This document shows, one piece after another, positions 1 through 64,000 of a stretch of DNA of 64,000 bases. The translations under genes and the position numbers were made by a program. Source of the DNA: Rhodohalobacter sp. SW132 (GTDB lineage: Bacteria > Bacteroidota > Rhodothermia > Balneolales > Balneolaceae); assembly GCF_003390325.1 (NCBI RefSeq), contig NZ_QUOK01000009.1:124001-188000 (forward strand). Direction: 5' to 3'. Position 1 is the stretch's first letter. Every line of letters starts with the position of its first letter. Under the pieces are notes generated by a model. The model worked only from the letters and a program-made list of their open reading frames with translations, did no database searches and was not told the DNA's origin.

Positions 1-1
1 A

Positions 2-1933
2 GCTGAAGCCCTGCTTAATGATGATATAAATAGTAGGTTTGTTATTAGAATATTTAGTGAACGTGCTGAATTACTTCAGTCGCAAGATAGAATTGATGAA
101 AGTATTAATTATTGGAAGGAAGTCGCTAATATTGCGTTATCTCAAAATAACACCCCCATTTATCTTGAAAGTCTTGTTTCAAGGGCAAATCTAAACTTTA
201 AACTTGGTAATTATACAGAAACTTATGATTTACTTAAAAAATTCAGAGCTCATGATATAACTGTCGTGGACTTTTCAGTTTTGACACTCTCCCGTATTGT
301 TCAAGCAATGCTTTATCATCAGAATGGTGAATTAACTAGGGCCAAGGATTTATTTGCTGAAACAACAGAATTGGTACTTGAACGCGCCCGCTACTCTGCA
401 GATCTAGAAACGGGATATTGGACGGTTGAAGGGGAGTATATGCAGCTTTTTGAAACCTATGCGGATTTTCTGATTGAGCGAAATATGACCACCGAAGCTG
501 TTCAGATGCTGGATCGAATTAAAACGATAAATGATGCTTCCATGCTTCAAAACCCGCTCATCACCTCATCCCAGCTTTCTGAGGAACAGCTCAGCAGAGA
601 TCAGCAGATTACCCGTGAAATGGAAACGCTCAGGCGAAAACTTTTTGTCGCATCAAATAACGAAAGACTTCAATTAAACAATCAGATTGAAAGGCTCCAG
701 GCTCAAAAAAGAGAGCTGTTTCGGGACCAGCGTTCCATGCCAGTCAATCAACGGGAAATTCCAATCTGGAGCATTCAGCGGTCACTTGGCAGCGACCAGG
801 TTATGATGCACATCACAAGCATAAACGACAGTTATTACATCAGTCAGGTCACCCGCGATGACATTGATATACGAAAAGTCAACATTGATGAGGATCTGAA
901 ATCTGTTTTTGAAACTGCGATTCAAGGGATGATATCCGGCCGAACGGATCTTAATGCCCTCTATGAAATTGGTCAGATGCTAAATATCAATGATTTATCA
1001 AAGTCCTACTCATCGCTGATTTTGATTCCGGATGGATACCTTCATCAACTCCCACCCGATGTAATCCCACTGAATAAACCTGTTTCATCACACAGCTACG
1101 GTGCAACAACATTTTTAATTGAACACATGGATGTGAGAACTCTGAATCGACTGGACGACATGCGACAGCGACGTCAGAGTATAGATTTTGAATACGATTT
1201 CACCGGGTTTGGTGTAGCTGATTTTCAAAACAGTACAACCAACCGTTCGCTGATGCCGCTTCCACAGGCGCCGGGTGAGGTTAGTAAAATTCAACACAAT
1301 CTGCAGAGGTTTCCAAAACGAACAGCCTTCATAGAACATGATGCTACCCCTCAAAGATTTAAAGAGATTGCTGGAAACAGCCGAATTCTGCACATGGCCA
1401 CACACAGTGAAATCTCTGAGAGTGATCCGCTTTTCTCAAGACTGCACCTGCTTCCGGATCAATTTTCGGATGATCCCGATCCCGCAAATCAAATTTTTGC
1501 ATATGAATTATTCGAACTGAATCTTCAGAACGAATTGATTATGCTTAATTCATGCGAATCAGGCGGTGACCGTGCAATACAGGGCAGCGGAATTATGGGA
1601 TTAAGCCGGGCACTTCATTATGCAGGTGCTCAAAGTTTGATCTTAAATGCATGGTCGGTAAACGACCAGTTTGCAGCAGATTTTGCAGAAATGTTCTATC
1701 ACCACATAAATGAAGGTGAAACCAAATCAAGAGCACTCCAGCTTACTAAAATTGACTTTATTAAGAACAAAAATGCCAACCCGCACTTTTGGGGGCCATA
1801 TATTCTGAACGGTAACAATGAGCCATTGATTCAAAAACGCGGAGCAAACCTTGGTAACTGGCTCATCGCACTAATTTTCATCGCAGGATTTTTCGTAGTC
1901 ACAAGAACCCGAAACAGTTCACTTGCTGCCTGA
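2..1933 (+). CDS. TPR-CHAT protein (5' truncated by window edge)
   Basis: The reading frame is open from base 2, so the N-terminus lies outside the window and 643 residues are visible. The first part is helical and TPR-like, followed by a charged coiled coil. The C-terminal half is a CHAT domain, a caspase-like cysteine peptidase fold (known of the family). The expected dyad is visible: His in LHMATHSE (codon at 1403) and Cys in MLNSCESGGD (codon at 1553). A hydrophobic segment close to the C-terminus (GNWLIALIFIAGFFVV) looks like a single membrane anchor. CHAT proteins with TPRs occur in Bacteroidota and Balneolota as solitary genes and in defence or stress modules; the substrate cannot be told here. 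The convergent neighbour is a membrane TPR protein with an anti-sigma-like layout. A GTG at 266 could be mistaken for the start, but coding clearly continues upstream of it. Confidence 0.88.
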   Translation, partial: AEALLNDDINSRFVIRIFSERAELLQSQDRIDESINYWKEVANIALSQNNTPIYLESLVSRANLNFKLGNYTETYDLLKKFRAHDITVVDFSVLTLSRIVQAMLYHQNGELTRAKDLFAETTELVLERARYSADLETGYWTVEGEYMQLFETYADFLIERNMTTEAVQMLDRIKTINDASMLQNPLITSSQLSEEQLSRDQQITREMETLRRKLFVASNNERLQLNNQIERLQAQKRELFRDQRSMPVNQREIPIWSIQRSLGSDQVMMHITSINDSYYISQVTRDDIDIRKVNIDEDLKSVFETAIQGMISGRTDLNALYEIGQMLNINDLSKSYSSLILIPDGYLHQLPPDVIPLNKPVSSHSYGATTFLIEHMDVRTLNRLDDMRQRRQSIDFEYDFTGFGVADFQNSTTNRSLMPLPQAPGEVSKIQHNLQRFPKRTAFIEHDATPQRFKEIAGNSRILHMATHSEISESDPLFSRLHLLPDQFSDDPDPANQIFAYELFELNLQNELIMLNSCESGGDRAIQGSGIMGLSRALHYAGAQSLILNAWSVNDQFAADFAEMFYHHINEGETKSRALQLTKIDFIKNKNANPHFWGPYILNGNNEPLIQKRGANLGNWLIALIFIAGFFVVTRTRNSSLAA

Positions 1934-2437
1934 ATTGATTAATAAGTTCCAGAAGGCCATCAGTATATTCTTACCTTAACGGGCAATCGTTTCCCCAAAT
2001 CACGGCTCTTCAATTCCGATTTATCTTCGCAGACACTTATCCATTTTAGTAGTCGAACCCAGGTTATATCGCATACCGAATAATCATTGTGACACTGCAT
2101 GCCACTCTTTTCGCAATTCGATAGTCAGCTTTGAGTGTTGAGCCTCTGGAGCTATTGGAAGGAATGGGTTGAAATGGATGAGATACTAAATTGCGTAATG
2201 ACTTTAAACAGAAACTTCAGGAAATGCGAACTCTTTGTCTGCGGATTTCGAGTAGTGCTTTGTAAACAGGTATTAAGTTATCTCATGAGCCATCATTTCT
2301 AAAATTCACTCAACCCGCTGCCTTCTTAATGTTCCAGGCCCAATTGAAGATTGCATAATTGATAAGAGGCGCTTAACAACAGAAGCATGTGAAGGCGAAT
2401 TATCTGTTTAAAGCGGATTGATGAAACAATCATCCAT
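1934..2437. other. Intergenic region, no gene recognised
   Basis: About 500 bases between two convergent genes. No open frame with recognisable protein similarity and no RNA gene was seen. Short frames on the minus strand around 2320-2390 are broken by stops. The region may contain decayed sequence, but no family could be assigned. Confidence 0.5.
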
Positions 2438-2470
2438 AAAAAAAGGCAGCGCGGTGCTATCCGGGCTGCC
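2438..2470 (-). terminator. Rho-independent terminator of the TPR membrane gene
   Basis: Read on the minus strand, the stem GGCAGC/GCTGCC (2465-2470 with 2445-2450) is followed by a run of seven T (2444-2438). It lies 30 bases past the stop of the gene ending at 2501. Confidence 0.85.
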
Positions 2471-2500
2471 TGAAGTTTAACACAGAAATTAAATCAAATT

Positions 2501-3238
2501 TTACCTGCTTGAAAGTGCTCTGAGATAACTTTGAGCTACACGGCTGTAGGCTCCATTCATTTCAAACGCTTTTTCAAGCATGTCTTTTGCTTCCGCAATT
2601 TGATTTACTTGGAAATATGCATTTCCGAGATACCAGTAGTTGCGCTCACGTAGCATCACGTCATCATAGTTTAAGTTTTTTGCATTTTCAAATCTTTCAA
2701 TTGCTTCCGAGAATTGCCCTGAATTATAGAGTATTGAACCGGATGTGATCAACAGTTCAGCCTGTTCAATTTCAGAATTCGCTCGTTCAAGCTCATGATT
2801 GAGCAGTGAAAGTGCGGCACCAACCTCTCCGGTGTTTGCTGTTGATATCGCTCTTCTCACAACATCAGATTCAACACTTTCTGTTGCCATCCCATCCGCT
2901 GACCTGTAGTAATCCAGCTCAATGGTTGAAACCGGTTTAATCATTTCGGATGTTTCAGTACTCAGGCTAAACAGGATTGCAGATCCAATCATCAGCACAA
3001 CTGCTGCTGCAGCTGAAAGCCATACACGCTGAACCGGCTCTTTTCTGACCTCTTCGGATTTCTTTTGCCGTTCTTCACCAATCTGCTTTAAACTCGCAAC
3101 ACTTTTCATGTAATCGAGATAATATTCATTATCAATAAGCTCCGCCCAAAGTTCATCTACTTCCTGGGGTGATAGTTTACCGTCTAAATACTCCTCAATA
3201 CGGTTTTCTAATTCTATATTTCTGTTGCTCTCAATCAT
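2501..3238 (-). CDS. Single-pass membrane TPR protein with anti-sigma-like layout
   Basis: 245 residues. The N-terminal 70 residues are soluble and acidic and contain a short helical segment (EEYLDGKLSPQEVDELW) like the start of many anti-sigma factors, although no zinc ligands (HxxxCxxC) are present. A transmembrane helix follows at about residues 74-93, then an external part with two or three TPR-like repeats (about 150-240). This layout of cytoplasmic anti-sigma-like segment, membrane helix and TPRs is common beside ECF sigma factors and CHAT/TPR proteins in this group of bacteria (general knowledge). No sigma gene is adjacent here; the gene converges on the CHAT gene. Function is inferred only from architecture. 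The gene is followed by a clear terminator and appears to be monocistronic. Confidence 0.75.
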   Translation of the reverse strand: MIESNRNIELENRIEEYLDGKLSPQEVDELWAELIDNEYYLDYMKSVASLKQIGEERQKKSEEVRKEPVQRVWLSAAAAVVLMIGSAILFSLSTETSEMIKPVSTIELDYYRSADGMATESVESDVVRRAISTANTGEVGAALSLLNHELERANSEIEQAELLITSGSILYNSGQFSEAIERFENAKNLNYDDVMLRERNYWYLGNAYFQVNQIAEAKDMLEKAFEMNGAYSRVAQSYLRALSSR

Positions 3239-3615
3239 AGGGTTACATCGTTAAGTGTTATTATTCGGTAATCTGACAGGAGATCAGTGTGTGTGTTTAT
3301 TAAAAACTACAGACTTTGTGATTGTTGTAAACATCTGCTTTTATTCTGATTATGTCTGCATACTTATTTGTTCAATATCCGACAAAAGCTAAATCTACAT
3401 AAACTATTGTGAATAAACTTCAACTTTGTCTGGTATTCGGACTATATACAAGAGTATCTAACCTCCCTCTTGTTACATTAAAAAATCTTAATATTTCATG
3501 ATTAAACTTAACAACCGTTCACATGGGCTGTGATTCTCTTTCCTGTGTTATCGCACCGAAGTTGCTTATGTTTATGCTCAATTTTCACGTGTTATTCGAA
3601 CTTCTATTATCCAAT
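3239..3615. other. Divergent intergenic region
   Basis: AT-rich spacer between the divergent TPR membrane gene and the NagZ-like gene. It probably carries both promoters, but no -10/-35 pair, operator or riboswitch could be assigned with confidence. An upstream in-frame ATG at 3523 exists, but the 31 residues it adds do not look like a leader peptide. Confidence 0.4.
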
Positions 3616-4764
3616 ATGTTCAACTCAATTCGCCATTCACATATGACACTCTGCACTGCTGCCTTTATTTGTCTCGTTACAATTCAGACCGGTTGCATAA
3701 ACCAGGAATCAAATTCTGAAGAATTTTCGATCGAACAAAAAGCAGCACAATTACTTATGGTCGGTTTCAAGGGGTTTGAAATGTCGGATACTTCTCACGT
3801 TAAGCGCGATATCGAAGAGTATGGTGTGGGTGGCGTAATCCTGTTCGATTTTGATGTCCCGACCGGAACCCCTGAGCGTAATATTAAATCCGCTGACCAG
3901 GTGGAGCAATTAAACCGATCCCTGCAGGAGATCTCTTCCATACCTCTGCTAATAGCCGTAGACCAGGAAGGCGGACGCGTGGCGCGTTTAAAAGCTGCGC
4001 GTGGATTTCCCGCAACTGTTTCAGCTGAATATCTTGGCGATCTGAACAATCCGGACAGTACACGGGCATACACTATTGAGCAAACTGAACTGCTTGCTAA
4101 TATTGGATTCAACGTAAATTTTGCGCCGGTGGTTGATCTCAATACCAACCCGGAAAATCCTGTGATTGGCCAGCTCGACCGCAGCTACAGCGCGGATCCA
4201 GACATTGTAACCACTCATGCATCCATTGTAATTGAAGAGCATCAAAACCAGAACCTGCTGCCGGTTATTAAACATTTTCCGGGTCACGGCAGCGCCTGGA
4301 ACGACTCTCATGTGGGAATGGCAGATGTAACCGACACCTGGGAAGAGATCGAGCTTGAACCGTATAGAAATCTGTCCCAAACCGACTTTCGCTTTGCCGT
4401 GATGACTGCGCATGTAATGAACAGCAATCTTGACGAAGAGCTTCCTGCCACACTTTCCCGGAATGTACAAACAGGCCTGCTTCGGGACGATATCGGTTTT
4501 CGCGGAATGCTTTTTTCGGATGATATGCAGATGGACGCCATTCGCTCTTTCTATGGACTCGAGTTCTCCATCGAACATGCGCTGAACGCCGGCGTGGATA
4601 TGCTGATCTTTGCCAATAACTCCGTCTATCAGCCTGACATTGTTCCTGATGCCGTAAAGATTATCGTGGACCTGGTTGAGACAGGCGCGGTTTCTGAGGA
4701 GAGGATCAACGAGGCGTATGAGCGGGTGATGGAGACCAAGCGTCAGCTCGGGCTGCTTGATTGA
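3616..4764 (+). CDS. Beta-N-acetylhexosaminidase, GH3 NagZ-type lipoprotein
   Basis: GH3 enzymes of the NagZ type remove terminal N-acetylglucosamine from peptidoglycan fragments or other amino sugars. With the start at 3616 the protein has 382 residues and begins with a lipoprotein signal ending in the lipobox IQTGC (Cys27), so it should be membrane-anchored outside the cytoplasm rather than cytosolic as in E. coli. This is the reason for choosing 3616 over the in-frame ATG at 3523. The single catalytic barrel shows AVDQEGGRVARL (about 114-125), the general acid/base loop KHFPGHG (219-225) with NDSH (229-232), and the nucleophile motif FSDDMQM (Asp302). The second GH3 domain of larger enzymes is absent, as usual for NagZ. 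An exported enzyme suggests turnover of cell-wall fragments or of external chitin-like sugars. Confidence 0.92.
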   Translation: MFNSIRHSHMTLCTAAFICLVTIQTGCINQESNSEEFSIEQKAAQLLMVGFKGFEMSDTSHVKRDIEEYGVGGVILFDFDVPTGTPERNIKSADQVEQLNRSLQEISSIPLLIAVDQEGGRVARLKAARGFPATVSAEYLGDLNNPDSTRAYTIEQTELLANIGFNVNFAPVVDLNTNPENPVIGQLDRSYSADPDIVTTHASIVIEEHQNQNLLPVIKHFPGHGSAWNDSHVGMADVTDTWEEIELEPYRNLSQTDFRFAVMTAHVMNSNLDEELPATLSRNVQTGLLRDDIGFRGMLFSDDMQMDAIRSFYGLEFSIEHALNAGVDMLIFANNSVYQPDIVPDAVKIIVDLVETGAVSEERINEAYERVMETKRQLGLLD

Positions 4765-4776
4765 GAAGCAGTCAGT

Positions 4777-4870
4777 CATGGTATTTTTGGAAGCGACGTC
4801 TCAAAATTAAACTGCCGGGCAGAAACTAAATACATGACTGAATCCGGCGTCGAGCAAGAAAAATACCATG
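4777..4870. repeat. 94-bp element with 12-bp terminal inverted repeats, copy 1
   Basis: Begins CATGGTATTTTT and ends with the exact reverse complement AAAAATACCATG. It is noncoding and about 80% identical by eye to the copy at 4980-5073, with exactly the same length. The layout resembles a MITE or a conserved hairpin element. Confidence 0.8.
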
Positions 4871-4903
4871 TCTATTCACAGTTGAATTCTCTGCCCGTAT
4901 AAA

Positions 4904-4938
4904 AGATCCGCAATGTCTTTGTGAGACATTGCGGATCT
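4904..4938. repeat. Perfect 15-bp hairpin, 5-base loop
   Basis: AGATCCGCAATGTCT (4904-4918) pairs perfectly with 4924-4938 around the loop TTGTG. No T-run follows on either strand, so it is not a typical terminator. It sits between the two 94-bp elements. Confidence 0.75.
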
Positions 4939-4979
4939 GATTTCGAGCTTTCACAAATTAATTCCTTGTCCTCAAGAGA

Positions 4980-5073
4980 CATGGTATTTTTGAGAGCAAC
5001 GTCTCAAATTCAAACTGCCAGACAGAAACTAAATAAGCGACCGAAACGGGCACGGAGTAAGAAAAATACCATG
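4980..5073. repeat. 94-bp element with terminal inverted repeats, copy 2
   Basis: Same 12-bp termini and same length as the copy at 4777-4870. The inverted repeat extends outward here to GACATGG/CCATGTC. The most conserved interior stretch is the left half, around ACGTCTC and CAGAAACTAAATA. Confidence 0.8.
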
Positions 5074-5087
5074 TCTTTCTCCTGAAG

Positions 5088-5203
5088 TCATGCCGCACCA
5101 CAATGCGGCATCTCCCAATCCTGTTCGATCTGAAGACCCAGCCATTGGCATATCACTTTCCCGTGGCAACAATGGGAGATCGCGGGTCGAAGCCCGCGGT
5201 GAC
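5088..5203. repeat. Compound palindromic repeat (GTCATGCCG family)
   Basis: The outer arms GTCATGCCGC...TCTCCCA (5088-5117) and TGGGAGATCGCGGG...GGTGAC (5173-5203) are partly complementary, and each arm is itself a small hairpin (ATGCCGC/GCGGCAT and CGCGGG/CCCGCG). It lies in the 3' flank of the S9 peptidase gene. A related but decayed unit is at 16789-16873. Confidence 0.65.
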
Positions 5204-5228
5204 TACCGGGTTGCTAACAATTCCTGCC

Positions 5229-7985
5229 TCAATCGCCTAAATACGGCACACCCTCCTCTATCCATGCGGGAGCGGGAATTCCTTTGAGATAATGATCCAT
5301 GTACTCTTTCATCTTCACCGCGTAGTCGAGGCGGTTGGCAAACTTGCGAAGGTGGTGTGGTTCGTCGTAATAGTGCAGGAACACCGACTCTTTTCCGTTT
5401 CGCCGGAGCGCAAGGTAGAGCTCGATCGACTGGTACCACGGCACCGCCTCATCAGCATCACCGTGCTGAATCATGATAGGCGTGTTGATGCGATCAGCAA
5501 AAAAGACCGGTGAATTTTCGATGTAGGGCTTTGGATTCTCCCAGAGGCTTACGCCCAGACGGCTCTGCGTCTGCTCATACTGAAACTGACGCGCCAGCCC
5601 GGTTCCCCATCGAATACCGCTATAGGCGCTGGTCATGTTGCCAACCGGAGCTCCCGCCACCGCAGCCGCAAACATGTCCGTTTCCGTGACCATGTGGGCC
5701 GCCAGGTAACCACTCCAGGAGTGTCCGTGGAGTCCGATGGCGTCCGGATCGGCCACGCCCATCTCCACCAGTTTGTGCACGCCCGGCACGATGCTTTTTG
5801 TGGCCGAATAGCCCGGCTGGGGAATATCAAACCAGACATCAGGCATAAAAAAGACATAGCCGTCACTCACATACTGGGCGACATTAGGCCGGTGATTCGT
5901 CACAGGGTGGTTAAAATCGTGCAGCCGCTGCGAAAACCGCTCATAAAAATAGATAAACACCGGGTAGGTCTGCTCAGGATCGTAATCGTCGGGATACACC
6001 ACAATGCCCTGGGTCTTTTTACCGTCCACATCCAGCCAGTCGATCAGCTCCGCATGACCCCAGTTCCACTGTTCTTTTAGGTCATCATAGAGAGTTGTCT
6101 GTTTCGAGGTATTCCGGAAACGCCAGCTGTCGCTTACCCAGAGATTGGGATAGACATCATACTTCTGCTTTGTAAACAGAACCCTGTCGCTGTTCTCAGC
6201 TTTTGCAACCAGATCAAACCTCATCTCGCCTCCAAGCAGTTCAGTCACACCGCTCCGGCCGATACGGGATTCATAAAACCCGTAATTCTTCTCCATCTCA
6301 TCAAACATGGTCAACAGCAGCCGCTCGTTCCGGCTGAAGGTGTGGCGCTCCGGATCAAGATCGCGGATTCTGTAGATCCGCTGATCCTCTCTCCCCTTTC
6401 CGTCTGTGACCGACCGAACCCCATCCGCTGCTGCATCAAACTGCCAGATATCGTATTTGTCGTAGATGATTACAGATCGATCATTGTCGGTCCAGCCGGC
6501 AATTCCGTATCCGCCGGATGGCTGTGGGCGGTCGTTATCTTCATCTGCAAACGGCACATCCAGGCCTTCGGTCAGATTTCGAACCTGGCCGGTTTCACTG
6601 TTCATGATATTCCAGTCTTCGCCATCAAACCAGGCGGCAAAATCTCCGTTAGGCGAAAGTGACGCCCCAAACCGCTGCTGCGTTATAAACTGAGTTTGCC
6701 CCCCTGTCTCAAGGTCGATCAGGTAATAATCGCGGTATCGACCATCATGCGTAATCAATTGTCTGTAAGAAAGATCCGATGAGCCGATTATGTGACCAGT
6801 GTTGTGGCTCACCGAAACATAAGGGAGTTCTTTCACCGCCAGCTGAACCGATCGGCCCTCATCCAAATGATAAACGGCCGTGTAGAGATGATTTTTTCGA
6901 TTGTTAAACGTCTGTTTCTCATGCGTTTTGATCAGCGGATCATCCCAGTGCCACACTTTGCCTTCAACTTCATTCAGGATGTGACCAAGATCATACATAT
7001 TGTCGGCCGTGAGCGAATCACTCTTCTCTTCGCGCTCATCCAGGGCGACCATATCGGCATCTTTCACGCCATAAAAAAGGCGCTCACCATCGTAGGTCCA
7101 GGTCAGGTTGTTGCGCGATCGCAGCCGGTATCCAACCTCCACATCGTCCGGCGTCACCAGGAATTCCGGTTCACCGTCAAATGCCTGCCAGGTAACGATC
7201 GATGCATCGTTCAGGCGATTGTCGTGCGCGGTGTCGATCTCGGTGGCCGTCAATGCAAGCCGGCCTCGACTCTGATCCCACGAAAAATTATTGTAGTATG
7301 CATAGGAGTTTGCCAAGAGCTGAACCGGCTCCAGTCCTTCATCCAGATCGATCGCAAACAGCGCGTTGTTTTCACCCAGCGTATCCACCGTGGAGTAGAC
7401 AAAATAGTTCGAGGTGCTGTCGATCGACATAGCGTTTACAAACGGAAGCTCAAGAGTGTCATCCGACTGCAGGTTGATCAGTTTGCGGGGCGATCCGACG
7501 TGCGGATTATCGGATTCAAAATCTTGTGGCTGTTCGAGAGACACCACCAGCCAGTTGCCGTCATTTGAAAACTCAAAACCGGTTACATTTTCAATCTCCT
7601 GACGTTCGCCGTCTGCCAGATTCAGAATAAAGAGGCTGTTTTTCGGTCCGTTGCGTCCCGCATTTTCCAGTTCCAGGAAAGGTGGTTTTACGATCGCTGC
7701 CGCAAACGCTCCGTTTGATGAGATCTGCGGTCGCTCGCCGCGCTCAATCAAATACTCCGTATCTCCATCCACCTGTTTGATGCGGACCTCGCCATCACCA
7801 CGTTCCGGCCAGACGCCAAATGCAATCCAGTCGCCGTCAGCAGAAATAACCGGGTTATCGATCGATTTGAACTGCATCACATCCTCGAACGTGAACTGTT
7901 CCTGGGCTGTAGCTGTGGAGTGAAATGCAGTGGTAATAAAAATCAGGGCACACATTAAAAGTGCGGATTGTATTCGTAATCTCAT
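5229..7985 (-). CDS. Secreted S9 family peptidase (prolyl oligopeptidase-like)
   Basis: 918 residues with an N-terminal signal peptide of about 27 residues ending near TATAQ, so it is exported. Residues 30-620 are rich in beta-propeller-like repeats (VISADGDWIAFGVW, FEFSNDGNWLVVSL, SLSPNGDFAAWF), as in the gating propeller of S9 peptidases and dipeptidyl aminopeptidases. The C-terminal alpha/beta-hydrolase domain carries the catalytic serine in GLHGHSWSGYL (Ser756), Asp in HGDADEAVP (about Asp845) and His in DEPHHLR (877 or 878). It probably degrades short, often proline-containing peptides outside the cytoplasm; the exact specificity cannot be read from the sequence. The gene is divergent from the DinB-like gene with only 92 bases between the starts, so the two promoters share that spacer. 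Confidence 0.92.
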   Translation of the reverse strand: MRLRIQSALLMCALIFITTAFHSTATAQEQFTFEDVMQFKSIDNPVISADGDWIAFGVWPERGDGEVRIKQVDGDTEYLIERGERPQISSNGAFAAAIVKPPFLELENAGRNGPKNSLFILNLADGERQEIENVTGFEFSNDGNWLVVSLEQPQDFESDNPHVGSPRKLINLQSDDTLELPFVNAMSIDSTSNYFVYSTVDTLGENNALFAIDLDEGLEPVQLLANSYAYYNNFSWDQSRGRLALTATEIDTAHDNRLNDASIVTWQAFDGEPEFLVTPDDVEVGYRLRSRNNLTWTYDGERLFYGVKDADMVALDEREEKSDSLTADNMYDLGHILNEVEGKVWHWDDPLIKTHEKQTFNNRKNHLYTAVYHLDEGRSVQLAVKELPYVSVSHNTGHIIGSSDLSYRQLITHDGRYRDYYLIDLETGGQTQFITQQRFGASLSPNGDFAAWFDGEDWNIMNSETGQVRNLTEGLDVPFADEDNDRPQPSGGYGIAGWTDNDRSVIIYDKYDIWQFDAAADGVRSVTDGKGREDQRIYRIRDLDPERHTFSRNERLLLTMFDEMEKNYGFYESRIGRSGVTELLGGEMRFDLVAKAENSDRVLFTKQKYDVYPNLWVSDSWRFRNTSKQTTLYDDLKEQWNWGHAELIDWLDVDGKKTQGIVVYPDDYDPEQTYPVFIYFYERFSQRLHDFNHPVTNHRPNVAQYVSDGYVFFMPDVWFDIPQPGYSATKSIVPGVHKLVEMGVADPDAIGLHGHSWSGYLAAHMVTETDMFAAAVAGAPVGNMTSAYSGIRWGTGLARQFQYEQTQSRLGVSLWENPKPYIENSPVFFADRINTPIMIQHGDADEAVPWYQSIELYLALRRNGKESVFLHYYDEPHHLRKFANRLDYAVKMKEYMDHYLKGIPAPAWIEEGVPYLGD

Positions 7986-8077
7986 AAACGGTTTGCTTAC
8001 TTTTGGTTTGATGTAGAAGAAACAGAAAAAGCGATCAACCTGCTACCTGTAACCTCCAATTAAACAATCTTTCACAG

Positions 8078-8650
8078 ATGTCCATCGCAAAAGAGTTCAC
8101 CATCGAGCAGCTTATTGAAAAGTTTGAGGGTGCCAAAACGATAATTCATGAGTACGGTAGTCTCCCGCGTGAGACCGTTTTATACAAATTGAATCCGGAG
8201 ACCTGGAGCTGCGTTGAGGTTTGTCAGCATTTGATTCAGTTCAATAAGCTGTACATCAACCAGATGAATTCAGCGATCGAAAAACTTAACGCAATTCCGG
8301 CAGCGCAAAACGGCCATACGTTCTCACCTAAATGGAGTGCGAGAAAGCTGGCGGGTTATATGGAGCCGCCTTATTCGTTCGGCATTAAAACCGTGAAACC
8401 GATGAAGCCGGATGGCAGTGAGTCAGATCCTGCTGAAACCATTGAACGGCTGATTGAAGTTCAGGATGAGCTGATTGAGCTTCTGAAAAGAGCCGATAGC
8501 GAAAACTGGGATCTGGATAAGATTAAGGGCCGTCATCCGCTGATTAAACTGCTGCGGCTATCACTTACAGATTTTCTCATTATTATGGATGCTCATCAGC
8601 GCAGACATATCTGGCAGATTGAGCAGATTTTGAAACGGATACCTCAGTAG
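8078..8650 (+). CDS. DinB/YfiT-fold putative metalloenzyme
   Basis: 190 residues forming a predicted four-helix bundle of the DinB superfamily. The three metal-binding histidines expected of the family are visible: His51 in VCQHLIQFN, and His173 and His177 in DAHQRRHIWQ. Members include thiol-dependent transferases (bacillithiol or mycothiol S-transferases) and many proteins of unknown role, so the substrate is not assigned. The name refers to the fold and not to the DNA polymerase DinB. It is cytoplasmic, with no signal or membrane segment, and appears to be a single-gene unit. Confidence 0.8.
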   Translation: MSIAKEFTIEQLIEKFEGAKTIIHEYGSLPRETVLYKLNPETWSCVEVCQHLIQFNKLYINQMNSAIEKLNAIPAAQNGHTFSPKWSARKLAGYMEPPYSFGIKTVKPMKPDGSESDPAETIERLIEVQDELIELLKRADSENWDLDKIKGRHPLIKLLRLSLTDFLIIMDAHQRRHIWQIEQILKRIPQ

Positions 8651-8690
8651 GAATTCTCGCGAAGGGGAGTAGTCAGAATCTGGGGTTATT

Positions 8691-8829
8691 CTCGCAAAGG
8701 CGCAAAGGCGCGACGGTATATGTGTTTGTGCACGCAGGGGCGAGACGGCGCAGGGGTTTTATGTAGGGATTTTTATTCAATCTCGCATTACCTATAAATG
8801 ATTACCTTGCGTCTTTGCGGCGTGGCGAG
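8691..8829. repeat. Inverted repeat of the CTCGCAAAGGCGCAAAG type
   Basis: The left end CTCGCAAAGGCGCAAAGGCG (8691-8710) is matched imperfectly on the opposite strand by the right end GCGTCTTTGCGGCGTGGCGAG region (about 8809-8829). It is noncoding and fills the space between two convergent genes, stopping just short of the umuC stop codon. Similar CGCAAAGNCGCAAAG repeats are familiar from many bacterial genomes (recollection, not searched). Confidence 0.5.
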
Positions 8830-8844
8830 CCCACTGTTTCTGCA

Positions 8845-10131
8845 TCAAATCTCCATTATTTCATCCCAGCGTGTTGTGTAGCGTTTGCTCAGGTGTTCCT
8901 GTTTCATTTGCCAGGATTGGTTGTTTCCCACACCTGTGCCGGCTACACTCATCGTTTGACTGCCATACCTTGCATTTACAGAATCCATGCACTCCATCAA
9001 ATCGTGCTGTTTTTGTGTGTAGGCTTGTTCACTAAAGAGATTAGTCTGAATTTCCGCCTCCGGAACAATTCCGGTTAGCATCACCCACGCTTTTTTGTAC
9101 TTCTTACAGGGATCAAACAGACGATTCACCACAGACACAGCGGCCATAGCAAGGGTTGTTGTATCTGCAGTTGGGTTCGGCAGAGACACATCGATTCCAA
9201 ATTTGTATGGTTTTCCAGGATTTTCATATTTATTGGTCACAAGAGTTACACAGATGTTACTCGCAACGGATTTTTGGGCACGTAGTTTTTCCGCTGCCCG
9301 ACTGGCGAAGAGCGTCACTGCCTCCCGCATATCGTCCACATTTTCTACCGGAGTGCCAAACGATCGTGAACTTAGTATTCCTTTCCTCGGCTCTGTTGTC
9401 TGTTCAACGGTTTGGCATGGTCTTCCGCGAAGTTCCCACACCGTTCGGAGTCCGGTTACTTTCATGGTGCTGCGAATCCATGCATCGGACTGACGGCTTA
9501 GCTGCCAGGCGGTATCAATCCCGTATTTGTGCAGAGTTTTCGAGTAATTTCTGCCAACGCCCCAGACATCATCAACCGATGTTCTCTTTAACACTTTTTC
9601 TGTTCGATGTTCGCTATCGAGTACCAGTACTCCGTTCAGAGCCGAGAACTCTTTTGCCGTTTCATTGGCTATTTTCGCCAGCGTCTTCGTTTTTGCGATT
9701 CCAACCGATACAGGAATACCGGTCCAGCGCAGCACCCGCTGACGGTTCCATTGACCATACTCGCTGAGTGAGCTCATGTATGCGGATGAAAGTTCAGCAA
9801 ATGCCTCATCAATGCTGTACACTTCCAGGTTTGGCGTGCAGGTTTTAAGCGTCTCCATAACACGGCTGCTCATATCTCCGTAGAGTGCATAATTTGATGA
9901 CCTGACCGCTATGTTGTGTTGTCGAATCATCGGGCGGACTTTGAATTCCGGAATCCCCATCGGTATGCCGGCTTCCTTTGCTTCGGCCGAACGTGCAATC
10001 ACACAGCCATCATTATTTGATAAAATTACAACCGGACGGTTAATTAATGACGGATCAAATACCCGTTCGCAGGAGGCGTAAAAATTGTTACAATCGATCA
10101 GCGCAAAAAAGGATGGCGCAGCATTTTCCAT
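8845..10131 (-). CDS. umuC: UmuC, Y-family translesion DNA polymerase V catalytic subunit
   Basis: 428 residues from the ATG at 10131. A longer in-frame start at 10311 would run into umuD and adds 60 residues unlike any UmuC. The palm motifs are intact: the metal-binding Asp13 in [11 protein letters not shown] and the Asp108-Glu109 pair in YSIDEAF. The finger/thumb segments [17 protein letters not shown] and the C-terminal little-finger region follow in the usual order, and the length is normal for UmuC (about 420). The enzyme copies past DNA lesions as part of the SOS or damage response. It follows umuD by 44 bases in the same operon. What is odd is its partner: UmuD here lacks the protease dyad, which raises the question of how this polymerase is activated. 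Confidence 0.95.
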
Positions 10132-10175
10132 GATTATACAGACCGGTACGTTATTGGAACAGGTTTGAGAAAGGT

Positions 10176-10598
10176 TTAAATGCAGGAGTGAATGATATGG
10201 GATACCACTCCCCACATCAGCTCTTCGGCCGGCCGGTCTCTGTCCAGATGAATAAACCGGTTGCCAGACAACTGAAGAGACCATCTTCGACCTCGGTTCC
10301 ATAACCTGCAAACACGATGCTCACCCTCTACCCTCGCGATAACAAGCGAGTGATGTTTAAATGCCAGCGATCGGTCCACGACGAGAAGATCCCCATCAAA
10401 CACCCCCAATTCTTCGTCATCTGAACCTTTCACCCGGCAAAAAAACGTAGCGGATGGATTCCGAACCACGTGCTCCTGAAGGTTTAATCGATCCTCAAGA
10501 TGATCTGTTGCCGGAGATGGAAAACCGGTCTCCGTAGAACGTTTTATCTTAAGCCTGTTTTTCTGCAAGCTTCCCGGTTGTTGTGCCTGTGCAATCAT
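10176..10598 (-). CDS. umuD: UmuD-like protein lacking the catalytic Ser-Lys dyad
   Basis: 140 residues. From GFPSPA (25-30) through the S24 fold it aligns without gaps to E. coli UmuD (139 residues): NPSATFF (48-53), [10 protein letters not shown] (66-75) and [11 protein letters not shown] (90-100) keep the same numbering. At the position of the nucleophile Ser60 there is Asp60 (GSDD replaces GDSM), at the general base Lys97 there is Cys97, and the Cys24-Gly25 self-cleavage site is Thr24-Gly25. Both substitutions are in the DNA as given. The beta-fold and dimer-forming segments look intact, so the gene is not obviously decaying. It has a strong AGGAGG ribosome binding site eight bases before the ATG, unusual for this window. 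It probably acts as a non-cleavable UmuD/UmuD'-like subunit for UmuC (inference). LexA-like repressors share the fold, but there is no DNA-binding domain here. Confidence 0.9.
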
Positions 10599-10610
10599 AG
10601 TGATCCTCCT

Positions 10611-10633
10611 ATATATTTATATGTAAAATATAT
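10611..10633 (-). promoter_or_regulatory. Candidate operator/promoter palindrome upstream of umuDC
   Basis: The arms ATATATTT (10611-10618) and AAATATAT (10626-10633) form an 8-bp inverted repeat with a 7-base spacer, directly upstream of the umuD ribosome binding site. The position suits an SOS operator, but the very AT-rich sequence could form such a palindrome by chance, and no second copy is present in the window to support it. Confidence 0.25.
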
Positions 10634-10823
10634 GTGTGATGGCGGCACTTTGCAACTTATTTTACCAAATTCCGGCAAACCGGGTTATGAAAACTGCATG
10701 ATGATTTCTGTAACACAATGGCCGGCAGTTTTCAACCGATCCACTGCTAAATACTTTAAGCATTCACTTTGTTTTGATGTATCTTCATCAAAATTGTTAA
10801 TCGACTTTTTAGTTACTGAGAAT

Positions 10824-11750
10824 ATGTCAATCCTGCTTATTTCGAAAACAAGAAATATGGAACCTTTCAGAGATGCACTTCTGAATCACGACAACAATCT
10901 GGATGTTGAAATCTGGCCGGACATCAAATCGAAGGATCGGGTGAATTTCGCAGTTGCCTGGAACCAGCCAAAGGAGCAGTTTTCCAGCTATCCTAACCTT
11001 CAGGTAGTCTCCTCTCTCGGGGCCGGAGCGGATCACTTACTGAAAGATCCATCCATCCCAAAAGAAGTGAAACTCACTCGTCTGGTTGCTCCAAAACTCT
11101 CCGAACAGATGTGCGATTACGTTGTGATGTCTGCGCTGAATATGATACGGCAATTCGCAAGTTACACACGGCAGCAGATCCGGGCCGACTGGAAACCGCA
11201 CTCACAGTATCAAAAAGAGAATTTGATGGTTGGAATCATGGGGCTGGGGGAACTTGGAACGAATGTAGCAAAGCGATTGACCGCCAACGGATTTAAAGTT
11301 TCTGGCTGGGCCAAATCAAAAAAATCCATTCCGAGTGTAATTACATACCCCGAAGATCAGCTCGATCCTTTTCTTGCGGATACAAATATCCTGGTGTGCC
11401 TGCTTCCTCTCACCGCTGAAACGGAGGGGATATTAAACCTGGACCTCTTTAAAAAGCTGGCAAATCCGGGGTTTTTAATCAATGTAGCCCGTGGTGAGCA
11501 TCTTGTTGAAGAGGATCTGATATATGCCCTTGATATGAACCTGATCAAACGGTCAACACTGGACGTTTTTGAAACAGAGCCGCTGCCCGAATCGCATCCT
11601 TTCTGGAGCCGTGAGAAAATCAGCATCACACCTCATATTGCATCCGTTACCCACCCGGATGAAATTGCCGGCCTGATTCTCGATAACTACAAACGAATGC
11701 TATCCAAACAGGAATTAATAAACCAGGTTGATCGTCAGAGAGGTTATTGA
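10824..11750 (+). CDS. D-2-hydroxyacid dehydrogenase (GhrA-like glyoxylate/hydroxypyruvate reductase)
   Basis: 308 residues from ATG 10824. An open frame continues upstream to 10500, but that part is antisense to umuD and lacks similarity, while 308 residues matches the GhrA length. The NAD(P)-binding motif is GIMGLGELGTNVAKRL (about 137-152). The catalytic set is Arg223 (NVARGEHL), Glu252 (DVFETEPLP) and His271 (ITPHIAS), as in the GhrA branch of this family. Expected activity is reduction of glyoxylate, hydroxypyruvate or a related 2-keto acid in the cytoplasm. No operon partner: umuD is divergent and the next gene lies 129 bases downstream. Confidence 0.9.
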   Translation: MSILLISKTRNMEPFRDALLNHDNNLDVEIWPDIKSKDRVNFAVAWNQPKEQFSSYPNLQVVSSLGAGADHLLKDPSIPKEVKLTRLVAPKLSEQMCDYVVMSALNMIRQFASYTRQQIRADWKPHSQYQKENLMVGIMGLGELGTNVAKRLTANGFKVSGWAKSKKSIPSVITYPEDQLDPFLADTNILVCLLPLTAETEGILNLDLFKKLANPGFLINVARGEHLVEEDLIYALDMNLIKRSTLDVFETEPLPESHPFWSREKISITPHIASVTHPDEIAGLILDNYKRMLSKQELINQVDRQRGY

Positions 11751-11879
11751 TCCAAGAATCGATGTTTTATATTCTATTCAGATCCCGTACGAAGAATCGG
11801 GTCGTATCTATAGAGTAATTGAATTTGATTATCTTCGTTCAGACGAATAAAACCAGGTAATATCAGAAATATTCGATGT

Positions 11880-12530
11880 ATGAAACGATTGATTCCTATA
11901 CTTATCCTTACCGCAATTTTTTTCACGGGCTGCCTGAGTCCGGTGACCGAACTTTACCCGGAGGATGAAGAGCTGCGGCCGATTGAAATGTATCTTGTGA
12001 GCCACGGCTGGCATGTGGGAATTGCCGTTGAATCTTCTGCAATTGAACACAAGTTACCTGAACATGAACGGATGCCTTCAGCACAATACCTGAAATTCGG
12101 ATGGGGAGATGGGCGCTATTATACCGATAGTGATGCTGGGTTCTGGCTGTTACTCCGAGCTGCGATGCTGCCCACCCGCAGTGTGATTCACATCGTGGGA
12201 ATTGATATGCCGATTGACAGATATTTTTCAGCCAGTGATGTGATTAAAATCAAAATATCGGAAGAGGGTGCCGATCATTTTGCTGAATTTGTTAGAGACC
12301 GGTTCCGGCTTGATGATGACGGAGAGGTTGTTTTTGCAGCTGACGGGCTTTATAGTAACAGCGCATTTTTTAATGCAACCGGTAGATACTATCTTCCGAA
12401 AACGTCGAATACCTGGACGGCACGCGCTCTTCGTCAAACCGGTTACCCGATCACGCCAATTTACTCCCTCACCTCCGGAAATGTAATTCAGCAGGCCAGG
12501 AAAGATGGTGAAGTTATCCAGCTGAGATGA
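11880..12530 (+). CDS. DUF2459 (TIGR02117) family lipoprotein
   Basis: 216 residues with a lipoprotein signal, lipobox FFTGC (Cys18). The family motifs are recognisable: VSHGWHVGI with His42 and His45, KFGWGDGRYY (72-81), and SNTWTARALRQTG (176-188). As I recall the family, the last motif usually reads CNTWTA, with a cysteine that could be catalytic in an NlpC/P60-like fold; here it is Ser176. The biochemical role of the family is not established. It is predicted to be anchored in the membrane facing the periplasm. It is co-directional with the dehydrogenase but separated by 129 bases, so it may have its own promoter. Confidence 0.78.
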   Translation: MKRLIPILILTAIFFTGCLSPVTELYPEDEELRPIEMYLVSHGWHVGIAVESSAIEHKLPEHERMPSAQYLKFGWGDGRYYTDSDAGFWLLLRAAMLPTRSVIHIVGIDMPIDRYFSASDVIKIKISEEGADHFAEFVRDRFRLDDDGEVVFAADGLYSNSAFFNATGRYYLPKTSNTWTARALRQTGYPITPIYSLTSGNVIQQARKDGEVIQLR

Positions 12531-12577
12531 TCATCCTGTTGTCCGGCCCGGTTTTCAGCATTGTCAATCTGGAGTTA

Positions 12578-13426
12578 TCAGCCGAGAGTTACATCTAAAA
12601 CCATCATCACACAAAACCCAATAACAGTACCAAGTGTGGCCAAATCGGTATTTCCGTGGCGCTGCGATGTGGGTATCAGCTCCTCCACCACCACAAAAAT
12701 CATCGCTCCGGCGGCGAAACCGAGAGCATAAGGCAAAATAGGCTGAATGAAAATAACAGCCAGTGCGCCAATGACAGCAGAAGGCGGATTCACCAATCCT
12801 GAAAGCTGTCCGTAATTAAAACTCAATCCCCTGCTAACCCCTTCGCCCCTCAACGGCATGGATACCGCCATTCCCTCGGGCAGGTTCTGAATGCTGATTC
12901 CAATAGCAAGCGCAACTGCACCGGCTACCGTGGCAGTTCCCGTTGGATCTATACCTGTAGCTGCAGCTCCGAAAAGCACACCAACAGCAAGTCCCTCGGG
13001 AATGTTATGGAGAGTAATGGCCATGACCAGCAGCGTGGCCCGGCGCCATTTTGTTTTCACGCCTTCAGCCATCTCCTTGGGCATGCCAAGGTGCAGGTGC
13101 GGAACGTATGCATCGGCTACCCGTATCGTAAACGCACCTAATAAAAAGCCCACCGTAGCAGGCAGCCATTTAACATGCCCCAAAGATTCAGACATCGACA
13201 TAGATGGTTCCAGCAGTGACCAAATTGTAGCCGCTATCATTACTCCGGCAGCAAAACCCAGGGCAAAATCAAGAAATTTTACGCTGACCTCTTTTTTCAT
13301 ATAAACTACAGCGGCACCAATGGCAGTCGTAATCCATGCTAAGGTTCCAGCAAAAAATGCCTGCCAGACGGGACCGAGTTCATAAAACCATGTAGTTAGT
13401 AATTCCATATACTTATCGTTAAACAT
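12578..13426 (-). CDS. ZIP family divalent metal transporter
   Basis: 282 residues with about eight hydrophobic helices. The two metal-binding helices of ZIP proteins are clear: ITLHNIPEG (His140, Glu144) and SIQNLPEGMA (Asn181, Glu184). A short loop PHLHLG (109-114) supplies extra histidines between transmembrane segments. It resembles the ZupT/GufA branch that takes up zinc and also iron, manganese or other divalent ions into the cytoplasm. An alternative start at the ATG of MELLTTW (13408) would shorten the protein by six residues. The gene converges with the DUF2459 gene, with 47 bases between them. Confidence 0.9.
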   Translation of the reverse strand: MFNDKYMELLTTWFYELGPVWQAFFAGTLAWITTAIGAAVVYMKKEVSVKFLDFALGFAAGVMIAATIWSLLEPSMSMSESLGHVKWLPATVGFLLGAFTIRVADAYVPHLHLGMPKEMAEGVKTKWRRATLLVMAITLHNIPEGLAVGVLFGAAATGIDPTGTATVAGAVALAIGISIQNLPEGMAVSMPLRGEGVSRGLSFNYGQLSGLVNPPSAVIGALAVIFIQPILPYALGFAAGAMIFVVVEELIPTSQRHGNTDLATLGTVIGFCVMMVLDVTLG

Positions 13427-13747
13427 TTAGAATTGCAACGTTGAAAAGTACAATATTTAGGAAAGACTAAAAATTTTTTTTCTGATACCTTTACATGTAT
13501 ACATTATTCCCAAAGCGAATACGAACGCTTAAGTTTTGTTGTAAAATCTAATCAATCTGCCCGTGCACACTCATCGAAAAACCTTATATTTATTAGATAA
13601 TTTTGTGTCCGCTCAACTACAGAAATTGAGAACTATTTAGTCATCACATTAAGCACAACAGATGCAATTGGTGCTCAACCAGGAAACCGTTTTGCAGCCA
13701 TTTGTGTTGTTCCAAAAAATCAAACTTCATAAACACTTTTCTTCCTC
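13427..13747. other. Intergenic region upstream of gcvP
   Basis: About 320 AT-rich bases between divergent genes. I looked for a glycine riboswitch, which often precedes glycine-cleavage genes, and saw no aptamer-like pair. No small gene was recognised. Confidence 0.45.
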
Positions 13748-16660
13748 ATGCAGATTCAGTTTAATAAAGAGCCATTTGCAAACCGACACATTGGACCTTC
13801 TGATTCAGATATTAAAGAAATGCTTTCACTCTCTGAAGTAGATAGCCTGGATCAGCTGATCGGCGAAACCATTCCCAAAAAAATTCGCCTCGAAAAAGAA
13901 CTGGAACTGCCGCGGGCACTTTCTGAAGATGAGTATCTCGATTCCATACGCGAAATCGCGTCTAAAAATAGTGTATTTAAATCGTTCATCGGGATGGGAT
14001 ATTACGAAACGGTAACGCCAAATGTGATCCTTCGAAATGTGCTTGAGAATCCAGGATGGTACACTGCCTATACACCGTACCAGGCAGAGATCGCACAGGG
14101 CCGGCTTGAAGCTTTGATCAATTTTCAAACTGCCGTTACGGATCTCACCGGCATGGAGATTGCCAACTCCTCTCTGCTTGATGAGGGAACAGCTGCAGCC
14201 GAGGCGGCATCCATGCTGCACAGCCGGCGCAAGGGCAAGAAACGAAAACAGGCGAATACATTTTTTATCAGCGATAATTGCCATCCGCAAACCATTTCGG
14301 TGCTTAAAAACCGGATGGAGCCGATCGGCATTGAACTTAAAATCGGGGATGTTAATAAACTTGATTTAACTGACCCTGAACTCTTTGGAATTCTGCTGCA
14401 GTACCCCGGCAGTGACGGAAACGTACAGGATTTCACTCCGCTTATCTCTTCTGCTCACAAAAACAGTGTATATGTTACCGTTGCGGCTGACCTGCTCAGT
14501 CTTACACTATTGAAATCACCTGGTGAAATGGGAGCTGACGTGGTGGTCGGATCAACCCAGCGATTCGGAGTACCAATGGGATATGGCGGCCCGCACGCCG
14601 CATATTTTGCAACGAAAGAGGAATTTAAACGTCAGATCCCGGGCCGGATTATCGGGGTAACGCAGGATGCTGAAGGCCATAACGCGTATCGCATGGCGCT
14701 ACAGACACGCGAACAGCACATTCGCCGTGAAAAGGCAACCTCCAACATCTGCACGGCACAAGTACTGCTTGCTGTAATTTCCGGGTTTTATGCGGTCTAT
14801 CACGGCCCCGACGGCCTGAAACGTATCGCGGCACGGGTTCACGGACTGGCAAAACTGGCACACGCTGGGTTATCAAAAATGGGGTTTACTTTATCACACG
14901 ATTCATTTTTTGATACCATCACTGTTGAGATTGAGAATGATGAGATCGTTGAAAAAATCCGGAAAAGTGCCCTGAGCAAAAAAATGAACTTCAGGTACGA
15001 GGGTACAGAGATTGGAATATCCTTTGATGAAAATAAAACGCTTGATGACCTTCGAACCGTACATTCAATATTTGAGTCTGCTGCCGGAAAGAACAATACA
15101 TTTAATGTTGATGAAGCCGCTGAACTGATCAAAGTCGATTTTCCGAAAGAGATCAGCCGGACAACAGATTTCCTGGAGCACCCTGTTTTCAACCAGTTTC
15201 ACTCCGAACATGAGATGCTCCGATACCTGAAAATGCTCGAAAACCGGGATTTAGACCTCACCCACTCGATGATTTCTCTCGGGTCATGCACAATGAAACT
15301 GAACGCCACAACGGAGATGATTCCGCTTACCTGGCCGGAGTTTGGAAAAATTCATCCATTTGCGCCAAAAGAGCAGGCCATAGGTTATCAACAACTTTTT
15401 GATGAGCTGGGCAGCTGGCTCGAAGAGATTACGGGATTCCATTCCGTTTCTCTGCAGCCGAATTCCGGCGCTCAGGGAGAATATGCCGGTTTGATGGCTA
15501 TCCGCGCCTATCATATTCACAACGGAGATTCACACCGGAATGTAACGATTGTCCCCTCCTCGGCTCACGGAACCAATCCTGCAAGCGCTGTGATGGCGGG
15601 CATGAATGTTGTAATCACCAAATGTGATGACCAGGGGAACATCGATCTCGATGACCTGCGTGAAAAAATCGATCAGCATAAAGAAAACCTCGCTGCACTG
15701 ATGGTCACGTATCCGTCCACTCACGGTGTGTTTGAAGAAGATATCCGTGAAATTTGTGATGAGATCCATCAAAACGGCGGGCTCGTCTATATGGATGGCG
15801 CAAACATGAATGCGCAGGTCGGGCTGACCTCCCCTGCCGTAATTGGAGCTGATGTGTGCCATCTGAACCTTCACAAAACGTTTTGCATTCCGCACGGCGG
15901 CGGTGGGCCCGGTATGGGTCCGATTGGCGTGGTTGAAAAACTGGCGCCTTTTTTACCCGGTCACGATATTGTCGCAACCGGCGGAGAACATTCCATTGAT
16001 GCCATTGCATCCGCTCCGTTCGGCAGTGCAAGCATCTTAACCATTTCGCACGCCTACATCCGCATGATGGGTGCAGAGGGACTGACACGGGCAACCAAAA
16101 TTGCGATCCTGAATGCCAACTACCTGAAAGATCGCCTGAAAGATCACTACCCGATTTTATATACCGGAAAGGGCGGTCACTCCGCACACGAGTTCATCAT
16201 CGATCTGCGGGGATTTAAGCAGTCTGCCGGCATCGAATCGGTGGATGTTGCAAAACGGCTGATGGATTACGGTTTTCATGCCCCTACGATGTCGTTCCCC
16301 GTTCCCGGCACGCTAATGATTGAGCCAACGGAGAGTGAATCAAAACCGGAGCTGGACCGATTCTGTGATGCCATGATCGGTATCCGGAATGAAATCCGTG
16401 AGATTGAAAAAGAAAATGCAGATCCCAAAAACAACGTCCTGAAAAATGCACCGCACACCATGAGAGTTGCACTTGATGAAAACTGGAACAAGCCCTACTC
16501 ACGGGAAAAGGCCGTGTTCCCGATACCGGAACTCCGATTCAACAAATTCTGGCCTTCAGTAAGCCGTGTGGATGATGCTTATGGGGATCGCAACCTGATG
16601 TGTACCTGTGTACCTGTTGAAGAGTATGCCAAGGGACAGCCGATTGAATCTGTCTCTTAA
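13748..16660 (+). CDS. gcvP: Glycine dehydrogenase (decarboxylating), P-protein
   Basis: 970 residues, the full length of the fused homodimeric P-protein. It decarboxylates glycine with PLP and passes the aminomethyl group to the lipoyl H-protein in the cytoplasmic glycine cleavage system. The start [14 protein letters not shown] is typical. Both halves of the pseudo-duplicated fold are present, and the PLP lysine is Lys710 in HLNLHKTFC, next to the glycine-rich loop [26 protein letters not shown] and [15 protein letters not shown] are also family signatures. gcvT and gcvH are not in this window, so the system is encoded at separate loci. Confidence 0.97.
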
Positions 16661-16788
16661 CCGGCCTGAATCCAGTGTGAAGGCTTTCTTCATTATGATA
16701 ACCTGAGTTCAGTTATTAAATTTGAGGGATATCACAAAAACAGTTCAACAAGGGCGTTATTTAAGTTAATTCGTCAACCATTATTTTC

Positions 16789-16873
16789 ATGCCGGACTTA
16801 GATCCGGCATCTCCAGCCTTTTGTTAATGACATTAGATCACGTTCCGAACGTTTTCGGGATGCGAGATGACGC
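16789..16873. repeat. ATGCCGGA palindrome with decayed second arm
   Basis: ATGCCGGA/TCCGGCAT (16789-16796 with 16803-16810) is a perfect 8-bp hairpin followed by CTCC. About 50 bases on, GGGATGCGAGATGACG looks like the degenerate opposite arm. The composition matches the element at 5088-5203. The rest of the 16661-17126 spacer holds nothing I can identify apart from the AT-rich upstream region of the next gene. Confidence 0.5.
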
Positions 16874-17126
16874 CCTCTTTGATCTGTTTTTGCCATTTTT
16901 TAAATAGAACTCAGGTTGTTAGAATAATCTTGATTTGATATAGTGAGTCATCACGCTGCTTCAGGAATATAAAAACATTAAATACTCACTCTAAAGCCTT
17001 GGTGTCTGAAATCTTAAATAGATTTAATCATATATATACTGATTGATATCTTATAAAATTTTAACCCCTCAGACACTCAAAAAACAATACCTTGAGTCAA
17101 AGAAAATATTTGAAATTGGTATTGAT

Positions 17127-17498
17127 ATGAATAAAAAAGTAGTTATTGTAGAGGACGATCAGTTATTAGGAATTGTACTTGAGAAGATGGCAAATTCGCT
17201 GGACCTCGAGGTGCTGGATATATCGCAGACAGGCTCAGGTGCTGTTGAATCCATCCAGAAACACAATCCCGACCTCATCTTTATGGATATTCAGCTTGCG
17301 GATGATGTTAATGGAATACAGGCGATGCAGCAGATCAGAAATCACTCCAACGCGCCGGTAATCTACATTACAGGGCAATCTGACCTGAATACCCGTAAAC
17401 AGGCCTCACAGGTTCAAAATTCATTTTTCATGATTAAACCTGTGAATATTCATGATTTAAAATCTGCAATCAATGGCATTGAGATGCCCACAGCATAA
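17127..17498 (+). CDS. Stand-alone response regulator receiver protein (CheY-like)
   Basis: 123 residues from ATG 17127 (MNKKVVIVEDD). The frame is open upstream to 17043, but the family begins here. All phosphorylation residues are present: the acidic pair in VEDDQ (10-11), the phospho-acceptor Asp54 in IFMDIQL, Thr82 in IYITGQ and Lys104 in MIKPV. There is no output domain, so the protein must act by binding a partner or relaying phosphate. No kinase gene adjoins it. The sensor kinase at 55289 has the kind of HisKA_2 domain that often works with such receivers, but a link is only speculation. Confidence 0.9.
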   Translation: MNKKVVIVEDDQLLGIVLEKMANSLDLEVLDISQTGSGAVESIQKHNPDLIFMDIQLADDVNGIQAMQQIRNHSNAPVIYITGQSDLNTRKQASQVQNSFFMIKPVNIHDLKSAINGIEMPTA

Positions 17499-17536
17499 TC
17501 AGAAAAAATTACGATAGCGATCTATTTTTTCTGATT
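17497..17536. terminator. Bidirectional terminator between convergent genes
   Basis: A perfect 13-bp stem (AATCAGAAAAAAT at 17497-17509 with 17524-17536) with A-rich and T-rich arms, so a T-run follows the hairpin on either strand. It overlaps the stop codons of both flanking genes. Confidence 0.7.
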
Positions 17537-19029
17537 TATTGATTTTCAGACCAGGCCGGCAGCGTCAAACTAAATTCTAACTGTGTTGCCGGCTCTTTTT
17601 CTTCACTTTTATATCGTTCTTTTCTCATCTCCTCGAGATATGTAGCTCCATCACCCCTTTCGATATCCTGGATATTAAACGAGCTTCCATGATCACCCGA
17701 TGCGACGTGCACCTCGGTGGTGCATAAATTCCTGAATCGCTGAATCCAGCTTGAGGATACGGATGAATCCTGAATCCGGTCGCGTTTTATAATTGCGGTT
17801 TTCTTAGAAAGAACGCGGTTTCTGATGATCACATTTTCAGAGTCCCAGCCAATTGCGGCATCCTTATACTTTTGCCATCCCCACCAAACCGATATTACCG
17901 GAATCAGCCAAATCCAGTTTGTAAGACCAAGCGGCCAGTACAGAATTGAGGTGATCAGAGTAAGAAAAAAAGCGGACCGAATGATGTAGCGCCGAATCGC
18001 ACGTTTCGGTGGCTTCAAACCCGGAGTATGCACATTATAGTGCGGAACCAGATTTTGGAGCAGGGAATGAACTTTTGAATGATGCAGCAGTGGAAATAAC
18101 ACAATCGAACCCGACCCTTTCTCATCCCCATATCCCGCACTGTCTATATAGATTGAGCAAAACCCGAGTGGCTGGCGAATAATACCTTCGGTTACATACA
18201 ACGCCTGAATTCGTTTGTAGGGAACCGTTATTCTTTTCTTCTCAAAAATTCCCCTCGAAATCACAAGCTCATCTTCGCGAACCTCAACTTTGAAATCTCC
18301 ATACATGAATAATGTACTGAAGAAGGAGATCAGCCATGCAACAACTATAAACAGCACAATAATTGCAGCAATCATAAAACCGTCGGTTTGAGAAGGCAGC
18401 ATACCGAAAAGCTGTTCAAAAAGATCCGATTCACGAATAAGAGGCTCAATTTGTGAAAAAAGCGTGCCCAGTATGGAGAGTGCGATACCAAATCTTCCCG
18501 AGGTAGATGCAGCAATCAGCAGATCCTTACCAGGCAGGCCGAATGTTTGCCCTTCTTTTTCTATAGATTCCTGTGTCTCATCTTCCGTGCCATTTTCTCC
18601 GTTTTTACTCAGCAACAGCTTTATATGCTGTGCTGTTGATTGGGGAACCGCTTCAATTAAAGCAGCTCTGGATGTTGAGCCGGCGGTCTGAATATCCACT
18701 TTAACAAGGCCAAAAAGTCGTTGAATTACCCCTGAGGAGATATCAATTACCTGCACCCTGTCTCGTGTGAGATAAAGATTTTTCCGTACAAAGATACCGC
18801 GTTTAATGTGCAGCTCACCGTCCTCAACTTTAAAAAGAAACCTCCACCAGTCGAGAATCCCGATGATAACGAGAAGAGCAAAACCGCCGCCAATCCAGGT
18901 GAGAAATGGAAAACTTTCGCTTCTGGCACCCACAATCAAGAAAACGAAAATTGTGATCAGGTTTCCGCGAATCAGGCCAAATGCCCTGCTGATTGCCGCT
19001 ATTGGATGCTGTCGCTGAAACTCAAACAT
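17536..19029 (-). CDS. YdbT-like bPH2-domain membrane protein
   Basis: 497 residues from the ATG at 19029, which overlaps the stop of the upstream gene in ATGTTTGA and indicates translational coupling. An upstream in-frame start at 19083 is less likely. The protein has several transmembrane helices and repeated bacterial pleckstrin-homology (bPH2, formerly DUF304) segments, each with the signature LTRDRVQVIDISSGVIQRLF, VPYKRIQALYVTEG or IKRDRIQDSSVSSSW. This is the YdbT arrangement. The role of the family is not settled; in Bacillus, YdbS and YdbT are linked to envelope stress and antibiotic tolerance (recollection). Together with the upstream gene it forms a two-gene operon ending at the bidirectional hairpin. 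Confidence 0.85.
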   Translation of the reverse strand: MFEFQRQHPIAAISRAFGLIRGNLITIFVFLIVGARSESFPFLTWIGGGFALLVIIGILDWWRFLFKVEDGELHIKRGIFVRKNLYLTRDRVQVIDISSGVIQRLFGLVKVDIQTAGSTSRAALIEAVPQSTAQHIKLLLSKNGENGTEDETQESIEKEGQTFGLPGKDLLIAASTSGRFGIALSILGTLFSQIEPLIRESDLFEQLFGMLPSQTDGFMIAAIIVLFIVVAWLISFFSTLFMYGDFKVEVREDELVISRGIFEKKRITVPYKRIQALYVTEGIIRQPLGFCSIYIDSAGYGDEKGSGSIVLFPLLHHSKVHSLLQNLVPHYNVHTPGLKPPKRAIRRYIIRSAFFLTLITSILYWPLGLTNWIWLIPVISVWWGWQKYKDAAIGWDSENVIIRNRVLSKKTAIIKRDRIQDSSVSSSWIQRFRNLCTTEVHVASGDHGSSFNIQDIERGDGATYLEEMRKERYKSEEKEPATQLEFSLTLPAWSENQ

Positions 19030-19501
19030 CTTCTTCAGCCAAGCGTGCGTAGGTTGAAATTTCTTTACGGACTCTGTCGGCAATTACCTGGTCCAGGCAG
19101 GGAATCTCATGTGTGGTAGCTGCCGTGGAGATTGTAACTGATGAGAGCCCGTACCAGCGAAGAAGCGGCCCCTGCCGTGTGTCAACATGTTGTACCCGGC
19201 TCAGTGGTATCAGTGTTTCGGTACTGACAAGAACTCCTCTGAGCAGATCAATTTCATCCTGATCAATACTATAGCGCCAGTTTTTCCAGCGCAGTGGCGG
19301 AATTACAAAGACAGATAACACCCAAAATGAAAGAAAAATTACGGAGAGTGCAATCACAATCCAGAAGTGAAAGGAATTCAGCCCAAAGACGGAGTAATAA
19401 ACAGCCGGAATACCAAGAAATATAGCATTTCCCGCAGCATTGCCTAATCTCCAAACTCCAATCGCCCGCGGGGATAATTTTTTAGATGATGTTTTGTCCA
19501 T
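19022..19501 (-). CDS. YdbS-like bPH2-domain membrane protein
   Basis: 159 residues: two transmembrane helices (about 20-65), then a single bPH2 domain. Family signatures are IPPLRWKNWRYSID and IPLSRVQHVDTRQGPLLRWYGL, highly typical of YdbS. It is the first gene of the ydbS-ydbT pair and overlaps ydbT by eight bases. The length is normal for YdbS. It is probably an inner-membrane protein; the molecular function is unknown. Confidence 0.87.
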   Translation of the reverse strand: MDKTSSKKLSPRAIGVWRLGNAAGNAIFLGIPAVYYSVFGLNSFHFWIVIALSVIFLSFWVLSVFVIPPLRWKNWRYSIDQDEIDLLRGVLVSTETLIPLSRVQHVDTRQGPLLRWYGLSSVTISTAATTHEIPCLDQVIADRVRKEISTYARLAEEDV

Positions 19502-19574
19502 TTTCTATACAGTGATACGTGAGCCCTGAACTTACGAGTTGTGTTGTATAGAGAAAACAAAAAAAGCAGAGGAT

Positions 19575-19730
19575 TTACGAATTGATGAACTCTTCGTTTG
19601 TCCGGTATTCTGTTTTGGATGATTTACGAGCCTCAAATTCATCGAGTTCTTTTTTCCATATCAGGTAATAGCCTGTACCGGAAAGAATTGTAACTACAGC
19701 TATACCCACAATAATAATTAAATTTTCCAT
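19575..19730 (-). CDS. Small single-pass membrane protein, 51 residues
   Basis: Begins MENLIIIVGIAVVTIL and has one transmembrane helix (about residues 4-25) followed by a charged cytoplasmic tail (WKKELDEFEARKS). I do not recognise a family. Support comes from the clean start and stop, the typical membrane-helix-plus-charged-tail composition and its position in a gap that otherwise has no gene. It lies upstream of ydbS in the same direction, 73 bases away, and downstream of the terminator of the histone-like gene, so it may be first in the ydbS-ydbT transcript. Confidence 0.6.
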   Translation of the reverse strand: MENLIIIVGIAVVTILSGTGYYLIWKKELDEFEARKSSKTEYRTNEEFINS

Positions 19731-19797
19731 TTCACAGAGGATTGATTTTTATTGACTTACAACTCAATAAAAAAAATACTCTGTGCGTTCCGTTTCC

Positions 19798-19827
19798 ATA
19801 AAAAAAGCCACGACAATGCGTGGCTTT
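19798..19827 (-). terminator. Rho-independent terminator of the histone-like gene
   Basis: The 9-bp stem AAAGCCACG/CGTGGCTTT (19804-19812 with 19819-19827) is followed on the minus strand by a T-run. It lies about 40 bases after the stop at 19864. Confidence 0.88.
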
Positions 19828-19863
19828 AAGAACGATAAAGATTAGAAGTCTGAATACTTCTAA

Positions 19864-20040
19864 TTACGCATTATTCTTCTGATCCTGGATTTCAAGACGA
19901 ATTTCTTGCGATAATTTCTTCAGATCCTGCAGTTGTTTTCGAGCTCTTGTTCCTGCAGCTTTGTTACCTTTGTCGTAAAACTTCTCGAGATCTACTTCCA
20001 GTTCAGATACCAGATTTTTTACATCATCAATTCTACTCAT
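19864..20040 (-). CDS. Histone H1-like (Hc1-type) small protein
   Basis: 58 residues starting MSRIDDVKNLVSELE. The central DKGNKAAGTRARKQLQDLK is characteristic of the short histone H1-like proteins found in Bacteroidota and related to chlamydial Hc1 (recognised from memory). It is predicted to be all-helical and rich in Lys and Arg but fairly balanced in charge, so non-specific DNA binding is likely but not proven. A GGAG-type ribosome binding site precedes the ATG. It is monocistronic, with its own strong terminator at 19798-19827. Confidence 0.8.
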   Translation of the reverse strand: MSRIDDVKNLVSELEVDLEKFYDKGNKAAGTRARKQLQDLKKLSQEIRLEIQDQKNNA

Positions 20041-20353
20041 ATAAACTCCACTTTAATCAGTTAGTGTTAGTTGAGGTGATCTATAACTCACCGTTAATTT
20101 TTAATAGCTGTCTTACCTGACGCTAAAACTTGCTTAAGTTAACATTCTGTGCACTAAATGCATCTTTTTTTAGTCACTTTTTAAAAAATAGGTCTTTTCA
20201 ACTATTTAGGTTCTAAATTGGCTGCCAGCAGCATTTATTTCAATCCAATAAATAATAAATTACATGTTATTGTTTATAGTATACTTATGATGTTAAATAT
20301 AGTTTCAAATAATTAAAACCACGATTGTAAATCCTGACGTTTATCTCTTAAAA
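20041..20353. other. AT-rich intergenic region
   Basis: 313 bases upstream of the histone-like gene and downstream of the UMF1 gene, both on the minus strand. It must hold the promoter of the histone-like gene and the end of the transporter transcript. No terminator, repeat or small gene was recognised. Confidence 0.4.
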
Positions 20354-21703
20354 TTAAACCTCTTCATTTTCATGAGAGTCCGCAACCTGCCTTCCCCGAG
20401 CTTCATTTACGAATAAACTGACAACTATCCCCACTAAAAAGAGAGCAGCACAGAAGAGAACCGACATCTGCAGGCCGAACTGAGCCTGGAGTAATCCGAG
20501 TCCTATAATGCCGAAGACACCCGCCAATTTGTTAGAAAGCCCCCAAAACCCAAAGAACTCAGCAGACTTATGTTCGGGAGAAAAAAGTCCAACCAATGCA
20601 CGGCTGGCTGACTGACTCGAGCCGAGGCTGAGCCCGGCAAGCACTCCTATATAGAGAAACATGTACTGCGCATCAATGGATGTATCGAATACGGCATTGA
20701 ACCAATCGGTGATATCAGTAACACCCCAAATTCCCAGAACCGCAAAAAACCACAATAGTAAAGTGAGATTGTAGGTTAGTTTGGAACCTATTTTATCCTG
20801 GATCATGCCAAATGAAAATGCACCGGCAGCGGCCGTAATTTGCACAACAACGAACATAAGCACCCGAACCTCTTCATCCCATTGCACCACCTGGTCGCCG
20901 TAAATAAAGGCGAATGAGATGACAATATAAATACCCGCCATAGCAAAGAAAACAGAGATCAGAAAAACTGCCAGGTCCCAAAACTGTTTCACCTCATTGA
21001 TTGTACGTCCGAGCCGTGCAAACCCTACAGAGATAAAAGTTTCTCCTTCGGGTAATTCTCTGCGTTTACCGGGTTCTTTTAACCATATAAAAGTGGGAAT
21101 TGCCGCAAGCATAAAGAAGAGAGCTGCAAACGGTCCTACCCAGCGAATTCGGTCGAAATTCTCAGCCGTTGCATCACCGAGATATACGATCACAAATCCG
21201 GCTGATACCAGCCCGCCGATATAGCCAAGTGCCCAGCCAAAGCCGGAAATTTTACCCAGATCATTGGGTGGTCCCAGGCTCGGCAAAAATGCAGCGATGA
21301 AACTTTCGCCCGTTGCATACGCAAAATTCGACAGTATAATCAGGATCACCCCAACCACAATCATCCCGGGTTCAACAAAGTAGAGCAGCGATGTGGCAAA
21401 AATTGTTGCGATGTAGCTGAAAAAAAGAAATCTTTTTTTCATGGCAGAGTAATCCATGATTGCGCCAAAAACCGGGCCGCTCAAGACCACCATAAAATAA
21501 CTTACTCCCAGCGCTATACTCCACAGCAAATTTCCCAGACGGTAATCATCTCCGGAATCCCCCACGATTACAGTGGTAAAAAGTACCGGAAATATCACTG
21601 TGATAATCAGTAGTGTATACGCCTGATTTGCAAAATCAAACATCGCCCAGCCAAAAATCTCTTTTTTGGATGCACGTGGAATATCGTCTCGGTGACGTTT
21701 CAT
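20354..21703 (-). CDS. UMF1 (Atg22-like) family major facilitator transporter
   Basis: 449 residues from ATG 21703. An in-frame ATG at 21763 would add 20 residues that do not look conserved. About twelve transmembrane helices are visible. The opening KKEIFGWAMFDFANQAY is the hallmark of the UMF1 family, related to yeast Atg22. GKISGFGWALGYIGGL and the second-half motif GSSQSASRALVGLFSPE are also typical. Substrates are not known with confidence in bacteria; amino-acid or peptide efflux is suspected from the fungal relatives. No operon partner. Confidence 0.88.
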   Translation of the reverse strand: MKRHRDDIPRASKKEIFGWAMFDFANQAYTLLIITVIFPVLFTTVIVGDSGDDYRLGNLLWSIALGVSYFMVVLSGPVFGAIMDYSAMKKRFLFFSYIATIFATSLLYFVEPGMIVVGVILIILSNFAYATGESFIAAFLPSLGPPNDLGKISGFGWALGYIGGLVSAGFVIVYLGDATAENFDRIRWVGPFAALFFMLAAIPTFIWLKEPGKRRELPEGETFISVGFARLGRTINEVKQFWDLAVFLISVFFAMAGIYIVISFAFIYGDQVVQWDEEVRVLMFVVVQITAAAGAFSFGMIQDKIGSKLTYNLTLLLWFFAVLGIWGVTDITDWFNAVFDTSIDAQYMFLYIGVLAGLSLGSSQSASRALVGLFSPEHKSAEFFGFWGLSNKLAGVFGIIGLGLLQAQFGLQMSVLFCAALFLVGIVVSLFVNEARGRQVADSHENEEV

Positions 21704-21961
21704 AATCGTTTGGTTATTGGGGTTTTTTTTGATCGCTATAAATTCCGCTGTGTAGTTACGCAATTTTTTTATGTTCTAAAAAACATGTTCATATTTCTGA
21801 TCTCTTCCTCCGAAACATGTGTTTATTTTAGCGTTTCTTAAATAAATGATATTAAAAGCGCTTTCAATTAAAAAGATTACGGCAAAACAGATGACATTGA
21901 GTTGCATATTGGGTATCTATTAAGCTGAATAAATATAAACCACTAATGATCTGAAAATTTT

Positions 21962-24757
21962 ATGACCTGGAAAGAGACGATCGAACATTACGCAACAGCT
22001 TCTGATATCAGCAAACCTCTTACCGATAAAATGATAGCCCTAACAGGGTTACTTGAGAATTTCCTGGAAAACAAAGGGGTCACTCCAATGCGGGAACTAT
22101 CAGCAAGCTTGCCTGAAAAAGCGGCTGAAGCGTTTGATAACAAAAATGAAGCAAACCAGGAGCTTCAGAAACGAATTTCGTCTCTTGAATTAGGTCAAAT
22201 TACCGACCTTCTCAGGCTCACTACTATTTTCTTCCACCTTGTAAATTCTCTTGAGCAGCATGAAATTATCCGTATTAACAGGGAACGAGCCAAAAATATA
22301 GACCAGGAGCACCCCCGCCCGGAAAGCATCGCCGAACTGTTAAGTGGATTTAAAAAGAACGGATACAGTTACGAACAGTCTGTTGATCTCTTTCAAAAAC
22401 TGGATATTCAGCCTACAATCACGGCGCATCCCACCGAAGCCCGGCGCAGAAGTATTCTGAATAAACAGGAGAATATTACATCTATGATTGGAAAAATGGA
22501 TGATTCCCGTCTCACACCAAATGAAAAAGAGGGAATACTGCACCAGGTTATGAATGAAATTGCTCTTCTCATTTCAACCGATGAAGTTCGTTCAGAGCGT
22601 TTAACGGTTGAAGATGAAGTTGAAAACGGCCTCTTCTTTTTCACGAATACGATTTGGAGCACCGTCCCCCGGCTCTATGATGATATACGATTTGCATTCA
22701 ACAGACAGTATGGCAAAGTGCCGGAACTGCCAATTATTTTTAAATACCGGTCGTGGATCGGAAGCGACCGTGACGGGAACCCAAATGTAACGCGCGACGT
22801 AACCTGGAAAACACTCCTGGAACACCGCAAAACGGCGCTTCGCATGTATTTGTCTGAGCTTCGTGAAACTCGACGATACCTCTCAGTTTCACAAAATTTG
22901 GTTGATGTCCCTGACTCACTTCTAAAGTCGCTTAAGAAAGATGACAAAGAAGTTCCGCTGAGCAACCGGTTCAAACGCGGGTATAAAAATGAACCTTATC
23001 GCCGGAAATTAACTCACATGATGCACCGTCTGGAAATTCTCCTGGAGGATATCAATAAAGATGAACAGGCGGTTGTAAATTCTGCATCTTTTTATACTGC
23101 AGAAGATTTTATTGCTGACCTGGATCTCATTCACACTTCCCTTAAAGAGAGCGGCCTTCGGGACGTGGCTCAATTCGGTCAGTTTAACGATCTTAGAATT
23201 AGGGCTAAAACATTTGGTTTCCACCTTGCAGCACTCGATATCAGGCAGCACAGCGAAATTCATGAACTTGCAGTTGAAGATCTGCTCACTGTTGCCCACG
23301 TCAAAAAAGGGTATACCGATCTATCGGAAGATGAAAAAATAAAGCTGCTTACAAAAGAGCTGCAGAACCCGCGTCCACTTAGCCCTGTAGATTATAAGCT
23401 GAAGAAAGATACAGAGAAGATTTTATCAGTATTCAAGCTGGTGAGAACACTCCTTGAACTGGATAAAAACTCATTTGGAAGCTACATCGTCAGTATGACC
23501 CATGATGTGAGCGACCTGCTCGAAGTTGCAATTCTTGCAAAAGAAGCCGGACTCTGGCGATGGGACGGTAAAACCGTACATAGTGATATTGATATCGTGC
23601 CTCTCTTCGAAACAATTGATGACCTCGACCGCAGCCCGGGCCTGATGGAAAAAATCCTCACCGATGAAATTTATAAGCACCAGGTTGAAGCTCGTAACGG
23701 ATTCCAGGAGATAATGCTTGGGTATTCCGACAGTAATAAAGATGGCGGTTACTGGATGGCCAACTGGGCACTACAGAAAGCACAGCTCCGGTTGGGTAAG
23801 GTTCTGAAAGAACATAAAGTAGATTTCAGACTGTTTCACGGTCGCGGTGGTTCTGTTGGTCGCGGTGGTGGCCGATCAAATCGCGCCATTCTTGCCCTGC
23901 CATCCATCAGTAATAACGGTAGGATTCGGTTTACGGAACAGGGTGAAATTATCTCTTTCCGATACTCTCTGACCGATATTGCACGCCGCCATCTTGAGCA
24001 GATTGTAAATGCGGTAGCAAGAGTAACCGCCGGAGAAGGACAAAAAGCCCTGAAAGAAGGAGACGGGACGGAAAAAATAATGGATCGCATATCTGATAGT
24101 TCTATGGAGGCGTACCGAAATCTGATTGATGATCCCAAATTCTGGGATTGGTTCAAGTATATCACGCCTGTTGAGCACATCGGGAATCTTCCGATTGCCT
24201 CCCGGCCGGTTTCGCGAGGTGGTGACGGCGGACTTCAGTTTGAAAATCTTCGGGCTATTCCCTGGGTATTTGGCTGGACTCAGGTACGGTATAACGTTCC
24301 GGGATGGTTTGGCCTTGGCGCTGCACTGGAACCGATGCTCAAAGAGAATCCCGACCATATGGAAACGCTGCAGAACTGGTATGAAAACTGGAGTTTTTTC
24401 AACACAATTATCGATAATGCCCAGCGTGAAATTGCCAGAACGCACAGTCTTACAAATGGTCTCTACTCAGATAGAAGCAACGAGGGCAAACTTCATAACA
24501 TCATACGAGAAGACTTTGAGAAAACACGGGAGTTGATTCTGAAGATTACCAAACAGGATGATATACTCGACAGCCGAAAAGTGATCCAGAACTCTATTAA
24601 GTTCCGGAATGTCTTCACCTATCCGCTGAATGTTATCCAGGCCGATCTTCTGAACAGATGGGAAAATGCTGAAACAGATGAGGAACTGAAGCAGCTGCGG
24701 CACGCTCTCTACCTGAGCATTAATGGAGTTGCTGCCGCGATGCAGAGTACCGGGTAA
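21962..24757 (+). CDS. ppc: Phosphoenolpyruvate carboxylase
   Basis: 931 residues, full length. It makes oxaloacetate from PEP and bicarbonate to refill the TCA cycle. The catalytic His156 lies in TAHPTEARRRS, the second signature is GYSDSNKDGGYWMANW (Lys593), and the glycine-rich PEP loop FHGRGGSVGRGGG follows about 35 residues later. The C-terminus ends AAAMQSTG, a variant of the usual ...QNTG end that helps form the allosteric site; the last glycine is kept. A short spacer follows, with a hairpin at 24785-24814. The gene is monocistronic. Confidence 0.97.
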   Translation: MTWKETIEHYATASDISKPLTDKMIALTGLLENFLENKGVTPMRELSASLPEKAAEAFDNKNEANQELQKRISSLELGQITDLLRLTTIFFHLVNSLEQHEIIRINRERAKNIDQEHPRPESIAELLSGFKKNGYSYEQSVDLFQKLDIQPTITAHPTEARRRSILNKQENITSMIGKMDDSRLTPNEKEGILHQVMNEIALLISTDEVRSERLTVEDEVENGLFFFTNTIWSTVPRLYDDIRFAFNRQYGKVPELPIIFKYRSWIGSDRDGNPNVTRDVTWKTLLEHRKTALRMYLSELRETRRYLSVSQNLVDVPDSLLKSLKKDDKEVPLSNRFKRGYKNEPYRRKLTHMMHRLEILLEDINKDEQAVVNSASFYTAEDFIADLDLIHTSLKESGLRDVAQFGQFNDLRIRAKTFGFHLAALDIRQHSEIHELAVEDLLTVAHVKKGYTDLSEDEKIKLLTKELQNPRPLSPVDYKLKKDTEKILSVFKLVRTLLELDKNSFGSYIVSMTHDVSDLLEVAILAKEAGLWRWDGKTVHSDIDIVPLFETIDDLDRSPGLMEKILTDEIYKHQVEARNGFQEIMLGYSDSNKDGGYWMANWALQKAQLRLGKVLKEHKVDFRLFHGRGGSVGRGGGRSNRAILALPSISNNGRIRFTEQGEIISFRYSLTDIARRHLEQIVNAVARVTAGEGQKALKEGDGTEKIMDRISDSSMEAYRNLIDDPKFWDWFKYITPVEHIGNLPIASRPVSRGGDGGLQFENLRAIPWVFGWTQVRYNVPGWFGLGAALEPMLKENPDHMETLQNWYENWSFFNTIIDNAQREIARTHSLTNGLYSDRSNEGKLHNIIREDFEKTRELILKITKQDDILDSRKVIQNSIKFRNVFTYPLNVIQADLLNRWENAETDEELKQLRHALYLSINGVAAAMQSTG

Positions 24758-24784
24758 TTTCATCAACACCTCGGCTCATTTGAG

Positions 24785-24814
24785 AAACTATTCCAGCAAT
24801 CTGGAATGTAGTTT
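24785..24814 (+). terminator. Possible terminator hairpin after ppc
   Basis: AAACTA-TTCCAG/CTGGAA-TAGTTT with a CAAT loop and a two-base bulge, 28 bases past the ppc stop. No T-run follows, so it may only be an RNA-end stabilising hairpin. Confidence 0.4.
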
Positions 24815-24970
24815 GAGGTTGTGCAAAAATGAATACCTATAAATCAGCGCTTAATTCATTTAACTCAACTTCTGAAAAATGGTGATGGTTTGGCTATAAA
24901 ATACGTTTTATTTAAAACAGTAGATCGTATATAAAATGAGTGGCAGTCCCCTTTTCATGGGTATAAACCA

Positions 24971-25073
24971 GCCCCGTTTCGGGGCGGCGTATCTATTAGC
25001 CCATGGGAATGCGAAGCATTTCCGTGGGGTATAAGGATGCCCCATTATAAAGAGGTGCCGAAGGTGCGGCATC
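24971..25073. repeat. Cluster of short hairpins between ppc and the T9SS gene
   Basis: Three consecutive palindromes: GCCCCG/CGGGGC (24971-24985), a stem around AATGC-GAA-GCATT (about 24999-25028), and GATGCC/GGCATC (25036-25041 with 25068-25073), which encloses TGCCG/CGGCA (25056-25071). The surrounding G-rich sequence runs to about 25145. No protein-coding frame spans it. It resembles compound REP-type or IS-derived noncoding repeats, or a structured RNA. Confidence 0.5.
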
Positions 25074-25233
25074 ATTCGAATTCAGGTTGATTCGTATCCA
25101 AAGAGATCGAAAACGACTACCGAAGGCGGGGTTGGGTTGGAAGGCAGAGCAAGAAGCGTTTCTGGTAAGGATAGTTAGACTTTGTAAACCCACTTAATGC
25201 TTTTTGATTAGCCTCAGATTTTTCTAATAGACG

Positions 25234-26910
25234 TTAGCGAAGAATCATCAATTTTCCCGTTTCTGCAGCTCCGTGTACGACAATTCTGTACAGATACACT
25301 CCGCTTGCGAGCTGGCGCCCATCAAACTCCTGTAAATATCTCCCTTCGTTCTGCTCTCCTTCGAAAATACGGGCAACATGCTGGCCGGATATATCATAAA
25401 GATTAATTTGAACATTCGACTGTTCTGAAATTACATAGGGAATCTGTAGTGTATGTGTATAAGGATTTACCGGGTTAGGATAGCTTTGTTCAAGAGCTAC
25501 AACGCGATTTTCTTCAAGTGCTTCACCCAAAACAGGCACAATAATCGGGCTGGCCTGGTTATCGGCATTGTGCGATATAATGACACTTCCTTCGTGGATA
25601 TCAGCATCCTGAGGCCTGTATCGAATGGTGAAATTTGTCGTTCTTCCCGGATTGATGGAATACGTGCGTGATCCGCCAATCAGAGAAAAACCGGCTCCTT
25701 CTATTTCAATCCGGCCTCTTAACGGGTCTTCTGCATTTTCAAGATTTGTAATAGATAGAGTCATATCCCTTGCTGTCCCCACATTTGAAATACCAAAATC
25801 CAGAGTCTCTTCACTTACCGCAATCCTTGCTTCATCACCCAACAGCTGCAAACAAGCCCCGCCCAGCGGCCATCCTTTATCATCCAGCATACCGCAAAAC
25901 ACAGGCCCTGGAGTATGAATGGCCAGTTGACTATCAATCCGAGGCCTCATCAATGCATTATCGGTTCCGGTATAGGTTACTTGGTCGAGGTGCGAATAGG
26001 TAGAACCCTGACGAAAATCTGTGGGGGTATACAATGTTACCGGTTCTCCAAGATTAGACATATTTGAGGATTCGCCATCAAAAAATACACCGCCGCGGCT
26101 TCCTGTTAACGCATTAAAAAGAGCAGAAGATGGATTTCCGTAAACATTTTCATCAATCAGCATTACATTGTCACCATCTTCCGTAAATCGGTCGTATATC
26201 ACGGGAAAGCTATCTCCGGCATTTGATGCGAATCCCCATTGAATAATCGACGAGTTTTCTGATGTCTCCCGCATACTACCTACAAACCCAATTCCGTGAC
26301 CAATTTCGTGAAGAACAACCGTCGTAAAATCGATCCGGTTTGGCGGAGTATTTGCATCAGTTCCGAAGTACCAGTTCCCAAAATCTGCATTCATAGATAC
26401 CTCAATATCTGAATCGAGATCGAATTGCTGGCGAAAATTATTTCCGGTCATTGCACTGGCCTGAGCTACAGCGTACCAGGTTTCATCTTCAGCACCAAAT
26501 CCACCAACAAACGTTGCCGGGCTTGCCGAACCCAATACATTATCATCATCAAAAGTGCGCCAGGTAGCATTGATCACGATCGTTACATCCGACTGAAGGT
26601 GAGCTTCCCATATACTCACCGCATAATCAAAAGCAGCCATTGCATCCTGTGGCCATTCACCCGCATCAGCCGTTAAATAGTTAACAGTAATCGTAGACGC
26701 AGCCTGCAGCTGAGAATACTTTGCCACCATTTCCCCAGCACGTACAAAATGATCCGCATCAATTCCTGTATAATCTATTGTACAGATTTCATGAGAAGGC
26801 GGAGCCGGCATGGTAACAGCATTGCCGGGGTTCCAGGTTTGCGCATGAGTTTGTAGTGCAAAAAGAGAGGATAAAAACAGTAAACTTAATACGTAAATGA
26901 TTCTATTCAT
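25234..26910 (-). CDS. Secreted zinc metallopeptidase with T9SS sorting domain
   Basis: 558 residues from ATG 26910 with a signal peptide ending near THAQ. The peptidase region contains HEIGHGIGF (His201, Glu202, His205). The position where metzincins carry a third His or Asp is Gly211, but STYSHLD (His307) and NALMRP (Met321) further on fit the type in which the third ligand and Met-turn are distal. An ASH/choice-of-anchor beta-sandwich follows (about 360-465; TLDFGISNVGTARDMTLSI). The C-terminal 80 residues are a Por/T9SS type A sorting domain (QSYPNPVNPYT, INLYDISGQ, GVYLYRIVV, GKLMILR). It is exported to the cell surface or medium by the type IX system; the target is probably protein, but the specificity is unknown. 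Confidence 0.87.
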   Translation of the reverse strand: MNRIIYVLSLLFLSSLFALQTHAQTWNPGNAVTMPAPPSHEICTIDYTGIDADHFVRAGEMVAKYSQLQAASTITVNYLTADAGEWPQDAMAAFDYAVSIWEAHLQSDVTIVINATWRTFDDDNVLGSASPATFVGGFGAEDETWYAVAQASAMTGNNFRQQFDLDSDIEVSMNADFGNWYFGTDANTPPNRIDFTTVVLHEIGHGIGFVGSMRETSENSSIIQWGFASNAGDSFPVIYDRFTEDGDNVMLIDENVYGNPSSALFNALTGSRGGVFFDGESSNMSNLGEPVTLYTPTDFRQGSTYSHLDQVTYTGTDNALMRPRIDSQLAIHTPGPVFCGMLDDKGWPLGGACLQLLGDEARIAVSEETLDFGISNVGTARDMTLSITNLENAEDPLRGRIEIEGAGFSLIGGSRTYSINPGRTTNFTIRYRPQDADIHEGSVIISHNADNQASPIIVPVLGEALEENRVVALEQSYPNPVNPYTHTLQIPYVISEQSNVQINLYDISGQHVARIFEGEQNEGRYLQEFDGRQLASGVYLYRIVVHGAAETGKLMILR

Positions 26911-27117
26911 ATGAAATCTCTTCAGATGGCATGATGTGTACTTCCCTGTAAAGTACCCAATTTTTTCAATCTGCAAATCGTGTTTTGTAATTGAGTGAAT
27001 GTCGGTTTTTCATCGGATGGCTTGATTCAGACTCTAAAGTCTTGTTATATAACACATTCAGTATATACCAGTTTATTTACATACAGTGCTATATACTGCA
27101 TCGCCAGGGATTATTTT

Positions 27118-27849
27118 TTAATTCCCAATTCCTTTTGCAAGCGCAAGCAGCTGTCGCCTGAATTTCGGTGCGCCTCCATTTGCCGGATGCCTCACTGCTG
27201 CATGTTTCTCACCCAATTGTGATAAACTCTGCTCACATTTTCGTCCAACCGCAATGAGTTGGGCATTTTCAAAAATCGTGATAAATTCTTTAAGATGTCT
27301 GAGCCCGGCTTCCATTTCTGATGGCAAAGGTGTTCGATTACTGAGCAATCCTTTGTTCGGATTATACGGATGCCATGGCACAGCGTTCCAAAGTACAACT
27401 TCATACGGATCGATTCCAAGATCAGTTAAAGCGCCCCACATGATGGTTGCTGTTGGTTCTGTCATTCCTTTTTCAGCTACCGATACTTTGCTGGTTCGGG
27501 CCGGTGAAATCGTCTGAAAGACATGATTCGGATGAACACTATATTTGTTTCTCTGGTGGCCCAGAAGAATTCTTTCGGATGTCATGGCAATTCCTGTGAA
27601 ATGGCCACCCTGGTATCCAAGTGCTTCAGCTATCATCAGGTATTTCGCTTTTCCAACCCGCTCCTGCAGGTAATGAGCAAGTTGTTTTCTGCGGATTGAA
27701 GGTGCATCCGGATGTTTATCGTTCTCCGGGTCCGTTTCATACCAGGGGTTAAACAGAGTGCCTGAAGGTTTTTCTTTTAAACGATCGATAAATGAAGTAA
27801 TCAAAAAAAGAACTGTTTTAAATCGTGCAAGGTAATAACCCCATATCAC
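27118..27849 (-). CDS. Uracil-DNA glycosylase superfamily protein
   Basis: 243 residues. Two superfamily motifs are visible: the N-terminal active-site loop as AEALGYQGGHFTGIAMTSER and the DNA-binding motif VRHPANGGAPKFR near the C-terminus. The arrangement fits PF03167-type glycosylases, although the first loop has neither the Asp of Ung nor a clear GEAPG cysteine motif of the iron-sulphur type. Removal of uracil or another damaged base is likely but unproven. It lies downstream of recQ in the same direction (125 bases), which suits a DNA-repair neighbourhood. The first residues (MIWGYYLARF) may not be the true start. Confidence 0.75.
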   Translation of the reverse strand: MIWGYYLARFKTVLFLITSFIDRLKEKPSGTLFNPWYETDPENDKHPDAPSIRRKQLAHYLQERVGKAKYLMIAEALGYQGGHFTGIAMTSERILLGHQRNKYSVHPNHVFQTISPARTSKVSVAEKGMTEPTATIMWGALTDLGIDPYEVVLWNAVPWHPYNPNKGLLSNRTPLPSEMEAGLRHLKEFITIFENAQLIAVGRKCEQSLSQLGEKHAAVRHPANGGAPKFRRQLLALAKGIGN

Positions 27850-27974
27850 CGGGATTTTGATTTATTTTTCACATGAGAACAGAAATAATCTGCTTACCGT
27901 TTGGAGCTTTTCTGTAATGTAATCGACAATTCTCTGCAAAACGCAAGCCTGTCTTTTCTGTTCATCAATTGTGT

Positions 27975-30152
27975 CTATGATCCGTTTTTGGCAATGTAAT
28001 AGAGCTGCATCATCCGGAGTTCGCTGTATCCAACCGATTTATTGAGTTCTTCGTATACAGGTTTCAGCAATTCAGGCCCCACTTTATCCATAGCCTGATT
28101 TACTTCATCGACTTTACGTTGTGAGAGACCGGAAGCATCCAGGATTCCATCCTGCCTGAGATCATTTCCTTCTTCAAGAAACGTTTTAAGATGTTTTAAA
28201 ATCGTGGGCATTTTCACGCCGTGTTCTTCAGCCAGGTGTTCAAGTGATTTGCCATTGTTGTAATCCTCACCGATCTGCACATGCTTCTTGGATGAAGATC
28301 TTTTTTTGGTCTTCTTTTTAATTTCCCGTTCACGCTCTTCAATATTGTTTTCCTCGCAATACTCCTTAATGACCTCTAAAAAATCACGTCCATATTTCTT
28401 CTGTTTCGCATCTCCCACACCGTAAATGCCGGTGAGGGTTTCCGATGATTGAGGAAAATAATAAGCCATCTCCATCAGTGTGGTATCAGGGAAAATCACG
28501 TACGGAGCCACATCCTGCTGTACGGCGAGATCCTTCCGCACTTTCCGAAGCTCTTCAAACAGGTTTTCATCATACCGGTTCTCCACGTCTGATGATGTTC
28601 TTGCCGCTGCGCTTCCGTCAATCGCAGTTTGCGTGCGATCCAGAACTCCGGTTACCCGTTTTTCATCCTTCAGTACTTTCCTGGCATCATCAGTCAGCAA
28701 AAGCGATCCGTATTTGGGATCTTTGGTAAGAAAATCTTTCCGAACCAGCAATCTCGACAGCTGTACCCACTGATCTTTGCTGAACTCTTCGCCAATACCA
28801 TAAGTTGAGAGCTCATCATGTCCGTTCTCAAGAACTTTTTTCGCTTTTGAGCCGCGAAGAATATCGGTGATATGTGTAGCACCGAATCGCTCGTCTGTGC
28901 GTACAATACAGGATAAAAATTTCTGAGCAGCCACCGTCAGGTCTTCCATCTCATCTTTCATGGAGATGCAGTTGTCGCACATACCGCAGTCATTGCCATT
29001 ATACGTTTCACCAAAATATTCCATCAGCGGAATTCGCCGGCAGTCACTCGTGGTAAGGTAGTTGATCAGGTCCTCAAGATGCTTCTTGGCAACCTCTTTC
29101 TCCTCCCCCTCTTTTTGATTGATGAAGTAGTTGATCTTCTGGCGATCGGAGTGGCTGTAGAGAAGCAGACAGTCAGAACGCAGACCGTCTCGACCCGCAC
29201 GGCCAATCTGCTGGTAGTACGATTCAATATTTTGCGGCATATCGTGGTGAATCACAAATCGCACATCCGGCTTATCGATCCCCATGCCAAAGGCTACCGT
29301 GGCTACAATTATGTCGATATCGTCCCGGATAAATGCATTTTGATACGTTTCCCTCTGATGCTCGCTCAGCCCGGCGTGATACGGGCGAACCGAATGCCCC
29401 TCGTCTTTCAGATCCTGGTAGAGTTCATCGGTCTGGCGCCGGCTGAAACAGTAAATAATTCCCGACTGACCTTTTCGTGTATAGAGAAAGTCGAGAATCT
29501 GGTCTACCGGGCCGGATTTATCCACTACATTCAGGAATAGATTTTCCCTGTCGAAACTTGCCACAAATGTGGAAGCATCCCTGAACTCGAGAATTTCTTT
29601 AATATCTTCCCGCACCCGCGGCGTTGCCGTTGCCGTGAGGCCGATGCAGACCGCTTCCGGAAAGTCTTTTCGGATTTCGGCAAGCTGGCGATAATCCGGA
29701 CGAAAATCGTGCCCCCATTCCGAAATACAGTGTGCTTCATCAATTGTGAAGCAGTCTACCTTCACTTGGGTGAGCAGGTGACGAATTCTGTCCGTCATCA
29801 GGGATTCCGGTGCAACATAGAGCATTTTTGCCTGGCCGCTTCTCACTTTCTGCTCGTTCAGCCGGTAGAGATCATCAGAAATTGAGCTGTTCAGAACAAC
29901 GGCTGGAATGCCGTAGGATGTAAGCTGATCCACCTGATCTTTCATCAATGAAATCAGCGGAGAAACCACAATGGTGAGTCCGTCGAACAGCATGGCTGGA
30001 ATCTGGTAGCAGAGTGATTTTCCTCCGCCGGTGGGCATAATAACAAGTGTGTCTTTTTTTTCCAGAACGTTTTTGATCACATTTTCCTGCAGCGGGCGGA
30101 ACTGATCAAAACCAAATGTCTCTTTTAGAATACTTTTTGCCTGCGTTATCAT
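27975..30152 (-). CDS. recQ: ATP-dependent DNA helicase RecQ
   Basis: 725 residues, somewhat longer than E. coli RecQ (about 610). Walker A is MPTGGGKSLCYQ (Lys45), Walker B is the DEAH box (138-141, FTIDEAHC), and the second helicase domain contains QQIGRAGRDG. The RQC zinc cysteines are in SDCRRIPLMEYF and NDCGMCDNC, then come a winged helix and an HRDC domain (about 530-610). An extra C-terminal part of about 100 residues (KKKTKKRSSSKKHVQIG then LAEEHGVKMPTILKHLKTF) looks like a basic linker plus a helix-turn-helix. It unwinds DNA with 3'-5' polarity in recombination and repair. The uracil-DNA glycosylase-like gene follows on the same strand. Confidence 0.96.
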   Translation of the reverse strand: MITQAKSILKETFGFDQFRPLQENVIKNVLEKKDTLVIMPTGGGKSLCYQIPAMLFDGLTIVVSPLISLMKDQVDQLTSYGIPAVVLNSSISDDLYRLNEQKVRSGQAKMLYVAPESLMTDRIRHLLTQVKVDCFTIDEAHCISEWGHDFRPDYRQLAEIRKDFPEAVCIGLTATATPRVREDIKEILEFRDASTFVASFDRENLFLNVVDKSGPVDQILDFLYTRKGQSGIIYCFSRRQTDELYQDLKDEGHSVRPYHAGLSEHQRETYQNAFIRDDIDIIVATVAFGMGIDKPDVRFVIHHDMPQNIESYYQQIGRAGRDGLRSDCLLLYSHSDRQKINYFINQKEGEEKEVAKKHLEDLINYLTTSDCRRIPLMEYFGETYNGNDCGMCDNCISMKDEMEDLTVAAQKFLSCIVRTDERFGATHITDILRGSKAKKVLENGHDELSTYGIGEEFSKDQWVQLSRLLVRKDFLTKDPKYGSLLLTDDARKVLKDEKRVTGVLDRTQTAIDGSAAARTSSDVENRYDENLFEELRKVRKDLAVQQDVAPYVIFPDTTLMEMAYYFPQSSETLTGIYGVGDAKQKKYGRDFLEVIKEYCEENNIEEREREIKKKTKKRSSSKKHVQIGEDYNNGKSLEHLAEEHGVKMPTILKHLKTFLEEGNDLRQDGILDASGLSQRKVDEVNQAMDKVGPELLKPVYEELNKSVGYSELRMMQLYYIAKNGS

Positions 30153-30273
30153 CCGATAAAAATTACTTTAATTGAAAATTCGTGGTTTCCACTATATAAG
30201 ATACCGGATATCGAACTTCCTTACAGTTTTGATTCATTTTTTTTGTGAGCAAGTGTTTTAGGCTGATTCGATT

Positions 30274-31620
30274 CTATTTTTGACGCGGAACCAGGTAAAA
30301 CTCCTGCATCCGCCCATCGATGTACCAAACATCATCCCCATCAAAAATCGCATTCTCCTCCAGCTTCATCAGAATGGTGCGGTCCCATTCAGGCACATAC
30401 ACTTCTGCATTCAGCTCAATGGAGTGCGCGGTGTTGGGATAGAGCGGATAGTCTCCCCATCCCGGAACGCCATCCTGCTGATCCCACAGTCCAATCGTTG
30501 ACCCGGCGCCGTGGCCGTGGTAGCCAAGGGGATGGGTGTAAATGGTTGTGTTAATTCCCTCCTCTTCAGCCTGCCGGAGCGCGGAAGACAGAATCTGATT
30601 TCCCGTTCTGCCCGTCTCGAAGTGTGAGGTCAGGATATCCTGGACGCGGTTTGCCTTTTCCAGCGCGTTGCGTAATCCTTCGGGTGCTTCAGATTCACCC
30701 TGACGCAGAATGTAGGCGTTCCGCTGCGTATCCGTGGTCAACCCAAGATACTCAATTCCAAGATCCATCCAGACAATATCGCCGGGCAGAATCACATCTG
30801 TGTCTGCAGGGCCTGAAAAATCGCCCGTGTGTTCAGGTGATTCCGAACGGTCAATCGAAACGGACGGGTGAAACCAGGTTGTCAGGTTGAGATCCCGTAT
30901 CCTCTCGCGATACCACCACTGCAGATCCTCGGTTGTGGTTATACCCGGTGTGATCACCTTTTCAGAAAGCCCTTGGGCCACGATGTTGTGCGCAATTCGA
31001 TTAATCTGCCGATAGACCGCCATCTCCTCCTCCGTGCGGGTCTCCAGCCAGCCGATCGCCAGGTTCTCAGCCGATACGATTCGTTCCTGCAGCTCAAAGG
31101 TGAGGCTCTCTTTCAGGTGATTGTAATCCGTATAGCTGATACCATCGGCCAGCGCGAAGTGTTCGGAAACGTTTACGCCAATCATTTCAGGATTACGCTC
31201 TGCAACAAGCTCTCCAAACCGCTTCCACTGATCGGGCTCCTCGTCCGGAAACCACTCTGTTTCAAAAAACCCGATATCATATCTTGAAACCGCAAATCGT
31301 TCGAGTTCACGGCCATCACCGGGATCGTAGAAAACAAGAATTGTTGTTCTTCTTGAAGACTGCCAGGTTGCAGGTAACATTGTCAAAAGCACCGGGTCTT
31401 CATTATATTCACGCGCCACCAGCACCCACATATCGATTCCCTCCCGGTGCATCAGTTCAGGCACAAGAGTGTCGAGACGGTTTTCGGTCCAGCGGTCCAT
31501 CACTTCAGCGCGATCACGCATCGGCAGAATATCCGGTGTGATATCGGTACGGTTCTGAGCAGGTAAAATATCCACAATTGATAAAATGCCAATCGTTAGC
31601 AGAAGTATTATTTCTTTCAT
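30274..31620 (-). CDS. Exported M24 family metallopeptidase (Xaa-Pro peptidase-like)
   Basis: 448 residues from ATG 31620, chosen because it starts a signal peptide (MKEIILLLTIGILSIVDILPAQ); an upstream start at 31686 would bury it. The C-terminal pita-bread fold shows the metal ligands of family M24: Asp in VWMDLGIEYLG, Asp in TDTQRNAY, His in HPLGYHGHGAG, Glu in SIELNAEVYV and Glu in LEENAIF. The N-terminal half is the creatinase-like domain. Expected activity is release of N-terminal residues preceding proline, in the periplasm or outside. Gene neighbours are unrelated, so it is probably an independent unit. Confidence 0.9.
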   Translation of the reverse strand: MKEIILLLTIGILSIVDILPAQNRTDITPDILPMRDRAEVMDRWTENRLDTLVPELMHREGIDMWVLVAREYNEDPVLLTMLPATWQSSRRTTILVFYDPGDGRELERFAVSRYDIGFFETEWFPDEEPDQWKRFGELVAERNPEMIGVNVSEHFALADGISYTDYNHLKESLTFELQERIVSAENLAIGWLETRTEEEMAVYRQINRIAHNIVAQGLSEKVITPGITTTEDLQWWYRERIRDLNLTTWFHPSVSIDRSESPEHTGDFSGPADTDVILPGDIVWMDLGIEYLGLTTDTQRNAYILRQGESEAPEGLRNALEKANRVQDILTSHFETGRTGNQILSSALRQAEEEGINTTIYTHPLGYHGHGAGSTIGLWDQQDGVPGWGDYPLYPNTAHSIELNAEVYVPEWDRTILMKLEENAIFDGDDVWYIDGRMQEFYLVPRQK

Positions 31621-31715
31621 AACTGATGTTTCAGAAATTGATGGTTTGATTAAACAGTTTCTCAAAAACCTCTTATCTTCCGCCAATATCAGCCAATAAT
31701 ATTAAACTCACAATC

Positions 31716-32786
31716 ATGACCATGGAGATTACCCGAACCAAAGAAAGCAGACTCTCTTCTATCGATTTCGAAAACCTTGAATTTGGACGGCAATTTTCCG
31801 ACCACATGATTGATATGAGCTACAAAAACGGTGCATGGCAGGATCCTTCCATTGTACCGTACGCTCCCATCTCGTTTCATCCGTCGATGCACGCCCTTCA
31901 CTACGGTCAGGCCGTCTTTGAAGGCATGAAAGCCTACTATGCGGATGAAGAAACCGTACACCTTTTTCGGCTTGATGATCACCACCAAAGAATCAGTGAT
32001 TCTTCAGAACGGCTCTGTATTCCATCGATGGATAAAAGCTCATTTATTGAAAGCCTGGAAGAATTGATCCGGCTGGATCATCAATGGGTTCCAAAAAAAC
32101 ACGGCCACGCACTTTATGTGCGACCTTTTGTGTTTGCATCAGAAGAGTACATCGCGGCACGGGCGGCAAATGAATATCGATACATGGTGATTACCAGTCC
32201 GGTTGCTGCGTATTATAAAGAAGGATTCAATCCAGTCAGTCTCACAACTACGGATAATTTTGTCCGCGCTGTGAAAGGCGGAACCGGTGAGGCGAAAGCA
32301 GCCGGGAATTACGGCGGAAGTTTTCTGCCGGCTCAGCAAGCACAGAAAGATGGATATACCCAGGTGCTCTGGCTTGATGCCAAAGAGAATAAATATGTGG
32401 AGGAAGTGGGCACGATGAATATCTTCTTTTTGATAGGCAATACGCTCGTAACTCCAAAACTTGGCGGCACCGTGCTTCCCGGCATCACGCGCCGATCGGT
32501 TATCGCCCTGGCGAAAGAGTGGAATGTGGATGTAGAAGAGCGCCGGATTACCATAGATGAAGTATTCGATGCTCATAGTGATGGAAGCCTCAAGGAAGTT
32601 TTCGGCTCCGGAACCGCTGCGGTAATCTCCCCGGTCGGGCTGATCCATCACCAGGGAAAAACGCTGGAACTCGATCGCGAAAAAATCGGTCCTTTTGCCC
32701 AAAAGATGTTCGATACCATTACCGGTATCCAGTACGGCAAACTTGATGATCCGTTTGGATGGGTTCACCCAGTGAAGGTGGGGTAA
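31716..32786 (+). CDS. ilvE: Branched-chain amino acid aminotransferase
   Basis: 356 residues, the length of the BCAT subtype with an extended N-terminus. A class IV PLP aminotransferase: the Schiff-base lysine is Lys194 in GEAKAAGNYGGS, and the phosphate-binding and substrate motifs VEEVGTMNIFFL, PGITRRSVI and VFGSGTAAVISPVG are present. It moves amino groups between glutamate and the keto acids of leucine, isoleucine and valine. It is divergent from the M24 peptidase, with 95 bases between starts. An ATG two codons in (MEITRTKE) is an equally possible start. Confidence 0.96.
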   Translation: MTMEITRTKESRLSSIDFENLEFGRQFSDHMIDMSYKNGAWQDPSIVPYAPISFHPSMHALHYGQAVFEGMKAYYADEETVHLFRLDDHHQRISDSSERLCIPSMDKSSFIESLEELIRLDHQWVPKKHGHALYVRPFVFASEEYIAARAANEYRYMVITSPVAAYYKEGFNPVSLTTTDNFVRAVKGGTGEAKAAGNYGGSFLPAQQAQKDGYTQVLWLDAKENKYVEEVGTMNIFFLIGNTLVTPKLGGTVLPGITRRSVIALAKEWNVDVEERRITIDEVFDAHSDGSLKEVFGSGTAAVISPVGLIHHQGKTLELDREKIGPFAQKMFDTITGIQYGKLDDPFGWVHPVKVG

Positions 32787-32815
32787 TTGAGAATTGGTTC
32801 TTGATAATCTATAAG

Positions 32816-32835
32816 GGATTATTCGGCCATAATCC
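32816..32835. terminator. Possible bidirectional terminator hairpin
   Basis: GGATTAT/ATAATCC with a six-base loop, in the 52-base gap between the convergent ilvE and phosphoesterase genes. There are no clear T-runs. Confidence 0.3.
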
Positions 32836-32838
32836 TGC

Positions 32839-34023
32839 CTAATTTATCTCAATCACAGATACCTCTGCCGGGGCGTTGTAACGGAGCGGGGCCAGTGTAA
32901 ATCCGAGGCCGCTGTTGACGTTCAGCAGCATATCATCGAGCAGCCAGTGGCCAATTACATAATCGGTTTCCATACTGGCTGCAGTAAATTTTCTAAAAAA
33001 CAAGGGGATGCGGATCTGTCCCCCATGCGTGTGCCCTTTTAAAAGAACATCCGTTCCGGATTCCTGTGCGATAGTGATCAGATCATCAGGCGCCTGGTGG
33101 GAAAACAGAATGGATAGCTGCTCGCCGTTCGTTTCACTCAGAAGCTCTCTAAGCAGGCTGCGGTCAATCGATGTGCTGTAAACCTCCGTTACACCCGTAA
33201 TTTTGATTGTTGTATCACCAAAATCTATCCATTGGTTCTCATCACGCAGCACATTCACGCCCTGCTCTTCGAGTGATTCTGCGATCTGATCCTGGCCGGA
33301 CCAGTAATCGTGATCTCCCATCACAAAATGAACACCCAATGGCGGATTGATCGATCCGAGAGCTTCTGTCGCAATCTCCACATAATCCAATCCGGAGGAG
33401 ATAAGATCACCGGTAACAAATACGATATCCGGATTCTGCTCACCTGTTCTTTGAATGTACCGATTTATCTTTTCCGGAGATGTATATCGATCGGCGTGTA
33501 TTTCCGAAATGTGGGCAATTCGTAACGACCGATTTTCATCAAAATAATCCGACGGATGTTCAAACATAATCGTTTCAATTTTCACGCGGTTTGTATCGTA
33601 GATAGTTTTTGATGCTGTATAAAAAAACACGATAAATGATACTGCAAGAACGGCTAACCCGAGAATGGTTTGAAGTTGCGGGCGCCGAATTCGAAAAACC
33701 CACGTTAAAACCGCATTGATGAAGTCTGCAGCTAAAATCCAGCTCAGGAGCACTGTGTTAAAAATAAAACCAAACCAGAACAACGCGATCATCCACACCG
33801 GGTACCACTCACGGGAGAACCCTCCCGAACTTTCATTAATCAGCCAACCTGACAATGGATATGCAAATATTACCACAACTACAGTACTGAAAATCCCCCA
33901 AAATATATGGTGCTGGTAAAGCCCGGTTTGCTTTGTGTACCAATGGATTCGCAACGCATTGTAAAACATGCAGATTACGGTAATGGCAGAAATCAATAGC
34001 GTCATCCGTAACGGCCAGGGCAT
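32839..34023 (-). CDS. Membrane-anchored calcineurin-like metallophosphoesterase
   Basis: 394 residues: about four transmembrane helices (1-150), then a phosphoesterase domain like YaeI/YkuE, which in some bacteria acts on membrane lipids or UDP-sugar lipids. Motifs in order: RIAHISEIHAD, FVTGDLISSG, VMGDHDYW, LFSHQAPDDL and LKGHTHGGQI. Two ligand positions deviate: the first Asp of the usual DxH is Glu (SEIH), and the Asn of GNHD is Asp (GDHD). The His residues and the last motif are intact. The enzyme could still bind metals, with altered geometry. It is a single-gene unit converging with ilvE. Confidence 0.85.
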   Translation of the reverse strand: MPWPLRMTLLISAITVICMFYNALRIHWYTKQTGLYQHHIFWGIFSTVVVVIFAYPLSGWLINESSGGFSREWYPVWMIALFWFGFIFNTVLLSWILAADFINAVLTWVFRIRRPQLQTILGLAVLAVSFIVFFYTASKTIYDTNRVKIETIMFEHPSDYFDENRSLRIAHISEIHADRYTSPEKINRYIQRTGEQNPDIVFVTGDLISSGLDYVEIATEALGSINPPLGVHFVMGDHDYWSGQDQIAESLEEQGVNVLRDENQWIDFGDTTIKITGVTEVYSTSIDRSLLRELLSETNGEQLSILFSHQAPDDLITIAQESGTDVLLKGHTHGGQIRIPLFFRKFTAASMETDYVIGHWLLDDMLLNVNSGLGFTLAPLRYNAPAEVSVIEIN

Positions 34024-34180
34024 AAAAGGAAATTCGGTTAAAGTTGGGTTTATGATTTCAGCAAAGATAAGCTATATTCAGTGCAATTCTGCAAGTATGA
34101 CAACCTTTAACTTTCTGTGAAAAAATTAATCCACCTGCGCAATCTATAGCTGATGTAATTGCGTATAATCTATCAGAATT

Positions 34181-34795
34181 GTGATCCTACAGTTTATCTT
34201 ACAACTTTTGGGGTTTGCCCGCCAGGCTTCCGATGAAGATCGGGAGTGGATGGAAGAGGTGCAGTCCGGAAAGAAAGCTTCACTGCAAAAACTGTATGAG
34301 CGATATAAACGAATTTTATTTGGGATGATTTACAAAATCCTGAACAATCGTGAGGAGACCGAAGATCTGCTTCAGGAAATATTTGTACAGGCATGGAGGA
34401 AATCAGACCAGTATGAGCCTCAGCGTGGCAGCGTCTACAGTTTTCTGGCAACCATGGCCCGCAACAAAGCAATCGACAGAACACGTTCAAAAGCTTTCAA
34501 AAATCGAAAAAAAGATGATTATGTACTGAATGATGATGAATATTCGTTTCATTTAAGTACAGATAATCCAAACCCTGAAGAGAATTTACAGCTTACTGAA
34601 CGTGCTGTTGCTGTGCGAAAAGCTTTGGCTTCATTACATAAAAAGGAGCGTGAAGTTCTCTACATCTCCTATTTTCACGGACTTTCCCAATCCGAAATAG
34701 CTGAAAAGATTGATATTCCGCTTGGAACTGTAAAGTACCGGATGAGGCAGGGGATGATTAAACTGCGTGATACGTTAGATCAGGATACGATATGA
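34181..34795 (+). CDS. ECF-type RNA polymerase sigma factor
   Basis: 204 residues from a GTG start at 34181. Region 2 is at about 40-105 (YERYKRILFGMIYKIL, TEDLLQEIFVQAW, YSFLATMARNKAIDRTRS) and region 4 at about 145-198 (VLYISYFHGLSQSEIAEKI, GTVKYRMRQGM). It is co-transcribed with, and overlaps by four bases (ATGA), an anti-sigma factor of RskA type, so the pair resembles SigK-RskA-type systems. The sigma factor would be held at the membrane until a signal releases it. Which genes it controls cannot be told. The GTG start is inferred from the open frame; a later start would cut into the helix before region 2. Confidence 0.92.
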   Translation: MILQFILQLLGFARQASDEDREWMEEVQSGKKASLQKLYERYKRILFGMIYKILNNREETEDLLQEIFVQAWRKSDQYEPQRGSVYSFLATMARNKAIDRTRSKAFKNRKKDDYVLNDDEYSFHLSTDNPNPEENLQLTERAVAVRKALASLHKKEREVLYISYFHGLSQSEIAEKIDIPLGTVKYRMRQGMIKLRDTLDQDTI

Positions 34796-35640
34796 GTGAG
34801 CAGGAAACATATAACGATTTCGAATCGCTTTGCGCCGGGTACGTACTGGGTGCGCTCTCTGATGAGGAGAAGAGAACATTCGAACGCATGCTCGATAATG
34901 CCACGCCGGAACAGCTCGAAATATACCGGCAAATGGTGCGTATCAAAGATGATCTTTCACTTGCCGCCAACCCAATGGAACCATCGGATGATCTGTTTGA
35001 CCGGGTCCTGGAGGAGATTTCAGTATCGGGCTCCAAATCTGTCAGCAACATGGAATCCCGGAGCGAAAACGATCCAAAATCTGCAAATGGATGGATTTTC
35101 AAAGCCGCCGCTGCCATTTTACTTGCCAGCCTTCTGGGGCTTTTGCTTTACTCCCAACAACTGTCAACCCTGATTGATGATAAGGAAGCCCGGATCTCTG
35201 AACTCCAAACAGAAGTTGAAGAGCAGAATCAGCTACTGACACTTCTCGAATCTGAACTTGAACGGAAGGAAGAACTTCTTGCGATCCTTGAATCGAGAGA
35301 GGTGAGCCTGATTTTAATGGCTGGCCTGGAAACAAACCCTGACGGGTATGGAAAAATTGTGTGGGATCCCGAAAATGAACGGGCTCTTTTACAAGTAGCG
35401 AATCTGCCTGAGCCAACTACCGAACAAGATTATCAGTTATGGCTGATTAAAGATGAGCAGGATCCGATTAGTGCAGGAATCTTTTCATTTGAACAGACAG
35501 CTACCGACCTTTTTTACAGAATCGACCGGCTTGAAGAGCGGCCTTCCGAGCAAACAAATACATTTGCAGTCACCCTTGAGCCGAGAGGTGGAATGCCGCA
35601 GCCAACCGGTGATATGTATTTATTGGGGCAGAATGAGTAG
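34792..35640 (+). CDS. RskA-family anti-sigma factor
   Basis: 282 residues. The cytoplasmic part (1-95) begins with a typical sigma-binding helix set (CAGYVLGALSDEEKRTFERML) without a zinc site. One transmembrane helix (about 98-120) follows, then an external coiled coil (about 128-168, rich in Glu and Leu) and an RskA C-terminal domain (LQVANLPEPTTEQDYQLWLI, FAVTLEPRGGMPQPTGDMYL). The start overlaps the sigma stop codon (ATGA), giving stoichiometric coupling. Release probably needs proteolysis of the membrane protein, as in other RskA systems (family knowledge). Ends before a strong terminator at 35743-35780. Confidence 0.9.
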   Translation: MSEQETYNDFESLCAGYVLGALSDEEKRTFERMLDNATPEQLEIYRQMVRIKDDLSLAANPMEPSDDLFDRVLEEISVSGSKSVSNMESRSENDPKSANGWIFKAAAAILLASLLGLLLYSQQLSTLIDDKEARISELQTEVEEQNQLLTLLESELERKEELLAILESREVSLILMAGLETNPDGYGKIVWDPENERALLQVANLPEPTTEQDYQLWLIKDEQDPISAGIFSFEQTATDLFYRIDRLEERPSEQTNTFAVTLEPRGGMPQPTGDMYLLGQNE

Positions 35641-35742
35641 AATATTGCGGGTATAATTCTTTTCCTCAGACTGTAGACTAATCTATTTCAGATCGCGTTA
35701 TACTGTTGAATGAGATAATAATCTCATCTTAATTCCCCTCGA

Positions 35743-35780
35743 GGGCTGTCATGATTCCCAAATGGCAGCCCTTATTTTTT
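35743..35780 (+). terminator. Rho-independent terminator of the sigma/anti-sigma operon
   Basis: Stem GGGCTGTCAT/ATGGCAGCCC (35743-35752 with 35762-35771, one G-T pair) followed by TTATTTTTT. Confidence 0.9.
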
Positions 35781-35797
35781 GGAGCTGTATTCGTACG

Positions 35798-36073
35798 GCG
35801 GATCGCTGATCCGCTAACTCCTACTCACTCCAGGCCTGTACGCCCCGAACTATTCCGATTCCATTCTATACTTACTGCAATAAATTACGGTTTCGTAATA
35901 GACCAGAACATTCCCGGTTCGGCGAACCAGGCTACGTACTGCGGATCGCTGATCCGCCAATTTTAGTCACTCCAAGTCTGCACACCCAAAACTATTCCTA
36001 TTTCATTCTTCACTTACTGAATTAAATAACAGATTCACGTTTGTTCATTAGATTCCCGGTTCGGCGAACCAGG
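35798..36073. repeat. REP-like palindrome array, left of the RAYT gene
   Basis: Two tandem units of about 143 bp. Each holds palindrome A, GCGGATCGCTGATCCGC (35798-35814 and 35941-35957), an AT-rich spacer of about 98 bp, and palindrome B, CCCGGTTCGGCGAACCAGG (35913-35931 and 36055-36073). Between units the two palindromes face each other across CTACGTACT. The spacers of the two units are recognisably similar. The palindromes are the reverse complement of those in the array to the right of the RAYT gene. Confidence 0.88.
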
Positions 36074-36157
36074 TTACATTCGGCTTGAAAATTCAACCAT
36101 CATTGATTTATATTGTATTCATAAAGAGAGATATGTAACAATTCCAATTCAAGAAAA

Positions 36158-36811
36158 ATGGCATTTTATCGGAGAAACCTACCTCATCTTCAGTTTGTCG
36201 GTGCAGAGTATTTTGTAACTTTTCGATTATACGGATCCCTGCCTGGTCATATAATTATGGAGTTAAATGAGCTTAGAAAGCAACTCGGAATTTGGGATGA
36301 GAACGTCACACCTTCAGAAAACAAACAAAAAATGGATAGACTGATTCGAAATAAATTCGAGTCATATCTCGATAAATCATTGTATGGACCACAATGGCTG
36401 CGGAAAAGTTCAATTGCTGAAATTGTCGAGGAAGCGATCCATTTCAGAAATGGCAGGCTGTATGAATTATACGCCTACTCTATCATGTCGAATCACGTGC
36501 ATATGGTTTTTCAACATATTGAACATAAATCAAAGATTAAAAGCACCGATCATCTGTTACTAAAAGACTTTCCAGTCACAAAAATACTCGCTGATTTGAA
36601 GAAGTTTACAGCCGGCAAATGTAATCGACGATTAGGAAGAAGAGGGCATTTTTGGCAGGCTGAAAATTTTGACCGACTGATTCGAAACAATAAAGAGCTT
36701 GAGAACTGTATCCGATACACCTTGAATAATCCGGTAAAAGCAGGATTGGTTGAATATTGGGACAACTGGCCTCACAGTTATTGCAAACCTGAGTTTTTTG
36801 ACTCGATCTGA
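36158..36811 (+). CDS. REP-associated tyrosine transposase (RAYT, Y1/HUH family)
   Basis: 217 residues. A single-domain HUH enzyme related to IS200/IS605 TnpA: the paired histidines are in SNHVHMVF (His113, His115), and the candidate nucleophile is Tyr187 in CIRYTLNNPVKAGLVEYW, a segment typical of RAYTs. FWQAENFDRLIRNNKEL is also a family signature. The N-terminal RRNLPHLQFVGAEYFVTFRL matches the usual RAYT opening. All key residues are present, so the enzyme may be active. Known RAYTs cut and join single-stranded REP palindromes and are domesticated, non-self-moving genes. Palindrome arrays start 84 bases upstream and end in a gap 49 bases downstream. The gene stands alone, with no promoter recognised. 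Confidence 0.9.
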   Translation: MAFYRRNLPHLQFVGAEYFVTFRLYGSLPGHIIMELNELRKQLGIWDENVTPSENKQKMDRLIRNKFESYLDKSLYGPQWLRKSSIAEIVEEAIHFRNGRLYELYAYSIMSNHVHMVFQHIEHKSKIKSTDHLLLKDFPVTKILADLKKFTAGKCNRRLGRRGHFWQAENFDRLIRNNKELENCIRYTLNNPVKAGLVEYWDNWPHSYCKPEFFDSI

Positions 36812-36860
36812 ATCATATTGATTCATTTAGATTTGATTGTAAATAGCGGATCTACAACAC

Positions 36861-46100: not shown

Positions 46101-49100
46101 ATAGTGGCAGGTTCTAATTTATCATCAGCTTTCAGCGCTTCTTCCATGATCTCTTTTTTGGCTTGTTTATCAGTGGCAAAGTAGCTGTATATGGCGGGGA
46201 TGATATAGAGGGTAAGAAAACTGCCAATCAGCAGTCCGCCAATCACGGCAATACCCATAGAAGTTCGGCTTTCTGCGCCGGCACCTAATGCCAGGGCGAT
46301 GGGCAATATACCCAGTATTGTAGAAATTGTTGTCATCAGAATTGGGCGGAACCGAACTGCGGAAGCGTCCAGAATTGCATCCATGACATTCATTCCCTGC
46401 TCCTGCCGCTGATTTGCAAATTCTACAATCAGAATTCCATTTTTGGCGATCAGACCAATCAGCATGATGATACCAATCTGACTGAAGATGTTCAGTGTTT
46501 GGCCAAAATACCAGAGTGAAAGCAGCGTACCAAAAATTGCCAGAGGAACAGTAAAAAGTATGATAAATGGATCTCTGAAACTTTCGAATTGTGCGGCAAG
46601 AACCAGGTAGATCAACACTATGGCGATCATAAAAATAAACTGCAGGCTGGCTGCACTTTCAGCAAAATCTCGTGAGGGACCGGCCAGATCCGTTGTAATA
46701 GCACCGGGAAGAATCTCATCGGCAATTTCGTTCATCGCGTCGATACCGTCTCCAATGGTATATCCCGGTGTTAATCCTGCAGATATCGTCGCCGAATTAA
46801 ATCGGTTAAATCTGAATAGCTGCGGCGGTGAGCTTGTTTCGGTTAGCGTAACTAAGTTATCAAGCTGAATTAAATTGCCATTATTGTTTCGAACGTAGAT
46901 GGTGCGAAGGTCAACCGGTTCATTCCGGAACTGCCGCTCCATCTGTCCGATCACATCATACTGCTTGCTGTCCATGATGAAGAAACCGAACCGGTTCCCT
47001 GAAAGAGAGAGTTGCAGTGTCTGAGCGATATCACGAACAGATACACCCAGTGCTCTTGCCCTTTCTCTGTCGATATTAATCTCCAGTTCGGGCTGGTTAA
47101 ATTTGAGATTTACATCAGCAAATGTAAAAGCGTCGTGTTGATTGGCCCTCTGCAGAAATTCCGGTATCACATCTTCGAGCTGCCCCAGATTTTGTGCCTG
47201 AAGTACGTATTGCACCGGTAATCCGCCACCGCGTCCGCCGATTGATTGCGGTTCAGATACAAATGTTTGTGCACCGGTAAGCCCACCCAGAAGTTCCGTG
47301 AGGTGATTTGCAATCTCGGTTTGTGTGCGGTCACGCTCACTTGGATCTACAAGCGTAACAAATCCAAAAGCAGAGTTGATGGACCCAGCCGCGCCAAAAC
47401 CAGGAGATGTAACCGTATTGATGGCATGCAGTTCAGGTACATTTTCACGAACCGTTTCAATAATTTGGTCAACGTAGTTATCCATGTATTCAAAAGATGC
47501 CCCCTCAGGTGCTGTAGCTGAAATTCTCATCTGGCTTCTGTCCTCAAGAGGCGCAAGTTCCTGCGGAATATTTGCGAATAACAGAACCGTAAGTCCAATG
47601 GCAGCTGCCATGACTAAAAATGCGGTCCAGCGTAATTTCATGAACGCTACCAATGAATTTTTGTAGGCTTGATTTATCCAGACAAAAAAGGGCTCGGTCA
47701 TTTCGTAAAACCTGTTTTTCTCGGCACCTTTGGATAAAATTTTAGTAGCCAGCATCGGGGTGAGTGTCAATGCCACAAACGATGAAATGATAACAGCACC
47801 TGCGATGGCAACACCAAATTCACGAAAAAGCCGGCCCGTGGTCCCACCTAAAAACAGGATCGGCATGAAAACTGAAACGAGAGAAAGGGATGTTGCTACA
47901 ACCGCAAAGAAGATCTCTTTAGAACCGAGAATTCCGGCTTCAATTGGCTTGAGCCCCTGCTCCATCTTTGCATAGATATTTTCAAGAACAACAATGGCGT
48001 CATCCACTACGAGACCTATCGCAAGCACGATCGCAAGCATCGTCAGCACATTAATCGAAAATCCGGCAACATACATGATAAAAAACGTACCGATGAGTGC
48101 TATCGGGATCACAATAATCGGGATGAGAGTCGTGCGCCAGCTTCGCAGAAACAGGAAAATCACGGCAATAACCAGCGCCAGGGCGATAAATACCGTCTGC
48201 TGCACTTCGTTTACCGAATCCTGAATATATTCAGTGGTATTAAAGCCGATTGCAAGGTTGATATCATCATCCAAATCAGCTTCAATTCGCTCCAGTCTCA
48301 CAAAAAATTCTTCAGCAATCTCAAGCTGATTTGTGCCTGGCTGGGGAATTGCAACCACACCAACCATGGGCACCCCATTCCTCTTAAGCACGGTTCGCAT
48401 ATTTTGCGCTTCAAGCTCGGCATAGCCAATGTCTCGAAAACGTACTGTGCTTCCGCCTTCATCTTTCACAATCAGGTTGCTGAACTCTTCAACAGTAGTG
48501 AGCCGCCCCATGGTTCGAACGGACAGTTCGGTGGTCATTCCTTCAATTCGTCCGCTTGGCAGCTCCACATTTTGGCCCTGCAGTGCGGTTTGAATATCCA
48601 GCGGAGTAATTCCGTAGGCCGCTAGTTTCATTGGATCCATCCACAACCGCATGGAGTATTCTTTTGCACCCCAGATTCGAATTTCGCTCACTCCGGCAAT
48701 GGTTTGAAGCCGCTCTTTAAATACCCGGTCGGCGATATCGGTGAGATCCAGCAGATCCCTTCGGTCGCTGTTCACATTCAGAAAAATAATGGGAAAAGAA
48801 TCGGCATCGGCTTTGCGAACAGTAGGCGGATCAGCATCGGGCGGCAGGTTTCGCTGTGCTGATGCCACGCGATCCCGAACATCATTGGCTCCGGCTTCAA
48901 GGTCCACTTCGAGATCAAACTCAACCGTAATCGTGCTTTGCCCCTCCCGGCTGACACTTGTAAGCGTACGGATTCCGGCCACCGCATTGATCGACTCTTC
49001 AAGCGGTTCGGTAATCTGGGATTCAATTACATCGGCATTCGCACCAATGTAGGATGTGGAAACGGTGACGATCGGCGGGTCGACAGAAGGATATTCTCGA

Positions 49101-49204
49101 ACTCCCAGGTAGAAAAAAGAGATCACGCCAAATAGCACAATGACAATAGACATGACCGATGCCAGAACCGGCCTTCGGATACTCAGGGAGGATATTCGGC
49201 TCAT
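46097..49204 (-). CDS. RND efflux pump inner-membrane transporter (HAE1/AcrB-like)
   Basis: 1035 residues. Twelve transmembrane helices and two large periplasmic loops in the usual RND order. The proton-relay Asp pair lies in IVLAIGLVVDDAIVVLENIY and the matching lysine in IGLIAKNGILIVEFANQRQ. The opening SRISSLSIRRPVLASVMSIV is typical of hydrophobe/amphiphile exporters. Likely substrates are antibiotics, detergents or lipophilic compounds; the exact range is not predictable. It overlaps both neighbours by four bases. Confidence 0.96.
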   Translation of the reverse strand: MSRISSLSIRRPVLASVMSIVIVLFGVISFFYLGVREYPSVDPPIVTVSTSYIGANADVIESQITEPLEESINAVAGIRTLTSVSREGQSTITVEFDLEVDLEAGANDVRDRVASAQRNLPPDADPPTVRKADADSFPIIFLNVNSDRRDLLDLTDIADRVFKERLQTIAGVSEIRIWGAKEYSMRLWMDPMKLAAYGITPLDIQTALQGQNVELPSGRIEGMTTELSVRTMGRLTTVEEFSNLIVKDEGGSTVRFRDIGYAELEAQNMRTVLKRNGVPMVGVVAIPQPGTNQLEIAEEFFVRLERIEADLDDDINLAIGFNTTEYIQDSVNEVQQTVFIALALVIAVIFLFLRSWRTTLIPIIVIPIALIGTFFIMYVAGFSINVLTMLAIVLAIGLVVDDAIVVLENIYAKMEQGLKPIEAGILGSKEIFFAVVATSLSLVSVFMPILFLGGTTGRLFREFGVAIAGAVIISSFVALTLTPMLATKILSKGAEKNRFYEMTEPFFVWINQAYKNSLVAFMKLRWTAFLVMAAAIGLTVLLFANIPQELAPLEDRSQMRISATAPEGASFEYMDNYVDQIIETVRENVPELHAINTVTSPGFGAAGSINSAFGFVTLVDPSERDRTQTEIANHLTELLGGLTGAQTFVSEPQSIGGRGGGLPVQYVLQAQNLGQLEDVIPEFLQRANQHDAFTFADVNLKFNQPELEINIDRERARALGVSVRDIAQTLQLSLSGNRFGFFIMDSKQYDVIGQMERQFRNEPVDLRTIYVRNNNGNLIQLDNLVTLTETSSPPQLFRFNRFNSATISAGLTPGYTIGDGIDAMNEIADEILPGAITTDLAGPSRDFAESAASLQFIFMIAIVLIYLVLAAQFESFRDPFIILFTVPLAIFGTLLSLWYFGQTLNIFSQIGIIMLIGLIAKNGILIVEFANQRQEQGMNVMDAILDASAVRFRPILMTTISTILGILPIALALGAGAESRTSMGIAVIGGLLIGSFLTLYIIPAIYSYFATDKQAKKEIMEEALKADDKLEPATI

Positions 49205-50301
49205 TGCTCACTCCCCCTTCGAACTTCAGCCAGCTCGAGGTCCATCCCCTGCCTTGCCTGAAGAATTCCGGTTGTAAGTACGGTATCACCCGGTGAAACG
49301 CCTTCTATAATTTGAATTCGGTTACTCGTTCGGATTCCGGTTCGAACTCTTACCTCTTCAACTTTTCCGTTTCGGGACAGATACACTTTCTGGGCATTCA
49401 ATTCGGGAACCAAAGCGATGGATGGGATAAGAATTGCATCATCAATTTCATCCAGAATAAGTTCAATATTGGCAAATGCGCCGGGAAAAAGAAGCTGACC
49501 ACTATTACCGCTTAAAGCCCGGACCTGAAGAGTTCGGGTTTCGGTATTAATTCGCGGTTCTATGGCATACACTTCGCCAGCAAATGTGGAGTCGTAGCCC
49601 TGTACGTTAAACTGAATTTTATCGCCGACATCCACACGGGCCAGGTAGCGCTCCGGGATTGAAAAATCGATTTTTATCGGATCGATCTCCTGCAAGGTGG
49701 CAATTCTTGTGCCGGGACTGATATAACTTCCCGTACTGATATATTTTAAACCCACTTTCCCCGAAAATGGAGCTTTCAATTCGGTTTGATCAATTCGGGC
49801 CCCAATCAGTTCGATCTCGGAACGCAGTACATTTACTTCATTCAGCGTTGCATCGTACTCATCCTGGCTGATTCCTCCCCTCTCCAGGAGCCGGGTCTGA
49901 CGCTCCTCTCGCTGTTCTGCAAGATTCAGACGATATTGAGCCCGCGACTTCTCAGCCTGCAGTTCACTGTCGTTAATTTTCAATAGCAGATCTCCCTGCT
50001 CCACTTCCCGGCCCTCTTCAAAATAAACGCCGGTTACGAGACCCGAAATCTCTGCCGTAAGATCTACGATTTCATTGGCTTCAAGCGTACCGGTTGAGAA
50101 GATTCTGTCTTCGATGGTTTCTGTTTCCATAACCACCGCTTCGGCCCTCAGCACATCGGCAGAACGTTGTTGCTGCATACCGTTTTCACCATTCTGTCCT
50201 GAAGGAGAACTGAAAAGTGGTTTTACTTTCGGATAGGCTAATGCTCCGAAAACAAGTAGAATTATTGTAATGGCGATAACGCGTTTGGTAACTTTACCCA
50301 T
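49201..50301 (-). CDS. Periplasmic adaptor (membrane fusion protein) of the RND pump
   Basis: 366 residues. An N-terminal membrane anchor (about 8-25), the lipoyl half-motif AEISGLVTGVYFEEGREVEQGDLLLKI, an alpha-hairpin (about 115-165), the second lipoyl half (TELKAPFSGKVGLKYISTGSYISPG), a beta-barrel and a membrane-proximal domain. It is first in the operon and joins the inner-membrane pump to TolC. No regulator gene adjoins the operon. Confidence 0.94.
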   Translation of the reverse strand: MGKVTKRVIAITIILLVFGALAYPKVKPLFSSPSGQNGENGMQQQRSADVLRAEAVVMETETIEDRIFSTGTLEANEIVDLTAEISGLVTGVYFEEGREVEQGDLLLKINDSELQAEKSRAQYRLNLAEQREERQTRLLERGGISQDEYDATLNEVNVLRSEIELIGARIDQTELKAPFSGKVGLKYISTGSYISPGTRIATLQEIDPIKIDFSIPERYLARVDVGDKIQFNVQGYDSTFAGEVYAIEPRINTETRTLQVRALSGNSGQLLFPGAFANIELILDEIDDAILIPSIALVPELNAQKVYLSRNGKVEEVRVRTGIRTSNRIQIIEGVSPGDTVLTTGILQARQGMDLELAEVRRGSEQ

Positions 50302-50505
50302 GTAAAAAAATGAATTGCTATAAAGTCGTGAAATTCCAACGTTCTAAATTAGCATATAGTTCTGACTCATTAGAACGTGTTATGTAAAATATTGTAGTTT
50401 ACCCGGATGGCTGCATACTTCATTATTCAGGAAACGAAAATTCCCCTTTCGAATTGCGGAATATTTAGATTTTTCCTTTCTGAACACCGATAGTTCATTA
50501 CATAA

Positions 50506-50539
50506 AGAAAAGGCGGCCATGATTTCTCATAACCGCCTT
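50506..50539 (-). terminator. Rho-independent terminator of trxA
   Basis: On the minus strand AAGGCGGTTATGA pairs with TCATGGCCGCCTT through G-T pairs around GAAA and is followed by TTCTTT. It lies just after the trxA stop. Confidence 0.85.
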
Positions 50540-50568
50540 CTAATTCCTGGTACTCATTTGCCCGAAAG

Positions 50569-50895
50569 TTATGCAAGCTGAGCGTCAAGCTGTTTCTTAA
50601 TCTGGGCTTTAGGCACAGCGCCAACAATCTGATCCACTACTTCTCCGTCTTTGAAGATCAGTAGTGCAGGAATACTGCGAATTCCATATTTCACGGATGT
50701 TTCAGGGTTGTTGTCTACATTAACTTTACCAACTTTGGCCTTCCCTTCATATTCGCCCGCAATTTCATCAACAACAGGGCCAACCATCCTGCAGGGGCCG
50801 CACCATTCCGCCCAAAAATCAACCAAAACCGGCTGACTGTTACTTTCTACTTCATCTGAAAAATTATCGTCTGTAAACTCTACTGTATTACTCAT
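50569..50895 (-). CDS. trxA: Thioredoxin
   Basis: 108 residues, the standard length. The redox site is WCGPCR (Cys32, Cys35), with Asp26 in VDFWAEWC and the cis-proline in IRSIPALLIFKDG. It is a cytoplasmic protein-disulphide reductant. It has its own terminator, so it is monocistronic. A GGA-type ribosome binding site precedes the ATG. Confidence 0.98.
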   Translation of the reverse strand: MSNTVEFTDDNFSDEVESNSQPVLVDFWAEWCGPCRMVGPVVDEIAGEYEGKAKVGKVNVDNNPETSVKYGIRSIPALLIFKDGEVVDQIVGAVPKAQIKKQLDAQLA

Positions 50896-51118
50896 TGTTA
50901 TGTCCTTTTTTTAGTGTTTGATACAATATCGCAAATAATTTTGGATTATACTTATAACGATCTCCTATGCTATTTATCACGAAATGTTATGGATGGAATA
51001 CCGGAGTCACTTCAGCCTACCCAGACGGCAAATGCAGACGTCAGCCTGGGACCCGAACCGGTCGAAGCAGGAGCTTCGAACTACTTTTCACTTCTGCCTT
51101 TTCACTTTTTACAACTTC

Positions 51119-51164
51119 AGACCTGCCAGGAATCCCGAAATACGCCGGATACTCTTGCAGGTCT
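51119..51164. terminator. Inverted repeat after purU
   Basis: AGACCTGC (51119-51126) pairs with GCAGGTCT (51157-51164) across 30 bases, directly downstream of the purU stop. There is no T-run, so a terminator role is uncertain. The rest of the 50896-51171 spacer shows small G+C-rich hairpins but no gene. Confidence 0.35.
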
Positions 51165-51171
51165 TCAGATT

Positions 51172-52008
51172 TTACTCAAATAAAATCGTTTTGTGCCTGT
51201 AAATGAAAACTCTTTCCTCCAGCACCAGTTTCAGTGCACGGGTCAAAACCTGTTTCTCCACATCCTGTCCTGCCTGCGCCATCCCTTTGGCGGTATAGGT
51301 ATGATTCACCGGCATCACATCCTGGGCGATAATCGGGCCTTCGTCAAGATCTTCGGTGACAAAATGAGCTGTCGCCCCAATAATTTTCACCCCGCGGTCA
51401 TACGCCTGCTGGTACGGTGATGCACCTATAAATGCCGGCAAAAACGAGTGATGGATATTGATGATGCGATTGGGAAACTGCTTTACGAAACCGGGCGTGA
51501 AGATCCGCATATATTTTGCCAGGACCAGGTACTCCGGATCGTACGGAGCTATCGCTTCTAAAATCTTCTCTTCGTGCTGCTCGCGTGACAGATCGCCCAC
51601 CGGTACATGATGAAACGGAATATTGAACGATTCGGCCAGGGATCGCAGATGATCATGATTGCTTACCACTGCCCTCACATCCGATTCCAGCTCCCCATAC
51701 CGGTTCTTGAGCAGGATCTCACCCAGGCAGTGCGGCTCTTTGGTCGCCAAAATCACAAGCGGATTTTTCCGCAGAATCGCAACGCGAACGGTGGCGTTAT
51801 TAGGCAATACACTGTTCAGCTCAGATTCAATCTCATCACTCCATCCGTTTCCCTCCACCATTGTGCGCATAAAAAAGGTGTTTGAATACTGATCCACAAA
51901 CTCCTGGTTCGCGGTCACATTCAGATTATGCTTATAGATTACTTTGGTGATATTGTAGATCAGCCCTTTCTCATCGGGGCATTCAATCAGTATAATTCGA
52001 TCCGGCAT
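51172..52008 (-). CDS. purU: Formyltetrahydrofolate deformylase
   Basis: 278 residues. An N-terminal ACT domain (IILIECPDEKGLIYNITKVI, 1-75), then the formyl hydrolase domain with the catalytic residues in INIHHSFLPAFIGASPYQQAY and VTEDLDEGPIIAQDV. It releases formate from 10-formyltetrahydrofolate, balancing one-carbon pools; this complements the glycine cleavage P-protein at 13748, which also feeds one-carbon metabolism. The length is normal. No operon partner. Confidence 0.95.
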   Translation of the reverse strand: MPDRIILIECPDEKGLIYNITKVIYKHNLNVTANQEFVDQYSNTFFMRTMVEGNGWSDEIESELNSVLPNNATVRVAILRKNPLVILATKEPHCLGEILLKNRYGELESDVRAVVSNHDHLRSLAESFNIPFHHVPVGDLSREQHEEKILEAIAPYDPEYLVLAKYMRIFTPGFVKQFPNRIINIHHSFLPAFIGASPYQQAYDRGVKIIGATAHFVTEDLDEGPIIAQDVMPVNHTYTAKGMAQAGQDVEKQVLTRALKLVLEERVFIYRHKTILFE

Positions 52009-52099
52009 TGGTTTTTTTAGCTCTGTTCAACGTGGTTTGATGTAAGCCTCTATTATCGGGAAAGATGGGATGATTGTAAAAGGGTTATTTTTCGAATCA

Positions 52100-52132
52100 A
52101 GACCTCCAAGGTTTTAGAAACCTTGGAGGTCT
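52100..52132. repeat. Perfect 15-bp hairpin, AGACCTCCAAGG type
   Basis: AGACCTCCAAGGTTT (52100-52114) pairs perfectly with 52118-52132 around TAG. No T-run on either side. Similar AGACCTCCAAGG hairpins are common in Bacteroidota genomes, as I recall. The build matches the hairpin at 4904-4938 with a different sequence. Confidence 0.75.
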
Positions 52133-52166
52133 GAGATTTCTGCCATTCTGCGGATCTGCCGCCCAT

Positions 52167-52204
52167 AAAAAAACCTGCCGGATCACTGAAGTCCCGGCAG
52201 GTTT
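52167..52204 (-). terminator. Rho-independent terminator of acnA
   Basis: A perfect 11-bp stem AAACCTGCCGG/CCGGCAGGTTT (52194-52204 with 52171-52181) followed on the minus strand by TTTT. Confidence 0.93.
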
Positions 52205-52229
52205 AGAATCTATGTAACCGCAGTGAGTG

Positions 52230-54950
52230 TTATGCCCGCTGCTTTTTGTCTTCTTCCACGTAGTCGCGCAGGACTTTGTGGAGGATACCGCCATTACGGA
52301 AGTAGTCGATTTCCACCGGTGTGTCGATACGATTGACCGTGTCAAACTTCACGATGGTTCCGTCGGCTTTTTTCGCTTCCACCTTCACGGTTTGTCGCGG
52401 CTTCAGGTTGTCATCAATATGGATGTTAAACTCTTCCGAGCCGTCCAGCCCGAGCGATTCGTGGCTTTCGCCATCCGCAAACTGTAGAGGCAGCACGCCC
52501 ATCCCGACGAGGTTTGAGCGGTGAATTCTTTCGTATGACGTTGCAATAACCGCCTTCACACCAAGAAGAATGGTTCCTTTTGCTGCCCAGTCACGGGATG
52601 ATCCGGTTCCGTACTCTTTACCTGCCAGTGCCACAAGAGGTGTACCCTCTTTTTTGTAGCGTTCGGCAGCGTCATAGATCGTGGTGATCTCCCCGGATGG
52701 GTGGTACTTGGTAAATCCGCCTTCCGTGCCCGGTGCAAGCTGATTCTTGAATCGAACATTGGCAAAGGTTCCGCGGGTCATCACGCGATCGTTTCCTCTT
52801 CGTGATCCGTAGGAGTTGAAATCGCGCACTTCAACACCGTTGTCAATCAGGTATTCGCCGGCAGGGCTGTCCGTTTTGATATTTCCTGCAGGTGAAATGT
52901 GATCGGTCGTAATGGAATCGCCCACTTTCACGAGGGTTTTGGCTCCGGTAATCGGTTTGATCGGCTCCGGATTTTCGCCCATTCCCTGGAAGAACGGCGG
53001 CTCCTGGATGTAGGTGGATTCCGGCTTCCACTCATAAAGTTCGCCTTCGCCCACGGAGATTTTATCCCACGTTTCTGATTCAAAAATATCGCCGTACATC
53101 TTATCAAACAGCTCGGGACGAATCGCTTCATCAAGAAATTCGGCGATTTCATCCGATGATGGCCAGATATCTTTCAGGTATACGTCGTTGCCATCTCCAT
53201 CTTTACCGATCGGTTCTTTGTCCAGATCGATGTCAACCGTACCTGCAAGCGCGTATGCTACTACAAGCGGCGGTGATGCAAGATAGTTCGCTTTCACATA
53301 GGGGTGAATCCGTCCTTCGAAGTTCCGGTTTCCGGAAAGCACACCGGCAACAATCAGGTCGCCCTCTTTCACGGCTGTCTCAACCGCTTCTGGGAGCGGA
53401 CCGGAATTTCCGATACACGTTGTACATCCGTATCCCACCAGGTTAAACCCAAGTTTATCCATATAGTCGGTCAGACCGGCTTCATTCAGGTATTCCGTAA
53501 CCACACGTGAACCGGGAGCCAGCGATGTTTTCACAAACGCAGGAACTTTCATTCCTTTTTCAACAGCCTTCTTGGCGATGATTCCCGCACCCAGCATTAC
53601 GCTCGGGTTGGATGTGTTGGTACAGCTTGTGATCGCCGCGATAACCACATCGCCATGCTTCATTTCAATTTCCTGACCATTTTTGAATATCCCTTTGTTG
53701 GCCAGTTTTTCCTGCGTCAGATTAAAGCCCATGGTTGGGTCATCACTGGTCAGGGATGATTCGAACGTCTTCTTCATATTCGGCAGGGTAATTCTGTCCT
53801 GCGGACGCTTTGGCCCGGCGAGGGAAGTTTCAACATCACCCAGATCCAGCTGCAGTGTTTCTGAAAACTCGGGATCAGGAGTATCGTCAGTTCTGAAAAG
53901 TCCCTGCTCTTTGGTGTATGCTTCAACCAGTTTTACAAGCTCTTCATCACGGCCGGTTCGGCGCATGTATCGCAGTGCTTCGCTGTCGATCGGAAAGAAA
54001 CCCATGGTTGCTCCGTACTCGGGCGACATATTCGCAATCGTCGCGCGATCCGGCAGACTCATATTGCTCAGTCCCGGCCCATAAAACTCTACAAATTTGC
54101 TTACCACACCATGTCGGCGAAGCATTTCGGTAACAGTCAGCGTAAGGTCGGTTGCGGTGATACCTTCACGGAGTTTTCCGGTCAGCTTCACTCCCACTAC
54201 TTCGGGAACGAGCATGTAGATCGGCTGCCCCAGCATCGCGGCTTCCGCTTCGATACCGCCAACGCCCCATCCGAGGATTCCGAGTCCGTTAATCATAGTA
54301 GTATGGGAGTCGGTTCCCACCAGCGTATCTGGATAGGCAACGGTCGTGCCGTCATCTTCTTTTCGTGTAAACACGCCCTTCGCCAGGTATTCAAGGTTTA
54401 CCTGGTGAACAATTCCGCGGCCCGGAGGCACTACCCGGAAGTTATCAAATGCTTTTTGTCCCCATTTCAGAAATTCGTACCGCTCGTTGTTTCGCTCCAT
54501 CTCACGCTCAACATTGAACATAAATGCGGCTTCCTGACCAAACATATCAACCTGAACAGAGTGATCAATCACAAGATCAACCGGAACCTGCGGGTTGATG
54601 GATTGTGGATTTCCGCCCATGCGTTTCATCGCGGATCGGAGTGCGGCGAGATCAACAACAGCCGGAACACCGGTGAAATCCTGCAGCACTACACGCGACG
54701 GCTTAAATGGAATCTCACCGCTTGGATTCTTGGCGTTATAATCTGCCAGAATTTTCACGTCATCTTCTGTTACTGTATATCCGTCATACTCCCGCAGAAC
54801 GGCTTCAAGGAGAACTTTTATCGTGAAAGGCAGTTTGCTGACAGAACCATAGCCCATCTCCTCAAGTTTTTTCAAACTATATGCATGGACATTATTGTCA
54901 GCTCCGGGAATCGGAATTCTTGTTTTTAGAAGTGGATTCTTATCGGCCAT
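52230..54950 (-). CDS. acnA: Aconitate hydratase (AcnA/IRP1 type)
   Basis: 906 residues, normal for the AcnA branch. It isomerises citrate to isocitrate in the TCA cycle with a 4Fe-4S cluster. The cluster cysteines lie in [13 protein letters not shown] (about 443) and [12 protein letters not shown] (about 509 and 512), and the catalytic SRDWAAKG loop is in the swivel domain. An AGAGG ribosome binding site is seen before the ATG. Single-gene unit with a strong terminator. Confidence 0.97.
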
Positions 54951-55288
54951 TATTAAACCTCTGTTTCAGTTATTTGGTTTTAAATCTGATGTATGCGACG
55001 AAATGGCTATCTATTATCAATTGAATGTTCCACCATTCAAACCTCAATTAAAATATTATTGAGAAGAGTACACTCAAAAAGTGTGAAATCAATATGCAGC
55101 CACAGCAGCATTCTTATTTTTTAAATACTTTCGATCCTTAAAAATACAGGATTTTTGGGATAATATCTTGCACAAATCCCCTTTTCATACTCGAACTAAT
55201 AATATTCATCTCTCAGATTTTACTGACTTTACTTATGATTTTTTAAATTCTGCCGAAAATCAAGTGTTCTCTGATTACACGTTTGGCC
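54951..55288. other. Divergent intergenic region between acnA and the sensor kinase
   Basis: 338 AT-rich bases that should hold the promoters of both divergent genes. No operator, riboswitch or small gene could be recognised. Confidence 0.4.
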
Positions 55289-56818
55289 ATGCCAAGATAC
55301 CTGCACTATGCTTATGGGGTGCCGGATCATCATTTTTCACAACAATACAACATACCTCAGTCGTTGAACTTATTTGCTCGCGTCACACTATTGTTTTTAA
55401 TCTTGCTGCTTTTCCAATCTGAATCTCACGGGCAAGTTAATGCAGATTCATTGTGGTCATTTTCCACGATTCGATCCGATACTGACGGCGACTCTGTCCT
55501 GGACTATAAAGGATATGAGGTTACGACTTCAGGTATCATCAATATCGACAGCGGATTGCTTCACGAAAGCTACCTGCAAACGTTTATTCAAAATGATTCG
55601 ACAGGGATGTCCATATTCGGCATGCGGATCGACACCCCAGTGGCAGCTGGTGACAGTATTATAGTCCGTGGTACCATCGATCGATATTACGGACTGGCAG
55701 AAGTCCGGGTGGATTCATACGAGGTCTTCCCTAATGTAAGACAGCCTATCCCAAAGCCGCTGACAGACGCAGTTGAGAACCCCGCCCCCTTTATCGGTAT
55801 GCTTATACAAGGTGAAGGTGTGATTACAGGCCTTGGTACGATTTTCAATGGTAAATACTTTATGCTTTCGCCGGATGAGAGTGACAGCGAGCTGATGATA
55901 TATGTTTCGAACTTTCACCGGATGTATTCCGAATTTAATTTTGATGTATTGAGTGCAGGAGACAGGGTTTCGGTGAAAGGCGTAATGTCCGAACACAGTC
56001 CCGACTTCCCGGACAACCGTACCCATAAACTATTCCTCAGCACACCGGATGACTTACAGTACTTAGGTCTTCCAGTATACTATGTTCGTCTGATTTTTGG
56101 TGGCGCAGTAGTTTTCGGCTTGATTATTCTCGTTTGGGTACTGATTCTTCGCAAACGTGTTGACTCGAAAACCAAAAAAATACAGCTCTCATTAAAACAG
56201 AAAGAGTTGCTGCTGAAAGAAATTCATCACCGGGTAAAAAACAGTCTGTCCATTGTTTCCGGTTTGATTGAGATTCAAAGGTCAAGTACCGAAAACCGTG
56301 AAGCCGATTATGTGCTGCAGGACAGTCAGAACCGGATTCAGTCCATCGCCCTGATTCACGATAAACTCTATAAAACAGAATCCCTTTCGGATATCGACCT
56401 GGACCTTTACATCAAAGACCTTGTTGAGTCGATTCACGGAACGTTTACAGAGTATAATGATGCAGTTACGCTACAATTCGACCTCGATACCATCAAGCTG
56501 GATACCGATCGCGCAGTTTATTGCGGGTTACTCCTGAATGAGTTGATTGTAAATGCTTATAAATATGCATTTAACAAGAACACCCAGGGCAAGCTCTCCA
56601 TTACTCTAAAAAAGCTTGATAAAAAACTACTGTTAAAAGTGAGTGATAACGGTCCGGGCCTGCCGGTAGACTTCAACCCACAAAACGAGGACAGCCTCGG
56701 TACAATGCTCATCAACTCTTTTGCCACTCAGTTGAATGCGGAGATGGAAATATCAGAAAGCCCGGGTGGCGGTACATCATTTGAGTTTCGGATTCCTTAT
56801 CAAGTCAATGGCACGTAA
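55289..56818 (+). CDS. Sensor histidine kinase (HisKA_2) with extracytoplasmic OB-fold-like sensor
   Basis: 509 residues from ATG 55289. A signal or anchor helix (about 29-48, VTLLFLILLLF) is followed by an external region (50-260) with two OB-fold-like repeats: EVTTSGIINID...LQTFIQNDSTGMSIFG...GDSIIVRGTIDRYYGLAEVRV, then GEGVITGLG...KYFMLSPDE...GDRVSVKGVMSEH. A transmembrane helix (about 270-290) leads to the kinase: phospho-acceptor His313 or His314 in EIHHRVKNSLSIVSGL (HisKA_2 type), and HATPase motifs LLLNELIVNAYKYAF (N box), VSDNGPGLP (G1) and ESPGGGTSFEF. No response regulator is adjacent. The ligand is unknown; OB-folds often bind nucleic acids or sugars, but that is inference. Confidence 0.83.
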   Translation: MPRYLHYAYGVPDHHFSQQYNIPQSLNLFARVTLLFLILLLFQSESHGQVNADSLWSFSTIRSDTDGDSVLDYKGYEVTTSGIINIDSGLLHESYLQTFIQNDSTGMSIFGMRIDTPVAAGDSIIVRGTIDRYYGLAEVRVDSYEVFPNVRQPIPKPLTDAVENPAPFIGMLIQGEGVITGLGTIFNGKYFMLSPDESDSELMIYVSNFHRMYSEFNFDVLSAGDRVSVKGVMSEHSPDFPDNRTHKLFLSTPDDLQYLGLPVYYVRLIFGGAVVFGLIILVWVLILRKRVDSKTKKIQLSLKQKELLLKEIHHRVKNSLSIVSGLIEIQRSSTENREADYVLQDSQNRIQSIALIHDKLYKTESLSDIDLDLYIKDLVESIHGTFTEYNDAVTLQFDLDTIKLDTDRAVYCGLLLNELIVNAYKYAFNKNTQGKLSITLKKLDKKLLLKVSDNGPGLPVDFNPQNEDSLGTMLINSFATQLNAEMEISESPGGGTSFEFRIPYQVNGT

Positions 56819-56826
56819 TAATAAGT

Positions 56827-57264
56827 CCCGGTTCGGCGAACGGGATACGTACCGCGGTTCGCCGAACCGCCACCCATAAGTACAAAAAAACATCATAATC
56901 TGCGCTTCAGAAAGTTCTCATCACTTTCATAAACACAACATTGATTCCAACCTTGCTCACGGCGTCAAGTTGCTCTCCCTTACCTTGGATGTATGCTGCC
57001 AGTTGAATTGAATGATAATCCATGGATTACTCAGGCCCGGTTCGGCGAACCGGGGTACGTACTGCGGTTCGCCGAACCGCTACCCATGAGTACAAAAAAA
57101 CATCATAATCTGCACTTCAGAAAGGTCTCATCCCGCTCAAAAACACAACATTGATTCCAACCTTGTTCACGGCGTCAAGTTGCTCTCCCTTACCTTGGAT
57201 GTATATTGCCAGCTGAATTGAATGATAATCCATGGATTATTCAGACCCGGCTCGGCGAGCCGGG
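56827..57264. repeat. REP-like palindrome array upstream of rplM
   Basis: Two tandem units of 209 and 210 bp plus a closing palindrome. Palindromes: CCCGGTTCGGCGAACGGG (56827-56844), GCGGTTCGCCGAACCGC (56854-56870), CCCGGTTCGGCGAACCGGG (57036-57054), GCGGTTCGCCGAACCGC (57064-57080) and CCCGGCTCGGCGAGCCGGG (57246-57264). The paired palindromes face each other across a TACGTAC core, as in the arrays around the RAYT gene. The spacers of about 165 bp are nearly identical between the two units but differ from those at the RAYT locus. The last palindrome has paired T-to-C and A-to-G changes that keep the stem. Confidence 0.9.
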
Positions 57265-57364
57265 GTACGAAGTCAAAGGTTTTCGTTTCTAACAGTTGCA
57301 ATCAAAAATATTTAAGCTTATTTTTATCGACTTGTCAATTTTGCAAAACAAAAAAGAGAATCTC

Positions 57365-57811
57365 GTGAATACGATTAGTAACAAAACATTTACGGCAACA
57401 CCGTCCACCATTGAGAAAAAATGGGTGCTCGTTGACGCTGAAGATCAGCCTCTTGGCCGGTTAAGCAGTAAAGTTGCCTCTATTTTACGCGGTAAGCACA
57501 AACCTGAGTTTACTCCTCATATGGATACAGGTGACAACGTTGTGGTTATCAACGCAGAAAAAGTGGCGCTTAGCGGAAAGAAAATGACTAATAAAGAATA
57601 CTTCCGCCACACCGGTTACCCGGGCGGAGAAATCTTTACAACTGCAAGCGAAATGCTTGAAAAAGACCCTACCTCGCTGGTTCGGGTTGCAGTTAAAGGT
57701 ATGCTGCCAAAAAATAAGCTTGGCAGACAAATTATGAAGAATATTCGAATTTTTGCCGGACCGGTTCATACACTTACCGCGCAAAAACCAGAAAAAATAG
57801 AGATCGACTAA
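57365..57811 (+). CDS. rplM: Ribosomal protein L13
   Basis: 148 residues from GTG 57365. An open frame extends upstream to 57296, but the family begins near TFTATPSTIEKKWVLVDAEDQPLGRLSS. Conserved segments GKHKPEFTPHMDTGD, YFRHTGYPGG and AVKGMLPKNKLGRQ are present. It is co-transcribed with rpsI nine bases downstream, as in most bacteria. A palindrome array ends about 100 bases upstream, in its promoter region. Confidence 0.96.
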   Translation: MNTISNKTFTATPSTIEKKWVLVDAEDQPLGRLSSKVASILRGKHKPEFTPHMDTGDNVVVINAEKVALSGKKMTNKEYFRHTGYPGGEIFTTASEMLEKDPTSLVRVAVKGMLPKNKLGRQIMKNIRIFAGPVHTLTAQKPEKIEID

Positions 57812-57820
57812 ACAGTTATC

Positions 57821-58207
57821 ATGGCGAAAGAAAATTATATTGGACGAAGAAAAACTTCCACTGCACGCCTTTACATCAAGCCGGGCAGCGGTAATTTTAT
57901 TGTTAATGGTCAGCCGATTGACGACTACCTGAGTACTCAGGCAAGAATCAATGTAGCCAAAATGCCACTCGACGTAACAGAACTCGAAGGTCAGTATGAC
58001 TTTAAAGTTACTGTACGCGGCGGCGGTGTTACAGGTCAGGCCGGCGCAATATCTCTTGCACTTGCAAGAGCACTTGACGATCACCACGATGACGTTCACG
58101 ACAAACTCAAAGAAATGAGCCTTTTGACACGTGACGATCGAATGGTTGAGCGCAAAAAGTACGGCCAGCCAAAAGCACGGAAGAAATTCCAGTTCAGTAA
58201 ACGATAA
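57821..58207 (+). CDS. rpsI: Ribosomal protein S9
   Basis: 128 residues: YIGRRKTSTARLYIKPGSG at the start, VTVRGGGVTGQAGAISLALARAL in the middle, and the basic tail ending QFSKR that reaches the ribosomal P site. Normal length. Second gene of the rplM-rpsI operon. Confidence 0.97.
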   Translation: MAKENYIGRRKTSTARLYIKPGSGNFIVNGQPIDDYLSTQARINVAKMPLDVTELEGQYDFKVTVRGGGVTGQAGAISLALARALDDHHDDVHDKLKEMSLLTRDDRMVERKKYGQPKARKKFQFSKR

Positions 58208-58343
58208 CAAGGTACATGGTGCAGGGCACAAGGCTCAGGTGGAAACCATTCCGTTTCTAAAAACCTGCCCTGTTCACTATTAGCAAGGTACAAGGTGCAG
58301 AATTTAAAATTCCCTGTACCCTGCACCTTGAACCCTGAGCCCT
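58206..58343. repeat. Inverted repeat of the ACAAGGTGCAGGG type
   Basis: The outer left arm with GGTACATGGTGCAGGG and GGCTCAGG (58209-58239) is complementary, with interruptions, to CCCTGTACCCTGCACC and CCTGAGCC (58313-58341). An inner perfect 10-bp pair CAAGGTGCAG/CTGCACCTTG lies at 58291-58300 and 58321-58330. It occupies the spacer between the two ribosomal protein operons. No T-run follows. Confidence 0.6.
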
Positions 58344-58452
58344 GAAATACACATACACAGCGACCTTTCGCCGAGTGTCACGCATCAGCGTGATTAGCGC
58401 ATTGGGGATGACCTGTGTAGAGGACTAACTCAATACAAACATTTATATATTT

Positions 58453-59439
58453 ATGCCTAAAGCAGCAACAGTAGAAGAACTATTAAAATCAGGTGCCCAC
58501 TTCGGTCACCTTACCCGCCGATGGAATCCAAAGATGAAAGAATTCATCTTTATGCCCCGAAACGGCATCCACATCATTGATCTAAAAAAATCTCACAAAT
58601 ACCTGCAGGAAGCTCTCGACGAGGTTACAAAATTGGCAAGAGCAGGTAAAACCATCCTGTTTGTTGGTACAAAGAAGCAAGCACAGGAGATCGTAAAAAC
58701 AGAAGCGATCCGCTGCGGCATGCCTTTCATCACACACAGATGGCTGGGTGGAATGCTTACTAACTTCAGCACGGTCCGCAAAAGCATCTCCCGAATGGAG
58801 GAGATTGAGCAGATGAAAAGCGACGGAACCTTTGAAGAGCTGACAAAAAAAGAAGGCCTGATGCTCGAACGGGAGCAGGAAAAACTTGAACAAACACTTG
58901 GCGGTATCGCAAATATGACCCGCCTGCCCGGTGCAATTTTTGTAATTGATACGATTAAGGAAAATATCGCGATGAATGAAGCTGTGAAGCTGAACATTCC
59001 GATTGTTGCCATGATCGACACTAACAGTGATCCGGACATCCCTGACCATATCATCCCTGCAAATGATGATTCTGCACGTACTCTCCAGCTTGTTACCGGC
59101 TTGATTGCCGATGCGATCATCGAAGGAAATGCTGAACGTGAAGCTCTCAAAGAAGAAGAGCTGATGGAAGAAGCTGCTCAGGAAGCACGATCTGAATCTT
59201 CAGCCGACGAATCTGATGAAGAATTGTCTGTGAAAGATGCTGCATCTCCTTCAAAACGACGTAAGCGAAGAAGACGCAAAGAAGATTCAGACTCCGATAA
59301 ATCTGATCCAGAAAAAGACGCATCAGAAGAGCTTGAACCTCAGGATGCCGCCGAGAAGACGGAATCTAAGGAAAGCAGCGAGAGCGATGATTCACCTGCC
59401 GAAAGTGATGGCACTTCCAAAGAAAAAGAAACGAAATAA
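58453..59439 (+). CDS. rpsB: Ribosomal protein S2 with long charged C-terminal tail
   Basis: 328 residues; the usual S2 core (VEELLKSGAHFGHLTRRWNPKM, FVGTKKQAQEIVKTEA, HRWLGGMLTNF, NIPIVAMIDTNSDPD) ends at about 235. The remaining 90 or so residues are low-complexity: acidic Glu/Ser/Asp stretches around a basic patch (KRRKRRRRKED). Bacterial S2 is mostly 230-260 residues, so the tail is extra. It is followed by tsf after 27 bases, the classical rpsB-tsf operon. Confidence 0.95.
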   Translation: MPKAATVEELLKSGAHFGHLTRRWNPKMKEFIFMPRNGIHIIDLKKSHKYLQEALDEVTKLARAGKTILFVGTKKQAQEIVKTEAIRCGMPFITHRWLGGMLTNFSTVRKSISRMEEIEQMKSDGTFEELTKKEGLMLEREQEKLEQTLGGIANMTRLPGAIFVIDTIKENIAMNEAVKLNIPIVAMIDTNSDPDIPDHIIPANDDSARTLQLVTGLIADAIIEGNAEREALKEEELMEEAAQEARSESSADESDEELSVKDAASPSKRRKRRRRKEDSDSDKSDPEKDASEELEPQDAAEKTESKESSESDDSPAESDGTSKEKETK

Positions 59440-59466
59440 CTTTAATAGAATTAACTTTCAAAACCG

Positions 59467-60297
59467 ATGAGCATTAGTGCAAAAGATGTGAAATTGCTGC
59501 GCGACAAAACAGGCGCAGGCATGATGGACTGCAAAAAGGCCCTGAAAGAGTCTGACGGCGACATGGATAAGGCGATTGAATTTCTGAGAAAAAAAGGGCA
59601 GAAAGTATCTGAAAAACGCGCGGACCGTGAAGCTGACCAGGGATTAATTCTCTCTAAAATCAGCGATGATAAATCCAAAGCTGTTCTTCTTGAAATTAAT
59701 TGCGAAACCGATTTCGTAGCACGAAATGAAGATTTTCAAAACCAGGCGGAAGCATTTATTGATGTCGCCTTCAACAGAGAAATCAAGACTGTAAAAGATC
59801 TCCTAAAAGAAGAACTTGATGGTGTTACCATAGAGAAGCACCTGGAATCCATGGTTGGAAAAATCGGCGAAAAAATTGAAATCAACCGCCTTGTTCTTGT
59901 CCAGACCGACGGCGCAATGGTTGATTACATTCACCCGGGCAATCAGCTTGGAGTTCTCGTTGAATTTGAAGGAGCCATTGACTCAGACGATATTGGCAAG
60001 GATGTAGCTATGCAAATTGCAGCTATGAATCCCCTTGCAGTTGTACGTGACGGAGTGGATACCTCAGTTGTTAAAAAAGAGCTTGAGATTGCCAAAGAGC
60101 AGCTGATCAACGAAGGAAAACCGGCTGAAATCGCAGAAAAAGCGGCAAAAGGTAAGCTTCGACGTTTTTACGAAGAACGCGTTCTGCTGGAGCAGAAATT
60201 TGTGAAAGACAACGGAATCTCTGTTAAAGAGTATCTGCAGCAAAACAATTCTCCGCTGGTCAAATCGTTCCATCGCCTCCAGCTTGGTGAATCGTAA
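59467..60297 (+). CDS. tsf: Elongation factor Ts
   Basis: 276 residues. The N-terminal UBA-like domain with VKLLRDKTGAGMMDCKKAL, the core EINCETDFVARNEDF, and the C-terminal half are in normal order. It exchanges GDP on EF-Tu. Second gene of the rpsB-tsf unit, which ends at the terminator 60316-60346. Confidence 0.97.
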   Translation: MSISAKDVKLLRDKTGAGMMDCKKALKESDGDMDKAIEFLRKKGQKVSEKRADREADQGLILSKISDDKSKAVLLEINCETDFVARNEDFQNQAEAFIDVAFNREIKTVKDLLKEELDGVTIEKHLESMVGKIGEKIEINRLVLVQTDGAMVDYIHPGNQLGVLVEFEGAIDSDDIGKDVAMQIAAMNPLAVVRDGVDTSVVKKELEIAKEQLINEGKPAEIAEKAAKGKLRRFYEERVLLEQKFVKDNGISVKEYLQQNNSPLVKSFHRLQLGES

Positions 60298-60315
60298 TTC
60301 ACATTTCTGATATTT

Positions 60316-60346
60316 AAAGGCTGCCAATTTTGGCGGCCTTTTTTTT
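60316..60346 (+). terminator. Rho-independent terminator of rpsB-tsf
   Basis: A 12-bp stem AAAGGCTGCCAA/TTGGCGGCCTTT with one G-T pair and a two-base loop, followed by TTTTT. Confidence 0.93.
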
Positions 60347-60378
60347 GACCTATAAATTTTTAAAGACATACATATCCC

Positions 60379-61113
60379 GTGGCAAATCAATATAAACGTA
60401 TACTTTTAAAACTAAGCGGAGAAGCCCTTTTAGGAGAACAAGGGCACGGAATTGATGGCGATATTTTAAGCCTGTATGCAGATGAAATCAAATCAGTACA
60501 CGAAGAAGGAATTGAAATTTCTGTAGTGATTGGCGGTGGTAATATTTTCAGAGGCGTAAAAGGTGCAACCCTTGGGATGGATCGGGTTCAGGGCGATTAT
60601 ATGGGTATGCTCGCCACAATGATTAATAGTATGGCACTCCAGGATGCCCTTGAAAGAAAGGGTGTGCACACAAGATTGATGAGCGCCATCCGCATGGAAG
60701 AGATTGCCGAACCCTACATCCGGAGGCGCGCTATCCGGCATCTTGAGAAAGGACGTGTTATCATATTTGGAGCCGGAACGGGGAACCCCTATTTCACAAC
60801 CGATACCGCAGCCGCACTTCGTGCAATTGAAATTGAATCGGATGTGATCCTGAAAGGAACACGGGTTGACGGTATTTACGATTCTGACCCGGAAAAAAAT
60901 AGTGGTGCCACTAAGTACGATATTATTTCAGGTGATAAAGTACTCGATCTTCGATTGGATGTCATGGACCTGACGGCATTTACATTATGCCGTGAAAATA
61001 AGACCCCCATTATCGTATTTGATATGAATGTACCCGATAACCTGAAAAAAGTAGTCTGTTCTGAGGAAGCGGTTGGTACGACCGTTGTTTGGGATGAGTC
61101 CGAGAATTCGTAA
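60379..61113 (+). CDS. pyrH: UMP kinase
   Basis: 244 residues from GTG 60379. Amino-acid kinase fold: [35 protein letters not shown] and [14 protein letters not shown]. It converts UMP to UDP. It stands between tsf and frr, the conserved bacterial order, but the terminator before it gives it a separate promoter. Confidence 0.97.
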
Positions 61114-61172
61114 ATTTCGGTTTGTGATTTTTTCCGCAACCAATTCACCTCTAACCACATAATTAAGGTTAT

Positions 61173-61742
61173 ATGATTCCTGAAGATCTTCAACTTATCA
61201 TACAAACTGCCAAAGAGAGCATGACGGAAGCTGTTGCTTTTGCTAAGAAAGAGTTTTCGCATATCCGTGCAGGAAAAGCGAGTCCGTCGCTCCTCGATAA
61301 CATCAAGGTTAACTATTTCGGGTCGCAAACACCGCTAAATCAGCTTGCCAATGTAAGCGCGCCGGAACCCCGGCTACTTACAGTTCAGCCGTACGATAAA
61401 TCAATTTTAGAGGATATTGAAAAGGCGATTATGGCTGGTGGTCTCGGGCTGAATCCAAGCAATGATGGAAATACCATTCACATTCCGCTGCCGATTCTGT
61501 CTGAGGAACGCAGAAAAGAGCTTGTAAAACATGCCAAAGAGGTAGGTGAAAAAGCCCGCATCAGCATCCGAAACACCCGCAGGGATGCAAATGATGAGAT
61601 TAAACAAACCGTAGAAAGCGAGTCATTACCGGAAGATAGCCGCTTTGAAGCAGAAGATGAGATTCAAACACTCACCGATTCTCACATTAAAAATGTGGAT
61701 AAACTTCTTGAGAAGAAGGAAGAAGAAATTATGACGGTTTAA
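61173..61742 (+). CDS. frr: Ribosome recycling factor
   Basis: 189 residues, the usual length being about 185. HIRAGKASPSLLDNIKVNYFG, LLTVQPYDKSIL, GLNPSNDGNTIHIPLPILSEERRKEL and the long C-terminal helices are all present. It splits post-termination ribosomes together with EF-G. It follows pyrH by 59 bases and probably shares its transcript. Confidence 0.97.
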   Translation: MIPEDLQLIIQTAKESMTEAVAFAKKEFSHIRAGKASPSLLDNIKVNYFGSQTPLNQLANVSAPEPRLLTVQPYDKSILEDIEKAIMAGGLGLNPSNDGNTIHIPLPILSEERRKELVKHAKEVGEKARISIRNTRRDANDEIKQTVESESLPEDSRFEAEDEIQTLTDSHIKNVDKLLEKKEEEIMTV

Positions 61743-61760
61743 CCCCCCCTTTTTCATTAA

Positions 61761-61792
61761 TAAGCGGATACATATTCTGTTATCCGCTTATA
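61761..61792 (+). terminator. Terminator hairpin after frr
   Basis: A perfect 11-bp stem ATAAGCGGATA/TATCCGCTTAT, followed by ATTTTC. Confidence 0.8.
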
Positions 61793-61860
61793 TTTTCGCT
61801 CACGTTCTGCCCATCAAAGATTTGCAGTAACCTCTTTCGCCCGTTTTAGATTTCTTCTGA

Positions 61861-64000
61861 ATGTATATATCTGAACTTGAATTACATGGCTTTAAAAGTT
61901 TTGCCCACAAAACTCACGTAAAGTTCGACAGCGGCATCACCGCCATTGTCGGGCCGAATGGGTGTGGTAAATCGAATATTGTAGATGCCTTGCGCTGGGT
62001 ACTGGGCGAACAGAGGCCTTCCCTGCTGCGCTCAAGCTCCATGAGTAATGTAATTTTCAACGGAACGGCCAAAAAGAAAGCGCTCGGGCTTGCCGATGTA
62101 TCTCTTACTTTTGTAAACAATAAAGGCATTCTTCCATCTGAATACAGCGAGCTCACCATCACCCGAAGGCTCTATCGCTCCGGTGACAGTGAGTACCTCA
62201 TCAACAATACTCCGTGCCGCCTGAAAGATATCATGGAGCTGTTTATGGATACCGGGATGAGCTCCGATGCCTATTCGGTGATTGAGCTGAAAATGGTGGA
62301 AGAGATTCTGAACGACAGAAATAACGACCGGCGCCGTTTATTTGAAGAAGCCGCCGGTGTGACGCGCTACAAAGATCAGCGAAAGCGAACCCTTCGAAAA
62401 CTCGACCAAACCCTGAAGGATCTGCAGCGACTGGAGGATATCCTGGTTGAAGTGCGAAAAAAAGCGCGGTCACTCGAAATCCAGGCCGAAAAGGCAGCTA
62501 AAGCAAAAAAATATCAAAAAGAGCTTGTTCAGCTTGATAAGGGATACAACCGGCATCAGTTTCTTGCCGTTCAGGAGGAATTGAAGCCGCTTAAAGAGAG
62601 AATTGAAAACGCTGAAAAAGAGAAGCGTGAGATCTCGGAAAAGCTGAATCGTCTTGAAGAATCTGAAGAGAAAGCAGGCAACCGGCTGATTGATAAAGAG
62701 CGGGCGCAGGCCGAAGCACAACGTCGTGTGAGCCAGCTGCAGAACTCCATCAAAGAGATGGAGACAAACCTGAGGATTGTCCGTGAAAAGATTAAAAATG
62801 AACAGGGAGTTATATCGGGGCACGAAAATGATATCAAACAGACAAAAACGGACCTCGATGAACTGATTGATCTAAAACAAAACAACGAAAAGCAGTTAAA
62901 CAATTTTGCCGATACCCAGGAACAGTCGGAACGCAGCCTGAAAGAATCCAAAGAAAAATTTAACGAGCTTCAGCAGCAGTATACGCAGATCCGTCACGAG
63001 TTGTATGAGCTTGAAATTGCCGTTGGGAATACAAACAAAAAACTTCGTGACCTACAGTCAGACCGCATCAAACTGGAATCGAAACTGGAGAACAGTGAAG
63101 ATGACCGGATCCGGATCAACCGCGATATTGAAGATCTTGAAGACGAAATTGACAATGCGAAGGGTGAGCTGAACATCAGCACCAATAAACTGGAAAAAGT
63201 AAATCTGTCTCTCAGTGAAAAAGAGGAATACCTCCAACAGGTTACAAAAAAGCGCGAGCAGCTTGAAATAAAGCGGGAAAACCTGCGTGAAGCTATACGT
63301 TCGGAAAAAAGTAAAATGGAATCGGTAAAATCAGAAATTTCTCTGATGGAAAGCCTTTCTGAATCAAGTGAGGGACTGCCCGGTTCGGTAGCTTTTTTAA
63401 TTGAAAACCATTCCGATCAATTCAATACCCTGCAGACGATTGGAAATCTGCTGCAGACGGATGAAGATAAAGCCGCCGCACTTGAAGCAGCTCTTGGGGA
63501 TGCCATTCACTTCATTGTTGTAGATTCCATGCAGGATGCGGTCCGGGCTTCCGGAATTTTGAAAGAGAATAAAAAAGGACGCGCTACCTTTATTCCCCTT
63601 GCTGAACTTGCAGCTTCCTACGAAACTGCACCTGAATCGATCTTTCATCATATCCATACAGAAAATAAGTTTACCACTGTTGCTCAGCTGCTAACGGGAT
63701 CCGTAATGCTGACAGACTCCATTGAAGAAGCCATTCCGCTGCCGGATCAAATAAGCAGTGCTGTAACTCCCGAGGGTGACCTCATTAATTCAAACCGTTT
63801 CTATAAAAGCGGAAGCCGGAATAAGCAAGCTGGAATCCGGCTCGGAATTAAAGATAAGCTTGATAAACTCTATACCCTTCTTGATGAGCACACCAAAACG
63901 TATGAAGACACGGAACTGCAACTTCAAAAAAATCAACAGCAATTAGAACAACTTAAGCCTGAAAATATCCGGCAATTATTAAAGGTGGCACAAAAAGAGG
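61861..64000 (+). CDS. smc: Chromosome segregation protein SMC (3' truncated by window edge)
   Basis: The frame is open from ATG 61861 to the window end, giving 713 residues. The start MYISELELHGFKSFAHKT and the Walker A IVGPNGCGKSNIVDALRWVLGEQ (Lys37) are typical SMC. RRLFEEAAGVTRYKDQRKR leads into a long coiled coil (about 165-500), then the hinge domain begins near LPGSVAFLIENHSDQ (about 504) and contains DAIHFIVVDSMQDAV. The coiled coil resumes after about 670. The C-terminal ATPase half lies outside the window. SMC compacts and organises the chromosome. Confidence 0.96.
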   Translation, partial: MYISELELHGFKSFAHKTHVKFDSGITAIVGPNGCGKSNIVDALRWVLGEQRPSLLRSSSMSNVIFNGTAKKKALGLADVSLTFVNNKGILPSEYSELTITRRLYRSGDSEYLINNTPCRLKDIMELFMDTGMSSDAYSVIELKMVEEILNDRNNDRRRLFEEAAGVTRYKDQRKRTLRKLDQTLKDLQRLEDILVEVRKKARSLEIQAEKAAKAKKYQKELVQLDKGYNRHQFLAVQEELKPLKERIENAEKEKREISEKLNRLEESEEKAGNRLIDKERAQAEAQRRVSQLQNSIKEMETNLRIVREKIKNEQGVISGHENDIKQTKTDLDELIDLKQNNEKQLNNFADTQEQSERSLKESKEKFNELQQQYTQIRHELYELEIAVGNTNKKLRDLQSDRIKLESKLENSEDDRIRINRDIEDLEDEIDNAKGELNISTNKLEKVNLSLSEKEEYLQQVTKKREQLEIKRENLREAIRSEKSKMESVKSEISLMESLSESSEGLPGSVAFLIENHSDQFNTLQTIGNLLQTDEDKAAALEAALGDAIHFIVVDSMQDAVRASGILKENKKGRATFIPLAELAASYETAPESIFHHIHTENKFTTVAQLLTGSVMLTDSIEEAIPLPDQISSAVTPEGDLINSNRFYKSGSRNKQAGIRLGIKDKLDKLYTLLDEHTKTYEDTELQLQKNQQQLEQLKPENIRQLLKVAQKE

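Follow-up and report, generated by a model that had tools for sequence, protein, structure and literature searches.

Loss of the self-cleavage residues of UmuD throughout the Balneolaceae and a predicted cleavage-independent subunit for Pol V

In E. coli, full-length UmuD holds Pol V off until it cleaves itself, and textbooks present this self-cleavage as a post-translational safety catch that holds back Pol V mutagenesis. The reaction requires the N-terminal arm of UmuD to lie across the active site. The window, the 64,000-nucleotide stretch of DNA analyzed here, carries beside umuC a umuD homologue that a preliminary description had recognized as having no Ser-Lys dyad and an altered cleavage site. 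The locus raises the question of how such a polymerase is controlled, either by regulation without cleavage or by activation through another protein.

The features of the locus are collected in Table 1. Residues were numbered after E. coli UmuD, the sequence of which was checked against NC_000913.3, and alignment to it bore out Asp60, Cys97, and Thr24-Gly25 as first described. The alignment, given earlier as ungapped from residue 25 onward, is so to about residue 108, and a one-residue gap is needed near the C-terminus. In profile searches, the protein matched Pfam Peptidase_S24 (3.6e-13) and NF007621/PRK10276 (1.6e-29), the latter with 102.3 bits, just below the 110-bit cut-off that many other Balneolaceae UmuDs pass. 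The top sequence matches in the PDB were E. coli UmuD (8gmt) and UmuD' (1umu), and a predicted model, with a mean pLDDT of 77 and much of the arm below 50, returned 1umu, 1ay9, and 8gmt as the top Foldseek matches. The model predicts a UmuD' fold, in agreement with the earlier claim that the fold is kept, and leaves the position of the arm unplaced. By homology and context the protein is a UmuD, and the right label for it, judged from the sequence, would be UmuD-family, non-autoproteolytic.

The gene lies in an operon arrangement with umuC, 44 nt separating the umuD stop from the umuC start, which is most likely the ATG at 10131 and not the upstream TTG of the mechanical open reading frame. 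The strong ribosome binding site and the linkage to an intact umuC, both part of the preliminary description, were found as claimed. The window UmuC retains its catalytic D6, D101, and E102 (E. coli numbering), a QTNLF stretch stands at the site of E. coli QLNLF, and a position scan revealed seven UmuC alignment columns specific to Balneolaceae. The genome holds four Y-family polymerase matches, at C1:640312, C1:964283, C1:934210, and window positions 8845-10131, and only the window copy adjoins a UmuD.

Table 1. Features of the umuDC locus, in window coordinates.
Feature	Coordinates	Strand	Basis or remark
umuC, intact Y-family polymerase with C-terminal tail (DUF4113)	8845..10131	-	
umuD, 140-aa UmuD homologue without Ser-Lys dyad	10176..10598	-	open reading frame; profile, PDB, and alignment matches
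Cys97 codon, position of catalytic Lys97	10308..10310	-	read directly; alignment
Asp60 codon, position of catalytic Ser60	10419..10421	-	read directly; alignment
Thr24-Gly25 codons, where active UmuD has its Ala/Cys-Gly cleavage bond	10524..10529	-	
N-terminal arm, residues 1-24, without Pro16/hydrophobic-17/Val22 docking motif; ends in family-conserved Glu23-Thr24	10527..10598	-	
Ribosome binding site AGGAGG, 6 nt 5' of umuD ATG	10605..10610	-	read directly
Candidate LexA box TCACACATATATTTTACATA, 21 nt 5' of umuD ATG	10620..10639	-	18/20 to published Balneolaeota consensus

The window UmuD bears none of the three sequence marks of an autoproteolytic UmuD, namely the Ser60-Lys97 dyad, the Ala/Cys-Gly bond, and the arm docking motif (Pro16, hydrophobic 17, and Val/Ile22), the last being missing from arm residues 13-24. 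Since Ser60, Lys97, Ala/Cys24, and the docking motif are all absent, RecA-stimulated self-cleavage to UmuD' is not expected from the sequence of this protein.

UmuDs for comparison were drawn from the rest of the class, from the phylum, and from a named collection spanning many phyla. Ser60 and Lys97 were both present in 154 of the 162 UmuDs outside the Balneolaceae and a clade of the same phylum designated f26, a count that is not an unbiased frequency, the phylum sample being composed of the best-scoring matches and 38 selected low-scoring genomes. The sister family f2, in the same order as Balneolaceae, has a normal dyad. Residue 24 of the 154 dyad-bearing proteins was Ala in 152 and Cys in two. 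The change from Cys24-Gly to Thr24-Gly reported earlier holds for the window protein against E. coli, but Cys24 is not the usual state; on these sequences, the usual cleavage site is Ala-Gly, with E. coli the exception, and the real change would be from Ala-Gly to Thr-Gly.

Among 92 Balneolaceae genomes, umuD without internal stops was found in 40 and a broken copy in three, and residues were counted in an alignment of 39 distinct sequences. Lys97 occurs in none of them, position 97 being Arg in 26 and Cys in 13. Position 60 is Ala in 21, Asp in five, Gly in five, Glu in four, Ser in three, and Asn in one, such that Ser60 is lost in 36/39. Thr24 is found in 37/39, and Glu23 is kept in 92%. The window UmuD belongs to a 13-member subclade in which Cys97 is invariant; the three proteins that retain Ser60 are members of this subclade, and they too are without Lys97. 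No close relative with a normal dyad was found, and the possibility that the window copy is an isolated broken allele was ruled out by the family-wide absence of Lys97. The aligned sequences show the dyad loss to be fixed in Balneolaceae.

The docking motif has gone as well. Pro16 is present in 142/154 active UmuDs versus 1/39 from Balneolaceae, a hydrophobic residue 17 in 153/154 versus 4/39, and Val/Ile22 in 146/154 versus 11/39. If cleavage had been abandoned, joint loss of the dyad, the cleavage-site residue, and the docking motif would be expected, and at the level of sequence these three elements have been lost jointly, a modular loss of self-cleavage.

Catalysis might still proceed by another route, such as Cys97 serving as a nucleophile or a nucleophile shifted to Ser59, given that Cys97 is invariant in the subclade and residue 59 of the window protein is Ser. 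We regard this as very improbable: most family members carry Arg97, usually with Ala60, Ser59 occurs in only 4/39, no conserved general base was found in the alignment of 39 sequences, and the arm would still fail to dock.

Where dS was unsaturated, the core of Balneolaceae umuD gave dN/dS values of about 0.03-0.10, indicative of purifying selection. UmuD and UmuC occurred together in 38 genomes, 51 had neither, and three were discordant. Even in genus g3, where the two genes are unlinked and the genes after umuD are instead TetR-like and UbiB-like kinase genes, they are kept or lost jointly in 12/12 genomes. By these sequence measures umuD has been retained under selection together with umuC, which supports the earlier statement that a UmuD incapable of self-cleavage by known chemistry has nonetheless been kept with its polymerase. 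Internal stops do interrupt umuD in three g3 members (G012, G019, and G020), as would be seen were the gene decaying and functionless, but umuC is also absent or broken in these same genomes. With 40 genomes free of internal stops, the low dN/dS of the core, and a conserved LexA box, such decay is scarcely credible for the family; a pseudogene was ruled out by core dN/dS and conservation.

The candidate LexA box upstream of umuD was recognized by comparison with TTACACATATTTTWTACATA, the consensus published for Balneolaeota (PMC7739468). It outscores every other site on either strand of the 64 kb, of which the best reaches 15/20, and lexA of the same genome carries a predicted box of equal score (18/20). 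A comparable predicted box is found in most relatives in which umuC adjoins umuD and in none of the g3 genomes. LexA itself retains its Ser, Lys, and Ala-Gly, and recA is present in the genome. By its promoter box, the window umuD fits the Balneolaeota LexA regulon (PMC7739468). The word umuD is absent from the main text of the study of LexA in Balneolaeota published in 2020. At two g3 loci (L036, 1627-4094; L042, 1495-3962), umuD stands apart from umuC, is followed by the TetR-like and UbiB-like kinase genes, and has no usual LexA box. At L015 and L016 (G050 and G059), a LexA box precedes umuD, no umuC adjoins it, and the GFPSPA end has decayed to DYPAPV.

The arm itself persists. It is 22-30 residues long in all 39 Balneolaceae UmuDs and ends in a conserved Glu-Thr ahead of GFPSPA. 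In two closely related genomes having umuD without adjoining umuC, the GFPSPA-end motif has decayed to KKDYPAP or KEDYPAP, and this decay in a single lineage suggests that the motif serves UmuC. In a published model of Pol V (PMC11791011), the terminus of UmuD' lies close to the active site of UmuC, and by analogy the Balneolaceae Glu-Thr and arm might lie there also.

These sequence features incline us, with moderate confidence, to the reading that the window protein is a cleavage-independent, UmuD'-like Pol V subunit under LexA transcriptional control; the error-prone polymerase of the Balneolaceae is probably kept in check with no proteolytic safety step of the usual kind. DNA damage would activate RecA, and RecA would trigger cutting of the dyad-intact LexA, following which the umuDC operon would be derepressed, as the LexA box and published regulon imply. 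Full-length UmuD would already be active as made. With the docking residues, the residue at the cleavage site, and the dyad all lost, the arm would be unable to dock over what was once the active site, leaving the conserved ETGFPSPA end able to engage UmuC directly. UmuD would assemble with UmuC as made, with the arm presumably contacting the polymerase, so that LexA control and RecA binding would be the restraints. The post-translational delay of the E. coli type would be absent, and transcription and RecA binding to UmuC would limit the polymerase.

An engineered protein offers the closest parallel. E. coli UmuD 3A (T14A L17A F18A) is full-length and non-cleavable and, since its arm stays undocked, is regarded as a mimic of UmuD' (PMC5342242). 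Balneolaceae UmuD looks like a natural counterpart of 3A, being full-length, not expected to be cut, missing the hydrophobic docking residues, and with its arm presumably undocked. It differs in being natural and fixed in a family, whereas 3A is engineered and keeps the dyad. With E. coli UmuD/UmuD', the S24-family accessory subunit of Pol V, the window protein shares homologous sequence, the predicted UmuD' fold, the GFPSPA end, the umuC operon, and the LexA box, but it is without Ser60, Lys97, Ala/Cys24, and the arm docking motif.

Phage proteins provide a second comparison. HumD of P1 and gp26 of N15 are UmuD' homologues needing no arm removal, as is predicted for the window UmuD, and arm-less HumD is recorded as complementing UmuD'. 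We predict from the sequence that the window protein works like UmuD' or HumD, acting with UmuC uncut. N15 gp26 and the HK140 homologue are also without Ser60; these arm-less proteins (L270, 148-534, and L271, 148-537) have Thr near position 60 but retain Lys97, so that only part of the dyad is gone, as fits proteins with no need for cleavage. P1 HumD and N15 gp26 differ from the window UmuD in that they start at Gly25, are arm-less, and keep Lys97, whereas the latter has a 24-residue arm, its own ribosome binding site, and a chromosomal umuDC operon.

Two observations count against a UmuD'-like protein. In E. coli, S60A lowers UV mutagenesis, Ser60 loss alone being not activating (PMC3901139, PMC5342242); losing the dyad is therefore not in itself a sign that the protein is active. 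Furthermore, a useless arm should shorten, and its retention in 39/39 therefore weighs against this reading, as does its divergence, which relative to the core is about as fast in Balneolaceae (ratio 1.9) as in active UmuDs (2.3).

The retained arm would be accounted for if full-length UmuD were locked in a checkpoint-like role, restraining UmuC or the replisome and never becoming a mutagenic activator. E. coli S60A gives little mutagenesis, and full-length UmuD binds the alpha and beta subunits of polymerase III (PMC3901139, PMC5342242). Such a role seems quite unlikely here, for Leu17 and Phe18, which keep E. coli UmuD closed and arm-down, are lost, while the catalytic residues of UmuC and the GFPSPA end characteristic of UmuD' are kept; it would also be odd for a permanent brake to be co-induced with its polymerase.

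Another protease recognizing the conserved E-T-G-F site might instead remove the arm, activating UmuD by cleavage in trans. The Thr-Gly at the old cleavage position is kept in 37/39 Balneolaceae and 5/5 f26 UmuDs, Glu23 is well conserved in the family, and an active partner subunit can cut E. coli UmuD in trans (PMC5342242). We nevertheless judge this unlikely. A second, active UmuD was sought in the window genome and none was found, LexA being the one further protein there assigned to S24 with confidence. The arm has lost the docking motif by which it is presented to an S24 active site, and no protease gene was seen linked to umuDC. Between the alternatives posed at the outset, loss of the docking motif thus appears to favor regulation without cleavage over activation through another protein.

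Clade f26 (L154, L155, L156, L158, and L159) shows a similar state. Its UmuDs have Thr24, Ala60, and Arg97 in 5/5, docking motif residues in 0/5, and a re-evolved, conserved arm, and umuD adjoins umuC in four of the five, all of which recalls the Balneolaceae; the terminus differs, being TGFGAAA in f26 and TGFPSPA in Balneolaceae. UmuD by itself offers too few alignment columns for a tree to place the deep branches. In the UmuC tree, Balneolaceae form one clade (100/99) that groups with the active f2 (88/90), separate from f26. The best tree disfavors one shared origin, while a single clade of Balneolaceae and f26 was not rejected (p-AU 0.0785), and the dyad loss in f26 is likely, not proven, to be independent. 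We offer more tentatively, and with some doubt, the suggestion that two lineages independently replaced a cleavage-controlled Pol V with one in which the uncleaved, re-evolved UmuD arm, with its Glu/Ala-Thr-Gly-Phe end, is itself functional, reaching into UmuC close to the active site and setting polymerase activity non-proteolytically.

A whole family without self-cleavage, with polymerase and LexA control kept, would provide a natural test of the purpose of the catch. Mutagenesis is predicted to come earlier or be stronger after damage, and the roles of the UmuD arm as substrate and as partner are separated; to label Balneolaceae umuD genes as encoding an autoproteolytic subunit would be mistaken. 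In a search made up largely of papers free of subscription, we found no report of a non-cleaving Balneolaceae UmuD, and the accessible portions of the 2019 and 2026 Y-family polymerase surveys make no mention of one. The Synechocystis LexA, described as without nucleophile or cleavage bond in work cited in PMC2921402, is likewise an S24 protein that has lost its self-cleavage residues yet was kept, although it is a transcription factor and not a polymerase subunit.

UmuDs with partly or fully altered dyads also occur in scattered form (L120, L124, L125, and L182; L103, L123, L218, and L237). Their states are Glu60/Arg97, Ala60/Arg97, or Ser60 with Arg97.
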